64,000 nucleotides of DNA from Nitrosomonas eutropha. Its GTDB lineage: Bacteria; Pseudomonadota; Gammaproteobacteria; Burkholderiales; Nitrosomonadaceae. This document shows, one piece after another, positions 1-64,000 of this stretch (within the stretch, counting starts at the first letter, position 1; each line of letters opens with the position of its first letter). The stretch covers positions 1-64,000 of the forward strand of contig NZ_FPBL01000004.1 of the NCBI RefSeq assembly GCF_900116685.1, in the 5' to 3' direction. The position numbers and the translations under genes were made by a program. The notes below the pieces were generated by a model that had not been told where the DNA came from, made no database searches, and saw only the letters and a program-made list of their open reading frames with translations.

Positions 1-521
1 CGATCGTCAACATTACCAGCAGTAAGTTGCAGACGGATCAGTTCACCTTTGGAGTTGATGATAGCGTGGAGCTTGAATCCATAGAACCAGCCCATCGAAG
101 TCTTGCCATGTCTGGCGCTGTCGGCGAAGATCCGATGGCGGGCAATGCGCCGGTTATCGCAAACGGCGATTGCAGTAGCATCAGCGATGGAAATCCCGTC
201 ACATTGGTCTTTGAGCATCTCGAACAAGGCTGTCAGAGGAGCTACACAACGAGGCAGAAGTTCCACACAGCGTTGATAACTTGGCAGCTTCGGAAACTCA
301 GCCTGCAAGTGACGGCACACATAAACCAGGTAAAAACTCTTGAACTGGCGAAAGCGCAATTGATGGAATAAAACAGTTAAGGTCATTAACTCCGATAAAC
401 TCAACTTGCTGCGGCGTTTGCGCTTTTTTACTCCTGTTTCCAGAAGATGACGCTCTAAAGCAGGCTCGAACTAGTGGCAAAAATCATCTATGAGGCAAAA
501 AAGTTCGGTTAAACTGTCCAT
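1..521 (-). pseudogene. IS982-family transposase, amber-interrupted and partial
   Basis: The reading frame begins at the ATG at 521 (MDSLTELFCLIDDFCH) and meets TAG at 471-473 as codon 17. It then stays open to the window edge. Family features after the stop are SLSELMTLTVLFHQLR, the conserved stretch ending SYQRCVELLPR, a first catalytic-type Asp in DGISIADATAIAVCD, and the segment ending in MGWFYGFKLH. These identify the IS982 transposase. The stop replaces what is usually Gln in this family, so it looks like a point mutation. The remaining C-terminal part lies outside the window. Unless the stop is suppressed or translation restarts, no full transposase is made from this copy. Confidence 0.85.
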
Positions 522-617
522 GAGCGTCTCCCGGATGCGATTGATTTGTTTGTGGAAACATAATCTTACGCAAAAAGGCAGGCGCTCACCTCCTCTTTCC
601 TTATCCCGAACTCAGGT
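1..617 (-). mobile_element. IS982-family insertion sequence, one end (runs off the window)
   Basis: The element is cut by the window start. Its visible terminus is near 600-617, where the minus strand reads ACCTGAGTTCGGGATAAGG, the type of terminal inverted repeat carried by IS982-family elements. Inside it is an IS982-type transposase reading away from this end. The terminus falls exactly at the stop codon of the neighbouring cytochrome gene. The other end and any target-site duplication cannot be seen here. Confidence 0.8.
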
Positions 618-1252
618 TACCTTAGTGTGGTGATGTACTCAGATACCGCCTTCATCTCTTGCTCGCTCATGCGCGAAACAATCATCTGCATGGCACTGTT
701 CGTATCATTATTGCGCGTTCCCAGACGAAATGCTTGTAGTTGGGACAGAGTATAGGCGGCATGCTGACCATCTATTCTTGGATAATGCGGTGGAATACCT
801 TGCCCATTGGGAGAATGGCAGCTGGAGCATGCAGGAATAAAGTTTTCTAGATTTCCACCCTGATAAAGTTTTTTTCCTTCCTCTATCAGAGAAGTGTCAC
901 CAACTGTTCCAGGCTGTGGCTTTTGTTGTGAATAGTAAGCAGCAAGGTTTTCGATGTCACTCTCGCTTAATGTTGCCACCATGGGAGCCATAATCATATT
1001 GTCACGTGCGGCAGTTTTTCCTTCTGCTGCCTTGAAATCATGCAATTGCTTGGCAGTATATCCCGGCTCTTGCCCCGCAAGAACGGGGTAAATAGGAATA
1101 GTACTGTTACCATCAGCATTGTGACAGCCTGCACATATTCCGGCTGCAATTTCTTTGCCTTTCTCAACATCGCCCGCAGCTGGGGATTCGGCAAATACAA
1201 AGCTGGAAAATGTGAGTGCGATTGCTGCTACAGTAGTTCCAATGAGTTTCAT
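617..1252 (-). CDS. Di-haem cytochrome c4
   Basis: This is a periplasmic electron carrier with two class I cytochrome c domains, which in this family passes electrons to terminal oxidases. The 211-residue protein has a signal peptide (MKLIGTTVAAIALTFSSFVFA) and two haem c motifs, CAGCH near residue 40 and CSSCH near residue 143. Each is followed by Met-containing segments that can supply the axial ligand (around MAPMVA and MQMIVSRM). Length fits cytochrome c4. It is transcribed away from the SPOR-like gene across a 115-bp divergent gap. Its TAA stop sits at the junction with the IS982 end, so its native terminator has probably been displaced. Confidence 0.92.
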   Translation of the reverse strand: MKLIGTTVAAIALTFSSFVFAESPAAGDVEKGKEIAAGICAGCHNADGNSTIPIYPVLAGQEPGYTAKQLHDFKAAEGKTAARDNMIMAPMVATLSESDIENLAAYYSQQKPQPGTVGDTSLIEEGKKLYQGGNLENFIPACSSCHSPNGQGIPPHYPRIDGQHAAYTLSQLQAFRLGTRNNDTNSAMQMIVSRMSEQEMKAVSEYITTLR

Positions 1253-1367
1253 GATCGTTATAGGCTATAAAGGTTAGTTGCTGATAAAAGAGACAAATAT
1301 ATATGTATTCTAACAAGATTTGTTGACTGCAGTAAACGCTGCTGTTGTTTACTTATAAATATATAAG

Positions 1368-1970
1368 ATGAAAAAACTTTTTCTTATTTTATTGCTGGCA
1401 AATATAGGTGCTGCTTTTTATTTTTACAGTCTGCCGAATAGTAATTTCTCTGCACAGAAGTCATTGATTCATCCAGAAAAAATAGAGCTATTGCCAACCA
1501 GGGTTGCATGTCTTAAATGGGGAAGCCTGCCAGAACCTGTTGCTAGATTGGCCAGAGTGGAAATTTCTAAATGGGAAGCGGGGAAAGATCTTGTCACTGA
1601 GATTTCCCAAGGGGAAATTACTATTCATTGGATGCATATTCCACCATTACGAAACGCACGTGAGACTGCGAAGCAGATCGAACAACTGGAAAAATTGGAG
1701 GTTCCTCATTTGCATATTCAGGAAAATACAGATAACCCGTGGCATAATGCAATTTCATTGGCAATCCTGACGGATAACTCCGATGCGGTGGCGTTGACAG
1801 AAGACATGAAAAACAAGGGTGTGGAACATGTATTGGATAGTGAACAAACTCTGGAACAATTTGAGTTTGTAATTCGCAGTCCAACTAAACAGATCACTGA
1901 AAATATTCAGCAGTTGATTCGTCAGTTCCCGGGTACACAGCTTGAAGTTACCGAATGTGATCGCTTATGA
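1368..1970 (+). CDS. Membrane-anchored SPOR-like protein
   Basis: The 200-residue protein starts with a short Lys-rich N-terminus and one hydrophobic segment (about residues 3-22), so it is anchored in or exported across the inner membrane. The C-terminal part (about 100-180) has the spacing of a weak SPOR fold: a WMHIPPL strand, a helix with Ala/Glu/Gln, then IQENTDNPWHNAISLAILTD and VEHV. A conserved CLKWG motif lies near residue 49. Related betaproteobacterial proteins are annotated as SPOR-domain or hypothetical proteins. Peptidoglycan binding is only inferred. It stands alone between the cytochrome c4 gene and map. Confidence 0.55.
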   Translation: MKKLFLILLLANIGAAFYFYSLPNSNFSAQKSLIHPEKIELLPTRVACLKWGSLPEPVARLARVEISKWEAGKDLVTEISQGEITIHWMHIPPLRNARETAKQIEQLEKLEVPHLHIQENTDNPWHNAISLAILTDNSDAVALTEDMKNKGVEHVLDSEQTLEQFEFVIRSPTKQITENIQQLIRQFPGTQLEVTECDRL

Positions 1971-2082
1971 AAGCTGGCAGCATAGTCATAGTATTTCTCA
2001 AGCAGCAAAATCAATGAATTGTTTATCTGCGGCTTTTTTCAGATTTCCTCAATATTTATCATGATTATCGGAGCAAGTTGGA

Positions 2083-2895
2083 GTGGGTGTGGTAGTTCAT
2101 ATTAAAACAGCGCAGGAAATTGAAACCATGCGTATTGCCGGGCGACTGGCATCAGAGGTGCTGGATTATATCGAACCCTATGTGGTACCCGGTGTAACGA
2201 CAAGTGAGCTGGATAAGCTTTGCCATCATTATATGGTCGATGTACAGAAAACGATACCGGCTCCCCTTAATTACGCACCGCCTGGTTACAGTCCTTATCC
2301 GAAATCTATCTGTACCTCTGTGAATCACCAGGTTTGTCACGGTGTGCCGGGAGATAAAAAGCTTAAGGACGGAGATATTGTCAATCTCGACATAACGGTC
2401 ATTTATGAAGGCTACCATGGTGATACCAGCCGTATGTATTACGCAGGTGAGCCTCCCATTCAGGCCAGGCGGTTATGCGAGTTCACCTATGAGGCAATGT
2501 GGCGTGGAATCGAGGAGGTGCGTCCGGGCAAGCATTTAGGAGATATTGGCCACGCGATCCAGCGTTTGGCAGAAAAAACTGGTTACGGCATCGTCAGAGA
2601 ATTTTGTGGGCATGGCATTGGTGCAAAATTTCATGAAGATCCCCAAGTATTGCACTATGGCCGTGCGGGTACGGGAATCGAACTTAAACCTGGCATGATT
2701 TTTACAATCGAACCCATGATCAATGCAGGAAAAGCCGCCATCAAGCAACTTCCGGATGGATGGACAGTGATTACCAAGGATCGCAGCCTGTCTGCGCAAT
2801 GGGAGCATACGATACTGGTTACCGACAATGGTTACGAAGTGCTGACCGTATCAGCGGGATCCCCCGCCAAACCTGACTACCATTTTTCAGTCTGA
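2083..2895 (+). CDS. map: Methionine aminopeptidase, type I
   Basis: This cytosolic metalloenzyme removes the initiator Met from nascent proteins. All type I ligands are visible: His in VCHGVPGD, Asp in NLDITV, Asp in HGDTSRMYY, His in CGHGIGAKFHEDP, Glu in FTIEPMI and Glu in QWEHTILVT. The length of about 270 residues is normal. The start is uncertain: GTG at 2083 or GTG at 2089. A GGAG at 2080-2083 would serve the second. It is followed by rph and rdgB on the same strand with short gaps. Confidence 0.95.
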   Translation: MGVVVHIKTAQEIETMRIAGRLASEVLDYIEPYVVPGVTTSELDKLCHHYMVDVQKTIPAPLNYAPPGYSPYPKSICTSVNHQVCHGVPGDKKLKDGDIVNLDITVIYEGYHGDTSRMYYAGEPPIQARRLCEFTYEAMWRGIEEVRPGKHLGDIGHAIQRLAEKTGYGIVREFCGHGIGAKFHEDPQVLHYGRAGTGIELKPGMIFTIEPMINAGKAAIKQLPDGWTVITKDRSLSAQWEHTILVTDNGYEVLTVSAGSPAKPDYHFSV

Positions 2896-2956
2896 TGACA
2901 TTATCCGATAGCATGCTGAAATTACATTATTTCAGTGTGAAAAATAAGTGATTGAT

Positions 2957-3685
2957 ATGCCACGATACAATCATCGTACGCCTGCACAAATGCGCCCGGT
3001 CAAAATAACTCGCCGCTATATCCGGCATGCCGAGGGTTCGGTATTGATCGAATATGGCGAAACCATGGTCATTTGTACTGCCAGCGTCATTGAAAAAATC
3101 CCACCTTTTCTCAAGGGAGCCGGGCAGGGCTGGTTGACGGCAGAATACGGCATGTTGCCGCGTTCTACAGGTGAAAGAATGCAGCGTGAAGCGGCTAGAG
3201 GCAAGCAATCCGGACGCACCATGGAAATTCAGCGCCTGATCGGGAGAGCATTGCGTTCTGTACTGGATCTGGAAGAACTTGGCGAACGCACAATTCAGAT
3301 TGACTGTGATGTGATCCAGGCCGATGGAGGGACTCGTACCGCCAGCATTACCGGGGCATTTGTTGCGTTGTGCGATGCAGTTGGATATTTGCGTGCAGAA
3401 AAAATGATTTCAAAAAATCCAATCCAGGATCACGTTGCCGCTGTTTCAGTTGGCATACTGAAAGGCCAACCCCTGCTGGATCTGGATTATGCGGAAGATT
3501 CCAGTTGCGATACTGATCTGAATATCGTCATGACCGGCAATCTGGGGTTAGTGGAAGTTCAAGGTACTGCGGAGAAGGTCGTTTTCAGTCGTCAGGAACT
3601 GGATGTCATGCTTGATATGGCACAACAGGGGCTGCAAGAGCTGTTTGACCTGCAACGTAAAGCACTTGAAACCGCTGCTTCCTGA
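2957..3685 (+). CDS. rph: Ribonuclease PH
   Basis: This phosphorolytic 3'-5' exoribonuclease trims the 3' ends of tRNA precursors. The protein begins [19 protein letters not shown], and the family core is present: [26 protein letters not shown], the segment from [19 protein letters not shown], and the C-terminal VEVQGTAE. With the ATG at 2957 it has 242 residues, the usual size. A GTG nine bases upstream is in frame but adds residues not typical of the family. It lies between map and rdgB, a common arrangement with rdgB. Confidence 0.95.
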
Positions 3686-3704
3686 CAATAAAAGTAACTG
3701 CACC

Positions 3705-4310
3705 ATGCAGCCATCCCTGAACAGGATTGTTATCGCCAGCAATAATACCGGGAAGCTTGCTGAAATCAGAAAACTGCTGGCTCCTCTTGGTGTTGAAGTG
3801 GTTACACAAGCATCGCTCGGCGTAACTGAAGCGGATGAGCCTCATATGACGTTCGTGGAAAATGCGCTGGCCAAAGCACGGCATGCGAGTTTGGCAACCG
3901 GATTACCCGCGCTGGCAGATGATTCCGGGATATGTGTTAATGCTTTGCAAGGTGCGCCCGGTGTATTGTCTGCTCGTTATGCGGGTGAACCTCGCTCGGA
4001 TGAACGTAACAATCGTAAACTGGTTGAAGCGCTGCATGGCCAATTCGATCACCGAGCCTATTATTACTGTGTGATTATCCTGCTGCGTCATGGGAGAGAT
4101 CCGCAACCTGTCATTATCGAGGATACCTGGCATGGAGAAATCACTGCTGAGCCGAGAGGTCAGGGTGGATTTGGTTATGATCCCCATTTTTTTCTGCCCG
4201 AACTGGGTAAAACTGCCGCCGAGCTTCCCATGGAAGAGAAAAACCGGATCAGTCATCGTGGCAAGGCGCTTGCCAGGCTGGTGCAAATATTGGCTACTGG
4301 CGGAGAATGA
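3705..4310 (+). CDS. rdgB: dITP/XTP pyrophosphatase (Ham1 family)
   Basis: RdgB hydrolyses non-canonical purine nucleotides (dITP, XTP) to the monophosphates and keeps them out of DNA. From the ATG at 3705 the 201-residue protein shows the family signature IVIASNNTGKLAEI near the N-terminus, then ADDSGICV, GVLSARYAGE, GQGGFGYDPHFF and the C-terminal SHRGKAL. An upstream in-frame start inside rph would add about 34 residues unrelated to the family and is not favoured. It starts 19 bp after the rph stop, so the two are probably co-transcribed. Confidence 0.95.
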   Translation: MQPSLNRIVIASNNTGKLAEIRKLLAPLGVEVVTQASLGVTEADEPHMTFVENALAKARHASLATGLPALADDSGICVNALQGAPGVLSARYAGEPRSDERNNRKLVEALHGQFDHRAYYYCVIILLRHGRDPQPVIIEDTWHGEITAEPRGQGGFGYDPHFFLPELGKTAAELPMEEKNRISHRGKALARLVQILATGGE

Positions 4311-4360
4311 AAAAACACCAGTTTAGTTGATATAACGTGTTTGCGATCGATTCGATCGAC

Positions 4361-5599
4361 ATGAAAAAAACAATCCCGATTTTATCCCTGCCTGATTCAA
4401 AATCACCTCATCTGGCTGAGCTTCCTCCTTTGGGGCTGTACATTCATCTGCCCTGGTGCGTCAGAAAATGCCCTTATTGTGACTTCAATTCGCACGCAAT
4501 CAATCCGGATAGCACGCCGCTCCCGGAGGTTGAATATGTTGCAGCGCTCAAGCGTGATCTGGAGCTGTCACTGCCACAGATCTGGGGGCGGCCTGTTACC
4601 AGTGTATTTTTAGGTGGCGGAACCCCAAGCCTGTTCAGTGGTGCCTCGATCGATGCGATTCTTTCGTATGCGCGTATGCTGTTGTCTTTTACTCCCGAGA
4701 CTGAAATTACACTGGAAGCTAATCCGGGAACGCTGGAAGCACAAAAGTTTGCAGATTTCCGATCTGCCGGCATTAATCGACTGTCCATCGGCATTCAAAG
4801 TTTCAATCCCAAGCATTTGCAGGCATTGGGGCGTATCCATGATGATGCCGAAGCTTCTCGTGCGGTTGAACAAGCACTACAGCATTTCAGCAATATCAAT
4901 CTGGATTTAATGTATGCACTGCCGGATCAGACCTGGGATGAAGCATTGCAGGATATTGAAACAGCTTGCGGCTGGGGCGTGCCGCATATCTCTGCTTATC
5001 ACCTGACGCTTGAACCCAATACTCTGTTTTATCGCCAACCACCGAAACTGCCAGATGATGATACATCAGCTGATATGCAGATTATGGTCGAGCGTGTGCT
5101 TGCAGAAAAAGGCTACCAGCATTACGAGACTTCCGCATTTGCACAGCCCGGGAGGATGTGTGTGCATAACATGAACTACTGGCAATATGGCGATTATCTG
5201 GGGATCGGGGCCGGGGCGCATAGCAAAATCAGCTTTCGTGAAAAAATTATCCGGCAGATGCGCCACAAGCATCCTCGTCGTTATCTGGAGGGGACCGCAT
5301 CCGGCAATGCCTGTCTTGAAAATATGCTCGCCACAGAACAGGAAGTTGGGCCGCAAGACCGGATTTTTGAGTTCATGATGAATGCACTGCGATTGACAGA
5401 CGGTTTTGATCCCGGATTGTTTCATACTCGCACTGGCTTGACAGTTGCCTCAATTCAGCAGCAACTGACCACTGCCGAGCAACGAGGGTTGATTGAATGG
5501 CAGCACGATTGCATCCGGCCGACGGCTGACGGACAACGATTTTTGAATGATTTGCTGGAGATTTTTCTACCAGAATCCAGGCAAACGACAACTTCCTGA
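4361..5599 (+). CDS. hemW: Haem chaperone HemW (HemN-like radical SAM protein)
   Basis: HemW binds haem and is thought to insert it into respiratory enzymes. Its radical-SAM cluster motif is CVRKCPYCDFN near residue 37. It lacks the extra Cys directly after this motif that marks the true oxygen-independent coproporphyrinogen dehydrogenase HemN, so HemW is preferred. Other support is the GGGTPS motif, EANPGT, the segment RLSIGIQSF, and the HemN C-terminal domain. The ATG at 4361 gives 412 residues. A GTG at 4337 would add eight. It is often next to rdgB in Betaproteobacteria, as here. Confidence 0.9.
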   Translation: MKKTIPILSLPDSKSPHLAELPPLGLYIHLPWCVRKCPYCDFNSHAINPDSTPLPEVEYVAALKRDLELSLPQIWGRPVTSVFLGGGTPSLFSGASIDAILSYARMLLSFTPETEITLEANPGTLEAQKFADFRSAGINRLSIGIQSFNPKHLQALGRIHDDAEASRAVEQALQHFSNINLDLMYALPDQTWDEALQDIETACGWGVPHISAYHLTLEPNTLFYRQPPKLPDDDTSADMQIMVERVLAEKGYQHYETSAFAQPGRMCVHNMNYWQYGDYLGIGAGAHSKISFREKIIRQMRHKHPRRYLEGTASGNACLENMLATEQEVGPQDRIFEFMMNALRLTDGFDPGLFHTRTGLTVASIQQQLTTAEQRGLIEWQHDCIRPTADGQRFLNDLLEIFLPESRQTTTS

Positions 5600-5626
5600 A
5601 CTTGAAATAATGGAAGGCAAATCGGA

Positions 5627-7438
5627 ATGAAGGATTCAATTTCAAGACGTGCCTTTCTGAAAAAATCAGGTGCACTGGGGACACTTACTGCTCTGGACTG
5701 GATGCTGCCGACTTATGTCCGATCTAATTCCTTAAGTGTTGTTACGCCCGTTACGCAGCTGAGTGGAGATGTAATTAATCTCACTATCGCCAGAACGCCA
5801 TTTCGTATCGACAATCGCATCGCAACCGCTACGGCTATCAATGGTACCGTTCCAGGGCCTTTACTTCGTTTGCACGAAGGGCAGGATGTTACCCTGAATG
5901 TAACTAATCACTTGGACGAAACCTCTTCAATACATTGGCACGGCATTCTCCTGCCACCTGAAATGGATGGCGTGCCTGGTGTCAGTTTTCCGGGTATTGA
6001 GCCGGGAACAACCTTTTCCTATCGCTTCACAATCAGGCAGTACGGCACGTACTGGTTTCACAGTCATTCAGGTGGCCAGGAGCAGGCAGGCGTGTATGCA
6101 CCGATGATTATTGATCCGCTTGAACCGGACCCGATCCAGTACGATCGCGAATATGTGATTATGCTTTCGGACTGGAGCTTTTCTTCAGTGGATGCAATGA
6201 TTGAAAAGCTCAAAAAGCGACCCGGCTACTTCAATTTTCAGAAACGCACAGTGGGTGATTTTATCCAGGACGTCATGCAGGATGGCTGGCTTCCAGCACT
6301 GGATAATTACTTGATGTGGGCCCGGATGCGAATGGATCCAACGGATCTGGCAGATGTAACCGGCCATGCCTACACCTACCTCATGAATGGGTTGACTCCG
6401 GCAGCAAACTGGACAGGGCTTTTTCATCCTGGGGAACGCATACGGCTACGTTTTATTCAGGTAGGGGTGATGACTTTTCAGGACATCCGTATCCCCGGAC
6501 TTGGGATGACCGTAGTGCAAGCGGATGGCCAGAATATACAGCCTGTCGAAGTGGATGAATTCCGCATTGGCCCGGCTGAAACCTATGATGTCATCGTTGA
6601 ACCCAAAGAAGATCACGCTTATACGATCTTTGCAGAAACACTGGATCGCAGCGGTTTCGCGCGCGGCACCCTGGCTCCACATCCTGGAATGACTGCGGAA
6701 ATTCCACCGCAACGTCCCCGCCCGCTTCGCACCATGGCAGATATGGGCATGCAGCACATAAACGGCATGGATCATGACAACCACGCGCCTAGCCATACAA
6801 CCAGAAATGTGCCGAAAACAGGAATACAACACGACCCGAACATGCGTGGAGAGCATGATGGGCATGATCAGCTCGCATACCTTGATACCAGACCAGTCAG
6901 GCATGGTGCTGACGATCATGGTTCTGGTAACCAGTCCATTCCAGATTTCACACAGGACCGCTTGGACGAACCAGGTATCGGGTTGGGAAATGATGGCCGC
7001 CGGGTGCTGGTCTACACCGACTTGAAGAGCCTCAAGCCCTATCCTGACCAGCGCGAGCCGGAGCGTGAACTGGAAATTCACCTGACCGGCCATATGGAAC
7101 GCTTTATGTGGTCATTCGATGGCGAAAAATATTCTGATGCAAAAGAATCAATCCTCTTTCGCTATGGGGAGCGGCTGCGCTGGATTTTTGTTAACGATAC
7201 GATGATGGAGCATACGATGCATCTGCATGGTACGTGGATGTATCTGGAAAATGGTGCTGGCGCATATCTGCCACGCAAGCACACGGTTCTTGTCAAACCT
7301 GCCGAACGTGTTTCCGTTGCCATTACTGCCGATGCACCCGGCCCCTGGGCTTTTCATTGTCACTTGCTCTTGCATATGGAAACGGGAATGTTCCGTGTGG
7401 TTGAGATCCTGGATGCAGTTCCCGGAACAGAACCGTGA
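5627..7438 (+). CDS. copA: Periplasmic multicopper oxidase, copper resistance protein CopA
   Basis: CopA-type multicopper oxidases oxidise or sequester copper in the periplasm. The N-terminus carries a twin-arginine signal (ISRRAFLKKSGALG). Copper-ligand motifs are IHWHGI at residue 102, WFHSHSGGQ near 145, MHLHGTWMY near 530 and the type 1 site FHCHLLLHMETGM near 577. A Met- and His-rich linker (about residues 365-430, with MGMQHINGMDHDNH and HDGHD) is as expected for copper-storing CopA proteins. The length of 603 residues is normal. Its stop overlaps the GTG start of copB by 4 bp, so the two are translationally coupled. No cop regulator is adjacent. Confidence 0.93.
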   Translation: MKDSISRRAFLKKSGALGTLTALDWMLPTYVRSNSLSVVTPVTQLSGDVINLTIARTPFRIDNRIATATAINGTVPGPLLRLHEGQDVTLNVTNHLDETSSIHWHGILLPPEMDGVPGVSFPGIEPGTTFSYRFTIRQYGTYWFHSHSGGQEQAGVYAPMIIDPLEPDPIQYDREYVIMLSDWSFSSVDAMIEKLKKRPGYFNFQKRTVGDFIQDVMQDGWLPALDNYLMWARMRMDPTDLADVTGHAYTYLMNGLTPAANWTGLFHPGERIRLRFIQVGVMTFQDIRIPGLGMTVVQADGQNIQPVEVDEFRIGPAETYDVIVEPKEDHAYTIFAETLDRSGFARGTLAPHPGMTAEIPPQRPRPLRTMADMGMQHINGMDHDNHAPSHTTRNVPKTGIQHDPNMRGEHDGHDQLAYLDTRPVRHGADDHGSGNQSIPDFTQDRLDEPGIGLGNDGRRVLVYTDLKSLKPYPDQREPERELEIHLTGHMERFMWSFDGEKYSDAKESILFRYGERLRWIFVNDTMMEHTMHLHGTWMYLENGAGAYLPRKHTVLVKPAERVSVAITADAPGPWAFHCHLLLHMETGMFRVVEILDAVPGTEP

Positions 7439-8250
7439 AATTCTTTCTGCAACTTACGGTTGGCATTGTTGCGATCCTGTTCTCAGGTGCGGACAGCAGC
7501 CTGCCGGCAGCGCGTGCAGAAATGCTGTCAGATAAAGAAAAACAGACCTTATCCAGTCATCTGCTCCGATCCCAGGGTGAGTACCATCACCCGACCCATA
7601 GTGAGCAGAACTATGCGTTCCTGCGTGCTGATGTGCTTGAATACCGCCCGGGAGAGGATGGCAGCGATTTCCGCTGGGATGTACAGGGTTGGTACGGAGG
7701 AGACTTCAACCGTCTTTGGTTCAAAAGTGAAGGTGAACGAAATACGGCTTTCAAGGCGGATTACGACATCGACATGCAGCTTCTGTATAGTAGATTTGTC
7801 GGGAAATATTATGATTTCCAGGTTGGTGTGCGCGGGGAAGCGCAAACCTTCAGAGGAGGAAACGTAGCCCGTGCGCATGCAGTTATCGGATTTCAAGGGC
7901 TCGCTCCATACCGTTACGAAGTGGAATCCGCACTTTTTATCAGCCAAGCTGGAGATGTATCTGTGCGCTTTCAGACATCTCGTGATTTTTTGCTGACACA
8001 ACGGTTGATTTTGCAAGGACGTTTTGAGACTCATGCAGCCGTGCAAAAGGTGGAGAAATTTACCACCGGCCGGGGGCTTAATAATATTGAACTGGGGTTG
8101 CGGCTGCGTTATGAAATCAGGCGAGAAATCGCACCTTATATCGGAATTTCATACGACCGCAGTTTTTTCAAGACGGCTGATCTTGTACGAGAAGAAGGGG
8201 GTGATTCCAGTCAGGTTCGCTTTATGGTCGGCGTGCAGTTGTGGTTCTAG
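7435..8250 (+). CDS. copB: Outer-membrane copper resistance protein CopB
   Basis: CopB is the outer-membrane beta-barrel partner of CopA. The 271-residue protein has a signal peptide (about residues 1-28), then the CopB domain: YAFLRADVLEYRPG, WDVQGWYGGDFNRLWFKSEGE, and alternating strands ending YIGISYDRSF and a terminal VGVQLWF with C-terminal Phe, typical of outer-membrane proteins. It starts at a GTG inside the copA stop. The N-terminal Met/His-rich extension found in some CopB proteins is nearly absent. Its stop ends the copper operon. Confidence 0.9.
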   Translation: MKFFLQLTVGIVAILFSGADSSLPAARAEMLSDKEKQTLSSHLLRSQGEYHHPTHSEQNYAFLRADVLEYRPGEDGSDFRWDVQGWYGGDFNRLWFKSEGERNTAFKADYDIDMQLLYSRFVGKYYDFQVGVRGEAQTFRGGNVARAHAVIGFQGLAPYRYEVESALFISQAGDVSVRFQTSRDFLLTQRLILQGRFETHAAVQKVEKFTTGRGLNNIELGLRLRYEIRREIAPYIGISYDRSFFKTADLVREEGGDSSQVRFMVGVQLWF

Positions 8251-8292
8251 TTATAGTTTTTATCAAATACCGTCAGAAAATACCGGTTTAAC

Positions 8293-9222
8293 CTACCCAT
8301 GTACCCGCAATAGCCAGACAGCGCAGCTCATCATTCCCAGGCTGACTGTCAGCATGAAGAGCGCGTGGCGGCGATATTTGTGGATCAGCGCTGTTTGCGG
8401 GTGAACCGATATGATAAACGGGCGCCTGCCATCTTCCGGGCTGGAAACCTGATGGATTTCCGGTTCGTGCAATAACTGTTGATGAAGGGTGCGAGCTTAT
8501 GATCGGGCAGTCTCGCGCGCGATCTCCCATTCTGCCTGATCTATCTCGCCATCCCGATTGCTGTCAAAGCGTTCCAGTAATTGCTGTCTGTCCTGTTTCC
8601 AGTCACGGAGCAGATCACGCGCAATATTCTGCACCGATTGCTCGGTTGCCGGTGATCGCGTTTGCAGATGGCCGAGGATATACAATTGTTGCCCGGGCAG
8701 GATCAATCGCTCACTGTAGCGGTAACGGCTGGTCAGCGCGACAATGGCTGAAGCGCTATCCAGCACTCGGGTTCGCGTTGGCCATTCGGTATTACCGTGC
8801 CAGATCAGTTTCTCATTGCTGGTGATTTCTGCCCCTTCCGGATTAACCAGGCAGGTACCGGTACCATCATCCAGCATAAACGACTGGTCGCTGGTGTGCT
8901 GATACAGGATTTTCCATTCGGTGCGGGTGCGTTTCTGTTCCAGTATGGTCTCTTTGCGCTCGACCAGACTGTGATACCAGATACATTGATGGTTGGGTAG
9001 CGGAGCAAAAATGGGCTGGTTAGACGGAGATTTTCCCTTGCCTTCCAGTTCGATATAACCCTGATGTGCGGAACGCAAACATGCTGTGGGTGTATCTTTG
9101 ATCAGATGCCAGCGCTTCCAGTCGCGTGCAAAATAGTAAAAACTGATTAACGCTGCCAGTACCAGGAAAAACAGCATGAATCTATATTCTTCCGGCGAAA
9201 GATTGGATAACAGGCCTTCCAC
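8293..9222 (-). pseudogene. GIDE-domain membrane protein, interrupted by an in-frame stop
   Basis: The N-terminal part (241 codons) has one membrane helix (about residues 17-32) and then a GIDE-like domain, a family named after eukaryotic mitochondrial E3 ligases but of unknown bacterial function. Near its end is an EF-hand-like loop, DSNRDGEIDQAEWE. The frame is cut by TAA at 8497-8499. The same frame then runs 67 more codons to TAG at 8293-8295 and encodes a second helix (ALFMLTVSLGMMSCAVWLL) and LRVHG. This two-helix layout is what intact homologues have, so a single nonsense change has removed the C-terminal anchor. It follows lemA by 12 bp, a common pairing. The truncated product could still be made. 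Confidence 0.8.
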
Positions 9223-9234
9223 GGCATTGTCAGA

Positions 9235-9813
9235 TCAATTGAACAGCTTGTTCAGATCATGATCCTGTTTATCGATTTCAGCAAATTCCAGTAATAACCG
9301 TTCCTTAAACCCGAACCAGTGAGCAATAATGATTTCGGGAAATTGTTCGATGCGGATATTGTTGTTCTTAACCGCTTCATTGTAGTACTCACGCCGATCG
9401 GCGATACTATTTTCCAGGCTGGTGATGCGGGTTTGCAGATGCTGAAATTTCTCGCTGGCTCTGAGTTCAGGATAAGCTTCCGCCACGGCATACAGATTAC
9501 CCAATCCCATTCTCAGCATTCCTTCCGCCGCACCCAGAGCAGGCAGATTACCTGCTTCACGCGCACTTGCAATGCTTGTACGTGCTTCCATTACCCGACT
9601 GAGAGTTTCCTGCTCAAATTGCATATAACGCTTGCAGGTTTCAACCAGCTTGGGCAGCTCATCATGGCGCTGCTTCAGCAGAACATCGATATTTGACCAT
9701 GCTTGTGAAACCGTATGTTTCACATCCACCAGGCTGTTATAGATCATGACCCCGATCACCAGCAGAGTGGCGATAATTGCAAGAAGAATGTAGAGAAAAA
9801 GTACAAGATCCAT
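9235..9813 (-). CDS. lemA: LemA family protein
   Basis: The 192-residue protein has an N-terminal membrane helix (residues 4-26) followed by a helical cytoplasmic or periplasmic domain. LemA landmarks are VSQAWSNIDVLLKQRHDELPKLVE, the AYPELRASEKF motif, RITSLENSIADRREYYNEAV and NNNIRIEQFP. The molecular role of bacterial LemA is not settled. It is the first gene of a two-gene minus-strand unit with the GIDE-like gene. This partnership is widespread and suggests a joint membrane function. Confidence 0.9.
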   Translation of the reverse strand: MDLVLFLYILLAIIATLLVIGVMIYNSLVDVKHTVSQAWSNIDVLLKQRHDELPKLVETCKRYMQFEQETLSRVMEARTSIASAREAGNLPALGAAEGMLRMGLGNLYAVAEAYPELRASEKFQHLQTRITSLENSIADRREYYNEAVKNNNIRIEQFPEIIIAHWFGFKERLLLEFAEIDKQDHDLNKLFN

Positions 9814-9924
9814 GGATATTCCTTTGGCTGTCTCAAAGGATATATCAACGGCAGTTATTACAGGGATTGGAGTATTTGTCCTACCCGAGAAATTTATATT
9901 CGGGCCGGCAGCTAATAGCCTTTG

Positions 9925-10338
9925 TCAGTGGTCATGATCTTCTGCTTCGGGAACAGGCTCTACAAATTCTGTTCGTCCGCCAAATTCCCGACGTATTTCC
10001 TGTTCTTTGAAATCTTCTCGATTGGATTCATCTCCAAATTCCCTACGCGCGGCTTCCTCTTCAAATTCCATACGCTCATCTTGCATTTCGTTTCCTTGGA
10101 TTGCCGATTGCGAAGCTGATTTGTTGTCAGCTTCTGTTCCAGAGGCTGCAATATGCGTTGATTGGGAAAGATTTGAATGTTGGGAAATGGGGAGGACATT
10201 TGTTGTACTTCCTTTGTTTGCTGGTATTTTCCAGTCAAATTCTGATGTATCAGCCGTGGCGGCAGCAGGAAATGAAAATACTGATGTCGATAAACCGGCT
10301 AAGCCAGCAATACAAATGATGGTAGCGATCTGTTTCAT
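9925..10338 (-). CDS. Small secreted acidic protein of unknown function
   Basis: I do not recognise this family. From the ATG at 10338, preceded by AAGGGG at good spacing, it encodes 137 residues. A signal peptide (MKQIATIICIAGLAGLSTSVFS) is followed by a Ser/Thr/Gln-rich region and a highly charged tail with two related units, AARREFGDE and EIRREFGGR, each preceded by acidic residues. It ends DHDH. The product is probably periplasmic and disordered. A metal-binding role for the His/Asp tail is only a guess. It is monocistronic between lemA and trmB. Confidence 0.6.
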   Translation of the reverse strand: MKQIATIICIAGLAGLSTSVFSFPAAATADTSEFDWKIPANKGSTTNVLPISQHSNLSQSTHIAASGTEADNKSASQSAIQGNEMQDERMEFEEEAARREFGDESNREDFKEQEIRREFGGRTEFVEPVPEAEDHDH

Positions 10339-10453
10339 GATATATCCCCTTGACAAGTTGTTATGAAAAACAGTGTATACCTGTTACATAAATACAATAT
10401 ATGGGTATCACTAAAAGTATTTACTGCCTTGGAAATATTCCGAAAAGGATTGT

Positions 10454-11131
10454 TTAAACAGTTCTGGTGAATATCAGGTCGCGGATGGTGTGGCCGAGCT
10501 TTATGCCACGTTGCTCGAATTTGGTCAGTGGCCGGTATGCAGGGCGGGGGGCATAGTCAGTGGCGGCAGTATTGATGAGCCGCTGCTCGCTGCTTAAGAC
10601 CTGCAGGCTATGAATGGCGTAGTCTTCCCAGTCGGTAGCGATATGCAGATAACCACCGGGTTTCAGCCGGTCACACAGCAGTGCGACAAAATCCGGCTGG
10701 ATCAGGCGGCGCTTATGGTGACGTGCCTTGGGCCATGGATCCGGGAAAAAAATGTGGATCCCGTCCAATGATTCACCAGTAAGCATGTGTTGCAGAACCA
10801 GTTTGGCATCATGCGGAATAATCCGCAGATTGGTCAGGCTGCGTTTCTCGATACGATCGAGCAGGCTGCCAATTCCGGGCGCGTGAACTTCGATGGCCAC
10901 AAAATCTTTTTCCGGATGCTGTGCAGCAATCTCGGCAGTGGTTTCCCCCATGCCTGATCCGATTTCCAGAATTTTTGGTGCGGTACGTCCAAAAATCGAA
11001 TCGGGATCAATCGAATTTTCCGAGAACGAAATGCCGTAACGCGGCAGCAGGGATTCGTAGGCGTGCCGCTGTGCATGGGAAAAATACCCCTGGCGGAGCA
11101 CATAGCTGCGAATAGGAGGGTGGGAAGGCAA
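10454..11131 (-). CDS. trmB: tRNA (guanine-N7-)-methyltransferase
   Basis: TrmB methylates G46 in the variable loop of tRNAs using S-adenosylmethionine. The 225-residue protein has the SAM-binding motif LEIGSGMGE near residue 55, the segment VAIEVHAPGIGSLL, the family motif IHIFFPDPWPKARHHKRRLIQPDF, and the C-terminal TKFEQRG. It lies 32 bp downstream of thiG on the same strand, the usual betaproteobacterial thiS-thiG-trmB order. Confidence 0.95.
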   Translation of the reverse strand: MPSHPPIRSYVLRQGYFSHAQRHAYESLLPRYGISFSENSIDPDSIFGRTAPKILEIGSGMGETTAEIAAQHPEKDFVAIEVHAPGIGSLLDRIEKRSLTNLRIIPHDAKLVLQHMLTGESLDGIHIFFPDPWPKARHHKRRLIQPDFVALLCDRLKPGGYLHIATDWEDYAIHSLQVLSSEQRLINTAATDYAPRPAYRPLTKFEQRGIKLGHTIRDLIFTRTV

Positions 11132-11163
11132 AAATAGATTTCCTGAAGAAGCGTTGCTGCTGC

Positions 11164-11970
11164 TTAATTGTTAGTAGCAGAATGCGGCGATCCGGTAATC
11201 ATGCCTTCTGACGGAGAGCTTGGCGTGGCCTGATAAATTTTCTTCGGCATACGCCCGGCCAACCAGGCTTCACGTCCTGCTTCAACCGCTTTGCGCATGG
11301 CTGAAGCCATCAGTATCGGGTTGCGGGCGCTGGCTACAGCCGTATTCATCAGTACACCATCACAGCCAAGCTCCATGGCAATGGCGGCATCCGATGCAGT
11401 GCCGACGCCGGCATCGACGATAACCGGTACTTTGGCCTTATCAATGATGATCTGCAAATTCCAGGGATTAAGGATGCCCATGCCAGAACCAATCAACGAA
11501 GCTAGCGGCATGATAGCGGCACAGCCGATGTCTTCCAGTTGCCTGGCAACGATGGGGTCATCCGATGTATAGACCATGACCTGGAAACCATCCTTGACTA
11601 GAATTCTGGCTGCTTCGAGCGTTGCCACCACATCTGGAAACAGCGTTTTTTGATCGCCCAGCACTTCCAGTTTGACTAACGCATGTCCATCAAGCAGCTC
11701 GCGCGCCAGGCGCAGCGTGCGAACAGCGTCTGCTGCCGTGTAACAGCCAGCAGTATTAGGCAGGAGCGTAAATTGTGAGGGGGGCAGTACATCCAGCAGA
11801 TTGGGTTCATCGGGATTCTGCCCGATATTGGTACGACGTATGGCTACGGTAATAATTTGTGTGCCACTGGCATCAACTGCAGCACGAGTTTCGGTGAAAT
11901 CCTTGTATTTTCCCGTTCCCAGCAGTAAACGGGAAGTATAATTTTTACCAGCAATGACGAGCGTGTCCAT
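11164..11970 (-). CDS. thiG: Thiazole synthase
   Basis: ThiG forms the thiazole phosphate ring of thiamine from deoxyxylulose 5-phosphate, dehydroglycine and ThiS thiocarboxylate. The 268-residue TIM barrel starts [22 protein letters not shown] and shows [19 protein letters not shown], the Schiff-base Lys in [11 protein letters not shown], and [21 protein letters not shown]. It follows thiS by 59 bp. No TPP riboswitch could be recognised in the short leader upstream of thiS. Confidence 0.96.
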
Positions 11971-12029
11971 AAGTGTGTCAGTGGTTGTTTTGTATCAGTT
12001 GGGGACAGGATCAAAGCAAATTCTAATAA

Positions 12030-12230
12030 TCAGCCTCCACCAACTGCCACAATAATTTCCAGTTGATCCCCATCATTGAGGATTTGTTCAGGAAAGCTGC
12101 TGCGGGGGATGATTTCACCGTTGCGTTCAATGGCTATGCGCTTGTTCTGCAGCGACAGGTATTCAACCAGTTGCTGTATATTCAGCGGGCCATCATAACT
12201 TTGTTGCTGTCCGTTGATTATGAGTTGCAT
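12030..12230 (-). CDS. thiS: Sulfur carrier protein ThiS
   Basis: ThiS is a ubiquitin-fold protein whose C-terminal Gly-Gly carries sulfur as a thiocarboxylate to ThiG. The 66-residue ORF starts MQLIINGQQQSYDGPLNIQQL and ends VAVGGG, with the diagnostic terminal glycines. It is the first gene of the minus-strand thiS-thiG-trmB unit and diverges from tRNA-Gly, with 59 bp between them. Confidence 0.95.
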   Translation of the reverse strand: MQLIINGQQQSYDGPLNIQQLVEYLSLQNKRIAIERNGEIIPRSSFPEQILNDGDQLEIIVAVGGG

Positions 12231-12289
12231 AATATTTAAAAAGTACCCAAGGTAAGGTAGACTTTAAACCAAGCAATCCATTCTAGCAT

Positions 12290-12360
12290 GCGGGTGTAGC
12301 TCAATGGTAGAGCAGAGGCTTCCCAAGCCTACGACGAGGGTTCGATTCCCTTCACCCGCT
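12290..12360 (+). tRNA. tRNA-Gly (anticodon CCC)
   Basis: A full cloverleaf can be drawn. The acceptor stem GCGGGTG (12290-12296) pairs with CACCCGC (12353-12359), with T as discriminator. There is a D-arm, an anticodon loop TTCCCAA giving anticodon CCC, and a T-arm containing TTCGATT. CCA is not encoded. The outermost base pair of the anticodon stem appears mismatched (G-A). Confidence 0.9.
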
Positions 12361-12456
12361 CATCCAGAGACTGACAGCGCACGTTAATTTTATCTGCCGG
12401 AATTATCCGATTACCGAGAGTGATTCTTTAACTATTACAAAAATTCAGAAAACCTG

Positions 12457-13044
12457 ATGACTATTCGTTTAATCAGACAGATCCTGTACATTCTGTCTGC
12501 AGTTTTACTGCTGTTGCTTTATGGTACCGCCTGGGCGGAAAAATCTGCCGCCCCCCCGGATTCCCTGAAAATTCTTGGCTGGGTTGAGTTTATTCGCCTG
12601 GAACCTTGGGGAATCAAGATGCCTGCACGAGTCGATACCGGCGCTAATACTTCTTCCATGAGCGCTCGCGATATTGAGGTATTCAGAAAAAATGGCAAGC
12701 CATGGGTTAAATTTACCTTTGATTTCAGGAAGGGTTCCGGGAAACGCTCTGTCGAGATTGAGCGCCCACTGACCCGGATGCTTAAAATCAAACAGCACGA
12801 TGGACCTTCTCAAGAACGCCCGGTGATTTCTATGGAAATCTGTCTGGCAGATGAGGTCCGGGAAGCCGAGTTTGATCTGATTGATCGTCGTGCCCTGAAT
12901 TATCCGGTATTGCTCGGACGCAAGGCGCTGGCCGGTTATGCACTGGTTGATCCCGCGCGTGCCTATCTCACCAAGGCGGTGTGTGGTCACGTCAAGAAGA
13001 AAAAAAAGAGTGATGAACCAACTGATTCCAGGCAGCCTGAATGA
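12457..13044 (+). CDS. Retropepsin-like aspartic protease (RimK-associated, 'ATP-dependent zinc protease' family)
   Basis: The 195-residue protein has a signal peptide or anchor (about residues 8-27, ending AWA) and then the pepsin/retropepsin-type active-site motif RVDTGANTSSM near residue 60. The family core follows: WVKFTFDF, ERPVISMEICLA and YPVLLGRKALAGYALVDP. Databases call it a Zn or ATP-dependent protease, but the visible catalytic signature is the Asp-Thr-Gly of a retropepsin. It ends in a Lys-rich tail and overlaps the next gene by 4 bp. The operon with a 7-TM transglutaminase-like protein and a RimK-like ligase suggests processing of a peptide made by the ligase in the periplasm. 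Confidence 0.85.
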   Translation: MTIRLIRQILYILSAVLLLLLYGTAWAEKSAAPPDSLKILGWVEFIRLEPWGIKMPARVDTGANTSSMSARDIEVFRKNGKPWVKFTFDFRKGSGKRSVEIERPLTRMLKIKQHDGPSQERPVISMEICLADEVREAEFDLIDRRALNYPVLLGRKALAGYALVDPARAYLTKAVCGHVKKKKKSDEPTDSRQPE

Positions 13045-14573
13045 GAAAACTGCATCTGTACTTGCTGGCCTTCATACTATGTTCCATAGGGCTGGGACTG
13101 GCCTATTACAAGGTTACTGTAATTGGTCTGCCTTTAACTGCTTCCGCACAGGCAGAGGTATGGGATATTGAAGCGCGTATCAGCTTTCGCGCCAAATCTG
13201 ACAACGCGATCAAGGTAACCTTGCCACTACCGCTTAACCCTCCCGGTTATTCCATTCTTGATGAGGATTTTGTCAGTGCGGATTACGGGCTGGCAATCGA
13301 ACAGGATAATACCGGTCGCGTTGCGCACTGGGCCAAACGAAGGGCACAGGGTAAGCAGTTACTGTTTTATCGGGTTGTATTATTTGAAAACGAGGATGCT
13401 GTACAAAAGCCGGATGTAGCGCCGGTTTATCCGAAGGCGCCGGAGTATCCGGAAAACCTGGCCCCGGTGATTCAAGGACTGTTGGATAAGGCGCGTCAGC
13501 AATCTGCTGATACCGTTTCTTTTTCGCAGCGTGTGATTGAACAGCTGAATGCAGTAGCTTCCATACCGGAGCTGAAATTGCTGTTGAAGCATATCAACCG
13601 GACACGTAACCTGGCAAAGAATCTGAGCTGGATACTGGCCGGTGCCCGTATTCCTTCCCGTATCGTTCGTGGTCTGCGCCTGCAGGACAACAAAGAATAT
13701 TCGGAGTTGGAGCATTTCCTGCAGGTTTATGATGGCAAACAGTGGCGTTCACTGAATATCAAGGATGGACAGGAAGGATTGCCGCCAAATTTCATTGTGT
13801 GGCAGATTGACGATGACCGGGTTTTCTCAATTGAAGGCGCTACAGAATTGAGCATTCAATATACCGTTGCCAGTGCATTACAGGAAACCATCAATATTGC
13901 TGGCTCCCGTTCGGCGGAAAGAGGTTTCCATCTGATGGACTTTTCACTGTACTCGCTGCCTGTGCATGTTCAGAATGTGTACAAAGTGTTGTTGATGATA
14001 CCGCTGGGCGCTTTGGTAGTGGTATTCATGCGCAATATCATCGGAATCCGGACGTTTGGCACATTTATGCCGGTCCTGATCGCACTGGCTTTCCGCGAAA
14101 CAGAATTGTTATGGGGCGTGATTCTGTTCTGCCTGATTGTCGGTCTCGGATTGTTGCTGCGCGCCTATGTTGAGCAGTTGAAGCTGCTGCTGGTGCCTCG
14201 CCTTGCAGCGGTGCTGACCATGGTGGTGTTGCTGGTCGCTGGTGTTAGCGTAGTGATGCACAAGCTCGGGCTGGAAACCGGGTTATCCGTGGCCTTGTTC
14301 CCGATCGTTATCATGACGATGACAATCGAACGCATGTCACTGACCTGGGAAGAAGCCGGGCCGGCTGAAGCATTCAAGCAGGTGTCAGGTAGCCTGTTGG
14401 TGGCGATAATGGGTTATCTGGCCATGAATATCAATGAATTCCAGTACATGTTCTTTGCCTTTCCCGAACTGTTGCTGGTGGTGTTGGCTACAATCCTGCT
14501 GCTGGGGCGCTACTCGGGTTACCGGCTGATGGAACTCTGGCGTTTCCGTGCATTTGCGCGGAACAAGCCGTAA
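13041..14573 (+). CDS. Inactive transglutaminase fused to seven transmembrane helices
   Basis: The 510-residue protein has an N-terminal helix (residues 5-24) and a large extracytoplasmic domain to about residue 310 that includes the transglutaminase-like stretch around ILAGARIPSRIVRGLRL. The C-terminal half has about seven hydrophobic helices, including FGTFMPVLIALAFRE. The Cys-His-Asp triad of active transglutaminases is not evident, in line with the family description of an inactive domain. It is the middle gene of the set, overlapping the protease by 4 bp and followed after 4 bp by the ligase. It probably scaffolds or transports the ligase product. Confidence 0.88.
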   Translation: MRKLHLYLLAFILCSIGLGLAYYKVTVIGLPLTASAQAEVWDIEARISFRAKSDNAIKVTLPLPLNPPGYSILDEDFVSADYGLAIEQDNTGRVAHWAKRRAQGKQLLFYRVVLFENEDAVQKPDVAPVYPKAPEYPENLAPVIQGLLDKARQQSADTVSFSQRVIEQLNAVASIPELKLLLKHINRTRNLAKNLSWILAGARIPSRIVRGLRLQDNKEYSELEHFLQVYDGKQWRSLNIKDGQEGLPPNFIVWQIDDDRVFSIEGATELSIQYTVASALQETINIAGSRSAERGFHLMDFSLYSLPVHVQNVYKVLLMIPLGALVVVFMRNIIGIRTFGTFMPVLIALAFRETELLWGVILFCLIVGLGLLLRAYVEQLKLLLVPRLAAVLTMVVLLVAGVSVVMHKLGLETGLSVALFPIVIMTMTIERMSLTWEEAGPAEAFKQVSGSLLVAIMGYLAMNINEFQYMFFAFPELLLVVLATILLLGRYSGYRLMELWRFRAFARNKP

Positions 14574-14577
14574 TATC

Positions 14578-15528
14578 ATGTTTGGAATCTGGGAAAGGCT
14601 CAAGCAGAGCGGAGTCGTTGGTATGAATCAGCGCAATGCTGATTTCATTCTGCGTTATAACAAGCGCTCGCTTTATCCGCTGGTGGATGACAAGTTGCGG
14701 ACCAAATATCTGGCGGCAGCTTCCGGTATTGCGGTACCCGAGCTGTATGGCGTGATTGAAATCCAATATGATGTCAGCCGTGTTCCAGAGATCGTTAAAG
14801 GTCATGAAGACTTCGTGATCAAACCGGCGCATGGTTCGGGAGGCAGCGGTATTTGCGTTATTACCGGGCGTCTCAACAATCGTTACCGGCAGAATAATGG
14901 TGACCTGCTGACTGAGGAGGATATCGAATATCATATTTCCAATATACTCAGCGGCTTGTACAGCCTGGGTGGTCAGCCCGATCAGGCACTGATTGAATAC
15001 CGGGTCAAGTTTGATCCGCTGTTTGAGGAAGTTTCCTATCGTGGCGTGCCGGATATTCGCACTATCGTCTTCAGAGGAATTCCGGTCGCCTCCATGGTAC
15101 GTCTACCAACCCGTATGTCGGACGGCAAGGCCAATCTTCACCAGGGTGCAGTGGGTGCTGGTATCGATATGATGACCGGCCGTACCACCTATGCTATCTG
15201 GCAAAATTATCCGATTGAACAACACCCGGATACCGGCGTTGCCATCAGCGGACTCGAAATTCCTCACTGGCATAAATTGCTGACATTAGCAGCGCAATGC
15301 CATGAACTGGTCGGATTGGGCTATCTGGGGGTGGACGTTGTGCTCGATCGGGAATTGGGTCCGCTGGTACTGGAACTCAATGCACGCCCTGGTTTATCCA
15401 TCCAGATTGCTAACCGCAGAGGTATGAGTCAGTTGCTGGAAAAAATCGCTAAATTGAAAGAAATTCCTGCCTTGGCATCAGATCGCGCCACACTGGGGCA
15501 ACAATTGTTTCTAGAAAATCAGACCTGA
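14578..15528 (+). CDS. RimK-like alpha-L-glutamate ligase (ATP-grasp)
   Basis: This ATP-grasp amidoligase joins an amino acid to a carboxylate or peptide through an acyl-phosphate. The 316-residue protein from the ATG at 14578 has the ATP-grasp features FVIKPAHGSGGSGI, the segment DIRTIVFRGIPVASMVRLP, LHQGAVGAGIDM, and the metal-binding end LGPLVLELNARPGLSIQIANR. Its substrate is unknown. It closes the three-gene set. The fixed gene order in proteobacteria is established knowledge. A link to osmotic or cell-envelope physiology is inference. Confidence 0.88.
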   Translation: MFGIWERLKQSGVVGMNQRNADFILRYNKRSLYPLVDDKLRTKYLAAASGIAVPELYGVIEIQYDVSRVPEIVKGHEDFVIKPAHGSGGSGICVITGRLNNRYRQNNGDLLTEEDIEYHISNILSGLYSLGGQPDQALIEYRVKFDPLFEEVSYRGVPDIRTIVFRGIPVASMVRLPTRMSDGKANLHQGAVGAGIDMMTGRTTYAIWQNYPIEQHPDTGVAISGLEIPHWHKLLTLAAQCHELVGLGYLGVDVVLDRELGPLVLELNARPGLSIQIANRRGMSQLLEKIAKLKEIPALASDRATLGQQLFLENQT

Positions 15529-15569
15529 TCCTGTGAAGATTTGTCTTTACCCATTGAACATGTCTTGTT

Positions 15570-15665
15570 TCAGTAATTTGTTAGGGCTTTAAACACATAT
15601 AACATAGCAATTAATGCCAAAGCGCCCCATATAAATACGGGCATAACAGGCAGCACTGTTTGCAT
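15570..15665 (-). CDS. Candidate tiny single-pass membrane protein (31 residues)
   Basis: An ATG at 15665 opens a 31-codon frame ending TGA at 15570, reading MQTVLPVMPVFIWGALALIA followed by MLYVFKALTNY. It is one continuous membrane helix with a basic C-terminal side. It begins 19 bp after the cardiolipin synthase stop on the same strand, so it would be co-transcribed. No clear Shine-Dalgarno sequence is visible, and the size allows chance occurrence. Confidence 0.35.
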   Translation of the reverse strand: MQTVLPVMPVFIWGALALIAMLYVFKALTNY

Positions 15666-15683
15666 TATCAGCGCTAACCGAAA

Positions 15684-17162
15684 TTACAATACCGGACTAA
15701 ACAATCTGGCGACAATGGTTCCGACACGAATGTACCATGGCCGCAGTCGGCCATGGCTCGAATTCATATTGTCGGAAACCGCAAAATCTTGTTCCAGCAT
15801 TTGCGCTGCCTCCTGAACAAGATCGGGGTCTGCTACTGCCAGCATCAATTCGAAATTTAGGTGCAAAGAGCGATTGTCCAGATTAGTTGATCCGATCAGT
15901 ACTAGATTGTCATCCGCCAGAACGCATTTCTGGTGCATAAACCCTTCGGAATAATAACGGTACACTGGAATACCCAGTGATTCGAGTTGTTGTTCATAGT
16001 AGAAACCAGCAAGGAACACGAGCCAAGCGTCAGCCTTTTCGGGAATCAGAATTCTCACATCGATGCCTCTTGCCCGAGCCATTGACAACGCCGTAATGCA
16101 GGAATCATCCGGAACCAAGTACGGAGAACTGATCCACAGCCGCTTTCGAGCACAGCTGGCAATGGTGGCGAACATCATGGTAGCGCGCATACGGTCATCT
16201 GCCGGGCCGGTCGCACACACTGCTGCCATTCCATACTGATCGCCCGAAATGACTCGTGCTTCGGCAGTCGTGCTCCAAACAGCTTCTGGCAGATTTTGTC
16301 GAGTGGCCCAGTAGTAGTCACTGGCGAATACGGCCTGAATTTTTCGGGCAACTGCTCCGTCAACATGAATTGCTGTGTCCCGCCAGCGAGGAGCCCAGGA
16401 GATACGACCAAGATATTCATCACCGACATTCAGGCCACCTACGATCGCTCGCTGTCCATCAATCACGACGAGTTTACGGTGGTTGCGAAAGTTCAACTGA
16501 AAACGATTGGCCCAACCCTGACGTGTATTGAAAGCCAATACGTCCACACCGGCATCGTGGACCCGCCGTAACCATGTTTTTGTCAGTTTCGCGCAGCCGA
16601 TTTCGTCGTACAGCAGACGTACAGTGACTCCAGCTTGAGCACGCTTGCACAAAGCCTCCGCAAACTCACGGCCAATATCGTCATCTCGGATAATATAAAA
16701 TTCGATATAGATATAGTTTCTTGCACTGCGGATTTGTTCAAGCAACGTGCTAAAAAACGCCTCACCATTAATCAGTAATTGAAAAGTGTTGTTATAGCTC
16801 AACGGTGTATCAAGAACGTCTGCCAGAATGTCCAACGGCGACTCGTCTGTTGCACTGCCAATGTTTCTTTCCGTCATTAATTCACGATGGACCGCTTCGA
16901 CGGAGGCTTGATGCTGTTCACCCACTTGCCGAATGGCGTCTCGATAACCTGCAAACCGTTTCTGTCCGAACACCCAGTACAGCGGCAGCACCAGAATCGG
17001 CATCGCGACGAGCCCAACCGCCCACGCGACAGCTGCCTGGGATGTTCGAACTTTGTTTATCGCATGCCAGGCTGACGCAATGCCAAGCAGCTCAGTGGTT
17101 GTGACAAAGATCATAACCACGATAGTCTGCGATTCACTTAGCAGATTCAGGATGGCATCCAT
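15684..17162 (-). CDS. cls: Cardiolipin synthase
   Basis: The enzyme condenses phosphatidylglycerol molecules to cardiolipin at the inner membrane. The 492-residue protein has two N-terminal membrane helices (about residues 13-33 and 42-64). Its two phospholipase D HKD motifs are NHRKLVVIDG near residue 228 and MHQKCVLADDNLVLIGSTN near 405. The length fits the ClsA type. It stands alone on the minus strand apart from the candidate tiny ORF just downstream. Confidence 0.93.
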   Translation of the reverse strand: MDAILNLLSESQTIVVMIFVTTTELLGIASAWHAINKVRTSQAAVAWAVGLVAMPILVLPLYWVFGQKRFAGYRDAIRQVGEQHQASVEAVHRELMTERNIGSATDESPLDILADVLDTPLSYNNTFQLLINGEAFFSTLLEQIRSARNYIYIEFYIIRDDDIGREFAEALCKRAQAGVTVRLLYDEIGCAKLTKTWLRRVHDAGVDVLAFNTRQGWANRFQLNFRNHRKLVVIDGQRAIVGGLNVGDEYLGRISWAPRWRDTAIHVDGAVARKIQAVFASDYYWATRQNLPEAVWSTTAEARVISGDQYGMAAVCATGPADDRMRATMMFATIASCARKRLWISSPYLVPDDSCITALSMARARGIDVRILIPEKADAWLVFLAGFYYEQQLESLGIPVYRYYSEGFMHQKCVLADDNLVLIGSTNLDNRSLHLNFELMLAVADPDLVQEAAQMLEQDFAVSDNMNSSHGRLRPWYIRVGTIVARLFSPVL

Positions 17163-17566
17163 TCAGATTTAGTTCCTTACCTTTTATTGATTAGCGCCTG
17201 AAAGATTTCTGTTTACTCGGCAAATGTGTACTTATTGTGGGTATCACAATTGTTTTAATACAGAAAGATAAATGGCGATGGAGGTGTTCGGTTTATCGAG
17301 GTTGTGTTGTATAGCTCCAGAAGCAAGTTGATCTGTTTTTTGTACTGTACTCTGATTGGTCAAAAAGCAGTATTTATTAATCTTGCTCAGTCGACCATTA
17401 CCAAATTTTGGGACTGATCCAGCTGTGTGAGGATAACCGTGACGGCCTGACTGAAGTTCTTCCCGTAGGCGACACAGCCAGTAAACTCATGTTCCTGACC
17501 TTGTGCGATATCGAGAAAAATGGAAGATATTATCTGTAACCTGGAAAAATTTATTTAGTTTCTTTA
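17163..17566. other. 404-bp intergenic region with a possible ORF remnant
   Basis: No complete gene is seen. On the plus strand an open frame without ATG, ending TAA near 17539, encodes about 43 residues including LTEVLPVGDTASKLMFLTLC. It has protein-like composition but no recognisable family. It may be the tail of a decayed gene or chance. The rest is AT-rich and probably holds the cls promoter, read leftwards. Confidence 0.35.
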
Positions 17567-18106
17567 TCAACTAGCTGCGATCTGCAGTGGCCACCAGTTG
17601 CCGAATGGCCAGTAACCGTATAGATAAATCCAGCCAGTTATCGCGACTTCGATACCGACAAAGTATGTCATCACGATAGTCATCCCCATGAGTTTAGTGT
17701 TGTCCTTGGTCATCTTCTGGTAGAACAGGTACCAGAGAATGCCGTATGTGACCCATTCAAAGGCCCATCCCAGGTCTCCATCTATAAAAGCCTTGATGGC
17801 ATAAAGCACGGTCGTGAACGCAACCAGCAGACAGTAATACCCCAGGGCACGCTGGTCTTCAGCGCCACGAAGCGCGTTGATGCCGACCCACAGATAGGTC
17901 ATGGCGAACAGTAAACCACTGGCAGACAGTGGGAAGTTGTTCTGCACCAGGCCAAAATAAAGTGCGCCAATGGCGGCGAGAATTCCAACCAGCAGGTTGA
18001 AAATCCCAACATCCTTGGTGTCCACCTTGCCCTGTAACCATATGGCGTTAACAATCAGAATAAATCCTATGAATAGCAGTGGTACGCCTAAAAAATGGCC
18101 GGTCAT
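17567..18106 (-). CDS. AmiS/UreI family amide or urea channel
   Basis: The 179-residue protein is almost entirely membrane-embedded, with six predicted helices. It carries AmiS/UreI features: LLFIGFILIVNAIWLQG, the segment LYFGLVQNNFP, LLFAMTYLWVGINAL, WAFEWVTYGILW and the terminal WPFGNWWP. Such proteins pass urea or short-chain amides across the inner membrane. No amidase or urease gene is adjacent, only a short fragment upstream, so the substrate is unknown. Import of urea would suit an ammonia oxidiser. A ribosome-binding site AAAAAGGAT precedes the ATG. Confidence 0.85.
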   Translation of the reverse strand: MTGHFLGVPLLFIGFILIVNAIWLQGKVDTKDVGIFNLLVGILAAIGALYFGLVQNNFPLSASGLLFAMTYLWVGINALRGAEDQRALGYYCLLVAFTTVLYAIKAFIDGDLGWAFEWVTYGILWYLFYQKMTKDNTKLMGMTIVMTYFVGIEVAITGWIYLYGYWPFGNWWPLQIAAS

Positions 18107-18145
18107 CTTTAATCCTTTTTAAGTTGAATTTCCTTACTGTTCTCG

Positions 18146-18271
18146 TTATTCCACCAGCCTGGCAGTGCCCAAGGTCTGGCCAAATTCGTTTGGCAGGGCG
18201 TCGTTGCCGCCGCAAATCATGAATCTACCACCCTGACGGGTCATATACACGATCTCCAATCTGTCGATCAT
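18146..18271 (-). pseudogene. Short ORF, probable C-terminal remnant of a gene upstream of the AmiS gene
   Basis: A frame of 41 codons (ATG 18271, TAA 18146) encodes MIDRLEIVYMTRQGGRFMIC followed by GGNDALPNEFGQTLGTARLVE. The sequence looks like real protein (Gly-rich, amphipathic) and ends 39 bp before the AmiS start. I do not recognise the family. Its small size and position suggest the 3' end of a deleted gene once in operon with the channel. A genuine small protein cannot be excluded. Confidence 0.35.
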
Positions 18272-18413
18272 TGTCAACAGTGATAAAACTGATACACCAC
18301 CATTACATTTATATATTACTTATACGCTTGGTGCGATCCCTGCTTGTTCTTTACGATTCTTGCTGCCCATTGATTGTTGAGATGGCAGCTCTCACCGTTG
18401 ATCGTCGCCACTG

Positions 18414-19106
18414 TTATTTTATTTCTACTATCCCTCCTTCCCGTGCCATTCCACTGATAACCCGCCCGGTAGGGTTGCGTACTTGTACCACTTCTCCTTC
18501 AGCAGCAGCGGTGAGTGCTTCGCCTTCTGTGCTGACGGCAAATCCTGCTCCGGTTGCGGTGAGTCGTACTTTCTGTCCACGTGTGATGACGTGTGGAGCG
18601 CGTAGCTGGTGTGTGCGTATCGGCTGGCCGGAAGCAAGAAAGGTTGCCGCGACCTTGCCGATTGCCTGATCGGGATCCGTGACTGCCCCGGCAGGAATGC
18701 GCACGAGATCGACTTCCTTGCTCACAATATCCTGTGCATCCACTAATTTGCCCATGTTGATGGGCTGTGCGGCGTGTATGGCACTGGCAATCACTTCGAT
18801 TTCAACCGGCACATAAAGCGTCCAGGTAGCTTCATCCTGACAACGCACGCCAACTGAAAATTTTCCCCATAAGCGTCCGCCTGGTGGCAGAAAAGGCTGA
18901 AGCTGGTTACACGGATGCAATGCCTGGCGTGCATCTGGCTGGTTTGTCTTGATGATGACCTTGCCGGGCAGGTGAAGGGTTTCCATGCGTACAAAATCAT
19001 TGACTAGCTTGAGTATTGCTTCTCCAGGTGAATTTCCGCTGGCGATTGCCGTTGTAGAGAGCAGAAGGCTGCATACAAGTATGATCAATAAGGGTTTTTT
19101 GTTCAT
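18414..19106 (-). CDS. flgA: Flagellar P-ring assembly chaperone FlgA
   Basis: FlgA is a periplasmic chaperone needed to assemble FlgI into the P ring. The 230-residue protein has a signal peptide (MNKKPLLIILVCSLLLSTTA IA) and a C-terminal SAF-like domain with GKLVDAQDIVSKEVDLVRIPAG, QPIRTHQLRAPHVITRGQKVRL and VQVRNPTGRVISG, all standard for FlgA. It diverges from flgB across a 226-bp regulatory region. flgM and flgN, which usually follow flgA, are not present downstream. Confidence 0.93.
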   Translation of the reverse strand: MNKKPLLIILVCSLLLSTTAIASGNSPGEAILKLVNDFVRMETLHLPGKVIIKTNQPDARQALHPCNQLQPFLPPGGRLWGKFSVGVRCQDEATWTLYVPVEIEVIASAIHAAQPINMGKLVDAQDIVSKEVDLVRIPAGAVTDPDQAIGKVAATFLASGQPIRTHQLRAPHVITRGQKVRLTATGAGFAVSTEGEALTAAAEGEVVQVRNPTGRVISGMAREGGIVEIK

Positions 19107-19153
19107 GTCCGGTATGGTTGGCTATCGGGATAGATGATCAGGGCGGGCAGCTT

Positions 19154-19174
19154 TTGCCGTTGGCGGCAATTTTT
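19154..19174 (+). terminator. Terminator-like hairpin between flgA and flgB
   Basis: TTGCCG (19154-19159) and CGGCAA (19164-19169) form a 6-bp stem with loop TTGG, followed by five T. On the plus strand this has the form of a small intrinsic terminator. It would block antisense transcription coming from flgA before the flgB promoter. A second TTTTGCCGC follows directly, so a repeat-based regulator site is an alternative. Confidence 0.4.
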
Positions 19175-19282
19175 GCCGCTTGTTCAACATGGTATCGCCG
19201 CAATCCCCTGGCTAACCTGGAAACTAAAAGGTGATCATGGATCAGTTTGATTGATTGGCCGAAAATAATGGCTTATTCAGTC

Positions 19283-19297
19283 TGGCACGGTTCCTGC
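19283..19297 (+). promoter_or_regulatory. Sigma-54-type -24/-12 promoter for the flgB operon
   Basis: TGGCACG (19283-19289), four bases, then CTGC (19294-19297) matches the RpoN consensus TGGCACG-N4-TTGC with GG and GC exactly 10 bases apart. Transcription would start about 12 bases later, near 19309, giving a short leader to the flgB ATG at 19333. No sigma-70 or sigma-28 element of similar quality was seen in this gap. Confidence 0.6.
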
Positions 19298-19332
19298 TTA
19301 TAATAATTATGACTACTTTGCAGGAGGAAAAC

Positions 19333-19743
19333 ATGATCAACAAACTGGATAATCTGCTCGGCTTTAATCAGAAGGCACTCGGGTTACGAGCGGCCCGGCA
19401 GGAGCTGTTATCGGGAAATATTGCTAATGCGGATACCCCAAGTTTTAAGGCGAAAGATTTCGATTTTTCCAAGGCAATGCAAAACGTTCAGTCGCCAAGG
19501 CAGGTACAAAATTCGCTGGCGACGACTTCATCAAGACATATTGGTTTGTCCGATTTCAGATCGATTACGTCCGTGCCGGAGCAGTATCGTGTTCCGCAGC
19601 AACCCAGCATAGACGGCAATACCGTTGATATGGATACCGAGCGTATGCAGTTTATGGATAACGCCATGCGCTATGACGCCGGACTGACATTTATCAGCGG
19701 CCAGTTCCGGACCCTGTTATCCGCTATCAGAGAAGGAAATTAA
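19333..19743 (+). CDS. flgB: Flagellar proximal rod protein FlgB
   Basis: FlgB forms the proximal rod of the flagellar basal body. With the ATG at 19333, preceded by a strong AGGAGGAAAAC, it has 136 residues. The rod/hook N-terminal motif is LLSGNIANADTPSFKAKDFDF, and the protein ends with the FlgB pattern VDMDTERMQFMDNAMRYDAG. Longer in-frame starts upstream lack a ribosome-binding site and would overlap the promoter. It is the first gene of flgBCDEFGHIJ. Confidence 0.95.
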   Translation: MINKLDNLLGFNQKALGLRAARQELLSGNIANADTPSFKAKDFDFSKAMQNVQSPRQVQNSLATTSSRHIGLSDFRSITSVPEQYRVPQQPSIDGNTVDMDTERMQFMDNAMRYDAGLTFISGQFRTLLSAIREGN

Positions 19744-19748
19744 CAGCC

Positions 19749-20153
19749 ATGTCCCTGTTCAGTGTATTCAATGTCGCCGGTTCAGCCATGGCCGCCCAGT
19801 CACAGCGGCTGAATGTGGTGGCCAGTAATCTCGCCAATGCAGACAGTGCCACCAGTTCAACGGGCGAAGCCTATCGTTCCCGGCAAGTTGTGTTTCGTAC
19901 CGTTGATGTCTCTGCGGATAAGGCAAAGGGCGTCAAAGTGGCGGGTGTTGTGCATGATCCCTCCCCCATGCGGGTGGTTCATGACCCGAAACATCCGATG
20001 GCGGATGAAAAGGGTTATGTCACCTTGCCCAATGTCAACGTGGTGGATGAAATGGTCAACATGATGTCGGCATCGCGCTCTTATCAGAACAGTGTTGACA
20101 TGATGAACGTCACCAAGACGCTGCTGCAAAAAACACTATCAATTGGTCAATAA
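19749..20153 (+). CDS. flgC: Flagellar proximal rod protein FlgC
   Basis: FlgC is a rod subunit. The 134-residue protein starts MSLFSVFNVAGSAMAAQSQRL, has the axial-protein motif VVASNLANADS, then YVTLPNVNVVDEMVNMMSASRSYQ near the C-terminus, all typical. It starts 5 bp after the flgB stop and is followed by flgD after 12 bp, consistent with one operon. Confidence 0.96.
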   Translation: MSLFSVFNVAGSAMAAQSQRLNVVASNLANADSATSSTGEAYRSRQVVFRTVDVSADKAKGVKVAGVVHDPSPMRVVHDPKHPMADEKGYVTLPNVNVVDEMVNMMSASRSYQNSVDMMNVTKTLLQKTLSIGQ

Positions 20154-20165
20154 GGAGAGATGGAC

Positions 20166-20837
20166 ATGAGTCAGGTACAAAATAATTCCAGCGTATCCGA
20201 GCTGCTGGCTTCAAATGGCGGCAGTATCAAGACTGCCCGCAAGGGTGATGAGGATATGCAGGAGCGGTTTCTCAAGTTGCTGGTGACACAAATGCAGAAT
20301 CAGGATCCGCTCAGCCCAATGGATAACGCGGAAGTGACCAGCCAGATGGCGCAGATCAGTACCGTGAGCGGTATCGACAAACTCAATAGTACGCTGGAAA
20401 AGCTGGTATCGGATTCCGATGCACGGCGTTCATTTGAAGCAGCCAACATGATTGGCCGCAGTGTGCTGATTCCGGGTGCTGATATGCAACTGGAGAACCA
20501 TACCGGGATCGGCGGATTTGAGCTGACCGAACCGGCAGATAAGCTGGTCGTCACCATCAAGGATAGCGCCGGTATTGCCGTGCGCGACATTGATCTGGGC
20601 GCACAACCAGCGGGCGTTGGCACATTTGCCTGGGATGGCCTGGCAAACAATGGTAACGAAGCTGCCGGGGGGCAATACAGTTTCGCCCTGAAAGCCGTGC
20701 GCAGTAACCAGGAAGTAGCTGCTTCCACCTTGGCATTTGGTTCGGTCAGCAGTGCGCAGGCTGGCAAGGACGGCGCCCTGCTGGAAGTGGGCAGGCTGGG
20801 TTATGTCGGAATGGATGATATTAAAAAAATATTTTGA
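20166..20837 (+). CDS. flgD: Hook-capping protein FlgD
   Basis: FlgD caps the growing hook and is required for FlgE polymerisation. Family landmarks are the N-terminal MQERFLKLLVTQMQNQDPLSPMDNAE, the TSQMAQISTVSGIDKLN segment, and a C-terminal immunoglobulin-like region with FAWDGLANNGNEAAGGQYSF. GGAGAG at 20153-20158 is best spaced for the ATG at 20166 rather than the in-frame ATG at 20160. This start gives 223 residues. Confidence 0.95.
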   Translation: MSQVQNNSSVSELLASNGGSIKTARKGDEDMQERFLKLLVTQMQNQDPLSPMDNAEVTSQMAQISTVSGIDKLNSTLEKLVSDSDARRSFEAANMIGRSVLIPGADMQLENHTGIGGFELTEPADKLVVTIKDSAGIAVRDIDLGAQPAGVGTFAWDGLANNGNEAAGGQYSFALKAVRSNQEVAASTLAFGSVSSAQAGKDGALLEVGRLGYVGMDDIKKIF

Positions 20838-20851
20838 TCGGGAGGTAAATC

Positions 20852-22078
20852 ATGGGTTTTCAACATGGATTGAGTGGATTAAGAGCAGCTTCAGCCAAGC
20901 TGGACGTCACCGGTAACAATATCGCCAATGCCAACACGGTTGGCTTCAAGCAATCACAAGCGCAGTTTGCTGATGTTTACGCCAATGCGCTGGGAGGCGG
21001 CAGGAATCAGATCGGGATTGGTACTCAATTGATAGCCGTTGCACAGGAGCTTAGCCAAGGAAACGTGACCCCGACCGATAACCCACTGGATGTGGCGATT
21101 ACCGGGAATGGTTTTTTCCGGATGAACAACAACGGTACGACCAGCTATACCCGGAACGGCCAGTTTCATCTGGACAAGGGTGGCTTTCTGGTCAATGCGA
21201 GCAATTACAATGTCACCGGTTTTGGGGCGGATGCGGCTGGCACAATCATTCCCAATGTTCCGGTTAATTTACGGTTGCCTACAGCAGATTTGACGCCCAA
21301 GCCGACTACCAGTTTTATGGCGGGAGTGAACCTAGATGCGCGCACCGACGTACCGTCATCGCTGCCTACTTTTGATGCAGCTAATCCATCGACTTATACC
21401 CACTCCACTTCAGGTGAGGTTTTTGACAGTTTCGGTAATGCTCATATATTGAATTTATATTTCCAGAAAACAGCCTCATCCAATTGGGGAGTATATGCAA
21501 CTGTGGAGGGATCAGCAAGCGGAGTGGATTTCAGTGGCTCATCTTCTCTCCCACTGACTTTTGATTCTTCCGGAATCATGACAATACCCACCGGATCGGT
21601 TTCAGCCACCGTGAATTTTACTGACCCCACCATCCAGCCACTTGCGTTATCCATTGATCTGTCCCGCTCTACCCAGTTTGGCAGCAAATTCGGGGTGAAT
21701 GCAATGAATCAGGATGGGTTTGCTTCCGGGCGTCTGGCCGGGTACAGCATTGCTGATAATGGTGAGATCAGAGCCAGTTACACCAATAATGTCACGCGCA
21801 CAGTCGGGCAGCTTGCGCTGGCGGGTTTTTCCAATCCGAATGGCCTCAAGCCGATGGGCAATAATCAATGGGTAGAGACCGCTGAATCCGGATTGCCGCT
21901 GATAGGCACTCCGGAGACCGGTGTGCTGGGTTCATTACAATCTTCAGCAGTAGAAGAATCCAATGTCGATCTGACGACTGAACTGGTCAGTCTAATCATG
22001 ACACAACGTGTCTATCAGGCCAATGCCAAGACCATTCAGACGCAGGATGCGGTCATGCAGTCCATCATGAATATCTGA
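20852..22078 (+). CDS. flgE: Flagellar hook protein FlgE
   Basis: FlgE builds the hook. The 408-residue protein has the N-terminal axial motif LDVTGNNIANANTVGFKQS, a DVAITGNGFFRM segment, the FlgE central domains with VFDSFGNAHILNLYF, and the C-terminal SNVDLTTELVSLIMTQRVYQANAKTIQTQD. A GGGAGG ribosome-binding site precedes the ATG. The size is typical for Betaproteobacteria. Confidence 0.96.
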   Translation: MGFQHGLSGLRAASAKLDVTGNNIANANTVGFKQSQAQFADVYANALGGGRNQIGIGTQLIAVAQELSQGNVTPTDNPLDVAITGNGFFRMNNNGTTSYTRNGQFHLDKGGFLVNASNYNVTGFGADAAGTIIPNVPVNLRLPTADLTPKPTTSFMAGVNLDARTDVPSSLPTFDAANPSTYTHSTSGEVFDSFGNAHILNLYFQKTASSNWGVYATVEGSASGVDFSGSSSLPLTFDSSGIMTIPTGSVSATVNFTDPTIQPLALSIDLSRSTQFGSKFGVNAMNQDGFASGRLAGYSIADNGEIRASYTNNVTRTVGQLALAGFSNPNGLKPMGNNQWVETAESGLPLIGTPETGVLGSLQSSAVEESNVDLTTELVSLIMTQRVYQANAKTIQTQDAVMQSIMNI

Positions 22079-22116
22079 GGATTTTCTGTTTAACCCTAAT
22101 CTGGTGAGTATCTGAA

Positions 22117-22860
22117 ATGGATAGACTGATTTATACCGCGATGACCGGCGCATTGCATACCCTGACGCAGCAGGCAACGGTTTCCCATAATCTGGCCAAC
22201 GCCTCGACCACAGGTTTTCGCGCACAGGCTGATGCTTTCCGGGCCGTGCCGGTTTATGGGGAATCGCTACCTACCCGTGCATTCGTGCTGGATTCGACGA
22301 CGGGTGCGGATTTCACACCGGGTACGATCCAGCAGACCAACCGTCCGCTGGATGTGGCGATACAAGGTTCCGGCTGGATTACGGTACAACTTGAAAACGG
22401 TGAAGAGGCCTATACCCGGCATGGCAATCTCAAGACGGATGCCAACGGTGTACTGCAAACACAGCAGGGATTCAATATCAAGGGAGAAACGGGGCCGATT
22501 GCCATTCCACCGGATAGTCGAGTGGCGATTGGTAAGGATGGCAGCGTCTCGGTATTGCCGTCGGATTCCCGAATCACAGCGGTGTCGATTATCGGGCGCA
22601 TCAAACTGGTAGATCCGCCTGCGGAACAGCTTGTCAGGGGAGATGATGGTCTGTTCCGGTTGAAACAAGGGGGTGAAGCACCTGCCAGCGGTAAAGTGGC
22701 CCTGATTGATGGAGCGCTTGAGAGCAGTAATGTTAATGCAGTCAGTGAGATGGTGAAGATGATTACGCTTGCCAGGCAGTTCGATATGCAAATGAAGATG
22801 CTCGAAAATGCCAAGCAGAATGCCCAGCAAGCCAGTGAAATTATGACACTGAGAGGCTGA
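22117..22860 (+). CDS. flgF: Flagellar proximal rod protein FlgF
   Basis: FlgF is a single-copy rod protein between the proximal and distal rod. The 247-residue sequence begins MDRLIYTAMTGALHTLTQQA, has VSHNLANASTTGFRAQ, LDVAIQGSGWITVQ, and ends with SNVNAVSEMVKMITLARQFD, which distinguishes FlgF from FlgG. It lies between flgE and flgG. Confidence 0.95.
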   Translation: MDRLIYTAMTGALHTLTQQATVSHNLANASTTGFRAQADAFRAVPVYGESLPTRAFVLDSTTGADFTPGTIQQTNRPLDVAIQGSGWITVQLENGEEAYTRHGNLKTDANGVLQTQQGFNIKGETGPIAIPPDSRVAIGKDGSVSVLPSDSRITAVSIIGRIKLVDPPAEQLVRGDDGLFRLKQGGEAPASGKVALIDGALESSNVNAVSEMVKMITLARQFDMQMKMLENAKQNAQQASEIMTLRG

Positions 22861-22898
22861 GTTCCACCCGTTTTTAACTTTCCAAAAAGGATAACGCT

Positions 22899-23681
22899 AT
22901 GGTTCGCTCGTTGTGGATCTCAAAAACCGGTCTGGATGCCCAGCAGACCAAAATGGATGTGATTGCCAATAACCTGGCTAACATCAGTACCAATGGCTTC
23001 AAGCGCATGCGTCCGGTGTTTGAAGATTTGCTGTACCAGACCATCCGTCAGCCAGGTGCCCAGTCATCCGAACGCACGCGTCTACCTTCCGGTTTGCAGC
23101 TGGGAACCGGAGTACGGCCGGTGGCGACCGAAAATATCTTTTTGCAGGGAAATTTACAGCAGACCGGCAATACACGTGATGTAGCGATTCAAGGGGAAGG
23201 ATTTTTCCAGATTTTGCTGCCGGATGGCACGCTGGCTTATACCCGCGATGGTGCATTCCAATCTGATCAGGATGGACAGTTGGTGACTTCCAGTGGCTTT
23301 CCGCTGCAGCCGTCCATTACCATTCCACCGAATACGCTGAGTATCACGATCGGACGGGACGGTACGGTATCCGTGCTGACACCGGGTTCGACTGCACCGT
23401 TGCCGGTGGGCAATATTCAATTAACCTCTTTCATTAACCCTGCCGGACTACAGCGCTTTGGTGAAAACCTTTATCTGGAGACGATGAGCAGCGGCGTGCC
23501 CAATCCCGGTATCCCGGGGACCAACGGCATCGGACTGCTGAATCAGGGATTTGTGGAAACTTCCAATGTGAATGTGGTGGAAGAGCTGGTTGAAATGATC
23601 CAGACCCAGCGCGCGTATGAAATCAATTCCCGGTCGATCCAGACTTCCGACCAGATGTTGAGCAGATTGACTCAACTTTGA
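22899..23681 (+). CDS. flgG: Flagellar distal rod protein FlgG
   Basis: FlgG forms the distal rod that passes through the P and L rings. The 260-residue protein begins [20 protein letters not shown] and shows [26 protein letters not shown], with the FlgG-type insert after the first motif, then [12 protein letters not shown] and the C-terminal [32 protein letters not shown] precedes the start. Confidence 0.97.
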
Positions 23682-23691
23682 TCCAGCTTTA

Positions 23692-24438
23692 ATGAATATG
23701 TTTTTTACACATTGCTTTGACGCAATAAATCAGCGTCTTCTTGGCACGCTGATTTCTCCCGTATTAATTGTCCTGGTTAGTATGGTGACAGGGTGTTCGA
23801 TGATGACGCCTGCACCGAAAGTGCAGCAGCCGATGACGATTCGACCGCCCGAGTCGCTGATTATTTCTGCCAGTCAGAGCAATGGCGGTATTTATCAGGC
23901 TGCATTCAACTATCAGGGCAGTGGGCGTTATACACCGTTGTTTGAAGATCGGCGCGCGCGCGGTATCGGTGACACCATCATCGTCATGCTCAACGAGAAG
24001 ACCAATGCGAGTAAGAAAAGTGGCAGCAACGCTCAGCGTGATGGGGGGATTGATCTTTCAGTGCCGTCATTCCTCGGTTTGCCGTTCAAATCTATTTTTC
24101 AGGATCTTGATCTGGAAGCCAAATCAAGCAACAAGTTTGATGGCAAAGGAGAGAGTTCCAGCAACAATAATTTCACCGGCACGATTACTGTGACGGTGAT
24201 CGACATTCTGCCCAACGGCAATCTGCTGGTGAGCGGCGAAAAGCAGATCGGAATCAATCAGGGGCATGAATTCATCCGGCTTTCCGGGGTGATCAATCCG
24301 ATTAATGTCATGAACAACACCGTGTCATCGGTGCAGGTGGCCGATGCGCGTATCGAATACCGGGGCACCGGTTATCTGGATGAAGCGCAAACCATGGGCT
24401 GGCTGTCACGTTTCTTTTTGTCGATTTCACCTTTTTGA
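23692..24438 (+). CDS. flgH: Flagellar L-ring lipoprotein FlgH
   Basis: FlgH forms the outer-membrane L ring. The 248-residue precursor has a long N-terminus with the hydrophobic segment [18 protein letters not shown], a lipobox whose Cys (about residue 35) would be lipidated. The FlgH core follows: [40 protein letters not shown] and [20 protein letters not shown], ending [12 protein letters not shown]. It sits between flgG and flgI as usual. Confidence 0.96.
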
Positions 24439-24459
24439 GCATACCAGAGGCATATCGCT

Positions 24460-25587
24460 ATGACTTTATCCAAATGGATTCGGAGTTTCGGGCTGCTGAG
24501 TCTCGGATTATTGAGTTGCCTGATCATTTCTGCTCCAGCTTTTGCCGAGCGCATTAAGGATCTGGTCAATATCCAGGGCGTGCGTGCTAACCAGTTGATT
24601 GGTTATGGATTGGTAGTTGGCTTAGATGGTACGGGTGATCAGACCCAGCAGACACCCTTTACCGTACAAAGTATCCTCAGCATGTTGGGGCAATTGGGTG
24701 TGAATCTGCCGCCAGGAGTCAATTTACAGTTACGCAACGTTGCTTCTGTCATGGTAACGGCCACCTTGCCGGCCTTCGCCAAACCGGGGCAGCAGATTGA
24801 TGTGACGGTTTCATCCATGGGTAATGCCAAGAGTCTGCGTGGTGGCACCTTGCTGATGACGCCGTTAAAAGGGATTGATAACCAGGTGTATGCCGTTGCA
24901 CAAGGCAGTCTGGTGATTGGCGGGGCAGGTGCCAGTTCAGCCGGCAGCAGCGTTCAGATCAATCATCTGGGCGCAGGGCGGATCAGTGCAGGTGCAATCG
25001 TGGAACGCGCTGTGCCGACGCTGCTCGGCCAGGGAGAGTACATCAACCTGGAATTACATGACACTGATTTCACGACTGCACGGCGTATCGTGGAGACGAT
25101 CAACGGCCGCTTTTCGTATGGAACGGCTACCGCACTGGATGGGCGCGTTATCCAGCTGCGGGCACCCGTGGATAACAATCAGCGTGTCACATTTATTTCA
25201 CAAATTGAAGGTCTTGATGTCATGCCGGCACAGGGTGCGGCCAAGGTCATCATCAATGCGCGTACCGGTTCGGTCGTCATGAACCAGATGGTGACGCTTG
25301 AACCCAGTGCAGTGGCGCATGGCAATCTCTCGGTGATCATCAATACCCAGCCGATTGTCAGCCAGCCCGGACCCTTCTCACAGCGTGGTGAAACGGTGGT
25401 GGTGCCGCAATCACAAATCGAAGTGCGTTCGGAAGAAGGTAATCTGATGTTGTTGCCGGGATCAGCCAGTCTGGCTGATGTGGTGAAAGCGCTGAATGCC
25501 ATTGGTGCCACTCCGCAGGATTTGCTGGCAATTTTGCAGGCACTCAAGGCGGCAGGGTCATTACGGGCAGAGTTGGAAATTATTTGA
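24460..25587 (+). CDS. flgI: Flagellar P-ring protein FlgI
   Basis: FlgI forms the periplasmic P ring and depends on FlgA. The 375-residue precursor has a signal peptide (ending [11 protein letters not shown]), then [60 protein letters not shown], and the C-terminal [27 protein letters not shown]. These are standard FlgI blocks. Confidence 0.97.
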
Positions 25588-25600
25588 TTGGGTTGGCAAC

Positions 25601-26608
25601 ATGATCAATTCATCTGATATTTCCGGCCAGCTGGCTATTGATGCGCAAGCAGTTGATCAATTGCGCGATCAGGCTCGGCGCGATCCGCAGGAAGGGCTGA
25701 AGCAGACAGCAAAACAGTTTGAGGCGCTGTTTCTCAACATGATGATGAAAAGTATGCGTGAAGCTACGCCCAAAGAAGGATTGTTTGATAGTGATCAATC
25801 ACGTTTTTATACCCAGATGCTTGATCAGCAACTGGTACAGAATCTTTCTGACAAGGGAATTGGCCTGGCAGACATGATCGTGCGGCAACTGTCACAAGCT
25901 ATTGACAAGGAACAGGCTAATGCCATAGACGGAGCAGAATCTCTCCTGACAGCTATTGTCGGAAATGATGAGAAACCGCTGGTTTCACTGGCGCCGGGGC
26001 AAACAAAGGATCTGCCTTCTCAACTCTGGGCGAATCTCAATCGAGCTACCGCTAAACCAAATTTTTCAGCTGTCTCGCCTGCATTGCAGCCGAACCGGAT
26101 GGGAATTGCTTCCAGCTCTGGGAATGATGGCCCTGAGATGTCTGTGATTGATCAACCCAGAGAATTTGTGCTGGATGTATTGCCGCATGCCCGCAAGATA
26201 GCGCGTGAAACCGGCATCCCGGAACATTTCATGATTGCCCAGGCCGCACTGGAAACCGGCTGGGGCAGGCATCAGATCCGCCGGGCGGACAATCAGCCAA
26301 GCTTCAATCTGTTTGGCATCAAGGCAAGTGGGAACTGGCGCGGACAAGTGGTGGAAACCATGACCACCGAATATGTGGATGGTACACCGCAGAAGATCAG
26401 GGAAAAATTCCGGGCTTACAGTTCCTACGAGGAAGCCTTCCGAGACTATGCGCGGTTACTGCAGAACAACCCCCGTTATGCAGCTGTGCTGAAAAGCCGC
26501 AGTGCCACAGCGTTTGCCTGGGGGTTGCAGCAGGCTGGTTATGCGACTGATCCATCCTACGCGGAAAAGCTGCTGAAGATTATTAATAGTGATGCATTGA
26601 ACATATAA
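25601..26608 (+). CDS. flgJ: FlgJ: rod cap and peptidoglycan hydrolase
   Basis: FlgJ caps the rod and opens the peptidoglycan. From the ATG at 25601 it has 335 residues. The N-terminal rod-binding domain shows LKQTAKQFEALFLNMMMKSMREATP and YTQMLDQQL. After a linker, the C-terminal glucosaminidase domain has HFMIAQAALETGWGRHQI, SFNLFGIKASGNWRGQ and YSSYEEAFRDYARLL. The Glu in ALETGWG is the expected catalytic acid. The long in-frame extension inside flgI is not a likely start. It is the last gene of the flgB operon. Confidence 0.95.
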   Translation: MINSSDISGQLAIDAQAVDQLRDQARRDPQEGLKQTAKQFEALFLNMMMKSMREATPKEGLFDSDQSRFYTQMLDQQLVQNLSDKGIGLADMIVRQLSQAIDKEQANAIDGAESLLTAIVGNDEKPLVSLAPGQTKDLPSQLWANLNRATAKPNFSAVSPALQPNRMGIASSSGNDGPEMSVIDQPREFVLDVLPHARKIARETGIPEHFMIAQAALETGWGRHQIRRADNQPSFNLFGIKASGNWRGQVVETMTTEYVDGTPQKIREKFRAYSSYEEAFRDYARLLQNNPRYAAVLKSRSATAFAWGLQQAGYATDPSYAEKLLKIINSDALNI

Positions 26609-26864
26609 AGAATTATCGAATATCTGCCACTTTTTTGCGAATGCCAGCATCCAGTAGCAGTGGCTCCAAAGGTGTTGAGTTGCTCGCTATCTGTTTTACT
26701 ACATTCACAGTCACGGCTAAATCTTAAAGCGGATCTCGTAAAGATAGAGAGAGGGGTGCGGGATTCATAACGAAATGAGCAAATATGCTGAATTATTGCT
26801 TTAATCCCACCGGAATTTTGCCGTAAACAAATAGAAGTAATTCACGACTATCGAGGATAGGACA
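26609..26864. promoter_or_regulatory. 256-bp gap before flgK, with a weak sigma-28-like element
   Basis: flgK and flgL probably have their own promoter here. GCCGTAAA at 26820-26827 resembles the sigma-28 -10 box GCCGATAA, and an 8-base TTAATCCC lies 11 bases upstream, but the -35 match is poor. A ribosome-binding site GAGGATAGG precedes the flgK ATG. No convincing terminator for the flgB operon was found. Confidence 0.3.
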
Positions 26865-28250
26865 ATGGCAAATAGTATTATGAATGTAGGCATTTCCGGG
26901 CTGCAGGCTGCACAAACTGCCTTACTAACGACCAGCCACAATATCAGCAATGCGACAACACCCGGTTATAACCGCCAGCAAGCTATTCAGAGTACGAATA
27001 CACCACTGCCGCACAGTAATGGGTTTATTGGTCGAGGCGTGCAGGTGTCAACCGTACAGCGTATCTACAATCAGTATCTGGTCAGTCAGTCGTTGCAGGC
27101 GCAGGGCCAGAGCAGTCAGTTAGATAGTCATTACAACGAGATCAAGCAGATCGATAATTTGTTGGCGGATACCACTTCCGGGCTGACGCCGGCGCTGCAC
27201 AATTTTTTTAATGCGGTACAGGATGTTGCCTCCAGCCCGACCTCGATCCCTTCTCGCCAGGCAATGTTGAGCAATGCTGAAGCGCTGGTTTCCCGCTTCC
27301 AGTCAATGGATCAGCGTTTATCAGAAATGAGAGAGGGAGTGAACAGCCAGATTGCCAGTAGCGTGAATGAGATCAATTCACTGGCGCAGCAGGTTGTGCG
27401 GCTGAATACCAATATCCAGGCAGTAGAAGGCTCAGCGAATGGTCAGCCGGCCAATGATCTGTATGATCAGCGCGATGCGCTCATCCGTGATCTCAGCAAA
27501 CTGGCCAATGTGGATGTCGTGCGTCAGAGTAATGGCCATTACAACGTCTTCATCGGTAATGGTCAGTCGCTGGTGGTCGGCACCAGTGCTATGGCACTCA
27601 AGGCGGTGCCCTCTTCAAGTGATCCACAACGTCTGGTAGTGGCAATGGATCAACAAGGTGGAGAAATAGTGCTGCCAGAACACCAGTTGCAGGGGGGTAG
27701 CCTGGGCGGATTGCTGGCTTTTCGCAGCGAAACACTGGATCCCATTCAAGATGGATTCAATCAACTGGCGCTGGGATTTGCCAATACGTTTAATGCTCAG
27801 CATATTCAGGGGAAGAATCTGTCGGGTGCACCGGGTGTAAATTTTTTTACGGTAACGGGCCCTGCTGCCGCCCGGAATATTCGAGTGGCAATCACTGATC
27901 CTGCCCTCATTGCTGCGGCAGATAGTGTTGGTGAGGTGGCTAATAACCGTAATGCTTTGCAGCTTGCCGAGTTGCAAACGAAAAATATGTTGCAAGGGGG
28001 AACAGTCTCCTATCAGTCGGCGTATTCAAGTCTGGTCAGCCTGGTGGGTAACAAAACCCGTGAACTGGAAGTGACCAGTCAGGCGCAGGAGAGTCTGCTT
28101 GCGCAGACAGATCAGGCCATACAGTCATTATCCGGGGTCAATCTGGAGGAAGAAGCCGCTAATCTGCTGCGTTATCAGCGGATGTTCCAGGCTTCCAGCA
28201 AGGTGATCGAAATCAGTAATTCGCTGTTTGATTCGTTGCTCAGAATCTGA
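26865..28250 (+). CDS. flgK: Hook-filament junction protein FlgK
   Basis: FlgK (HAP1) joins hook to filament. The 461-residue protein begins MANSIMNVGISGLQAAQTAL, has TSHNISNATTPGYNRQQ, the segment SQLDSHYNEIKQIDNLL, NDLYDQRDALIRDLSKLANV, and the C-terminal GVNLEEEAANLLRYQRMFQASSKVI. It is shorter than enteric FlgK (about 550), as many betaproteobacterial versions are. It is followed by flgL after 28 bp. Confidence 0.96.
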   Translation: MANSIMNVGISGLQAAQTALLTTSHNISNATTPGYNRQQAIQSTNTPLPHSNGFIGRGVQVSTVQRIYNQYLVSQSLQAQGQSSQLDSHYNEIKQIDNLLADTTSGLTPALHNFFNAVQDVASSPTSIPSRQAMLSNAEALVSRFQSMDQRLSEMREGVNSQIASSVNEINSLAQQVVRLNTNIQAVEGSANGQPANDLYDQRDALIRDLSKLANVDVVRQSNGHYNVFIGNGQSLVVGTSAMALKAVPSSSDPQRLVVAMDQQGGEIVLPEHQLQGGSLGGLLAFRSETLDPIQDGFNQLALGFANTFNAQHIQGKNLSGAPGVNFFTVTGPAAARNIRVAITDPALIAAADSVGEVANNRNALQLAELQTKNMLQGGTVSYQSAYSSLVSLVGNKTRELEVTSQAQESLLAQTDQAIQSLSGVNLEEEAANLLRYQRMFQASSKVIEISNSLFDSLLRI

Positions 28251-28278
28251 TCAATTTTTGACAGAAAAGGAATTTATC

Positions 28279-29184
28279 ATGCGCGTCAGTACCAATACCT
28301 TATATGACCAGGGAACAAGATCCATGCTGCAACAGCAAAGTTCATTGCTCAAGCTGCAGCAACAGCTTTCAAGCGGCAAGCGCATCATGACCCCATCGGA
28401 TGATCCGATCGGAGCGGCGCGCGCCCATGAGTTATCCCAATCACTGGCATTAAATACGCAATATGCTGATAACCGTTACCGGGCAATGGACAGCCTGCAG
28501 CAAGTGGATAGCACACTCGGCAGTGTTTCCAGCGTGATCCAGAGTGCCAGAACCATGGCAGTGGCGGCCGGTAATCCGGCATTTTCAGACAGTGAGCGCA
28601 AGATGATGGCCATTGAACTGCGCGGTCATTTCGGGCACTTGTTGGGGCTGGCAAATACCAAGGATGAACAGGGCAATTATCTATTCTCCGGCTTTAAGGG
28701 CAATACCCAACCGTTCGTCGAACAGTCTGCCGGCGTTGTGACGTATGAAGGTGATTCGGTGCAGCGTCTGATACAGGTTTCCGGTTCCCGTCAGCTTGAG
28801 GTGAGTGAAACGGGGAAGGATGTTTTTGGAGCGGATGGTTCGAATCTGTTTAACACTGTTGAAGATTTTATTGGCGCACTGGAAACGCCCGGTGGTGGCG
28901 CTACACTGAATAACGCAGTAAGTACCGCTTTGCAGGATCTCGATGTTGCATTGGATAATGTACTGACCAAACGGGCGGCAGTTGGATCACGGCTGCAGGA
29001 AGTCGATGCGCTGCAGCAGATTGGTGAGGATACTGCCGTTCAGTATCAACAATCACTCTCGCGCCTGCAGGATCTGGATTTTGCGCAAGCTATCTCTGAC
29101 CTGATGCGTCAGCAGGCTTCACTGGAAGCAGCACAAAAGACTTTTACGCGCGTTTCCGGGCTGTCACTGTTTAATATGATTTAG
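28279..29184 (+). CDS. flgL: Hook-filament junction protein FlgL
   Basis: FlgL (HAP3) is the second junction protein. From the ATG at 28279, with AAAAGGAAT upstream, it has 301 residues: MRVSTNTLYDQGTRSMLQQQ, LQQQLSSGKRIMTPSDDPIGAARAHELSQS-type flagellin N-terminal motif, NYLFSGFKGNTQPF, and the C-terminal LMRQQASLEAAQKTFTRVSG. An upstream in-frame TTG inside flgK is not favoured. It ends the flagellar block. Confidence 0.94.
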   Translation: MRVSTNTLYDQGTRSMLQQQSSLLKLQQQLSSGKRIMTPSDDPIGAARAHELSQSLALNTQYADNRYRAMDSLQQVDSTLGSVSSVIQSARTMAVAAGNPAFSDSERKMMAIELRGHFGHLLGLANTKDEQGNYLFSGFKGNTQPFVEQSAGVVTYEGDSVQRLIQVSGSRQLEVSETGKDVFGADGSNLFNTVEDFIGALETPGGGATLNNAVSTALQDLDVALDNVLTKRAAVGSRLQEVDALQQIGEDTAVQYQQSLSRLQDLDFAQAISDLMRQQASLEAAQKTFTRVSGLSLFNMI

Positions 29185-29261
29185 CCTGTTTCACTTACCC
29201 GTGTTCAGCAGATTGCCGGTATTCAGGTAAACTCGTGACGATCTGCTTTTTGGGGAATGAT

Positions 29262-29807
29262 ATGAACCGGGAAGAATTATATTTGAAGATTGCAGAACTG
29301 CATCTCAAGCGTGTAGAAGTACTGCAAACGGTTGAATGGAGACTCACATTAAGCATCTGGACATTTGTAGCGGGTGTTGCGATGGTGAGTCTGGCCAATG
29401 CCGATAAAGTGAAGCAGGCAGCTGTAGCTATGGGAAGCTTTCTCGGACCTCTTGTCATATTGTTTCTGATCAGTGCCATTTATGGGGTGCTCTGGTACTC
29501 GTATACCATCAGATTTTGCAAGAAGAATTACAACAGCCTCGTAACGGAACGTAACCGTTATCAGCGCATGCAGAATGAAGCGATAAAACTCGTTTTGAAA
29601 GCCAAGTCCAGGGATTTTCTGATCAAAGCTGAAGCCGAAGACAAACAGATTTCTGAAACAGATTTTCAGGAACCATCCTTTGAGCATCTTGCGGGTGATG
29701 GTTTTAAAAAATCAGGTATATGGCAGTTCAAAGCGGTTGTGACAGCGACATTGATGTTGTTTTCATGGCTGCTTATTGCAATGATTGTTGTTCCTGCTAT
29801 CCAGTAA
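29262..29807 (+). CDS. Three-helix membrane protein of unknown function
   Basis: I do not recognise the family. From the ATG at 29262 (GGGGAA five bases upstream) it has 181 residues: an N-terminal helix MNREELYLKIAELHLKRVE, two adjacent membrane segments (about 27-46 and 57-78), a charged coiled-coil-like cytoplasmic stretch of about 70 residues, and a third membrane segment near the C-terminus. It converges with the ARMT1-like gene, overlapping it by 11 bp. A membrane effector of the SLATT type is possible from the layout, but no partner genes are present. Confidence 0.6.
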   Translation: MNREELYLKIAELHLKRVEVLQTVEWRLTLSIWTFVAGVAMVSLANADKVKQAAVAMGSFLGPLVILFLISAIYGVLWYSYTIRFCKKNYNSLVTERNRYQRMQNEAIKLVLKAKSRDFLIKAEAEDKQISETDFQEPSFEHLAGDGFKKSGIWQFKAVVTATLMLFSWLLIAMIVVPAIQ

Positions 29808-30927
29808 AAACCTGAATGATGCCGTAGCGGCCACAGGTGAGCCAGTCTGGTTGAAGCGTGGTGGTTTTAGCGGCAACTTCAGGGGTGAGGCTAGCCAGTA
29901 CTTCTGATTTGAGTGTGCGTAAAAACAGGGCTGATCGGCCAAAACGCTGCAAAAAATAATCTTTTTCTGTAGTGTGCGGCCAGCGTCGATCACCAGCAAA
30001 ATAGCGGTAATTCAAATCTCCCTTGAAAATAACCAGTTCTGTATTCTCAAAAGTTTCGCAGGTAAGTGTTTCATCCGCATAAAAACTGGCAGGTAATCCC
30101 AATGCAGGACTGGTGCGCAGTGTCAGCTGATTTTGACGTAACAACTGCGTAATATCTTCTCCCAGTTTGCGTGCCGCCGGAACAGATGAAATTCTCAGTT
30201 TTTCAATCAGATTTTCCATATTGATCATGGTCATGTCCGAAACAAACATTGGATAGGGTCTGACATGCGCAACGATGTGTGAGCAGTAGCTGCTGATCCT
30301 GCGAATCAGCAGCAAGTCTGTCAGTACATCCATTCCGGCATTATCAAACACCAGATCAATCCGCTGCATTCCGGAAACAATTAACTTTGTTGCCGTCTCA
30401 CTCTCATCCACCAGCAGCGAAACCTGATCAATTTCTGGAATGATGTGTTGACTGAGATCCGCTGTGTTGCCAATGACTGACCAGTGCAGCAGCTTGCGGA
30501 TATCACAGTCGGGATCACAATATTCAGCCAGCGTGGCAAGCGATTCGATAGCCTGTAAGTTGGCCGCTTCCTTAGCTGGCTGGAAAGGATCAACCGGTGT
30601 GGCCGTGCTATAACCGAAAGCCAGCAAAATTCGTGCGTAGAAATAGAGCTCAACGGTAAGAAACGGCATGTTTGCCCAGCGCCGCCCGCTATACGGCTTG
30701 ATTACCTGATCAAGTGTGCCAAAAATTACCGGCGGCAAGGGGGTGATTTTTCCTTCTCGCATCTCTGTTGCCAATTGCTGTAAAGCATGTGCAACGGATG
30801 TGTCAGCGTTATCTATAAGCTTGCCAAGAATGACAGGTAAGCGCTTTTCCAGTGAAAAGGCAGCGAAGGAGCCGGGTTCTTCAGTAGTCAGGCGAGGGGG
30901 CGGCAGAATTGACTGATGAGAGGGCAT
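29797..30927 (-). CDS. ARMT1-like damage-control phosphatase (DUF89)
   Basis: The DUF89/ARMT1 family comprises metal-dependent phosphatases that hydrolyse damaged or surplus sugar phosphates. From the ATG at 30927 (376 residues) the signature is visible: LVFDNAGMDVLTDLLLIRR, where the Asp and Asn bind metal, the MFVSDMT segment, VIFKGDLNYRYFAGDRRW, and FLRTLKSEVLA. Bacterial members with the KGDLNYR motif fall with the ARMT1 branch. The protein is named from motif evidence only. A longer reading frame upstream adds a Cys/Pro-rich stretch not expected for the family. Confidence 0.75.
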   Translation of the reverse strand: MPSHQSILPPPRLTTEEPGSFAAFSLEKRLPVILGKLIDNADTSVAHALQQLATEMREGKITPLPPVIFGTLDQVIKPYSGRRWANMPFLTVELYFYARILLAFGYSTATPVDPFQPAKEAANLQAIESLATLAEYCDPDCDIRKLLHWSVIGNTADLSQHIIPEIDQVSLLVDESETATKLIVSGMQRIDLVFDNAGMDVLTDLLLIRRISSYCSHIVAHVRPYPMFVSDMTMINMENLIEKLRISSVPAARKLGEDITQLLRQNQLTLRTSPALGLPASFYADETLTCETFENTELVIFKGDLNYRYFAGDRRWPHTTEKDYFLQRFGRSALFLRTLKSEVLASLTPEVAAKTTTLQPDWLTCGRYGIIQVFTG

Positions 30928-31035
30928 GAGTGGTATTCTTGAATCTTGTGACTGAATTGGACATTGTACCGGGAGGGTTGCAGAACAGCTATTTCCCGCA
31001 GACGGGATGTATGGGGCGTAACAGGAGAGATGAAT

Positions 31036-31560
31036 ATGAGATGGTGGATAAAGAGGCACGACAGACTGTTGTGGGTACTTGTCATACTGATCGTTTTTCC
31101 TGGCACAAGTTTTTCTGAACCTGGTTTCGATCGACCATCACTTCACAGCAGGCAATCCCTGATTCTTCCGGAAATCTGGGTGGGGGGTGGTTTGTCATAT
31201 TTCCCTTTTTATATGCAACCGCTTCCGATCTACCCGGATGTGCAATGGTTGTATCCTTGTTTTCCTTTTGCCAGTTGCATGGCATTGCAACAGTACCGGA
31301 GTGATGAAAGACGTAAGAAACGATCACAACCCAAACCAGTATTTAGACAAGGAGCGTCTCCGGCGGATGAGGCCATGGAAGCCTGGCGAGCGGGATTGCG
31401 TCCGGCGACAGAGCCGTTTCGTACTGACGAGCAGTTAATTGTGCCGGCATTCCGGGGGCACAGCCTGATCCGGCTGGAATATCAGAAGGCTGGCAGCCTT
31501 CTCCCCGAATTTTCAGCCAATGAGCGGAATGAGAATGCTGAGCACGATGAAAATGAGTGA
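31036..31560 (+). CDS. Exported protein of unknown function
   Basis: From the ATG at 31036, eight bases after AGGAG, the 174-residue protein has a basic N-terminus and hydrophobic signal (LLWVLVILIVFPGTSFS), so it is exported. The mature part has a Tyr/Pro/Trp-rich patch (YFPFYMQPLPIYPDVQWLYP) and then charged, low-complexity sequence with a PADEAMEAWRAGL helix. I do not recognise it. The stop overlaps the start of the GNAT gene, so the pair is translationally linked. The ATG at 31030 is an alternative start. Confidence 0.6.
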   Translation: MRWWIKRHDRLLWVLVILIVFPGTSFSEPGFDRPSLHSRQSLILPEIWVGGGLSYFPFYMQPLPIYPDVQWLYPCFPFASCMALQQYRSDERRKKRSQPKPVFRQGASPADEAMEAWRAGLRPATEPFRTDEQLIVPAFRGHSLIRLEYQKAGSLLPEFSANERNENAEHDENE

Positions 31561-32128
31561 CCAGATGAACAGTAAAATCCGGATACGAACCTGCTCATCT
31601 GGTGATGAAGCAGTACTGGCACTGATTGGCCAGGCGACATTTCTCGAAGCGTTTGCGGGCGTTCTGGATGGACAAAATATTCTTGCGCATTGTGCCAGCG
31701 CCCATTCTGTTGAATGTTATCGCAGCTGGTTGGCCGACAGCCGCTATCAACTCTGGCTGGCTGAAATCAGCCCGGGTCACGCCCCCGTTGGCTACATGGC
31801 TGTCGCACCATCGCCGCTTCTGCTGTCGGACAATTCTTCGCGTGATCTTGAGTTGAAACGAATTTATGTCTTCAGCAAATTTCAGGGGCAGGGCCTTGGC
31901 AAAAGGCTGTTACAGGAAGCCATTGCTGAATCGCGCGCTCGCCTGGCAGAGCGGTTGTTACTCGGTGTGTATGAACATAACGATGCCGCTATCGGGTTTT
32001 ATACCCGCATGGGGTTCCGCAAGGTAGGGACGCGTAAATTCAACATGGGCGGGCTGGAATGTGATGATTATATTATGGGGCTAACAGTAGCTGCTTCCGA
32101 ATCTATTCATTCGGAAAATATATTGTAA
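31553..32128 (+). CDS. GNAT family N-acetyltransferase
   Basis: The 191-residue protein (ATG at 31553, alternative 31565) has the GNAT fold: an acceptor-side region RIRTCSSGDEAVLALIGQA, the strand LKRIYVFSKFQGQGLGKRLLQEA containing the acetyl-CoA loop Q-x-x-G-x-G-K, and YEHNDAAIGFYTRMGFRKVGT. It resembles acetyltransferases of the TtcA or YjaB-like spermidine/protein class, but the substrate cannot be predicted. The start overlaps the stop of the preceding exported-protein gene. Confidence 0.85.
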   Translation: MSDQMNSKIRIRTCSSGDEAVLALIGQATFLEAFAGVLDGQNILAHCASAHSVECYRSWLADSRYQLWLAEISPGHAPVGYMAVAPSPLLLSDNSSRDLELKRIYVFSKFQGQGLGKRLLQEAIAESRARLAERLLLGVYEHNDAAIGFYTRMGFRKVGTRKFNMGGLECDDYIMGLTVAASESIHSENIL

Positions 32129-32203
32129 ACTGCCCATTAGCATTACGTGTATTCATCTTTCATAAAAATAATCGTGTAATCAATCTGAATGGATAACAAT
32201 AAT

Positions 32204-32476
32204 ATGGCCAGAAATGTGAACTGTATCAAACTCGGGTGTGAAGCAGAGGGGCTGGATTTTCCACCTTACCCCGGGGAATTGGGCAAACGGATTTTTGAAA
32301 ATGTCTCCAGGGAAGCATGGGGGCAATGGATCAAACACCAGACGATGCTGGTGAATGAAATGCGGCTGAGCATGGCAGATATCAAGGCGCGCAAATATCT
32401 CGCCACCCAGATGGAAGCCTATTTCTTTGGTGAAGGGGCTGAGCAGCCGGTTGGCTACGTTCCTCCCGAGAAATAA
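32204..32476 (+). CDS. yggX: YggX family Fe(II)-trafficking / oxidative damage protection protein
   Basis: YggX proteins protect iron-sulfur clusters and link iron handling to oxidative stress. From the ATG at 32204 it has 90 residues, the normal size, with [20 protein letters not shown] containing the conserved Cys, [19 protein letters not shown], and [10 protein letters not shown] near the end. The in-frame ATG at 32189 adds five residues. It stands alone upstream of ppk. Confidence 0.94.
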
Positions 32477-32526
32477 ACTATTGCAACCGTCATCTATATT
32501 CCGGAAATATTGGACAGTGATTGATC

Positions 32527-34653
32527 GTGGTAAATAATGAACCGGACAAGGTATCGGCAATCAGGCCGGATATCCCGCTTGCCAAACAGTTTTTGAACCG
32601 CGAGCTTAGCCAGATCGAATTTAATCGCCGCGTGCTGGCTCAGGCGGAAAATGAAGCAATCCCGTTGCTGGAGCGTTTGCGCTTTATCTGTATTGTCAGC
32701 AGCAATCTTGATGAGTTCTTTGAAGTGCGCATTGCCGGGCTGAAAGAACAGATCAAGTTGGATTCCCCAGGTTTTGGTTCGGATGGCATGTCGCCGGGGC
32801 AGACGTTTGAGCGCGTATCCGGGCAGGTGCATGAACTGATTTCCCGGCAATATCAGTTGCTCAATGATGACGTTCTTCCCGCGCTGGCGGAGCAGGGCAT
32901 CTGTTTTTTGCGCCGTAATGTCTGGAGTGATAGCCAGCGTGAATGGATCCGGGATTTTTTCTTTCGTGAACTGATGCCGATGCTGACTCCCATCGGTCTT
33001 GATCCTTTACATCCTTTTCCGCGCGTGTTGAATAAAAGCCTGAATTTTGCGGTCGGACTGGAAGGAAAAGATGCATTTGGCCGTAACTCTGGTGTTGCAA
33101 TCGTACAGGCACCCCGTATCCTGCCGCGTCTGATACGGTTGCCGAAAGAAGTCAGTAGTTGTCCCTATAGTTTCGTGTTTTTGTCCTCCATTATTCACGC
33201 GCATGTCGGCGAACTTTTCGCCGGGATGCATGTCACGGGTTGTTACCAGTTCCGCGTTACCCGCGATAGTGATTTGTATGTGGATGAAGAAGAAATCAAG
33301 AATCTGCGGGTCGCATTGCAGGGCGAGTTATCGCAGCGCCATCTGGGGGATGCAGTCAGGCTCGAGGTAGCAGATAACTGCTCACAGCAAATGGCGGAAT
33401 TTCTGCTGGAACAGTTTGCACTCAAAAATGAGGATTTGTTTCAGGTAAACGGTCCGGTCAATCTGGCCAGGTTGATGCAGGTGTTTGATCTGATCGACCG
33501 GCCTGATCTCAAATTTCCACGCTTCGTTCCCGGTCTTCCTTTTTTGCCCCGGAAAAAGAAGGGGCATAATATTTTTGAGGTGATCAGTAAGGGCGATATC
33601 TTGTTGCACCATCCTTACCAGTCGTTTCAGCCGGTTGTTGAATTCATCCAGCAAGCCAGCGCTGATCCGGATGTGATGGCGATCAAGCAGACGGTTTATC
33701 GTACCGGATCAGATTCGACCTTGATGGAGGCGCTTGTAGCAGCCGCCAGTCTGGGCAAGGAAGTGACAGTAGTGGTGGAACTGCTCGCCCGCTTCGATGA
33801 AGAAGCCAATATCAACTGGGCTAAGCGGCTCGAAGAGGTGGGCGCGCACGTTATTTATGGTGTCTTTGGCCACAAAACACACTGCAAAATGGCCATGGTG
33901 GTGCGGCGTGAAGCAGGCCAGCTAAAGCGCTATGTACACCTGGGAACAGGCAATTATCATACGGGAACAGCACGGGTTTATACCGATTTCGGCTTGCTGA
34001 CCTGCCATGAAGAAATCTGTACTGATGTCAGCGAGGTGTTTTTGCAATTAACCGGGCTGGGCAAGGCAAGCAAGCTGCGACATCTCTGGCAGTCGCCTTT
34101 TAATTTGCATGGCCAGATTCTGAACAGCATCCAGCAGGAAGTAAAACATGCTACTGCAGGCAAGTCAGCTGCCATCATTGCCAAAATGAATGCCTTGCTG
34201 GAACCGGCTGTCATTCAGGCGTTGTATGCCGCTTCTGCAGCCGGGGTGAAAATTAATCTGATTGTACGAGGTGCCTGTGCATTACGCCCTGGTGTACCGG
34301 GGTTATCGGAGAATATCCGGGTGCGTTCCATTGTCGGGCGGTTTCTGGAGCATTCCCGTATTTTTTATTTTCTCAACGGTAAGCAGCACAACGTCTATCT
34401 GGCAAGCGCTGACTGGATGGGCCGGAATTTCTTCCGGCGCGTGGAAATTTGTTTCCCGGTACTTGACCCGCGATTGAAGAAGCGAGTGATCGTGGAAGGA
34501 TTAAAACCGTATCTGCGTGATAACGTGCAAGCCTGGGAAATGGATGGAGACGGGTATTACAAACGCAAATCAGCCAGAAGAAACAGCAGATTCAGTGCAC
34601 AGGAAGTTTTGCTTGAAAAGCTTGCAGCAGTTAAACAGGAGCCAATCGAATAA
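32527..34653 (+). CDS. ppk: Polyphosphate kinase 1
   Basis: PPK1 makes inorganic polyphosphate from ATP. The protein is about 708 residues (GTG at 32527; TTG at 32521 is also possible). N-terminal motifs are FLNRELSQIEFNRRVLAQAE and SNLDEFFEVRIAGL. The catalytic C-terminal half has two phospholipase D-like domains with DVMAIKQTVYRTGSDS, VVVELLARFDEEANINWAK, the phosphorylated His in VFGHKTHCKMAMV, YVHLGTGNYH and SADWMGRNFFRRVE. It converges with the decayed SulP gene 11 bp downstream. Confidence 0.96.
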   Translation: MVNNEPDKVSAIRPDIPLAKQFLNRELSQIEFNRRVLAQAENEAIPLLERLRFICIVSSNLDEFFEVRIAGLKEQIKLDSPGFGSDGMSPGQTFERVSGQVHELISRQYQLLNDDVLPALAEQGICFLRRNVWSDSQREWIRDFFFRELMPMLTPIGLDPLHPFPRVLNKSLNFAVGLEGKDAFGRNSGVAIVQAPRILPRLIRLPKEVSSCPYSFVFLSSIIHAHVGELFAGMHVTGCYQFRVTRDSDLYVDEEEIKNLRVALQGELSQRHLGDAVRLEVADNCSQQMAEFLLEQFALKNEDLFQVNGPVNLARLMQVFDLIDRPDLKFPRFVPGLPFLPRKKKGHNIFEVISKGDILLHHPYQSFQPVVEFIQQASADPDVMAIKQTVYRTGSDSTLMEALVAAASLGKEVTVVVELLARFDEEANINWAKRLEEVGAHVIYGVFGHKTHCKMAMVVRREAGQLKRYVHLGTGNYHTGTARVYTDFGLLTCHEEICTDVSEVFLQLTGLGKASKLRHLWQSPFNLHGQILNSIQQEVKHATAGKSAAIIAKMNALLEPAVIQALYAASAAGVKINLIVRGACALRPGVPGLSENIRVRSIVGRFLEHSRIFYFLNGKQHNVYLASADWMGRNFFRRVEICFPVLDPRLKKRVIVEGLKPYLRDNVQAWEMDGDGYYKRKSARRNSRFSAQEVLLEKLAAVKQEPIE

Positions 34654-34664
34654 TTTGCTGTACA

Positions 34665-36421
34665 CTACACTGGCGGGTGAGTGCTGTAATCTTTGACAAT
34701 CTCCTGGCCTATGCCGTCAAAACTTTCTGTGATTTCCTTTGCACGCAGCAATGCCGCTTCGACATGCGGCAGAGCATTTTCTCGTCCGATGCAAGTAATA
34801 AGGGATGAACGCTCCAGCAGCCGTGCCGGCTGATCACGCACGCTACACAATAGCAATGTTTTACCCGCTTGCTGCAGGCGTTCGGGCAGACTTTCCAGTG
34901 CATGCAGTCCTGTTGTGCAGGTGCAAAATCACAATGGGTGCAAACTGGGTAAGATCAGCAGTCTTTTCTATCAGTTTATCGGTCACGCCAAATAAAAACG
35001 GCCCATGAATGCGCAGTATTGAAACGTAAGGCGAGAGTCCTCTGTCTTGTAAACCGTGAGCACGTCCGCTCTGAATGTATTCAGGTTACCGTGTATACGG
35101 AGGTAGTTTGTGATACACGGTAGATGTACAGCAGCACAGCCAGCACGATTCCAACTGCAACTGCAACTGCAACTGCAACTGCAACTGCAACTGCAACTGC
35201 AACTGCAACTGCAACTGCAACTGTTAAGTCAGCCAGCACAGTCAGGCTGAACGTGGTGATCCATGCCGCCTGATCAGTTCTGGAAAGACGCATGATGACA
35301 CGGATTTCTTTCCATTCCCCCATGTTGTAGGCAACCACAAATAACACTGCTGCCAGTACTGCCAGTGGGATAAAACGTACCAGGGGCACTGCGACCAGCA
35401 AAATGAGTAACAGTGTCAGGGCATGGATAATGCCCGCGATCAGCGTTTTTGCGCCGGAGCGAATGTTTGTTGCCGTGCGTGCGATTGCACCAGTTGCAGG
35501 AATTCTGCCTGCCAAGGGTGTTGCCAGGTTTGCTACACCTTGAGCAATTAGCTCCGCATTAGAATTGTGTTTATCACCACTCATGCCATCAGCAACTACT
35601 GCTGAGAGCAGACCTTCTACTGCTGCCAGCAGCGCAACAGTCAGTGCAGAAGGCAGTAACGGTATGATCAGATCCGACTGAAAAGCGGGCGTCGCCAGTG
35701 TGGGCAAGCCAGTTGGGATGTCACCAAATTTGCTGCCAATGGTTTCAATCGGCAAGTTGAAAGCTGTAGCAAGAGCAGTGCTCAGAAACAGCGCCACAAT
35801 TAAACCGGGAATACGTTTATTAAGGTGTGGAAACAGCAAAATAACTGCAAGGGAGGCACTTGCCATCAGCACAGTCGGTAGATTAATGGTGTCGATATAG
35901 GCCCAAAGCATGGCAATGTGTTCTGCAAATTCGCTGGGAGCGTCGAGTGTTTCCAGTCCTAGAAAACCCTTGATTTGCGTCGAGGCAATCAGCAACGCAA
36001 TCCCGTTGGTAAAACCGATAATTACCGGGCGTGGAATGAACTTGACTGCTGTACCCAGGCCCGTTACTTCCATAATGACTAAAATTACGCCAGCCATCAT
36101 CGTAACCATCAATAAACCGGAGAAACCAAATTTGATGATAATGTCTGCAACAATCACCACAAACGCACCGGTTGGGCCGCCGATTTGAGTGCGCGAGCTA
36201 CCCAGTGCCAAGATAATGAAGCCAGCCATAACCGCTGTATAAATCCCAGACTGTGGCGTGGCGCCTGAAGTGATACCGAAGGCCATTACCAACGGTAGTG
36301 CGACCAGACCAACAGTTAATCCGGCAATCAGATCAGCCAGAAAATCCTGCCTGGAGTAGTTGCGCAGACATACAACAAGTTTCGGTAGCCACTTATTGCT
36401 ATTAGAAATGTGTTGGCTCAT
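34665..36421 (-). pseudogene. SulP family anion transporter, frameshifted in the STAS region
   Basis: The first 446 codons encode a SulP membrane domain (FLADLIAGLTVGLVALPLVMAFG, PTGAFVVI, RPVIIGFTNGIALLIA, GRIPATGAIARTATNIRSGAKT). The frame stops at TGA 35081-35083 just after VSQTTSVYTVT. Skipping one base restores PEYIQSGRAHGLQDRGLSPYVSILR, IHGPFLFGVTDKL and FAPIVILHL. A second lesion near 34911-34925 deletes the expected xNMTxxDxTG loop and shifts frame again, after which TGLHALESL, LLLCSVRDQPARLLERSSL and the STAS end run to TAG-side 34665. Two independent breaks make a full transporter impossible. The last helix also carries a (Val-Ala)n repeat. It follows an ArsR gene with a 4-bp overlap. 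Confidence 0.88.
35153..35223 (-). repeat. Hexanucleotide tandem repeat, about 12 copies, within sulP
   Basis: The unit AACTGC (plus strand) is repeated perfectly from 35153 to 35223, about 11.8 copies. On the coding strand this reads as alternating GTT and GCA codons, giving a Val-Ala run in the last membrane helix. Each unit adds two residues, so copy-number change alters helix length without shifting the frame. No sequence interruption is present, which points to recent slippage. Confidence 0.97.
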
Positions 36422-36768
36422 TGTTCAGTAGATTCCGTTCTGTCCATCCGCTCAAGCTCCTGAAACATCGTTACGGATTCCTCAATGTGCGCCTGAAAGT
36501 AGCAACGCAGGATATCCAGAACTTCAATAAGAAGTGGATCACGCACCGTATAAAAAACCTGATTGCCTTCTTTGCGCGCAACGACAACATGTTTGGTGCG
36601 CAAAACGGCTAGATGCTGTGAAGCATTGGCTTGCTCCAGTGCTAATTTTTCGATAATAGCACCGGCAGATAACTCACCTTCTCGTAACACTTCTACGATA
36701 GCGATGCGTGTTGGGTGTGCCAGTGCCTGAAAAACACTGGCCTTGAATTGTCGCAACACATCTGACAT
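36418..36768 (-). CDS. ArsR family transcriptional repressor
   Basis: From the ATG at 36768 the 116-residue protein is a winged-helix ArsR/SmtB regulator: FQALAHPTRIAIVEVLREGELSAGAI, LEQANASQHLAVLRTKHVVVARKEGNQVFYTV, then LIEVLDILRCYFQ. It has only one Cys, in the C-terminal helix, so the two-Cys sulfide or persulfide sensor arrangement of BigR-like proteins is not present, and no metal site is obvious. Its stop overlaps the sulP start by 4 bp, so it probably controls that transporter and itself. A longer upstream frame adds a Tyr/His-rich leader that runs through the operator and is rejected. Confidence 0.9.
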   Translation of the reverse strand: MSDVLRQFKASVFQALAHPTRIAIVEVLREGELSAGAIIEKLALEQANASQHLAVLRTKHVVVARKEGNQVFYTVRDPLLIEVLDILRCYFQAHIEESVTMFQELERMDRTESTEQ

Positions 36769-36828
36769 TGAAACACCTGCTGTTGAAATAGAAGGATGAA
36801 AGTGTAATGTTGTATTTGTATATTCGCA

Positions 36829-36856
36829 ATATAGAATATATTTATGAATTCTATAT
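36829..36856. promoter_or_regulatory. Inverted repeat, probable ArsR operator
   Basis: ATATAGAAT (36829-36837) and ATTCTATAT (36848-36856) form a perfect 9-bp inverted repeat with a 10-base spacer, centred about 75 bp upstream of the ArsR start. AT-rich palindromes of this type are typical ArsR/SmtB operators. The position fits autorepression of the arsR-sulP unit. Confidence 0.6.
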
Positions 36857-37040
36857 GTGGATGAAACAGACAAAAGATAGTGAGGATTGCTGGTAAATAC
36901 ACGATATGCTGCCGCGCCATCCTGCAATCTTCCCGCAGTGACTGGATTTTACAGAAGTGACATCAGATGGATAAAGAGAAGATCAGTTGCGGGGTGTGAT
37001 AATCGTATTTCCAGGTGTTCAATCCGGTATCTTGATCGCC

Positions 37041-38138
37041 TCAATCCGGATCCTGATTCCGACTAATCTGTATTTTTTCCTTTGTAATTTCCTGGATGCT
37101 GGTGGTGCCGGTCAGCGCCATGGTCAGTTCCAGTTCATCGCGCAGCAGGCGAATGACATGCGCCACACCGATGGCGCCTGCTGTGGCCAACCCCCAGATG
37201 TAGGGGCGGCCAATCATGACTGCATCCGCGCCCAAGGCGAGTGCCTTGTAAATATCTCGTCCATTGCGAATGCCGCTGTCGAACAGTACCTTTCCCCGGC
37301 CGGAGATGGTGCGGACGATTGGCGGCAGGTGGGCAAGGCTTGCCGGTGCGCCATCCAGGACACGTCCACCGTGGTTGGAGACTACCAGCCCATCGCATCC
37401 CAGATTGATCACTTTTTCGGCATCCTCCGGGTGCAGCATGCCTTTGACTAGCAATGGTAGCGAGATCTGATCCCGCAACCAGGCGAGATCCTCCCAACGT
37501 GGAGCTTGCGCCATCCAGCCGTCGAATACCTGGCTTTGTTGCGGTGATAGCGTTGGAAAGGGTGTGGGAAAATCCAGGTTTACTGGTCGGATGGCGGCTG
37601 GTAGCTGGATGGTTGCCTGTTTGATCGGGGCATCCACTGTGAACACGATAGTGCTGTAACCTGCTGCAATGGCTCGCTGCAGCAATTTCAGTGTTCGCTC
37701 ACGATTTTCCTGCCAGTACAGCTGAAACCATAAGGGTTGTCCGGCTGCGCTGATAATGTCTTCCAGCGTTTGACTCGCCAGGCTGCTGACGCAGAACTGC
37801 CCTTCCTGCGCACTGGCTGCCATAGCACTGGCAGATTCTCCGTGTGGGTGGTACAGGCGCTGGTAAGCTAATGGCGCCAGAATGACGGGGTGGGTGAGCG
37901 TTTGCCCAAACAGGGTGATTTGCGTATGACCGCTGCGCACATCGGACAGTGGCCGTGGAATGAGATGAATTGAATCGAATACGTGAAGGTTAGCTTGCAG
38001 GCTGACATTATTAGCACTGCCTTCTTCCAGATAGCGCCAGATTTCAGGTGGCAGGCGTTCTTTGGCATAAGAGAGGTAATCGGATGGGCTGTGTATGCCT
38101 TCCGGGACAGTTGAGAGTTTAGGTAACAGCTCGTTCAT
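37041..38138 (-). CDS. FMN-dependent 2-hydroxyacid oxidase/dehydrogenase (lactate-type)
   Basis: This TIM-barrel flavoenzyme oxidises L-2-hydroxy acids to 2-oxo acids. The 365-residue protein shows the family landmarks PVILAPLAYQRLYHP, WFQLYWQENRERTLKLLQRA, TVDAPI, LLVKGMLHPEDA, the catalytic SNHGGRVLDGAPA (His and Arg), VLFDSGIRNGRDIYKALALGADAVMIGRP, and ELELTMALTGTTSI. Lactate or glycolate oxidation cannot be told apart from sequence alone. It is monocistronic. The intergenic repeat cluster lies upstream of its start. Confidence 0.88.
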   Translation of the reverse strand: MNELLPKLSTVPEGIHSPSDYLSYAKERLPPEIWRYLEEGSANNVSLQANLHVFDSIHLIPRPLSDVRSGHTQITLFGQTLTHPVILAPLAYQRLYHPHGESASAMAASAQEGQFCVSSLASQTLEDIISAAGQPLWFQLYWQENRERTLKLLQRAIAAGYSTIVFTVDAPIKQATIQLPAAIRPVNLDFPTPFPTLSPQQSQVFDGWMAQAPRWEDLAWLRDQISLPLLVKGMLHPEDAEKVINLGCDGLVVSNHGGRVLDGAPASLAHLPPIVRTISGRGKVLFDSGIRNGRDIYKALALGADAVMIGRPYIWGLATAGAIGVAHVIRLLRDELELTMALTGTTSIQEITKEKIQISRNQDPD

Positions 38139-38263
38139 TTTGAAAGTGCTGACTTATTTTGTTATCCTGCGGTCATCAGATTGCGGTGATTCAGATATCC
38201 CTGGTAGTGATGTTTCCGGATCATTTTCTACTTTGTTATATCCGTAAAGACCGTCACTTTCTT

Positions 38264-38377
38264 CGTCATTGCAAAAATCTGCAGGATTGAAGCAATCCGG
38301 CAAACATTAGCAGATTGTACAGGAATGCCCTTATCTTCATTCTGGATTGCTTCCTGCTTCCTTCGCAGTCGCAATGA
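38264..38377. repeat. Fold-back intergenic repeat, copy A
   Basis: The left end CGTCATTGC (38264-38272) and the hairpin GGATTG-AAG-CAATCC (38284-38298) are mirrored at the right end by CTGGATTGCTTC (from 38342) and GCAATGA (38371-38377). This is two copies of one unit in opposite orientation, flanking about 40 bp of unrelated sequence, as in many bacterial palindromic intergenic repeats. Confidence 0.7.
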
Positions 38378-38529
38378 ACTGTACTTTGTGTCAAGCGAAT
38401 TCTGGTGAAAACACCACATTTTTCGTAGCAACTATAAAAGCAAAAGCCTGACGCAATAATTTATGCGTAATTGCGATACCAATTCCCCTTGGGTGGTTTA
38501 CCTGCGAACTGCAACCACCTTCTCCGTCT

Positions 38530-38615
38530 TCGCGAGCAGCGAAGCTGCGTGGCGATCCAGTTCTTCTGTTGCGATCGTTGCTGGATTGCTTCGGCGCTGC
38601 GCTTTTCGCAATGAC
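38530..38615. repeat. Fold-back intergenic repeat, copy B
   Basis: The left arm (38530-38560, with CGCGAGCAGCGAAGC and GCGATCCAG) is an imperfect inverted copy of the right arm (38581-38615, CTGGATTGCTTCGGCGCTGC then CGCAATGACG). The two are separated by 20 bp and belong to the same repeat family as copy A. Confidence 0.7.
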
Positions 38616-38625
38616 GGGGTGGGGT

Positions 38626-38662
38626 GTCGTTGCAAAACCTAAGGGGTTGAGGCAACCCGGTT
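38626..38662 (+). repeat. Single repeat unit, copy C, with compensated hairpin
   Basis: TGTCGTTGCAAAA followed by the hairpin GGGTTG-AGG-CAACCC (38644-38658) and GG aligns with the left unit of copy A. The A-T pair at the third stem position in copy A is a G-C pair here, with both sides changed. Confidence 0.6.
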
Positions 38663-38673
38663 GGTGTGCTTTA

Positions 38674-39357
38674 TCAGCTTTCAGCCCATTGCCGCAGCAG
38701 GTTGTGGTAGGTACCGGTGAGACTGACAACCGCTTCGGTTTCGCCAATGTTTTGGCGCAATTGCAGCAATGCCATATCCATTTCATACAACAGGCGACGT
38801 TGATCGGGATCACGCACCATGCTTTGAATGAACATGAAGCAGGCAATCCGTTCGCCACGTGTGACCGGCGTGACCTGATGAACAGAAGAAGAGGGGTATA
38901 TCACCATGCTTCCCGCCTGCAGTTTCACACTTTGCTGACCAAAGGTATCGTTAATCACCAGTTCACCACCATCGTAGGTTTGTGGGTCGGACAGGAACAG
39001 GGTGGCGGATACATCCGCGCGCACGTAGCCGCCGCCATCCGGCAACATACGCATGGCGTTGTCCACATGGAAGCCGTAATGATTGGTTTTTCCGCTGTAG
39101 CGGTTGAAAAATGGCGGCATGATTTTCTTTGGCAGGGTTGCCGTGAAGAACAGGGCATTACGGTTCAATGCCCCTAACACCAGTCTGCGCAGCACTGCCA
39201 TTTGTGGGGAATCTTCCGGTAATTGCTGATTATTTTTGACCTTGGCAGCCTGGGTGCCGGCGGTTACCAGGCCACTCACCCAGGCAGATTCAGCTAACAG
39301 AGCGTTTGCTGCTGCGAGCTCCTCTTCAGTTAATACATTGTCGATTGCCAGCAGCAC
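38674..39357 (-). CDS. Fe(II)/2-oxoglutarate-dependent PKHD-type hydroxylase (PiuC/YbiX)
   Basis: The 227-residue protein is a PKHD-type dioxygenase: N-terminal MLLAIDNVLTEEELAAANAL, the metal site HYGFHVDNAMR (His and Asp) and distal His in SSSVHQVTPVTRGERIACFMF, where the Arg binds 2-oxoglutarate, then WIQS-type FIQSMVRD and RRLLYEMD. PiuC/YbiX genes commonly lie next to Fiu/PiuA-like catecholate-siderophore receptors, as here (28 bp downstream of the receptor). The substrate is unknown. Iron regulation through the receptor promoter is likely. Confidence 0.9.
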   Translation of the reverse strand: MLLAIDNVLTEEELAAANALLAESAWVSGLVTAGTQAAKVKNNQQLPEDSPQMAVLRRLVLGALNRNALFFTATLPKKIMPPFFNRYSGKTNHYGFHVDNAMRMLPDGGGYVRADVSATLFLSDPQTYDGGELVINDTFGQQSVKLQAGSMVIYPSSSVHQVTPVTRGERIACFMFIQSMVRDPDQRRLLYEMDMALLQLRQNIGETEAVVSLTGTYHNLLRQWAES

Positions 39358-39384
39358 TTGATTATATTTCCGGTCAGGACTAAA

Positions 39385-41595
39385 TCAGAATTTGTATTCA
39401 GCCGTCATGATAACTCTGCGACGCTGGCCAGGGATGGTAAATGGGCCGTTGTCATAGATGGCATCATAGTAGGTTGTGTTGAACACGTTCTGTACATTCA
39501 GCCGCATGGCCCATCTCGGTTGTTCGTAAGCCACCATCGCATCCCAGCGCATGTAAGCAGGTGCAGTGTTCGGATGGAATTTGGTTTCACCCGGCAAGGT
39601 GGGGATTGGGCCGGTGCCGCTTGGATTGTAACCGTAACGCTTGCCTTTAACCTCAACACCACCGCCAATTTTCCAGCCGTAGGGCAGCTTGTAGGTAGTC
39701 CACAGGTTGAATGTGTAAGGCGGAGTATTGCGCGGACGTCTGCCTTTATAGTCAGGGTTGGCTGAAGTCAGAACGCCTGTTGTGGCGTTGACGTTTTCAG
39801 CAACTTCCAGAATCTCCGGATCCATCAGAGCAAGTCCGGAGAAGACTTCCCAGTTGGGTGTAATACGGCCTGCCAGCTCCAGTTCAATGCCGTTTGTACG
39901 GCGCTTTTTGGTAAGAATTGCCGCAGTGGATTCCAGGTCAGTATTGCGCTCCCATTTCTTTTCCGCATGATAAAGCGCTGTACGCAATGCCAGATCACCA
40001 TCGAACAATAGCCATTTGGCACCAATTTCTTTGACATTACTGCGTTCCGGTGGCAAAGGTTGAACGGTGAGTTGGTACAAATCGGCTGTCGGGCTGAATG
40101 AACTGCTGGACGCCATATAGATATGGGATTGATCCGAAAAGTGGTAGGACAGTGCTGCGCGCGTACTCCATTGACCATAATTCAGCTTGGGAGAGGTTGC
40201 GCTGGAATATGTTGCCCGCATTTCATCGCGTCTTCCTCCCAGTGTGAGTTTCCACTTGGGGATGAATTCAACCGTATTCTGTACATATACTGCGTAAGTA
40301 TCGGAATTAAATTCGACTGGAATTCCTGCTGAGTTGGCTTTGTAAGGCCGGAACAGAGGCGGATTAGCTGACGTGGTTCCACCGAAATTCTGCAGGGAAT
40401 GGCGGAAGCTGTCTTCATTGAGATATTCTCCACCCAGCAGGAAGTCGTGGTTCATGCCAAACAAGTGAAACCGATGGTTATAGTCTGTCTGTACCGTTAT
40501 GGTCTTGTAATTCATGGAGCGAGTTGGGCCACCACTACACGATGTGGGTGTGTTACATATCTTGCCTTCGGCGTTGGGTGCAATAGTCAGGCTGGGGGTA
40601 CGTGCCCAGTAACTGCGTTCATAGTCTGCATAACGTACTTGCGTGCGCCATTCACTGGCGGGTGAGAAGCGGTGGGTAAAGCTGGCAGTTGAAATGTTAA
40701 CCGTACCTTTATCGAACGTGCTGTTGGTACCCCAGTAATATTTTACCGGGAATTTTTCCTGTGGTTTGCGTGTTGTGCTGTCAAAACTTACGCCATAATC
40801 AGGCTTGTCATCTACTGTGGTGTAGATATGGCTCAGAATAAGTTCGTTGTCGGTGTTAAGCCCGATTCCCAGGCTGGCGGCGACCCCATCCCGTTCCAGT
40901 GTCGGTCTGTCATTGGCTGCCGGGTTTTTACGCCAGCCGCCGTCAAACCGTTTCATCCCATTGAAGCGGAAGGCGATGGTATCAGTGATTTGTTTGTTGA
41001 AATCACCGGTCATCTCATAATAGCCATACATACCCACACTACCGGTAATTTTCCCTCTGTCTCCCAGATGCGGCACCTTGCTGACCTGGTTGATAACACC
41101 ACCGGCCTGACCACGCCCAAACATCATTGCTCCGGCACCACGCAATACGTCTATTTGTTCCAGATAGAAAGTTTCACGGTTGTACTGTGCCGTATCGCGA
41201 ATACCATCCAGATAAATATCACCAAAGGTGTAGAAGCCACGCAACATCATGTTATCACCGGAACGGCCGCCCTCGGCAGCGTTGAAAGTCAGGCCAGCCA
41301 CGTTGCGCAGCGCATCCTTGAGTGAGCTGACCTGCTGGTCTTGCATCAATTGGTTGGTGACGGTCGTCACTGCCTGGGGGATGTCGTGTGGATCCTGCAA
41401 TGTTTTGCCGACACGGGTAGTGGTGGCACGGTATCCGTCCTTTTCAGCTTCGGCACCTGCTTCTACTTTGATGGTAGGGAGAACAGGCGTTTTTTTGGGG
41501 TAATCATCTCCTTCTGCCGCAAAAGCACTGATTGACAGCCCGCCGACCATCAGGGCAGCGCCGAGGGGGAGCAATGTTTTTGGTGGTTGTGGCAT
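39385..41595 (-). CDS. TonB-dependent siderophore receptor (Fiu/PiuA-like)
   Basis: This 736-residue outer-membrane receptor has a signal peptide (ending SISAFAAEGD), a TonB-box-like PTIKVEAG, a plug domain with DIPQAVTTVTNQLMQDQ, LRNVAGLTFNAAEGG, FGDIYLDGIRDTAQYNRETF and the segment GRGQAGGVINQVSK, then a long beta-barrel ending VIMTAEYKF with C-terminal Phe. The plug resembles catecholate receptors such as Fiu. Uptake of ferric siderophores made by other bacteria is the likely role. A strong promoter with a Fur-like site lies about 220 bp upstream. Confidence 0.94.
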   Translation of the reverse strand: MPQPPKTLLPLGAALMVGGLSISAFAAEGDDYPKKTPVLPTIKVEAGAEAEKDGYRATTTRVGKTLQDPHDIPQAVTTVTNQLMQDQQVSSLKDALRNVAGLTFNAAEGGRSGDNMMLRGFYTFGDIYLDGIRDTAQYNRETFYLEQIDVLRGAGAMMFGRGQAGGVINQVSKVPHLGDRGKITGSVGMYGYYEMTGDFNKQITDTIAFRFNGMKRFDGGWRKNPAANDRPTLERDGVAASLGIGLNTDNELILSHIYTTVDDKPDYGVSFDSTTRKPQEKFPVKYYWGTNSTFDKGTVNISTASFTHRFSPASEWRTQVRYADYERSYWARTPSLTIAPNAEGKICNTPTSCSGGPTRSMNYKTITVQTDYNHRFHLFGMNHDFLLGGEYLNEDSFRHSLQNFGGTTSANPPLFRPYKANSAGIPVEFNSDTYAVYVQNTVEFIPKWKLTLGGRRDEMRATYSSATSPKLNYGQWSTRAALSYHFSDQSHIYMASSSSFSPTADLYQLTVQPLPPERSNVKEIGAKWLLFDGDLALRTALYHAEKKWERNTDLESTAAILTKKRRTNGIELELAGRITPNWEVFSGLALMDPEILEVAENVNATTGVLTSANPDYKGRRPRNTPPYTFNLWTTYKLPYGWKIGGGVEVKGKRYGYNPSGTGPIPTLPGETKFHPNTAPAYMRWDAMVAYEQPRWAMRLNVQNVFNTTYYDAIYDNGPFTIPGQRRRVIMTAEYKF

Positions 41596-42041
41596 TTAAT
41601 TTCCTTTTGACAAAATTATTGGCTGGCTTGCAGCTAGCAGCTGAAAAATACAAACAGAGATCATTTGTGTTCAGGGATTAATCCTTGATTACAGTATTAT
41701 CGTGACGAAACGGTTGGGTATTACAGGTATGCACATGGCATCAATCGAGCGGGGATTACGCACCCGGAAACGGTGAGCCTGTATGCATCAAAATATCTTT
41801 CTTATAAACTCGTTAATGAGAATAATTATAGTTAATGTTAACATTAGTATCAATATTTTTATGCTTTATGGGAACTATTTGAAATAGATACTTTGCCGGA
41901 TGGGAAAAAATGATAGTGGTTGAATCATTGCAATAGAGATAGTTTGATAAAAGCGAATATTCTTTCCGGGTGCAATGATTAAAACCGGGATGCCGCCAGG
42001 TTCGTTTTGATGCAGAAAATCGATTTATTCAAGGCTGATTA
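41596..42041. other. 446-bp divergent intergenic region (receptor / TSUP gene)
   Basis: The region holds the receptor promoter and Fur-like site near its middle, a leader of about 220 nt for the receptor on the minus strand, and about 190 bp of AT-rich DNA before the TSUP gene. No ORF or structured RNA was recognised. Confidence 0.6.
41815..41853 (-). promoter_or_regulatory. Sigma-70 promoter overlapped by a Fur-like box
   Basis: On the minus strand TTGATA (41853-41848) is followed after exactly 17 bases by TATAAT (41830-41825), a near-consensus promoter directed at the TonB receptor. AATGAGAATAATTATAGTT (plus strand 41815-41833) matches 11 of 19 positions of the Fur consensus and covers the -10 box and start region. 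Repression by iron-loaded Fur is therefore expected. Confidence 0.6.
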
Positions 42042-43100
42042 ATGTTATTGAAGATAGCGTTGCTTTTTCCTGGCATAGTTTTAACTTTCTGGGTCAGTGC
42101 TATATGTGGAGGGGGAGCCAGCCTGATTCTGATCCCACTGCTTAGCTTGCTTCTTCCTGCTTCGCTGATCCCTTTTTCGCTGACGCTGGGTACATTTGCC
42201 AGTGCAGCATCACGTATCGTTGTTTTCAGAAAACACGTCAATACCCGGATATTTTTCTGGTTTATTCCGTTCTCCATTCCGGCGGTGCTTCTGGGGGCGT
42301 GGTTAATCAAGTTTATCAATCCCCTATATCTTCAATTTGGGGTAGCTTTGTTTCTCTTGTTTAATATTCCGCAGCTATTGCAGTCGGGGAAAGAACTACA
42401 AAAAGGTGAAAAACCTTACCCCAATTACATGCTGGCTCTGGTTGGCTTCCTGTGTGGTTTTGTTTCAGGGGTGATCGGGGCGGTGGGGTTGCTTTTTAAT
42501 CGTTTTTATTTGAGATATGGATTAAGCAAGGAAGAGATTATCGCAACCCGAGCTGCCAATGAGGTATACCTGCATGTGATAAAACTGGTTGTTTATACTT
42601 CACTTGATCTGTATTCGGAAGCGGCCTTGAGCTTGGGGTTGTTGATAGCGCTGGCAGCCGTCGTATCTTCTTTTTCCATAAAGTTTATCTTGCCTCTGAT
42701 CAGCAATTTTGTTTTTAGAAAAGCTGGATATGGCGCGATGGTAGCCTCGGGTTTTATCATGCTGTTCAGTACGTCGTCCCATATCATCGAGCAAGATAAT
42801 CTGAACTTTATTTCACAAAATAAAGGATATGAAAATGAGGTTGCGATTTCATGGCGCAACAGTCATTTTGTACTCGAATATGACGTCAAGGATGGTAAGT
42901 TTGGAATTGAATGGCCGGTTGGTTATGAGGATTTGCCTCAGGATCTGAAGCGGTACTTTGATGAATTGAAGGATCAGTATGACAAAATACTGCTTGAAAA
43001 AGTTTTCAGGTTTCAAGGAGTATCCAGCTATGAGTTTTATTGCTATAAGAATGACGCACTTACCAGGATAGATTTTAAATCCGTTCTGACAGCGAGATGA
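42042..43100 (+). CDS. TSUP (TauE/SafE) family permease with a C-terminal soluble extension
   Basis: The first 240 or so of 352 residues form a TSUP anion exporter with about eight helices: VSAICGGGASLILIPLLSLL, TLGTFASAASRIVVFRKHV, GFLCGFVSGVIGAVGLLFNRF and ATRAANEVYLHVIKLVVY. The last 100 residues are hydrophilic (from about HIIEQDNLNF) with aromatic beta-strand character and end EFYCYKNDALTRIDF. Such an extension is unusual for TSUP proteins, which are typically near 250 residues. The transported anion (sulfite, sulfoacetate or similar) is unknown. The gene is followed after 17 bp by a DUF3147 gene. Confidence 0.85.
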   Translation: MLLKIALLFPGIVLTFWVSAICGGGASLILIPLLSLLLPASLIPFSLTLGTFASAASRIVVFRKHVNTRIFFWFIPFSIPAVLLGAWLIKFINPLYLQFGVALFLLFNIPQLLQSGKELQKGEKPYPNYMLALVGFLCGFVSGVIGAVGLLFNRFYLRYGLSKEEIIATRAANEVYLHVIKLVVYTSLDLYSEAALSLGLLIALAAVVSSFSIKFILPLISNFVFRKAGYGAMVASGFIMLFSTSSHIIEQDNLNFISQNKGYENEVAISWRNSHFVLEYDVKDGKFGIEWPVGYEDLPQDLKRYFDELKDQYDKILLEKVFRFQGVSSYEFYCYKNDALTRIDFKSVLTAR

Positions 43101-43117
43101 AATACGGTTAGTAAATC

Positions 43118-43468
43118 ATGTGGCAATATGTCATCAAAATTTTTATTACAGTTGTTCTGGTTGTGGCTGTTTCCGAGATCAGTCAGCGCAGCTCGTTTTG
43201 GGGTGCAATTATTGCATCCTTGCCGATCACTTCGCTGCTTGCGTTCATATGGCTCTACACCGGCACTGGCGATATTGAAGTTGTGGTGAAGCTTTCATAC
43301 AGCATTTTCTGGCTTGTCCTGGCATCGTTACCGTTGTTCCTGGTGTTGCCCGCCCTGCTCAGCCACGGCATCATGTTCTGGCCTGCGCTTGCAATCGCGT
43401 GTGGTGTTACGGTCGTCGTATATCTCAGTTTGATCTGGGTACTGGGGCGTTTTAATGTGCAGCTGTAA
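43118..43468 (+). CDS. DUF3147 membrane protein
   Basis: The 116-residue protein is four hydrophobic helices with short loops, containing ITVVLVVAVSEISQRSSFWGAIIASLPITSLL-type sequence that matches the DUF3147 family by pattern: VSEISQRSSFWGAIIASLP and FWLVLASLPLFLVLPALL. The function is unknown. It lies 17 bp after the TSUP gene and is likely co-transcribed. A hairpin terminator follows. Confidence 0.75.
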   Translation: MWQYVIKIFITVVLVVAVSEISQRSSFWGAIIASLPITSLLAFIWLYTGTGDIEVVVKLSYSIFWLVLASLPLFLVLPALLSHGIMFWPALAIACGVTVVVYLSLIWVLGRFNVQL

Positions 43469-43503
43469 ATATTTGCTATATATGCCACTTCACTCAAGAT
43501 CCT

Positions 43504-43530
43504 GTCCGGCCAGGTAGATGCTGACCGGAC
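43504..43530. terminator. Bidirectional hairpin between DUF3147 gene and Sel1 gene
   Basis: GTCCGGCCAG (43504-43513) pairs with CTGACCGGAC (43521-43530) with one mismatch and a 7-base loop. It sits between two convergent genes and is followed by TTTA, so it may serve as a terminator in both directions. The T tract is short. Confidence 0.55.
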
Positions 43531-43544
43531 TTTACTTGACTCGG

Positions 43545-44243
43545 TTATTTTTGTTCACCCGTAGATTTTTTGTGATCTTTCTGTGAGGTGCGGATGGCTT
43601 CCAGATTTTTTATGGCTTCTTCATTTCCCTGTTTGGCAGCTTTTTCAAACCATTCGATTGCTTTATCGGTATTTTGCTCAACGCCTTCCCCCAGCAGGTA
43701 AATCACACCCAGATTATTTTGTGCGTCAATATTTCCCTGTTCGGCAGATTTAGTGAACAGTTCTACCGCCTTGGCCTTGTCTTGGGGAACGCCTTCGCCG
43801 GTGAAATACAGTAACCCGAGGTTAAATTGTGCATCAGCATGACCTTGCTCGGCTGCCCGATAGAACCATCCTGCCGCAGCTTCCGGATCTTTACTTAGAG
43901 GGTTTCCATGGGCATCGTGTGAAACGGCTTCTCCTGAGAAATACATGGAGCCCAAGCCGTTTTGTGCTTCTGCATCGCCAGCTTCTGCTTTTTTACGCAG
44001 ATTCAGGAAACGTTGCTCGGGAGTTAGGCCATCATCCAGTGTTGGCATGATTTTTTTCTTCAATTCATCTTGTTCTTTTTCAGACAAACCTTCTTTCAGA
44101 AATGATGGAAGTTCACCAGCAGTGGTGGATTCACCCATCAGTGCGATTTCCGATTCGTCAGTTGTCGTTTTTTCGGAGGAGTTCTTGTTTCCACAGCCAG
44201 TAGCCAACAGGAGCGCTGCGAAAAGAACTGCGATAGTTTTCAT
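43545..44243 (-). CDS. Sel1-repeat lipoprotein
   Basis: The 232-residue precursor has a lipobox (LLLATGCGNKNSS, Cys at residue 17), then a Glu/Lys-rich region, and about four Sel1-type TPR repeats from residue 85: AEAGDAEAQNGLGSMYFSGE, GWFYRAAEQGHADAQFNLG, KSAEQGNIDAQNNLGVIYL and WFEKAAKQGNEEAI. Sel1 proteins mediate protein-protein contacts. The partner is unknown. It follows dgt on the same strand with a gap of about 107 bp. Confidence 0.88.
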   Translation of the reverse strand: MKTIAVLFAALLLATGCGNKNSSEKTTTDESEIALMGESTTAGELPSFLKEGLSEKEQDELKKKIMPTLDDGLTPEQRFLNLRKKAEAGDAEAQNGLGSMYFSGEAVSHDAHGNPLSKDPEAAAGWFYRAAEQGHADAQFNLGLLYFTGEGVPQDKAKAVELFTKSAEQGNIDAQNNLGVIYLLGEGVEQNTDKAIEWFEKAAKQGNEEAIKNLEAIRTSQKDHKKSTGEQK

Positions 44244-44350
44244 GCTGTTTTCCTTTTTCTCTGATTAATTGGATAAAGATCAACCGGATGGCTCCGGTGT
44301 TGTTTCATTGGCTGATTTTTTGTATTTCGTTGAATAGTAATGCGATTAGT

Positions 44351-45475
44351 TCAATCTTCAATGATGGCGAACATGCGCCGGTATTCCTTGATTGCATAGC
44401 GATCGGTCATGCCGGCAATATAGTCGGCGATTGCCTGATGTCCATAGTCGCGAAATTTGTGCTGGTATTCAGGAGGCAATAATGCAGATTCGGCTGCAAA
44501 TGCTGAAAACAGTTTTTCAACGATATGGTGTGCTTTGTTGCTCATACGCATCACCTGATAATGCTTGTAGAGATTTTTATGCAGAAAACGTTTCAGCTCC
44601 TGTTGCTGCTGTTTGATCGTATCGCTGAAACCAACCAGAGCCGGCATTTCCCGCACGTTGTCCGGGCTGTTCGGGCTGGCCGCTTCAATGTGAGCTTTGC
44701 TTTGTGTCGTCAGATCAGTCGCTAAAGTATTGATCATGCCACGTACAGTTTCATGAACCAGGCGTCGCCCGGTAATAGCCGGGTGGTGTTGTTTTACCTG
44801 GTGTAAATGCTGGGCGAATATTTCGATTTCTTCCAGTTGTGCCTGTGTAATGAGGCCGGAACGTACCCCGTCATCCACGTCATGATTGTTGTAGGCGATT
44901 TCGTCCGCTAGGTTAGCCAGCTGCGCTTCTAGTGATGCGCTGCGGCCATGCAGGAAACGCTCGCCCAATTCCCCCAGCGCTTGGGCCTTGGATTTTGTAG
45001 CTCTTTTCAGAATCCCTTCGCGTGTCTCAAAACATAAATTCAACCCATCGAATCGGGCATAACGTTCTTCCAGCACATCCACCACCCGGAGTGACTGCAG
45101 GTTGTGCTCAAATCCACCGTAGGCTTTCATACAGGCATCCAGTGCATCCTGCCCGGCATGGCCAAACGGGGTGTGGCCCAAGTCATGTGCTAGTGAGATG
45201 GCTTCCACCAGCTCTTCGTTGAGTTGTAAATTGCGCGCGATGGAGCGGCCGATCTGGGCGACTTCCAAGCTGTGTGTCAGGCGTGTGCGAAACAGGTCGC
45301 CTTCATGGTTGACGAATACCTGGGTTTTATATTCCAATCGACGGAATGCAGTGGAATGGATGACACGATCCCGATCGCGCTGAAATTGGCTGCGCCCGGT
45401 TGGTGCATCCTCATGAATACGGCGACCACGCGAATTGGTATCGGATACGGCGTAGGGGGGCAGATTATTATGCAT
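44351..45475 (-). CDS. dgt: dGTPase-like HD phosphohydrolase
   Basis: The enzyme removes triphosphate from dNTPs. From the ATG at 45475 it has 374 residues: [47 protein letters not shown], the HD motif [14 protein letters not shown], then [14 protein letters not shown]. It is the shorter Dgt type usual outside enterics. The start lies within the last codons of aroB (8-bp overlap), consistent with the conserved aroK-aroB-dgt order. A longer frame into aroB is rejected. Confidence 0.92.
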
Positions 45476-46577
45476 CGGCAATGCAGGCTGACAATGTTTC
45501 AAGCAGCAATGGGGCGGGAACAGTGTTGTCCAGCGAAGCCTTGCCGATCCGATCCAGCAGGATGAAGCGGATTGCACCATCCTTCACTTTTTTATCGAGC
45601 TGCATTGATTCCAGGTAGCGTTCGGGTGCGATGCGCGGGCCTTTTACCGGCAGCCCGGCATTTTCAAACAAGCGCTGGATACGATCGGTATCCTGTGAAG
45701 TGGTGCGTTGCAGACGCTTGGAGAGATCGGCCGCCATGAGAGTGCCGGCAGCAACGGCTTCACCATGTAACCATGTGCCATAGCCCATAGTGTTTTCAAT
45801 GGCATGGCCAAATGTATGCCCAAGATTGAGCAGTGCGCGCACGCCACTTTCACGTTCGTCCAGCGAAACAATTTCTGCCTTGATTTCGCAGCTGCGGCGG
45901 ATGGCATAATTCATTGCTGCAGAATCACGCGCCAGCAACTGTTCGATATGGTGCTCCAGCCAGTCAAAGAATATCGCATCATAAATCAGGCCGTATTTGA
46001 TGACTTCTGCAATCCCGGCGCGTAATTCTCTGTCCGGCAGGGTAGTGAGCGTGGCGGAGTCGGCTAAAACCAGGCGTGGCTGGTAAAAAGCGCCGATCAT
46101 GTTTTTACCCAGCGGATGATTAATGCCAGTTTTTCCGCCTACGGACGAATCTACCTGGGCAAGCAGTGTGGTGGGAATCTGGATAAAGGGTACGCCACGC
46201 AAATAGCTGGCGGCTGCAAAACCGGTCAGATCACCGATTACCCCGCCACCGAGCGCAATCAGCGGCGTCTTGCGTTCGCAGCGATGCTCCAGTAGTGCAT
46301 CAAAAATCAGATTCAGTGTTTCCCAGTTTTTATATTGCTCCCCGTCCGGCAGGATGACCGCAAAGGTTTCCACCTGGTGTTCAGCCAGCGCGCTGCGCAG
46401 TTTTTCCAGATAAAGCGGTGCGATGGTGGTGTTGGTAACAATTGCAGCTTTCTTGCCGGGCAGATGAGGGAGCAACAGGTCAATCCTGGTGAGCAGTTCT
46501 TGTCCGATATGAATGGTGTAACTGCGATTTTCCGGGAGAGTATCAAGTGCGACTTCAACTGATTCCATGGCATTCAT
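45468..46577 (-). CDS. aroB: 3-Dehydroquinate synthase
   Basis: AroB converts DAHP to 3-dehydroquinate in the shikimate pathway. The 369-residue protein has [13 protein letters not shown], the NAD-binding stretch [65 protein letters not shown] and LHGEAVAAG. The ATG at 46577 or the one at 46565 may be used. It follows aroK by 47 bp on the same strand. Confidence 0.97.
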
Positions 46578-46624
46578 CTGGTGTTCTTCAAAGGTTGGTT
46601 TGCTTGGTATAAAGCAGTCTGCTG

Positions 46625-47242
46625 TTATTCCGGCTGTTTAACGGAGGGATGACTTTTCAGCTCAGCGCCGGTTGATTCCTGATTGAGCTGATGCAATCTC
46701 TGCAGCAGTTTCTGCACGAAGGCACGGGCACTTTGTTTGCCGCTGTCCATGATGATGTGTGCTGTTTCACGATACAGCGGGTCGCGTTGTGCAAACAGCC
46801 TGGCCAGTTTGGCATGTGCATTTCCCGTTTGCAGCAGAGGACGGTTTTTATCCTGATGCGTACGGCGACGCAACTCGGAGACAGGTGCGCATAGATAAAT
46901 CACAGTGCCGTGTTGTCGCAACAAAGTGCGATTATCCGGATGTAATATTGCACCGCCCCCTGTTGCCAGGACGATATTCTGCTGCTGGACGACTTCCCGC
47001 AGAACTTCGCTTTCGCGTTTGCGAAACCCGGCTTCTCCCTCTATTTCGAAAATCACGGGAATCCCCACTCCCGTGCGTTGCTGGATTTCATGATCGACAT
47101 CGATGAAAGTTTTACCGACAAGATTGGCCAGCAATTTTCCAACCGTTGTTTTACCAGCGCCCATCATCCCGATCAGAATGATATTGCCCGGTATCAACTC
47201 GGCATCAGAATTTCTTGTGGTTGGCGTTTTGCTGCGTTGCAT
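46625..47242 (-). CDS. aroK: Shikimate kinase
   Basis: AroK phosphorylates shikimate. The protein of about 205 residues has the Walker A motif [15 protein letters not shown], the shikimate-binding [13 protein letters not shown] and [23 protein letters not shown] and the lid RNRPLL-type [10 protein letters not shown]. Both the ATG at 47242 and one at 47266 are in frame. The first gives an N-terminus closer to the family. The C-terminal 20 residues are a variable extension. Confidence 0.95.
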
Positions 47243-47342
47243 AATGCAATTGTACTGTAAATCCACGGCCAGCCTGCGATTTCCCTTGGTGTGAATCTTG
47301 ATTTAATGGAGTAATAAACAGGACTGACACCAATATAAGTGT

Positions 47343-48704
47343 TCATAAAAACCTGGCAACGAATGCTTTTTCGACATTTCCGGTGAGTGGAATTTTGACG
47401 CGATAGCCGCTGCCGGGGGCAACATTGACGGTGTTGCCGTCAAGATCCTGCATGTGTTCGATCTGGATGATGCGATTGCCGGAGGGATGGACGATTTCCA
47501 GGCGATCGCCGATTTGAAAGCGGTTTTTGACCAGGATTTCGGCCATACCGGAAGCGGTATCGATCTGTTCGATATCTCCGACATACTGGCTGCGGGAAGA
47601 TTCGGAATGGCCACGCAGATAATTCTGTGTTTCCTGGCTGTGGTGGCGCTGATAGAAGCCGTCGGTATAGCCGCGATTGGCCAACCCTTCCAGCTGACCC
47701 AGCAAGGAGGGATCAAAGGGTCGCTGATGGACGGCATCATCAATTGCCTGGCGATAAACCTGTGCAGTGCGCGCGACATAATAAGCTGATTTGGTTCTCC
47801 CTTCGACCTTGAGTGAATCGATACCGATTTCAGTCAGTTGTGCAACATGCTCAACAGCGCGCAAATCCTTGGAATTCATGATGTAGGTGCCGTGCTCGTC
47901 TTCCATGACGGGCATCAGTTGCTCCGGTCGCTGACTCTCTTCAATCAGATAGACCTGATCAGCAGCAGGGTGGCGCTGTATGGCGGTATTACTGAAAGAA
48001 ATAGATTCAGTTGATTGAAGCGCTTCGTTGAAATCGAAGTCTATTTTTTGCGGTAATTCAATATCTCCACTGGCATTTTCCGCCGCTGCCTTGACTTTGT
48101 AGTCCCAGCGGCAGGAGTTGGTGCAGGTGCCCTGATTGGGGTCGCGATGATTGAAATAACCGGATAATAGGCACCTACCGGAATAGGCAATGCAGAGGGC
48201 GCCGTGCACAAATACTTCCAGTTCCATATCCGGGCAGAGTTCGCGGATTTCGGCAATTTCTTCCAGCGACAGTTCACGCGAGAGGATCACGCGCGTCAGA
48301 CCAAGCGATTGCCAGAATTTAACAGCAGCATAGTTGACGGTATTAGCCTGGACGGACAGATGAATTGCCACATCCGGCCATTTTTCCCGAACCAGCATGA
48401 TCAGGCCCGGGTCAGCCATGATCAGCGCATCGGGTTGCAACTCAATGACCGGTTCCATATCACGCAGATAGGTTTTGACCTTGGCGTTATGGGGCATCAG
48501 GTTACTGGCTACGAAAAATTTTTTGCCAAGTTGACGCGCTTCGATAATCCCGGCACGCAGTTGTGGCAGTGTAAATTCGTTGTTGCGGGCACGCAATGAG
48601 TAGCGTGGCTGGCCGGCGTAGACTGCATCTGCGCCAAAGGCATAGGCAGCACGCATTTTTTCCAGGGAGCCGGCAGGCAGGAGTAATTCGGGGGCTTTCA
48701 GCAT
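47343..48704 (-). CDS. trhP: U32 peptidase-family tRNA hydroxylation protein (YegQ/TrhP type)
   Basis: YegQ/TrhP proteins take part in prephenate-dependent hydroxylation of uridine 34 in tRNA. The 453-residue protein has PELLLPAGSLEKMRAAYAFG, ADAVYAGQPRYSLRARNNEF, the U32 signature ELEVFVHGALCIAYSGRCLLSGYFNHRDPN with Cys-rich CTNSCRWDY, and a C-terminal domain with IEHMQDLDGN. Its size matches YegQ rather than UbiU/UbiV or RlhA. It diverges from dnaE. Confidence 0.88.
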   Translation of the reverse strand: MLKAPELLLPAGSLEKMRAAYAFGADAVYAGQPRYSLRARNNEFTLPQLRAGIIEARQLGKKFFVASNLMPHNAKVKTYLRDMEPVIELQPDALIMADPGLIMLVREKWPDVAIHLSVQANTVNYAAVKFWQSLGLTRVILSRELSLEEIAEIRELCPDMELEVFVHGALCIAYSGRCLLSGYFNHRDPNQGTCTNSCRWDYKVKAAAENASGDIELPQKIDFDFNEALQSTESISFSNTAIQRHPAADQVYLIEESQRPEQLMPVMEDEHGTYIMNSKDLRAVEHVAQLTEIGIDSLKVEGRTKSAYYVARTAQVYRQAIDDAVHQRPFDPSLLGQLEGLANRGYTDGFYQRHHSQETQNYLRGHSESSRSQYVGDIEQIDTASGMAEILVKNRFQIGDRLEIVHPSGNRIIQIEHMQDLDGNTVNVAPGSGYRVKIPLTGNVEKAFVARFL

Positions 48705-48789
48705 GATGTAAAATGAGGTGATGTGTCAGCAATAATTTCCGCCACACTGGTTATCTTTCAAAATTTCACTTGGTTTTTATTGTATCACC

Positions 48790-51700
48790 ATGCCGATTAA
48801 CCCTGTTTTCGTTCATTTGCGGTTGCACAGTGAATATTCCGTTGTAGACGGTATTGTGCGGGTTGAAGAAGCGGTTGCCAAAGCGCGCGATACCGGTATG
48901 CCGGCGTTGGCGCTGACCGATCTGTCCAACCTTTTCGGGTTGGTCAAGTTTTATCAGCATGCTTGCAAGGCCGGAATCAAGCCGATTGCCGGTTGTGATG
49001 TTTGGATCAGTAATGAAAATGATGTGGATCGGCCGTTTCGCTTGCTGCTGTTGTGTCAGTCATTTTCCGGTTATTTACTGCTGAGCCGTCTGCTGTCGCG
49101 CGCTTATCGGGAGAACATGCAGCGTGGTCGTGCGGAACTGAAGAAAGATTGGTTTCGGGAGGAGGGAGCCGGGACAGAAGGATTGATCGCCCTGTCCGGA
49201 GGGGAGCAGGGCGAAGTGGAGCGATTGCTGCTGGCGGATCCAGTCGCCGCAGCAACAGCTGCGCAGGAATGGGCGGCGTTATTCCCTGAAAGGTTTTATC
49301 TGGAAATTCAGCGCTGTGGCCGGCCTAATGAGGAGGTGACAAATCATGCCATGCTGGAGCTGGTTTCTAATCTAAAACTGCCTGTGGTAGCAACACATCC
49401 GGTGCAGTTTATGCAGCCGGAGGATTTCAGGGCACATGAGGCGCGGGTATGTATCGCACAGGGTTATGTGCTGGGAGATCGTCGACGTCCCCGGGAATTT
49501 ACCGAGCAGCAGTATTTCAAGACAGCGGCAGAAATGAGTGAGCTGTTTGGTGATGTGCCGGAAGCGCTGGCTAATAGCGTGGAAATTGCCCGGCGCTGTT
49601 CACTGATGCTGGAATTGGGAGTCAATCGGCTGCCAGATTTCCCGACACCAGCGGGAATCAGTGTCGAGCAGCATTTGCGTGACCAAGCACAAACAGGATT
49701 GGTTGTGCGGATGGCACAACTATTTCCAGAAGCAGCACAGCGTGATGAAAGATATCCGGTTTATCAGGCGCGCCTGGATTTTGAAGTAGAAACCATCATT
49801 CAGATGGGATTTGCCGGTTATTTCCTGATTGTGTCTGACTTTATCAGCTGGGCGAAGCAGCACAATGTACCAGTCGGGCCGGGACGTGGTTCTGGAGCAG
49901 GTTCGCTGGTAGCCTATTCGCTGGATATTACTGATCTGGATCCGCTGCGCTATGATTTACTGTTCGAGCGTTTCCTTAATCCAGAGCGGGTTTCCATGCC
50001 GGATTTTGATATTGATTTCTGTCAGGATAGGCGTGAGCAGGTGATTGAATATGTGCGTGATCGTTACGGTGCGGAGAGTGTGGCGCAGATCGCAACGTTT
50101 GGCACGATGGCGGCCAAGGCAGTGGTGCGTGATGTCGGTCGCGTGCTTGACCTGCCGTATAACTTTGTCGATCAACTGGCCAAGTTGGTGCCATTCGAAC
50201 TGGGTATGACCCTGTACAAGGCGCGTAAAATTGAGCCATTACTTAATCAACGTGCAGAAGCGGAAGAGGATGTGCGCAATCTGCTGGAACTGGCTGAGCG
50301 TCTGGAGGGATTGACGCGCAATGTGGGGATGCACGCTGGTGGAGTGTTAATTGCACCGGGCAAGATTACCGATTTTTGCCCGATTTACTGCGCGGATGCG
50401 GGTGATGCAGTCGTCAGTCAGTATGACAAGGACGATGTTGAGAAAGTCGGGTTGGTGAAGTTTGATTTTCTCGGGTTGCGCACATTAACCATTCTTGATC
50501 GAGCAGTTGCTGATATTCGGCAGTACCGTTCGGCCGCATCAAGTGAGAAAGATGCTGGCGCACAATCTGTGGAAGAAAGTCGTTTTTTACTGGGCGATAT
50601 TTCACTTGAAGATATGGCCACCTTTGCTTTGATGGCGAAAGGCAATACTGTTGGAATTTTTCAGTTTGAATCACGCGGCATGAAAGATCTGCTGCAGAAG
50701 GCGAAGCCGGATTGTTTTGAAGATCTGATTGCGCTGGTGGCGCTTTATCGGCCGGGGCCGATGGATCTGATTCCCGATTTTATCGAGCGTAAACATGGCA
50801 AGCGGGTGGAGTATCTTGATCCTCGCTTGCAGCCAATCCTCGGGCCGACTTACGGCATCATGATTTATCAGGAACAGGTAATGCAGATTGCCCAGGTGAT
50901 TGGCGGTTACAGCCTGGGGGGAGCTGATTTACTGCGGCGTGCCATGGGTAAAAAGAAAGTGGAGGAAATGGCGCAACAGCGCGCTGTTTTCGTTGAAGGT
51001 GCGATCAAAAACAGCATGGCTGAAGCAGATGCCGTAACGTTGTTCAGCCTGATGGAAAAATTCGCCGGCTACGGTTTCAATAAATCCCATGCGGCAGCGT
51101 ATGCGTTGATTGCTTACCAGACTGCCTATCTCAAGGCACATTATCCTGCGGAATTCATGGCAGCCTGTATGTCATCAGATATGGATGACACTGACAAGGT
51201 GAATGTGTTTTACGAGGATTGTAAGCTGAATGGCATTGCCATTTTGCCGCCGGATATTAATCAGTCTGCCTATTACTTTGTTCCGGTTGATCGCAAAACT
51301 ATCCGCTATGGACTGGGCGCTATCAAGGGAACGGGGGAGGCGGCCATTTCGGCGATCGTGCGGGCACGGGAGCAGGGAGTAGCATTTACCGGTCTGTTAG
51401 ATTTCTGTCAGCGAGTTGATCGGCGCATTGTTAATCGCCGTACCATTGAGGCGCTGATCCGTGCAGGGGCATTTGATACGGTTGAAGCTAATCGTGCTGC
51501 ACTTATGGCATCCGTCGGGATGGCACTCGAATATGCGGAACATTGCAGCCTGACTGCCAGTCAGGTTAGTCTGTTTGATGACAATTCTGATCTGTTGCAG
51601 CAGCCGGTTATAACGGAGACCACACAATGGCCGGAGAAAGAAAAGCTGCAATATGAAAAAATGTCATTGGGATTTTATCTGAGTGGCCATCCGTATGATA

Positions 51701-52293
51701 GTTATGCTAAAGAACTAAGCCGTTTTATCCCGGTGCGCCTTGGACGGATTGCTCCCGGGCGCGAGCCGCAGCTGATCGCCGGTGTGATCTACGCGATCCG
51801 GACACAAATGTCCCGACGCGGGAAGATGGCGATCGTTACACTGGATGATGGTATGGCGAGAGTTGAACTCGTGGTTTACAGTGATTTGCTGAGTACGAAT
51901 TCACAGTGTTTGAAGGCGGATCAGCTGCTGGTAGTAAGCGCTGTGGTCAGCCATGGCTATGGAGAAAATGCTGAAAAACGTATTGTGGCGAAAGAGGTTT
52001 TTGATTATGCAACTGCTCGTTCAATGTATGCCAGAAAACTGAGAATTGTGATTGATAGCCCGGAGCTTCTTACTCCCGTGCAACTCAAGGAATTATTGGT
52101 TGCCTATCTTCCGGGAAGTGGTGTGCATAATGTGCTGCCTTCAGCAGTTTGTCCGGTATCAATTGATTTTCGCAATGAGGGTGCCGGATGTGAAATTGAC
52201 TTGAGCAGTCGCTGGCGTGTTCATTTACATGAAAGGCTAATCGAGTCGCTTATGGATAGCCTTGGTCATGACAAGGTGGAAATAATTTATTGA
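48790..52293 (+). CDS. dnaE: DNA polymerase III subunit alpha
   Basis: This is the replicative polymerase catalytic subunit. The 1167-residue protein begins with a PHP domain (FVHLRLHSEYSVVDGIVRVEE), then the polymerase core with GRGSGAGSLVAYSLDITDLDPL, the catalytic Asp pair in MPDFDIDFCQDRREQVI, the third Asp in VKFDFLGLRTL, YQEQVMQIAQ, and GYGFNKSHAAAYALIAYQTAYLKAHYP. A C-terminal OB-fold region follows (GVIYAIRTQMSRRGKMAIVTLDDG). It is the DnaE1 type. Confidence 0.98.
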   Translation: MPINPVFVHLRLHSEYSVVDGIVRVEEAVAKARDTGMPALALTDLSNLFGLVKFYQHACKAGIKPIAGCDVWISNENDVDRPFRLLLLCQSFSGYLLLSRLLSRAYRENMQRGRAELKKDWFREEGAGTEGLIALSGGEQGEVERLLLADPVAAATAAQEWAALFPERFYLEIQRCGRPNEEVTNHAMLELVSNLKLPVVATHPVQFMQPEDFRAHEARVCIAQGYVLGDRRRPREFTEQQYFKTAAEMSELFGDVPEALANSVEIARRCSLMLELGVNRLPDFPTPAGISVEQHLRDQAQTGLVVRMAQLFPEAAQRDERYPVYQARLDFEVETIIQMGFAGYFLIVSDFISWAKQHNVPVGPGRGSGAGSLVAYSLDITDLDPLRYDLLFERFLNPERVSMPDFDIDFCQDRREQVIEYVRDRYGAESVAQIATFGTMAAKAVVRDVGRVLDLPYNFVDQLAKLVPFELGMTLYKARKIEPLLNQRAEAEEDVRNLLELAERLEGLTRNVGMHAGGVLIAPGKITDFCPIYCADAGDAVVSQYDKDDVEKVGLVKFDFLGLRTLTILDRAVADIRQYRSAASSEKDAGAQSVEESRFLLGDISLEDMATFALMAKGNTVGIFQFESRGMKDLLQKAKPDCFEDLIALVALYRPGPMDLIPDFIERKHGKRVEYLDPRLQPILGPTYGIMIYQEQVMQIAQVIGGYSLGGADLLRRAMGKKKVEEMAQQRAVFVEGAIKNSMAEADAVTLFSLMEKFAGYGFNKSHAAAYALIAYQTAYLKAHYPAEFMAACMSSDMDDTDKVNVFYEDCKLNGIAILPPDINQSAYYFVPVDRKTIRYGLGAIKGTGEAAISAIVRAREQGVAFTGLLDFCQRVDRRIVNRRTIEALIRAGAFDTVEANRAALMASVGMALEYAEHCSLTASQVSLFDDNSDLLQQPVITETTQWPEKEKLQYEKMSLGFYLSGHPYDSYAKELSRFIPVRLGRIAPGREPQLIAGVIYAIRTQMSRRGKMAIVTLDDGMARVELVVYSDLLSTNSQCLKADQLLVVSAVVSHGYGENAEKRIVAKEVFDYATARSMYARKLRIVIDSPELLTPVQLKELLVAYLPGSGVHNVLPSAVCPVSIDFRNEGAGCEIDLSSRWRVHLHERLIESLMDSLGHDKVEIIY

Positions 52294-52306
52294 TAACCGA
52301 TCTGCC

Positions 52307-52498
52307 TCATGTTCCGTGAATGTACTCCACATAAACCCATAACATCATGATCGCAAACAATGTCAGAGATAGTATGACGCGCGCGGTGAGAGCCTTGACC
52401 ATCCGCGTGCTGTCGCCCTTGTCTTTGATCATGTAATACACTGCAGAGCCGAGGGTATACAGAATGGATAGTAAAAGCAGGATGGCGAGTATTTTCAA
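52307..52498 (-). CDS. Twin-transmembrane protein (DUF2909)
   Basis: The 63-residue protein has two membrane helices (about residues 3-23 and 40-60) joined by a short charged loop, MIKDKGDSTRMVKALTARV. The loop sequence and size match DUF2909, a small family often near surf1/cox genes in proteobacteria. The function is unknown. It stands alone between dnaE and miaA on the opposite strand. Confidence 0.8.
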   Translation of the reverse strand: MKILAILLLLSILYTLGSAVYYMIKDKGDSTRMVKALTARVILSLTLFAIMMLWVYVEYIHGT

Positions 52499-52648
52499 GG
52501 ATTTTTCCAGTGGATAGTGGTGGTATCAGTAAACCATTTCAATATTCCTTGTTGTCATTTGGAAACTTCAGCTGACAACATTAAAAATTATGATTCGGAC
52601 ATCGATCGGTTGTTCATATCTTTTTATTGTAACTGATAACAGTTGACC

Positions 52649-53602
52649 GTGAATCCTCCTGATACAGAATCTCCAGCAGCCATTTTTCTGATGGGACCCA
52701 CTGCCAGTGGTAAGTCTGGCATGGCAATGGAAATCGCGCGCCATTTCCCGGTAGAGATTATCAGTGTTGATTCAGCACAGGTTTATCGGTACATGGATAT
52801 CGGCAGCGCCAAGCCGGACAAATCAATTCAGGCAGAAATTCCACATCATTTGATTGATTTGATCAATCCTGATGAAAGTTATTCTGCTGCGCAATTCAGA
52901 GAGGATGCCTTGTCTACCATGCATAGGATTACAGCACGCGGCAAAGTGCCGCTGCTGGCTGGTGGCACCATGCTTTATTTCAAGGTATTGCGACAAGGAT
53001 TGGCTACATTGCCTGCAGCTGATGAGGCCATGCGCAAGGAGCTGGAACAATCAGCCTGCGAACGAGGGTGGCCTGCTATGCATGTTGTTCTGAGCCGACT
53101 TGATCCTGTCACAGCAGAACGCATCAAACCGAATGACAGTCAGCGTATCCAGCGCGCACTGGAAGTCTATTACCTGACTGGCAGGCCCATGTCGGAAATG
53201 CTGAAACAACAGCAAAATCGTGATTTTCCTTATCGTGTTTTTAATATCGCTTTGCTTCCGGGTGATCGCAGTGTTTTACATGCTCGCATCAGTCAGCGGT
53301 TTGACAAGATGCTGGAAATAGGGCTGGTGGATGAAGTGCACATGATCCGTGATCAATGCCAGGTGACCGCTGATATGCCGGCAATGCGCTGCGTCGGCTA
53401 TCGTCAGGTATATATGTATTTGGAGAATGAAATCAGCCTGACTGAAATGCGAGAGAGAGGTGTTTTTGCGACCAGACAGCTGGCCAAGCGCCAATTAACC
53501 TGGCTGAGAGCAATGCATGAACTGCAGAGCTTTGACTGCCTGGATAATCAGTTAACTCAACAGATTATTGGCTTTATACAGAAGCAGCGTATTTTTGCCT
53601 GA
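52649..53602 (+). CDS. miaA: tRNA dimethylallyltransferase
   Basis: MiaA adds a dimethylallyl group to A37 of tRNAs that read U-starting codons. The protein of about 317 residues (GTG at 52649; TTG at 52643 also possible) has the P-loop FLMGPTASGKSGMAME, SVDSAQVYRYMDIGSAKP, PHHLIDLINPDESYSAAQF, GGTMLYFKVLRQGLATLP and MPAMRCVGYRQVY. No ATG start is available in frame. Confidence 0.96.
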   Translation: MNPPDTESPAAIFLMGPTASGKSGMAMEIARHFPVEIISVDSAQVYRYMDIGSAKPDKSIQAEIPHHLIDLINPDESYSAAQFREDALSTMHRITARGKVPLLAGGTMLYFKVLRQGLATLPAADEAMRKELEQSACERGWPAMHVVLSRLDPVTAERIKPNDSQRIQRALEVYYLTGRPMSEMLKQQQNRDFPYRVFNIALLPGDRSVLHARISQRFDKMLEIGLVDEVHMIRDQCQVTADMPAMRCVGYRQVYMYLENEISLTEMRERGVFATRQLAKRQLTWLRAMHELQSFDCLDNQLTQQIIGFIQKQRIFA

Positions 53603-53828
53603 CTGAGCGCTGAGCAATATTTTAGCGATGGTGGTTTGTCTGTGCCTGCAACTGGAATGATGTTATGCATTCTACAGCTACGCTCATGTCGGGGTTGTAT
53701 GATCTGGCTGATCAATCACACAACTATATCAAGGAAGAATACGCAGAGATTGCGCGTAGAACATATCGATTTACCACCCGGTGCGCTGGGCAGATTACAT
53801 GGATATTGATGACGCCAGGATTTGTTGA

Positions 53829-53904
53829 TGGCGTCCCCAAGGGGATTCGAACCCCTGTACCCACCGTGAAAGGGTGGTGTCCTAGGCCTCTAGACGATGG
53901 GGAC
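53829..53904 (-). tRNA. tRNA-Glu (anticodon TTC)
   Basis: The minus strand folds as a complete tRNA: acceptor GTCCCC/GGGGAC, discriminator G, encoded CCA (53829-53831), anticodon loop CTTTCAC with TTC, and T-arm with GTTCGAATC. It is 25 bp from tRNA-Ala on the same strand and probably shares a transcript with it. Confidence 0.95.
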
Positions 53905-53929
53905 TAGTGTTGCGGATAAAGTAAAAAGC

Positions 53930-54005
<76 letters not shown>

Positions 54006-54132
54006 GGTTAAGACAAGTCGGCAATTATACTGATCACCCTATTTATTGTAAAGCTGCCTGTTGGAATTGCTGATTTTCATATTGTCTCGTATTCAGTTGG
54101 CATTGAAGATTTTTCTCCAGTTCCGTGTTCTT

Positions 54133-55398
54133 TTAATAATTCTGGCTGCGTGGCTTGATACCCAATGTTTTGATTTTCCGGTAAAGATGAGTGCGTTCCA
54201 GGCCTGCACGTTCAGCAACACGAGTCATATTGCCGTTTTCCTGTTCGATCAGCTTCTCAAAATAATTCTTTTCGAAAATATCTCGTGCTTCGCGCAGCGA
54301 TATGTTGAGCGGGATATCTGAAACATCAGATACTGCTTCGCGTGAGGAGAATGCCAGGGCCTGTTGTACAGCATCGATAGAGATTTCATCATCCGCACAG
54401 GTTAATGCCAGTGAATGCACGATACTTGTCAGCTGTGCAAGATTACCCGGCCAGTCATAATTGCGCAGTGCATTAAGTGTAGCTGTACTGAAATGCATGA
54501 GGGGTACTTCTCCGGATTCAATCCAGCTTGAAAGCAGTTGATTGGCTATTTCCGGTACATCTTCGCGGTGAGCACGCAAGGGAGGGATATTGATACAGAG
54601 ATTACTCAGTATTTCAAACAATTTTGGGTGATAGGCTCCCTGCGCCGTCAGCTCTGCCAGAGAGCGTGTTGTTGCGCAAACCAGTCGCACACCATATTGC
54701 TCCAGCTTACCGAGCAGCAGCAGCAAGCCTTTCTGTTCCAGTTTGCTGAGATCTCCAACTTCTCCGAGGAAAAGTAATCCGCCTTTTGCCTGTTCCAATT
54801 GTGCCAAAGGGCTTTCTGCAAGGAATGAACAGGATTCCGGAGCAATCCAGGCCGTGTTGGGGCGATGCAGGAATCGTGCGCAGTGTTCCACGCCAACCCC
54901 CGGCTCACCGGTTAACAAGATGGGAATTTTAAGGTTTTCCACCTGCTCCAGTTTTTTTCGCAGCTCTGTGATTAATCCGCTGTGTCCCAGATGGGATAGG
55001 GAAATGGCCGGAGAAGATTTATGTTGTCTGCCACCGCGCATGACCTGTCCGACCGTATTGAGTAATTTCTGCAGCGGAATCGGTTTTTCCAGATAACCAA
55101 CTGCACCGACACGAGTTGCTTCTACTGCTGTATCAATTGTGCCATGGCCGGACATCATGACGACCGGCATGGTCAGGAGGCCGTTATTTGCCCAATCTTT
55201 CAGCAGTGTGATGCCATCTGTATCCGGCATCCAGATATCCAGCAATACCAGATCGGGGCGTGTCTGGCTGCGGTAGTTTCTCGCCTGTTCTGCATTTTCC
55301 GCCAGTGCAACGCTGTAACCCTCATCCCCCAGTATCTCGGATAACAATTCGCGTATTCCTAGTTCATCGTCCACAATGAGAATAGTATTATTGGCCAT
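54133..55398 (-). CDS. NtrX-like response regulator with a degenerate AAA+ domain
   Basis: The 421-residue protein (ATG at 55398) has an intact receiver domain (ILIVDDELGIRELL, phospho-acceptor Asp54 in LLDIWMPDTDG, GYLEKPI) and a C-terminal Fis-type HTH (GNMTRVAERAGLERTHLYRKIK). The central AAA+ domain is degraded: the Walker A is GEPGVGVEH without the Lys, the Walker B reads LLFLGEVGDL instead of LDE, and the GAFTGA loop is missing. The ATPase and sigma-54 contact are therefore probably lost. It lies 295 bp downstream of ntrY and should act, if at all, as a DNA-binding regulator. Confidence 0.88.
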   Translation of the reverse strand: MANNTILIVDDELGIRELLSEILGDEGYSVALAENAEQARNYRSQTRPDLVLLDIWMPDTDGITLLKDWANNGLLTMPVVMMSGHGTIDTAVEATRVGAVGYLEKPIPLQKLLNTVGQVMRGGRQHKSSPAISLSHLGHSGLITELRKKLEQVENLKIPILLTGEPGVGVEHCARFLHRPNTAWIAPESCSFLAESPLAQLEQAKGGLLFLGEVGDLSKLEQKGLLLLLGKLEQYGVRLVCATTRSLAELTAQGAYHPKLFEILSNLCINIPPLRAHREDVPEIANQLLSSWIESGEVPLMHFSTATLNALRNYDWPGNLAQLTSIVHSLALTCADDEISIDAVQQALAFSSREAVSDVSDIPLNISLREARDIFEKNYFEKLIEQENGNMTRVAERAGLERTHLYRKIKTLGIKPRSQNY

Positions 55399-55693
55399 GT
55401 GTTCCATATCCTTTCATGTGACTGAGGTACGAGAATGTGTTTCTTTGGGTAGTATCCATCCCTGTTTGCGATTGGATTGTTGTGGCGTAGATTCAGATTT
55501 GATTCCAGTCTTATAGTCGGGTGTTATCCCGGGGCTTCGTTGTTAACAGTTTTCGATTCTGTAAATAGCGACCAACTGCTTTGGGCAGAGAGTAGTTGTC
55601 TCTATCATTGTGCCTTGCATGTTTTCCATGTGCAAAATTTTGTAAAATGCCAACCGATTTATTTTGCAATCTGCAATGGGATTATTGAGTATC
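55399..55693. other. 295-bp spacer between ntrY and ntrX
   Basis: The two genes usually abut, but here a gap separates them. A 52-codon minus-strand frame from an ATG overlapping the ntrY stop (MPEILNNPIADCKINRLAFY onwards, ending near 55543) is open but not recognisable. The ribosome-binding site AAAGGA for ntrX is near 55408-55415. An ntrX-specific promoter may be present. Confidence 0.4.
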
Positions 55694-57871
55694 TCAGGCA
55701 TGCGTTGCCTCAGATGAAACACGCGGACTGTTGTGGAGGAATGCGGGCAGAATGATTGAAATCTGTGCACCATGTGGCTGAATATTTTGTATTTTGACAG
55801 TACCACCGTGCTCATCCACAATTTTTTTGACAATCGGTAACCCAAGCCCGGTACCTCTTGGCTTGGTTGTAACGTAAGGCTCAAATACATGTGTTTTGAC
55901 CTGTTCCGGGAATCCTTTGCCATTATCAGTCACACTCAGTTCAATTCCGTTATTAACGGATCTTGTCCGAACAGTAATAGCAGCTTCTTTTATATTGACC
56001 AGTGCATCTTGTGCGTTCTGCAGCAAGTTGTGAATGACTTGACGCAGCCTCGCCGGATCTCCTCTGACGGGGGAAAGCTCTCCTGCCAATTCTATAGTGA
56101 TTGGCGGCAGTGGCGATTCGTTTTCTGTGTTGTCAGTTGTCTGATAAAGCGCCAGTATTTCCCGTACCAGCCGGTTGATATCTACCTGGTATAACTCGGG
56201 TTCAGGTACCCGTGCGTATTCCCGGAATTCGTCCACCATTTTTTTCAGGGCTTCAACCTGGTTCACGATTGTTTCTGTAGAACGCTTTAGAATTCTGGCA
56301 TCAGCTTCGTCGAGTTTGTTGATCAGCTTATGTTGCAAACGCTCGGCGGATAACTGGATTGGGGTAAGCGGATTTTTAATTTCGTGAGCCAAGCGTCGCG
56401 CTACTTCTCCCCATGCTACAGTACGCTGGACTTGTAACAGGCTGGTGATGTCGTCGAATACTACAACACCACCGCCACCGGATGCCTGGGGTAGGCGCGA
56501 ACCTCGCAGAAGCAGTACCTGCTCCTTATCTGCATTGAAGTGCAATACTTGTCGTTGCCATTCACCAACCTCTTCAGAATCAAAACCGCTTCTTATTTCT
56601 CCGGCTAATAATCGCAATCCCGCTTCCTGTTTGGCGCATTCTTCTATGGTTAATCCCTCGAAATTGGTCAGCGGAATTTGCAGTATTTGCTCTGCACTCT
56701 GATTGACTGCACGTATTCTCAATACTTTATCAAAGACGATAACACCTGATGACAGATTGGCCAGAATATTTTCGAGATAGGCACGCGCATTTTCAATTTC
56801 CTGTTGATGCTGCTGTGCGATGGTGCGTGCGGCCTCCAGTTGTTCAGTCATGAGATTGAATGATTCAGTCAAGATACCGAATTCATCGGTACTGTGAATC
56901 TGGTGTCGCCGGCTGAAATCACCCTGAGCTACGGCGCGTGTTCCTTCTGCCAATGATCCCAGTGGCGCGCTTAATTTTTCGCTGATCAGAAATGCACCGG
57001 CCAGTGCGGAAAACAGAGCAAGCAACAAGGCCAGGGTCAATGTTACGCTGTACAGCCGAGTTAATCCCTGACGAGACAGCATTAATTCCTGATAATCACT
57101 AAAGCCAGCCTGGACAATTTCCGCGTTGTGTGCGATGGATTGCGGCACCCGTTGCAGTACCTGTAGCACCCGGATGTCTTCGTTGGCACTTAGTATGTTG
57201 ACTGGAACAAGCACTCGCAGATACAGCGTGTTATTCGCAAGTGTTTCGACCGCGCTGTAATCCTTTTGCATCCGGATGCGCCGCATCGCTTCTGTATTGG
57301 GGATTTCGGGAAACAATACGGTATCATCCAGGCCGGTAAAGGCAATGACCTTTCCATCCTGATTGAACAGGGTAGCTTCCTGTATTTGTGATTGAATCAG
57401 AAGCTGATTCAAGACGGTCAAAGGAAATGATGACGGTTCAGCCAGATCGATTGCGGCGCCCCGTGCTTTTTTCTGCAATTCCTCCAACAGATTATCCAGT
57501 ATCGTTTGCCCCAGCGTTAGCCCGCCTTCCAGTGCGCGATCCACTTTGACATCAAACCAGGATTCAATACTTTTTCCCAAAAACTGTACTGAAATACCAT
57601 ACACCAGCGCGCCGGGCAGAATGGCCATCAGGGAAAAAACCATCAGAAGCCGCAACGCTAGTTTTGAACCAAATACACCAGTCTTGAGTCTGCGCCGTAA
57701 TCGTCCGAGCAAAAATACAACGATTCCGATCAGAAGCAGCAGAAAAATTACGATGCTAACAATCAGCCAGCGGTAATGACGCTCAAAAAATTCGGTATTG
57801 GCCCCGGCTGAAGCTAACAGGTATAGCATGATGATGCTTAATCCCGCGACAACGAAAATAACGTATTTCAT
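55694..57871 (-). CDS. NtrY-like sensor histidine kinase
   Basis: The 725-residue protein has N-terminal membrane helices (about residues 5-22, 35-57 and 75-97), a periplasmic/extracytoplasmic sensing region, a further helix near 280, a HAMP domain, a PAS domain with ARAYLENILANLSSGVIVFD, and a kinase core. The phospho-acceptor His is in VARRLAHEIKNPLTPIQLSAERL. The N box (LRQVIHNLLQNAQDAL), DNGKGFP and GTGLGLPIVKKI complete it. All kinase boxes look functional, unlike its NtrX-like partner. It follows DUF4390 by 9 bp. Confidence 0.93.
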   Translation of the reverse strand: MKYVIFVVAGLSIIMLYLLASAGANTEFFERHYRWLIVSIVIFLLLLIGIVVFLLGRLRRRLKTGVFGSKLALRLLMVFSLMAILPGALVYGISVQFLGKSIESWFDVKVDRALEGGLTLGQTILDNLLEELQKKARGAAIDLAEPSSFPLTVLNQLLIQSQIQEATLFNQDGKVIAFTGLDDTVLFPEIPNTEAMRRIRMQKDYSAVETLANNTLYLRVLVPVNILSANEDIRVLQVLQRVPQSIAHNAEIVQAGFSDYQELMLSRQGLTRLYSVTLTLALLLALFSALAGAFLISEKLSAPLGSLAEGTRAVAQGDFSRRHQIHSTDEFGILTESFNLMTEQLEAARTIAQQHQQEIENARAYLENILANLSSGVIVFDKVLRIRAVNQSAEQILQIPLTNFEGLTIEECAKQEAGLRLLAGEIRSGFDSEEVGEWQRQVLHFNADKEQVLLLRGSRLPQASGGGGVVVFDDITSLLQVQRTVAWGEVARRLAHEIKNPLTPIQLSAERLQHKLINKLDEADARILKRSTETIVNQVEALKKMVDEFREYARVPEPELYQVDINRLVREILALYQTTDNTENESPLPPITIELAGELSPVRGDPARLRQVIHNLLQNAQDALVNIKEAAITVRTRSVNNGIELSVTDNGKGFPEQVKTHVFEPYVTTKPRGTGLGLPIVKKIVDEHGGTVKIQNIQPHGAQISIILPAFLHNSPRVSSEATHA

Positions 57872-57880
57872 AAACGGGCT

Positions 57881-58489
57881 CTAGCGATAATCAGATTCGT
57901 TGTCGGCTTCGGGGGCAGGCGGAAATGTAACCTGCCAGACTTTCTTTTCGGAGCTGAGGTTCCAGTCCTGGGTATCAAGCCATTCCAGTTGAAACGGTTT
58001 AGATAGCCGTGAGACATCCAGCCATACCTGCAGAACTGCGGTGTAGGTAGTGTCGGGGAGGAGTGGGGTGTGTTCCCTGATCAAAAGATCTGACTGGTGT
58101 CCCAAAGCCTGTAATGCAGCTTTTAGCGTTGGAAAATTTTGTGACTGGCCGTGTTGAACCAGGCGATATTGCCTGGTTAACGCCTGATAGCTGAGCGTGG
58201 TTCTTTCTTTATAGCGAGCGACTTCTTCATTCAGCCAATACCAGCGCGGTTTCATAATCAAAAGCCGGGTGACGAAATAAAGATCAACCCCTTTTTTCAG
58301 GGCTTGCTTCATCGTTTTACTTAAACCAATGTCAGCCTGGACATCGATATAAAAGCGTTCGCCTGATTCTTTAAGCTGGAAGGACTCTATTTCTATATGT
58401 CCTTTGGCGGCAAGCGTGGTTGATGAAAACAGTGCGATTAACAATAGAAATACGATGCTGAGCCAGGAATTCCTTATGACAGCGTACAT
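57881..58489 (-). CDS. DUF4390 exported protein
   Basis: With the ATG at 58489, two bases after the rsmB stop, the protein has 202 residues: an N-terminal signal (NSWLSIVFLLLIALFSSTTLA) and a periplasmic domain with the DUF4390 pattern, KGVDLYFVTRLLIMKPRWYWLNEEVA, LSYQALTRQYRLV, and VWLDVSRLSKPFQLEWL-type ending DWNLSSEK. The function is unknown. Its place between rsmB and ntrY is conserved in Betaproteobacteria. A longer frame extending into rsmB is rejected. Confidence 0.88.
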   Translation of the reverse strand: MYAVIRNSWLSIVFLLLIALFSSTTLAAKGHIEIESFQLKESGERFYIDVQADIGLSKTMKQALKKGVDLYFVTRLLIMKPRWYWLNEEVARYKERTTLSYQALTRQYRLVQHGQSQNFPTLKAALQALGHQSDLLIREHTPLLPDTTYTAVLQVWLDVSRLSKPFQLEWLDTQDWNLSSEKKVWQVTFPPAPEADNESDYR

Positions 58490-58490
58490 G

Positions 58491-59771
58491 TCAGTTTTTT
58501 TGGAACAGGGCATAAAAGAAGCCATCATGGTGCGGCCCCGGCAGCAGTTGGCCGTCGTTAATTTCTTCGTGGGAACAGGGCAACCTGCTGGCATCCTGAT
58601 GGATTGACAGGAATTTTTCAGCAACCAGGTTATTTTCTTCGCTGAATACGGAGCAGGTGGCATACAGCAGTTTTCCTCCACGCTGCAATAATAGCCATAA
58701 TTCATTCAGTATGGCTGTCTGTACCTGTGCAAAATTACCTATATCACCTGGTCTTCTGAGCCATTTGATATCCGGGTGGCGGTTGACCACGCCTGAAGCG
58801 GAGCAGGGGACATCAGCCAGAATTCGATCATACAATTGGCCGTCCCACCATTGCGACGGATGCATTGCATCACCACAAATCAACTGATAATTAGTTATTT
58901 GCAGGCGAGAGAAATTTTCTGTCAGTCTGGTAAGCCGATCTTCATATTTGTCCAGCACCGTCAATTTGATATTTTCAGTCAACTCAGCCAGATGGGTACT
59001 TTTCCCGCCTGGCGCGGCGCAAGCATCCAGCACGCGCATCCCTGCTTTGACATCCAGCAGGGGAGCGGCAAACTGTGCACCGGCGTCCTGTATAGTCACC
59101 AGTCCTTCGGAAAATTTGGGTAATTTTTCCACAGCGACCGGCCTGATAAGTTGCAGGGCGTTGTCTCCCAACCATTCAGAACCAATACCCTGAGCATCCA
59201 GCATTGCCTGATAATGATTCACCGAGGTGCGTAACGAATTAACGCGTAAAATCATAGCAGGGTGCTCATTGCCTGCGAGCAGAATGGCCTCGTAGTCCTG
59301 CGGATATTGCTGACGCAGTTTGTCAATCCACCATTGCGGATAGGAATAGCGGGCGACTTCATTGACTTTGATTTGATCAAGCAACGAAGTGCGCTGGCGC
59401 ATGAAATTACGTAACACAGCGTTGATCAATCCCGATGCGGCAGGATTGCGTGTGATTTTTCGGGAAGATGACACGGCATGATCGACGATGGCGTGTACCG
59501 GGGCTTTGCTGTAACAAAGCTGATAGAGCGCGATTGTCAACAGGTAATGAAGTGATTTGTCTTGTACCGGTTTGTTTAATAATTTGTGAAGGATGGCGTC
59601 GATTTGGCCATAATGGCGGAGCGTGCCATAGGCAATGTCCTGAATGGCGCCACGTTGCTGGGACGTAAGTCGGGAATTGATCTGCCAGATGTTACGCAAT
59701 ACTTCGTTCAGATTGGCACCTGCAAAAACCTCCCCGATTGCCTGTATAGCAAGCAATTGAATTTCAATCAT
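58491..59771 (-). CDS. rsmB: 16S rRNA (cytosine-967-C5)-methyltransferase
   Basis: RsmB methylates C967 of 16S rRNA. The 426-residue protein has an N-terminal NusB-like RNA-binding domain (to about 140) and a SAM methyltransferase domain with DACAAPGGKSTHLAEL, ADVPCSASGVVNRHPDIKWLR, and the catalytic Cys in LLYATCSVFSEENN. It follows fmt by 12 bp. Confidence 0.96.
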   Translation of the reverse strand: MIEIQLLAIQAIGEVFAGANLNEVLRNIWQINSRLTSQQRGAIQDIAYGTLRHYGQIDAILHKLLNKPVQDKSLHYLLTIALYQLCYSKAPVHAIVDHAVSSSRKITRNPAASGLINAVLRNFMRQRTSLLDQIKVNEVARYSYPQWWIDKLRQQYPQDYEAILLAGNEHPAMILRVNSLRTSVNHYQAMLDAQGIGSEWLGDNALQLIRPVAVEKLPKFSEGLVTIQDAGAQFAAPLLDVKAGMRVLDACAAPGGKSTHLAELTENIKLTVLDKYEDRLTRLTENFSRLQITNYQLICGDAMHPSQWWDGQLYDRILADVPCSASGVVNRHPDIKWLRRPGDIGNFAQVQTAILNELWLLLQRGGKLLYATCSVFSEENNLVAEKFLSIHQDASRLPCSHEEINDGQLLPGPHHDGFFYALFQKN

Positions 59772-59783
59772 TTTTAAGAGAAA

Positions 59784-60734
59784 TCACAGGTGATCCTGTG
59801 TGGTTTTCTGGAAATATTCTCCAGGTTGTAAAGGGTGTCCGGCAAGGAATTGTGCAGCAGTCAGTTTTTTCCCACCCGCTTTTTGCAGAATGCTGATGGA
59901 TAAAGTATCTCGTCCGCATGCCACGATTATTCCGTTGTGGTCAGCAGCAATAATTTCACCGGTCTGGTGGGTGTCGCTGCGATTGACGATATTGGCTTGC
60001 CACAGTTTGATCATACTTCCATGCAGGCTGGTAAATGCACCAGGATACGGATTAAATGTCCGGATCATCCGGTCAATATGAGCGGCATCACGTGTCCAAT
60101 CGATCTCGGCCTCGGTTTTTCTGATTTTTGCTGCATAACAGGCATTTGCATTATCCTGTAACGTGGGAGTCAGTTTGCCCTGGTCCAGCAATATCAGGGT
60201 TTCCACAATACATTGACCACCCAGATCAGCTAGCTTGTCATGCAGGGTGGCTGTGGTGTCATGTGGCTTTATGAGAAACGCGCGTTTCAGCAGAACCGCT
60301 CCGGTATCCAGCCCTTGATCCATTTGCATGATGGAAATACCGGTTTCTGCATCGCCCTCCAAAAGAGCGCGTTGAATAGGGGCGGCGCCACGCCAGCGTG
60401 GCAGCAGGGAGGCGTGGATATTGATGCAACCGTGACGCGGAATACGTAATACTGCTTCTGGCAATATTAGTCCGTAGGCCGCGACAATCATTACATCAGG
60501 CTTGAGTGTTTCAAGTTGTGCTTGTATGTCCGGTGACTTTAATGTTTCTGGTTGTAACAGCGGAGTGTTGTATTGCTGCGCCAGTATTTTGACTGGGCTT
60601 GCCTGTAGTTTCATGCCGCGTCCAGCCGGTCGATCCGGTTGGGTCAGGACTAGGGAGATATCGAATCCTGATTTTTGTAATGCTTCCAGGGCTTGCGCCG
60701 CAAAAACGGGAGTGCCTGCGAAGATGATTTTCAT
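59784..60734 (-). CDS. fmt: Methionyl-tRNA formyltransferase
   Basis: Fmt formylates the initiator Met-tRNA. From the ATG at 60734 it has 316 residues: MKIIFAGTPVFAAQALEAL, PDRPAGRGMK, VAAYGLILPEAVL, the signature HASLLPRWRGAAPIQRALL, and the C-terminal RNA-binding domain with FNPYPGAFT. An upstream in-frame ATG lies inside def and is rejected. def is 25 bp upstream on the same strand. Confidence 0.96.
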   Translation of the reverse strand: MKIIFAGTPVFAAQALEALQKSGFDISLVLTQPDRPAGRGMKLQASPVKILAQQYNTPLLQPETLKSPDIQAQLETLKPDVMIVAAYGLILPEAVLRIPRHGCINIHASLLPRWRGAAPIQRALLEGDAETGISIMQMDQGLDTGAVLLKRAFLIKPHDTTATLHDKLADLGGQCIVETLILLDQGKLTPTLQDNANACYAAKIRKTEAEIDWTRDAAHIDRMIRTFNPYPGAFTSLHGSMIKLWQANIVNRSDTHQTGEIIAADHNGIIVACGRDTLSISILQKAGGKKLTAAQFLAGHPLQPGEYFQKTTQDHL

Positions 60735-60759
60735 GCGTGACCGTGCTCGCTGGATCTGG

Positions 60760-61266
60760 TCAGGCAATTTGTTTACGCGCCTGTTTTTTTAGCTTGCTCA
60801 GAATACGGGATTGCTTGAAAGGTGACAGATATTCGACAAATACCTTACCGATAAGATGATCCATTTCATGTTGAATACAAACCGCTAACAATCCGGTTGC
60901 ATCCACTTCAAATGATTTTCCGTCAATATCAGTTGCTCGGACAGTAATCTGCTCGGCACGGGAAACTTTGTCAAAAATACCGGGTACGGAAAGACAGCCT
61001 TCCTGTGCTTCCGATTTTCCTATGCTGGCGATAATTTCCGGATTGATTAAAACCAGCAGTTCATCACGGATTTCGGAGGTGTCAATAACAACGACTCGCT
61101 TATGTACATCCACCTGGGTGGCTGCCAGACCAACACCAGCAGCGGCATACATGGTTTCAGCCATGTTGCTGACCAGGGTGCGTATTTCCTGAGTGACCGA
61201 TGGCACGGCGGCTGCAATTTTATGCAACCGTTCATCGGGATATCGAAGTATGTTCAGAATTGCCAT
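60760..61266 (-). CDS. def: Peptide deformylase
   Basis: Def removes the formyl group from nascent proteins, complementary to fmt downstream. From the ATG at 61266 it has 168 residues with all three motifs: GVGLAATQ near 44, EGCLSVPG near 88 with the metal Cys, and [12 protein letters not shown] with the two metal His and catalytic Glu. The much longer in-frame start upstream has no homology and is rejected. It diverges from the LysM gene. Confidence 0.96.
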
Positions 61267-61441
61267 AACAAATTTGCATAGTTCAAATACTGGAGTTTTT
61301 GGGGAAGGCTCTATCATTGTGTACCGGTCAATTTTTATGATTAACCCGGTGCTCTGCCCAGTCTGGTGATTTTGTGGCTCGTCCGGAACAAACAAAATAA
61401 CTTTACTCTTCCGGGTACCTTGATGGAGATGAAGAACCCTT

Positions 61442-62470
61442 ATGCGTACTTTGACAATTATATCTGCGATTTTGTTTATCAGCCTGTTTTCCGGGTTGTC
61501 TTCTGCGGCTGGCGAAACCAGATTGCGAGAGAATGCACCTGAGCGTTATCAGGTTGTTCCCGGTGATACGCTTTGGGGAATTGCTTCCCGGTTTCTCAGA
61601 GAACCGTGGCGCTGGCCTGAAATCTGGCAGATGAACCGTGAGCAGATCAGAAATCCGCATCGGATTTATCCAGGAGATGTCATCATCGTGGAAAATACTT
61701 TGTATGGCAGACGTCTGAGAATGGCAGGTGAAAAAGGTACAGTCCGCCTTTTTCCCGGGATTCGCATTGAGGAGTCATCGATGCGGGCCATTCCCAGTAT
61801 TCCAGCCGAGAAAATTGAACCCTTTCTGAGTCAGCCACTGGTAATTGAAAAGGGCAGATTGGATGGAGCACCTGTTATTTTAGGAGCAAGTGATGATCGG
61901 GTGATTCTGAGCACTGGTGACAAAATTTATATACGTGATCTGCCTGTTGATCAGGGTGTGATCTGGCAAGTGTTTCGTGACGGGAAGGCGTTGACTGATC
62001 CTGATCGCGATAATCGCATCCTGGGTTATGAAGCAGTTTATCTGGGGACTGTTGAAATTACTGATTTTGCAGCTATCAGTACCGCAAGAATTTCTCGCTC
62101 AGTACAGGAAATTCTGAAAGGAGATCGTCTGCTTCCGCTTTCATCGGCAAAAATAGACAATTACCTGCCGCATGCCCCTGATTTTTCTGTGGCCGGTCGA
62201 ATCATTTCAGTCTATGGTGGAGTGAATGAAATTGGCGAGAATATGATTGTCACGCTTAATCTGGGGGGCAACAGCGGTATTGAGCCGGGGCATGTATTGG
62301 CTGTTTATCACGAGAATAACATTCGGTCGCATGAGGGAAAGCAGATTAATCTACCTGATGAGCGGGTGGGTTTGGCACTGGTTTTCCGTGTATTTGACAC
62401 GGTTTCCTATGCACTGATTATGCAGAGTACCCGGTCAATCAAGGTGGCAGATGTCGTAAAAACGCCCTGA
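61442..62470 (+). CDS. Exported LysM-domain protein
   Basis: The 342-residue protein has a signal peptide (residues 1-22, ending SSAAGE) and one LysM domain at about 35-85: [30 protein letters not shown], ending [11 protein letters not shown]. This fits peptidoglycan binding. The rest is beta-rich, ending [21 protein letters not shown]. It is placed between def and dprA, as in other Betaproteobacteria. Confidence 0.92.
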
Positions 62471-62566
62471 CAAGGCGGTGTAAAGTTACTATACTCGCCC
62501 GCGTGTTAATTTTTGCAATACAGCTTTTCAGTTACTTAAAGTTGTTATCGGGGTGAGCTTTTTTCT

Positions 62567-63688
62567 ATGCAGATTGACCGGGATATTGAATCTTGGCTGC
62601 GCCTTGGCCTGACAGAGGGTGTGGGGAGTGGAAACTTGCGCCGATTGCTGGTCGCTTTTGGCGATCCGGCTGAGGTACTTGCTGCAAACCAGCAGGCGCT
62701 TGAAGGTATCGTAAAAAAAACAGTTGCCACCAGTATTTTTCAGCGCAAAGTGGATGAGGATAAATTTGCCAGAACTATTGAATGGCTGCAAAATCCGCTT
62801 AATTCATTGATTACGTTGGCAGATCCAGATTATCCGGAACTTCTGCTCAATATCCCTGATCCCCCTCCAATCCTGTATTTTAAAGGCCAGCGGAAATTTT
62901 TGGCGCGACCGGCCCTGGCAATTGTCGGCAGTCGCAATGCAACGCCGCAGGGATTTGCAAATGCCGATGCCTTTGCCGAGGCTGCCAGTAACGCAGGATT
63001 CTGTGTGGTCAGTGGTCTGGCGCAAGGTATTGATACAGCGGCCCATCAGGGCGGGTTGCGCGGCGCGTCTTCCAGCATGGCTATTGTTGGCACCGGACTT
63101 GATCTGGTCTATCCCTCCAGGAATCGTGAACTTGCCCATAAGTTGGCAGATGAGGGTGCTTTGATTTCCGAGTTTCCCTTGGGGGTGCCCGCCATGAGCA
63201 AAAATTTTCCGCGCAGAAATCGTATCATCAGCGGTATGTGTCATGCATGTCTGGTGGTGGAAGCTACGTTGTATAGCGGATCACTCATTACTGCCAGGCT
63301 GGCGCTAGAGCAAGGGCGTGATGTAATGGCAATACCCGGTTCCATTCATTCTCCTCTGTCAAAAGGCTGTCATGCATTGATTAAACAGGGCGCAAAACTG
63401 GTTGAGAATATTCAGGATATTCTGGATGAGTTGAATCATCAGCCGGTACAGCAAATCGAATCCACTCGGGCTGATCATAATGAAACGGGTGGATCGGCAA
63501 GTACAAATGGTGATTGCATTGATGATGCCGGGCTACTAATATATTTTGACTATGATGCCATCGATATTGATACGCTTTGTACACGCAGTGGCTTGACGGT
63601 TGAGATGGTATCCGCCATGCTGTTGACCTTGGAATTGGAAGGCAGGATTGGTAGTCTTCCCGGGGGAAAATACCAACGTGTTCGCTGA
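62567..63688 (+). CDS. dprA: DNA processing protein DprA (Smf)
   Basis: DprA binds incoming single-stranded DNA and loads RecA in natural transformation. The 373-residue protein has an N-terminal helical region (WLRLGLTEGVGSGNLRRLL), the Rossmann core with ALAIVGSRNATPQG, VVSGLAQGIDTAAHQG, VGTGLDLVYPSRNRELA, RRNRIISGMCHACLVVEA and TARLALEQGRDVMAIPG, and a C-terminal winged-helix domain. A clean ORF with no lesion is seen, although competence in the host is unproven. Confidence 0.96.
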   Translation: MQIDRDIESWLRLGLTEGVGSGNLRRLLVAFGDPAEVLAANQQALEGIVKKTVATSIFQRKVDEDKFARTIEWLQNPLNSLITLADPDYPELLLNIPDPPPILYFKGQRKFLARPALAIVGSRNATPQGFANADAFAEAASNAGFCVVSGLAQGIDTAAHQGGLRGASSSMAIVGTGLDLVYPSRNRELAHKLADEGALISEFPLGVPAMSKNFPRRNRIISGMCHACLVVEATLYSGSLITARLALEQGRDVMAIPGSIHSPLSKGCHALIKQGAKLVENIQDILDELNHQPVQQIESTRADHNETGGSASTNGDCIDDAGLLIYFDYDAIDIDTLCTRSGLTVEMVSAMLLTLELEGRIGSLPGGKYQRVR

Positions 63689-63768
63689 TTCATCGAGTAT
63701 TTGGTGGTATTCGTTACCCTGTTTCAAGTGTCTTATAGTGGTTTTAATTTGAGGCTGCAGGGTGGGCT

Positions 63769-64000
63769 ATGTTCGATATTCTTGTTTACTTGTTTGAAAA
63801 TTACTTCGATACCGGAAACTATCCGGATCCTGCTACGTTGACCCGGAAATTAACCATGGCTGGCTTTGATGATGAAGAAATTACGCTGGCACTTGACTGG
63901 TTATCCGAATTTTCTCATCACGATGCGGAAGGTTATCTGGCTGGGTTGGCTGAAAGTAATTCAATGCGCCATTTTACAAAAGAAGAAATGGAGATTATTG
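63769..64000 (+). CDS. smg: Smg/DUF494 family protein, 5' part (runs off the window)
   Basis: An ATG at 63769, preceded by CAGGGTGGG, opens a frame that runs to the window end (77 codons seen): MFDILVYLFENYFDTGNYPD, LTRKLTMAGFDDEEITLALDW, SMRHFTKEEMEII. This is the Smg/DUF494 family, which is regularly encoded after dprA and before topA. The function is unknown. Confidence 0.9.
   Translation, partial: MFDILVYLFENYFDTGNYPDPATLTRKLTMAGFDDEEITLALDWLSEFSHHDAEGYLAGLAESNSMRHFTKEEMEII

What the first reader, a model, noticed from the sequence alone, without database searches (positions are those of the whole stretch)
12457..15528. Three-gene amidoligase module: retropepsin, 7-TM inactive transglutaminase, RimK-like ATP-grasp ligase
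The genes overlap or abut by 4 bp and form a self-contained unit with a peptide-forming ligase, a membrane scaffold with a periplasmic peptide-binding-type domain, and a periplasmic aspartic protease. The module is known from comparative genomics, but its product and substrate are largely unsettled. It is the best candidate in the window for a poorly described system.
Basis: partly seen in the sequence, partly recalled or inferred. Interest (0 to 1): 0.65.

Follow-up and report, generated by a model that had tools for sequence, protein, structure and literature searches.

The report
Known Rlo polyglutamate envelope operon
A Nitrosomonas genome carries the recently described rlo operon, and relatives of it with built-in export parts suggest that it makes a glutamate chain, moves it out of the cell interior and trims it in the envelope.

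Summary
The three genes are real, at the stated coordinates, and under purifying selection (dN/dS 0.05-0.13 against the three nearest relatives). They are the rlo operon of a Nitrosomonas: a secreted retropepsin (RloA), an inactive transglutaminase with seven membrane helices (RloB) and an ATP-grasp ligase (RloC). There RloA cuts poly-glutamate, and loss of rloB or rloC rescues loss of the proteases. What RloB and RloC do is unsettled.

New here is comparative evidence on that point. RloB and RloC were found in the same 34 genomes in two searches of 200. In 15 other-architecture genomes the pair is fused, or lies beside barrel-like (partly also TPR) genes, or beside a cyanophycin-synthetase-like gene; none of the 15 has a recognisable secreted RloA. 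I conclude, with moderate confidence, that RloC makes a poly-glutamate chain, RloB passes it across the inner membrane and RloA clears it. Against a strict rule: 15 of 80 named genomes with inactive-transglutaminase RloB also lack a recognisable secreted RloA.

The parts
12457..13044 (+). rloA-like gene: secreted retropepsin-like aspartic protease, 195 aa; catalytic Asp60 in DTGA, Cys129 and Cys176, basic residues Arg58, Arg107, Arg121, Arg144
   Evidence: PF05618 2.2e-37; closest PDB sequences 9g58 (1e-24), 9g59, 2pma; signal-like N-terminus and Cys pair; alignment
12634..12636 (+). codon of the predicted catalytic aspartate (Asp60)
   Evidence: alignment to the DTGA motif of 9g58/9g59/2pma; invariant in the nine sequences
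13041..14573 (+). rloB-like gene: N-terminal helix, periplasmic inactive transglutaminase-like domain, seven-helix membrane domain, 510 aa
   Evidence: PF14400 5.6e-48 and PF14402 2.8e-104; catalytic triad positions are Thr, Glu, Asn here; AlphaFold model pLDDT 76.9, pTM 0.56
13938..14570 (+). seven-helix membrane domain of RloB (residues 300-510), with charged residues kept in at least 126 of 129 rows (Arg331, Glu430, Arg431, Glu498, Arg501)
   Evidence: conservation over 128-129 rows of all architectures, one genome (G312) present twice; AlphaFold model pLDDT 81.0, pTM 0.75
14578..15528 (+). rloC-like gene: RimK-related ATP-grasp ligase, 316 aa from ATG 14578 (ORF listing also allows GTG 14548)
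   Evidence: TIGR02291 5e-170, above its cut-off, PF14397 7.6e-94; 55 positions conserved in at least 97% of 116 homologues, including lysines, glycine-rich loop and Glu276/Asn278

Best explanation
This is an rlo-type operon that makes, exports and clears an acidic amino-acid chain, most likely poly-alpha-L-glutamate. RloC, in the cytosol, joins glutamates using ATP (inferred from family and conserved residues). RloB docks RloC and passes the growing or finished chain across the inner membrane through its seven-helix domain, while its dead transglutaminase domain holds the chain on the periplasmic side (inferred). RloA, in the periplasm, cuts the chain to short pieces (cutting of runs of 8 or 10 Glu is shown for P. 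aeruginosa RloA in PMC12239564; for this protein it is inferred). Without RloA the chain would pile up in the periplasm, draw counter-ions and water and harm the wall. This would explain why, in P. aeruginosa, removing RloB or RloC fully restores growth in hypo-osmotic medium and partly rescues the other defects.
For: The same 34 genomes hold RloB (E <= 0.001) and RloC (E <= 1e-30) in two searches of 200, none of the listed genomes with one alone. RloB and RloC are neighbours or overlap in 36 of 37 loci (the 37th, L098, has a fused ligase of another type) and in 80 of 80 named loci. Fusions: L254, 816 aa (transglutaminase + 7TM + ATP-grasp) and L253, 668 aa; in L098 a 7TM_transglut domain is fused to a D-Ala-D-Ala-ligase-type ATP-grasp, one gene away from a cyanophycin-synthetase-like protein (PRK14016 1e-113, 381 of 877 bits). 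Six loci with an intact Cys-His-Asp triad are followed by a TPR-protein gene (6 of 6; Pfam in three, similarity to those in three) and, wherever the contig reaches, by a barrel-like gene (4 of 4). Nine TG-less loci in 8 genomes all have a barrel-like gene directly upstream. None of these 15 genomes has a recognisable secreted RloA: 5 lack PF05618, 10 have a RimB-type copy. Published: epistasis and poly-Glu cutting; RimK makes free poly-alpha-Glu.
Against: No product has been measured for any RloC. 15 of 80 named genomes with inactive-transglutaminase RloB have no recognisable secreted RloA, 7 of them no PF05618 at all, and neither barrel family was found in the fetched flanks of the 80 named loci, so clearing by RloA is not obligatory. 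Seven of the 8 TG-less genomes belong to one genus, so they are few independent events. TPR matches are unspecific: the L090 TPR protein is over the NCBIfam cut-off for PilW and type III chaperones, and below it for PrsT and PgaA. Barrel calls rest on weak profile scores. The 7TM domain has no confident PDB match (Foldseek best E 2.3; VIA best Z 8.4, within the range of common helical arrangements). A PgsC/CapC relationship was not supported. The two RloB-RloC fusions come from short draft contigs (about 6 kb), L253 split by one in-frame stop, and L098 is one genome.
Confidence: 0.45

Rival explanations
1. RloC adds glutamate chains to a protein or other envelope component (for example a cell-wall enzyme or lipid-linked molecule), RloB presents the tagged partner in the periplasm, and RloA removes the tag.
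For: Named as a possibility in PMC12239564; RimK/RimB add and remove Glu on a ribosomal protein; cell-shape and wall-antibiotic phenotypes.
Against: The ligase is predicted in the cytosol and the protease in the periplasm, so the tagged molecule must still cross the membrane; RloB-RloC fusions and barrel neighbours look more like chain export.
Confidence: 0.25
2. RloB is a sensor or regulator: RloA processes RloB (or its bound ligand), and RloC is controlled by RloB to change cytosolic metabolism or protein modification.
For: The periplasmic enzyme fold is catalytically dead, as in some receptor domains; rloB and rloC single mutants have milder phenotypes.
Against: In the published assay RloA needs more than six consecutive glutamates and window RloB has no such run; in nine loci the periplasmic domain is missing altogether while the 7TM-RloC pair remains.
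Confidence: 0.13
3. RloC makes a short amide or di/tripeptide osmolyte, close to what the first reader proposed to test, and RloA is a secondary recycling enzyme.
For: Some ATP-grasp ligases make short amides (N-acetylglutaminylglutamine amide, recalled); RloC gives a weak match to that synthetase family (TIGR03103, E 0.002, far below cut-off).
Against: RloA failed on six or fewer glutamates in the published assay, so its substrate seems long; the neighbour in L098 resembles a polymer synthetase.
Confidence: 0.1
4. A decaying leftover with no current function in Nitrosomonas.
For: The operon is patchy in the order: RloB in 5 of 100 genomes.
Against: dN/dS 0.05-0.13 against three near relatives (0.185 for RloA of N. 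mobilis), and catalytic residues intact.
Confidence: 0.02

Closest known systems
rloABC operon of Pseudomonas aeruginosa (PMC12239564)
   Same: Same gene order and the same three families: secreted protease with DTGA, Cys pair and basic substrate residues; inactive transglutaminase-7TM; ATP-grasp
   Different: The window's genome has one PF05618 gene in all, against three RloA plus RimB in P. aeruginosa; scores lie below NCBIfam cut-offs for the named RloA and RloB proteins
RimB-RimK (RimABK) ribosome-modification system (PMC11957791)
   Same: Retropepsin plus ATP-grasp glutamate ligase; both kinds of protease act on poly-Glu
   Different: RimB is cytosolic and the system has no RloB-type membrane protein; the window protease is secreted by sequence
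PgsBCA / CapBCA poly-gamma-glutamate synthases
   Same: Would share the logic: an amino-acid chain made at, and passed through, the membrane
   Different: No PF14102 (CapC) match in the window's genome and profile comparison not supportive; the ligase is ATP-grasp, not the Mur-ligase type (recalled for PgsB)
Amidoligase gene clusters of Iyer et al. 2009 (Mol Biosyst 5:1636)
   Same: Recalled as an early comparative-genomics description of this gene cluster; seen here only as a citation in two papers
   Different: Paper not held, so not compared

Membership tests
rlo operon (RloABC) | RloA: PF05618 retropepsin with DTGA active site | tested here: met
rlo operon (RloABC) | RloA is secreted (signal peptide) | tested here: met
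   hydrophobic N-terminus 59 residues before the catalytic Asp; SignalP not available; 57 of 58 RloA-like proteins beside named RloB loci look alike
rlo operon (RloABC) | Cysteine pair that the paper gives for periplasmic members | tested here: met
   Cys129 and Cys176 align with the pair of 9g58. The pair is not universal: 44 of 58 RloA-like proteins have it; disulfide not testable
rlo operon (RloABC) | Basic residues modelled to contact poly-Glu (K46, R92, R114, R137 in P. aeruginosa RloA) | tested here: met
   Arg58 (conservative change), Arg107, Arg121, Arg144 by alignment to 9g58; the paper's numbering was carried over by matching residue spacing
rlo operon (RloABC) | RloB: inactive transglutaminase domain plus 7TM | tested here: met
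rlo operon (RloABC) | RloC: ATP-grasp ligase next to RloB | tested here: met
rlo operon (RloABC) | Hypo-osmotic tolerance phenotype | not testable with these tools
   needs mutants
NCBIfam named proteins RloA/RloA2/RloA3 and RloB (narrow models) | Score above the curated cut-off | tested here: not met
   RloA3 145 of 210 bits, RloA 112 of 280, RloA2 101 of 250, RloB 467 of 900; so filed as an rlo-type operon, not as those exact named proteins
RimB-RimK system | Cytosolic protease without signal sequence | tested here: not met
PgsBC/CapBC poly-gamma-glutamate synthase | CapC/PgsC membrane protein (PF14102) | tested here: not met
   no match in the window's genome; RloB hits only PF14400/PF14402
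PgsBC/CapBC poly-gamma-glutamate synthase | 7TM domain distantly related to PgsC | tested here: inconclusive
   hhalign probability under 5% with few CapC sequences
RnfA/NqrD-like or ALMT-like membrane fold (7TM domain) | Shared fold | tested here: inconclusive
   VIA Z 8.4 (8ahx_A, 125 aligned, rmsd 3.6), 8.1 (8acy_D, 118, 3.2), 7.3 (7voj_A, 162, 4.5); Foldseek E 2.3 or worse

The most novel reading that the evidence does not exclude
RloB and its relatives are the membrane channel of a family of Gram-negative poly(amino acid) secretion machines driven by ATP-grasp ligases. The family comes in three settings: chain kept in the periplasm and cleared by a retropepsin (this window), chain handled by a live transglutaminase and sent out through a TPR-plus-barrel route, and chain sent out through a single barrel. 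It would be the ATP-grasp counterpart of the poly-gamma-glutamate capsule synthases.
Probability: 0.38. Interest if true: 0.75.

Novelty: new member of a known kind. Interest (0 to 1): 0.48.

Why it matters
In P. aeruginosa the rlo genes affect survival in low salt, biofilm formation and resistance to wall antibiotics (PMC12239564), yet the natural substrate of the proteases and the roles of RloB and RloC are open. The fused and barrel-linked relatives turn that into one concrete question: is an acidic chain made and moved out by RloB-RloC? The window's genome, and the N. eutropha and N. europaea genomes searched, have a single PF05618 protease gene, a simpler place to ask than P. aeruginosa with three RloA; another genome of the genus has three (G102).

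Tried and rejected
PgsC/CapC homology of the 7TM domain: suggested by eye, but hhalign gave probability under 5% in two tests with few CapC sequences, and hmmscan of RloB relatives showed no PF14102. Not claimed. The one apparent bridge (L046, genome G214, E 6.5e-4 to PF14102) reads as a heme-A-synthase-like protein (my reading of the translation), a chance match.

A strict rule 'inactive transglutaminase needs RloA' failed: 15 of 80 named genomes lack a recognisable secreted RloA. A link between the two barrel families looked strong at first (4e-32), but that profile contained the L253 protein itself; with L253 left out it is 3.7e-5 among 5516 ORFs, and 1e-6 to the L090 barrel.

Fold of the 7TM domain: no usable PDB match; RnfA/NqrD and ALMT rows are listed only as weak. 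Promoter and terminator scans gave no more than shuffles (6 against 5.3; 2 against 4.1). A solved-structure sequence search with RloB gave nothing meaningful.

Rows dropped: L143 (stop in frame) from the alignment; L262/G549 (39-position match, no RloB ORF) and L252/G412 (contig end) from the architecture counts. The structure jobs used 52 of the 80 named loci plus the window. Recalled, from no call: PgsB as Mur-ligase type, the content of Iyer 2009, N-acetylglutaminylglutamine amide as an osmolyte.
Full report
What is there. Window 12457-15528 (+) holds three tightly packed genes. The first is a 195-aa secreted retropepsin-like protease (PF05618 2.2e-37; PDB relatives 9g58, 9g59, 2pma). The second is a 510-aa inactive-transglutaminase/7TM protein (PF14400 and PF14402). 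The third is a RimK-related ATP-grasp ligase (TIGR02291 5e-170), best read from ATG 14578, 4 nt after the RloB stop. The nearest named relatives are Nitrosomonas: RloB 97% identical to N. eutropha Nm 57 and 87% to N. europaea (the tool says that the window's own record may be left out). dN/dS is 0.045-0.131 in the nine comparisons with N. eutropha, HPC101 and N. europaea; of the others, RloB and RloC of N. halophila and RloB of N. mobilis gave 0.05-0.07, RloA of N. mobilis 0.185, and four could not be estimated (synonymous sites saturated). The genome has one PF05618 gene, one PF14402 gene and one TIGR02291 gene.

What is known. PMC12239564 (abstract, passages, sections 7, 8 and 12 read) names the operon rloABC in P. 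aeruginosa. Three secreted RloA proteases are redundant for hypo-osmotic growth. RloA cuts reporters with 8 or 10 consecutive glutamates but not 6 or fewer. Deleting rloB or rloC in the triple protease mutant fully rescues hypo-osmotic growth and partly rescues the other defects. The authors name polyglutamylated proteins and free poly-glutamate as possible substrates; the held main text has no occurrence of 'transport', 'export' or 'translocat'. A Shewanella screen links an inactive-transglutaminase-7TM gene to vesicle overproduction (PMC12096838, abstract and passages). RimB stimulates poly-alpha-glutamate synthesis by RimK (PMC11957791, abstract and discussion). I found no paper that proposes RloB as an exporter or describes the variants below; the searches were made, in open-licence PubMed Central only, and I read listings of most. 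The name RloC is also used for an unrelated tRNase (listing).

Membership. The window meets the tested rlo features: DTGA site, signal-like N-terminus, the cysteine pair (Cys129, Cys176; present in 44 of 58 RloA-like proteins of the named loci), the basic substrate residues Arg58, Arg107, Arg121 and Arg144, a dead triad in RloB (Thr, Glu, Asn) and intact ATP-grasp residues (55 positions conserved in at least 97% of 116 RloC sequences). It does not reach NCBIfam's cut-offs for the named RloA and RloB proteins, so I file it as an rlo-type operon rather than as those exact proteins.

RloB and RloC are one unit. In 200 evenly drawn genomes of the phylum PF14402 hits 34 at E 0.001, and in 200 drawn the same way TIGR02291 hits 34 at E 1e-30; the two lists name the same genomes. 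The genes are neighbours or overlap in 36 of 37 loci and in 80 of 80 named loci. RloA is adjacent in 29 of 30 inactive-transglutaminase loci (the 30th genome has a secreted copy elsewhere, L114) and in 59 of 80 named loci. Among 20 genomes without RloB, 3 have any PF05618 gene.

Architectures that speak to mechanism. (I) RloA-RloB-RloC as in the window. (II) Six genomes (G060, G096, G136, G172, G447, G480) have a transglutaminase with an intact Cys-His-Asp triad. These are the only 6 of 129 RloB rows with it, and 0 of 80 named rows have the Cys or the His; PF01841 scores 1.6e-16, 5.5e-18 and 6.6e-19 in the three scanned. After the RloC part comes a TPR-protein gene in 6 of 6 (Pfam in three; similarity in L091, L093 and L254), then a barrel-like gene in the 4 loci whose contig reaches that far. 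In G480 RloB and RloC form one 816-aa protein; in G447 a 668-aa protein carries transglutaminase, 7TM and ATP-grasp, with the N-terminal piece split off by one in-frame stop. The barrel-like gene of L092 matches EpsL, an exopolysaccharide outer-membrane protein (4e-6, 26 of 275 bits). The TPR protein of L090 matches PrsT and PgaA below cut-off, but is over cut-off for PilW and type III chaperones, so its profile matches are unspecific. (III) Eight genomes (nine loci; seven of the genomes in one genus) have the 7TM domain without any transglutaminase, RloC, and a 304-365-aa gene directly upstream that scores weakly as a barrel (OMP_b-brl 0.018, DUF481 0.026 in the two scanned) and in all five examples printed ends in Phe. 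The class III barrel profile reaches the L253 protein at 3.7e-5 among 5516 ORFs and nothing in the flanks of the 80 named loci. (IV) G312 has the 7TM domain fused to a D-Ala-D-Ala-ligase-type ATP-grasp, a secreted-looking protein and a cyanophycin-synthetase-like protein in a row; it is the only genome held of its family. None of these 15 genomes has a recognisable secreted RloA: G312, G060, G136, G172 and G480 have no PF05618, and the other ten have one RimB-type copy without signal or cysteine pair.

Reading. An ATP-grasp ligase that was always found with, and is sometimes fused to, a 7TM protein, with barrel-like neighbours in some lineages and a polymer-synthetase-like neighbour in another, is most simply a device that makes and moves an amino-acid chain. 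The substrate cut in vitro by the periplasmic protease is poly-glutamate. Together with the published rescue by loss of rloB or rloC, the chain would be made by RloC, passed by RloB and cleared by RloA; without RloA it would harm the envelope. Shown: gene content, co-occurrence, fusions, residue states (here); poly-Glu cutting and epistasis (published, P. aeruginosa). Inferred: that RloC makes poly-Glu, that RloB conducts it, and that the barrel-like genes are exporters.

Results against. Fifteen of 80 named genomes with inactive-transglutaminase RloB have no recognisable secreted RloA: of the 21 loci without an adjacent RloA, 6 genomes have a secreted copy elsewhere, 8 only RimB-type copies and 7 no PF05618. 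Many are draft genomes, but Steroidobacter gossypii is a named strain. Neither barrel family was found beside the 80 named loci. The 7TM model (pLDDT 81.0, pTM 0.75) has no confident PDB match, and a link to PgsC was not supported. Barrel assignments rest on weak scores. Genomes are related, so counts are not independent events.

Verdict. The finding is real and correctly parsed, a new member of a known kind. Its value lies in the comparative clue to the unsolved biochemistry of the rlo operon.

Noticed in passing
window 17567-18106 (-): 179-aa AmiS/UreI-type channel gene (PF02293 1.9e-32), possibly for urea uptake in an ammonia oxidiser.
   Followed up: no
window 9925-10356 (-): 143-aa protein with a signal-like N-terminus and an acidic, Glu-rich C-terminus with a repeated REFG pattern and no Pfam match at E 0.01.
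   Followed up: no
window 12290-12361 (+): tRNA-Gly(CCC) 95 bp upstream of rloA on the same strand; the promoter scan found no site between them.
   Followed up: partly
L058:1987-5226: 1079-aa protein with two tandem CapC/PgsC domains (PF14102 1.5e-42); five genomes of family f26 have such tandem matches, other genomes of the sample than the four f26 genomes with live-transglutaminase RloB.
   Followed up: partly
L254:1851-4301 and L253:1154-3160: Single proteins joining transglutaminase, 7TM and ATP-grasp ligase domains.
   Followed up: yes
L098:1894-8046 (-): 7TM domain fused to a Ddl-type ligase, next to a lamin-tail-domain protein with a signal-like N-terminus and a cyanophycin-synthetase-like gene.
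   Followed up: partly
L182:7515-8458: RloC of Legionella tunisiensis appears as two overlapping frames, a broken gene or a sequencing error.
   Followed up: no
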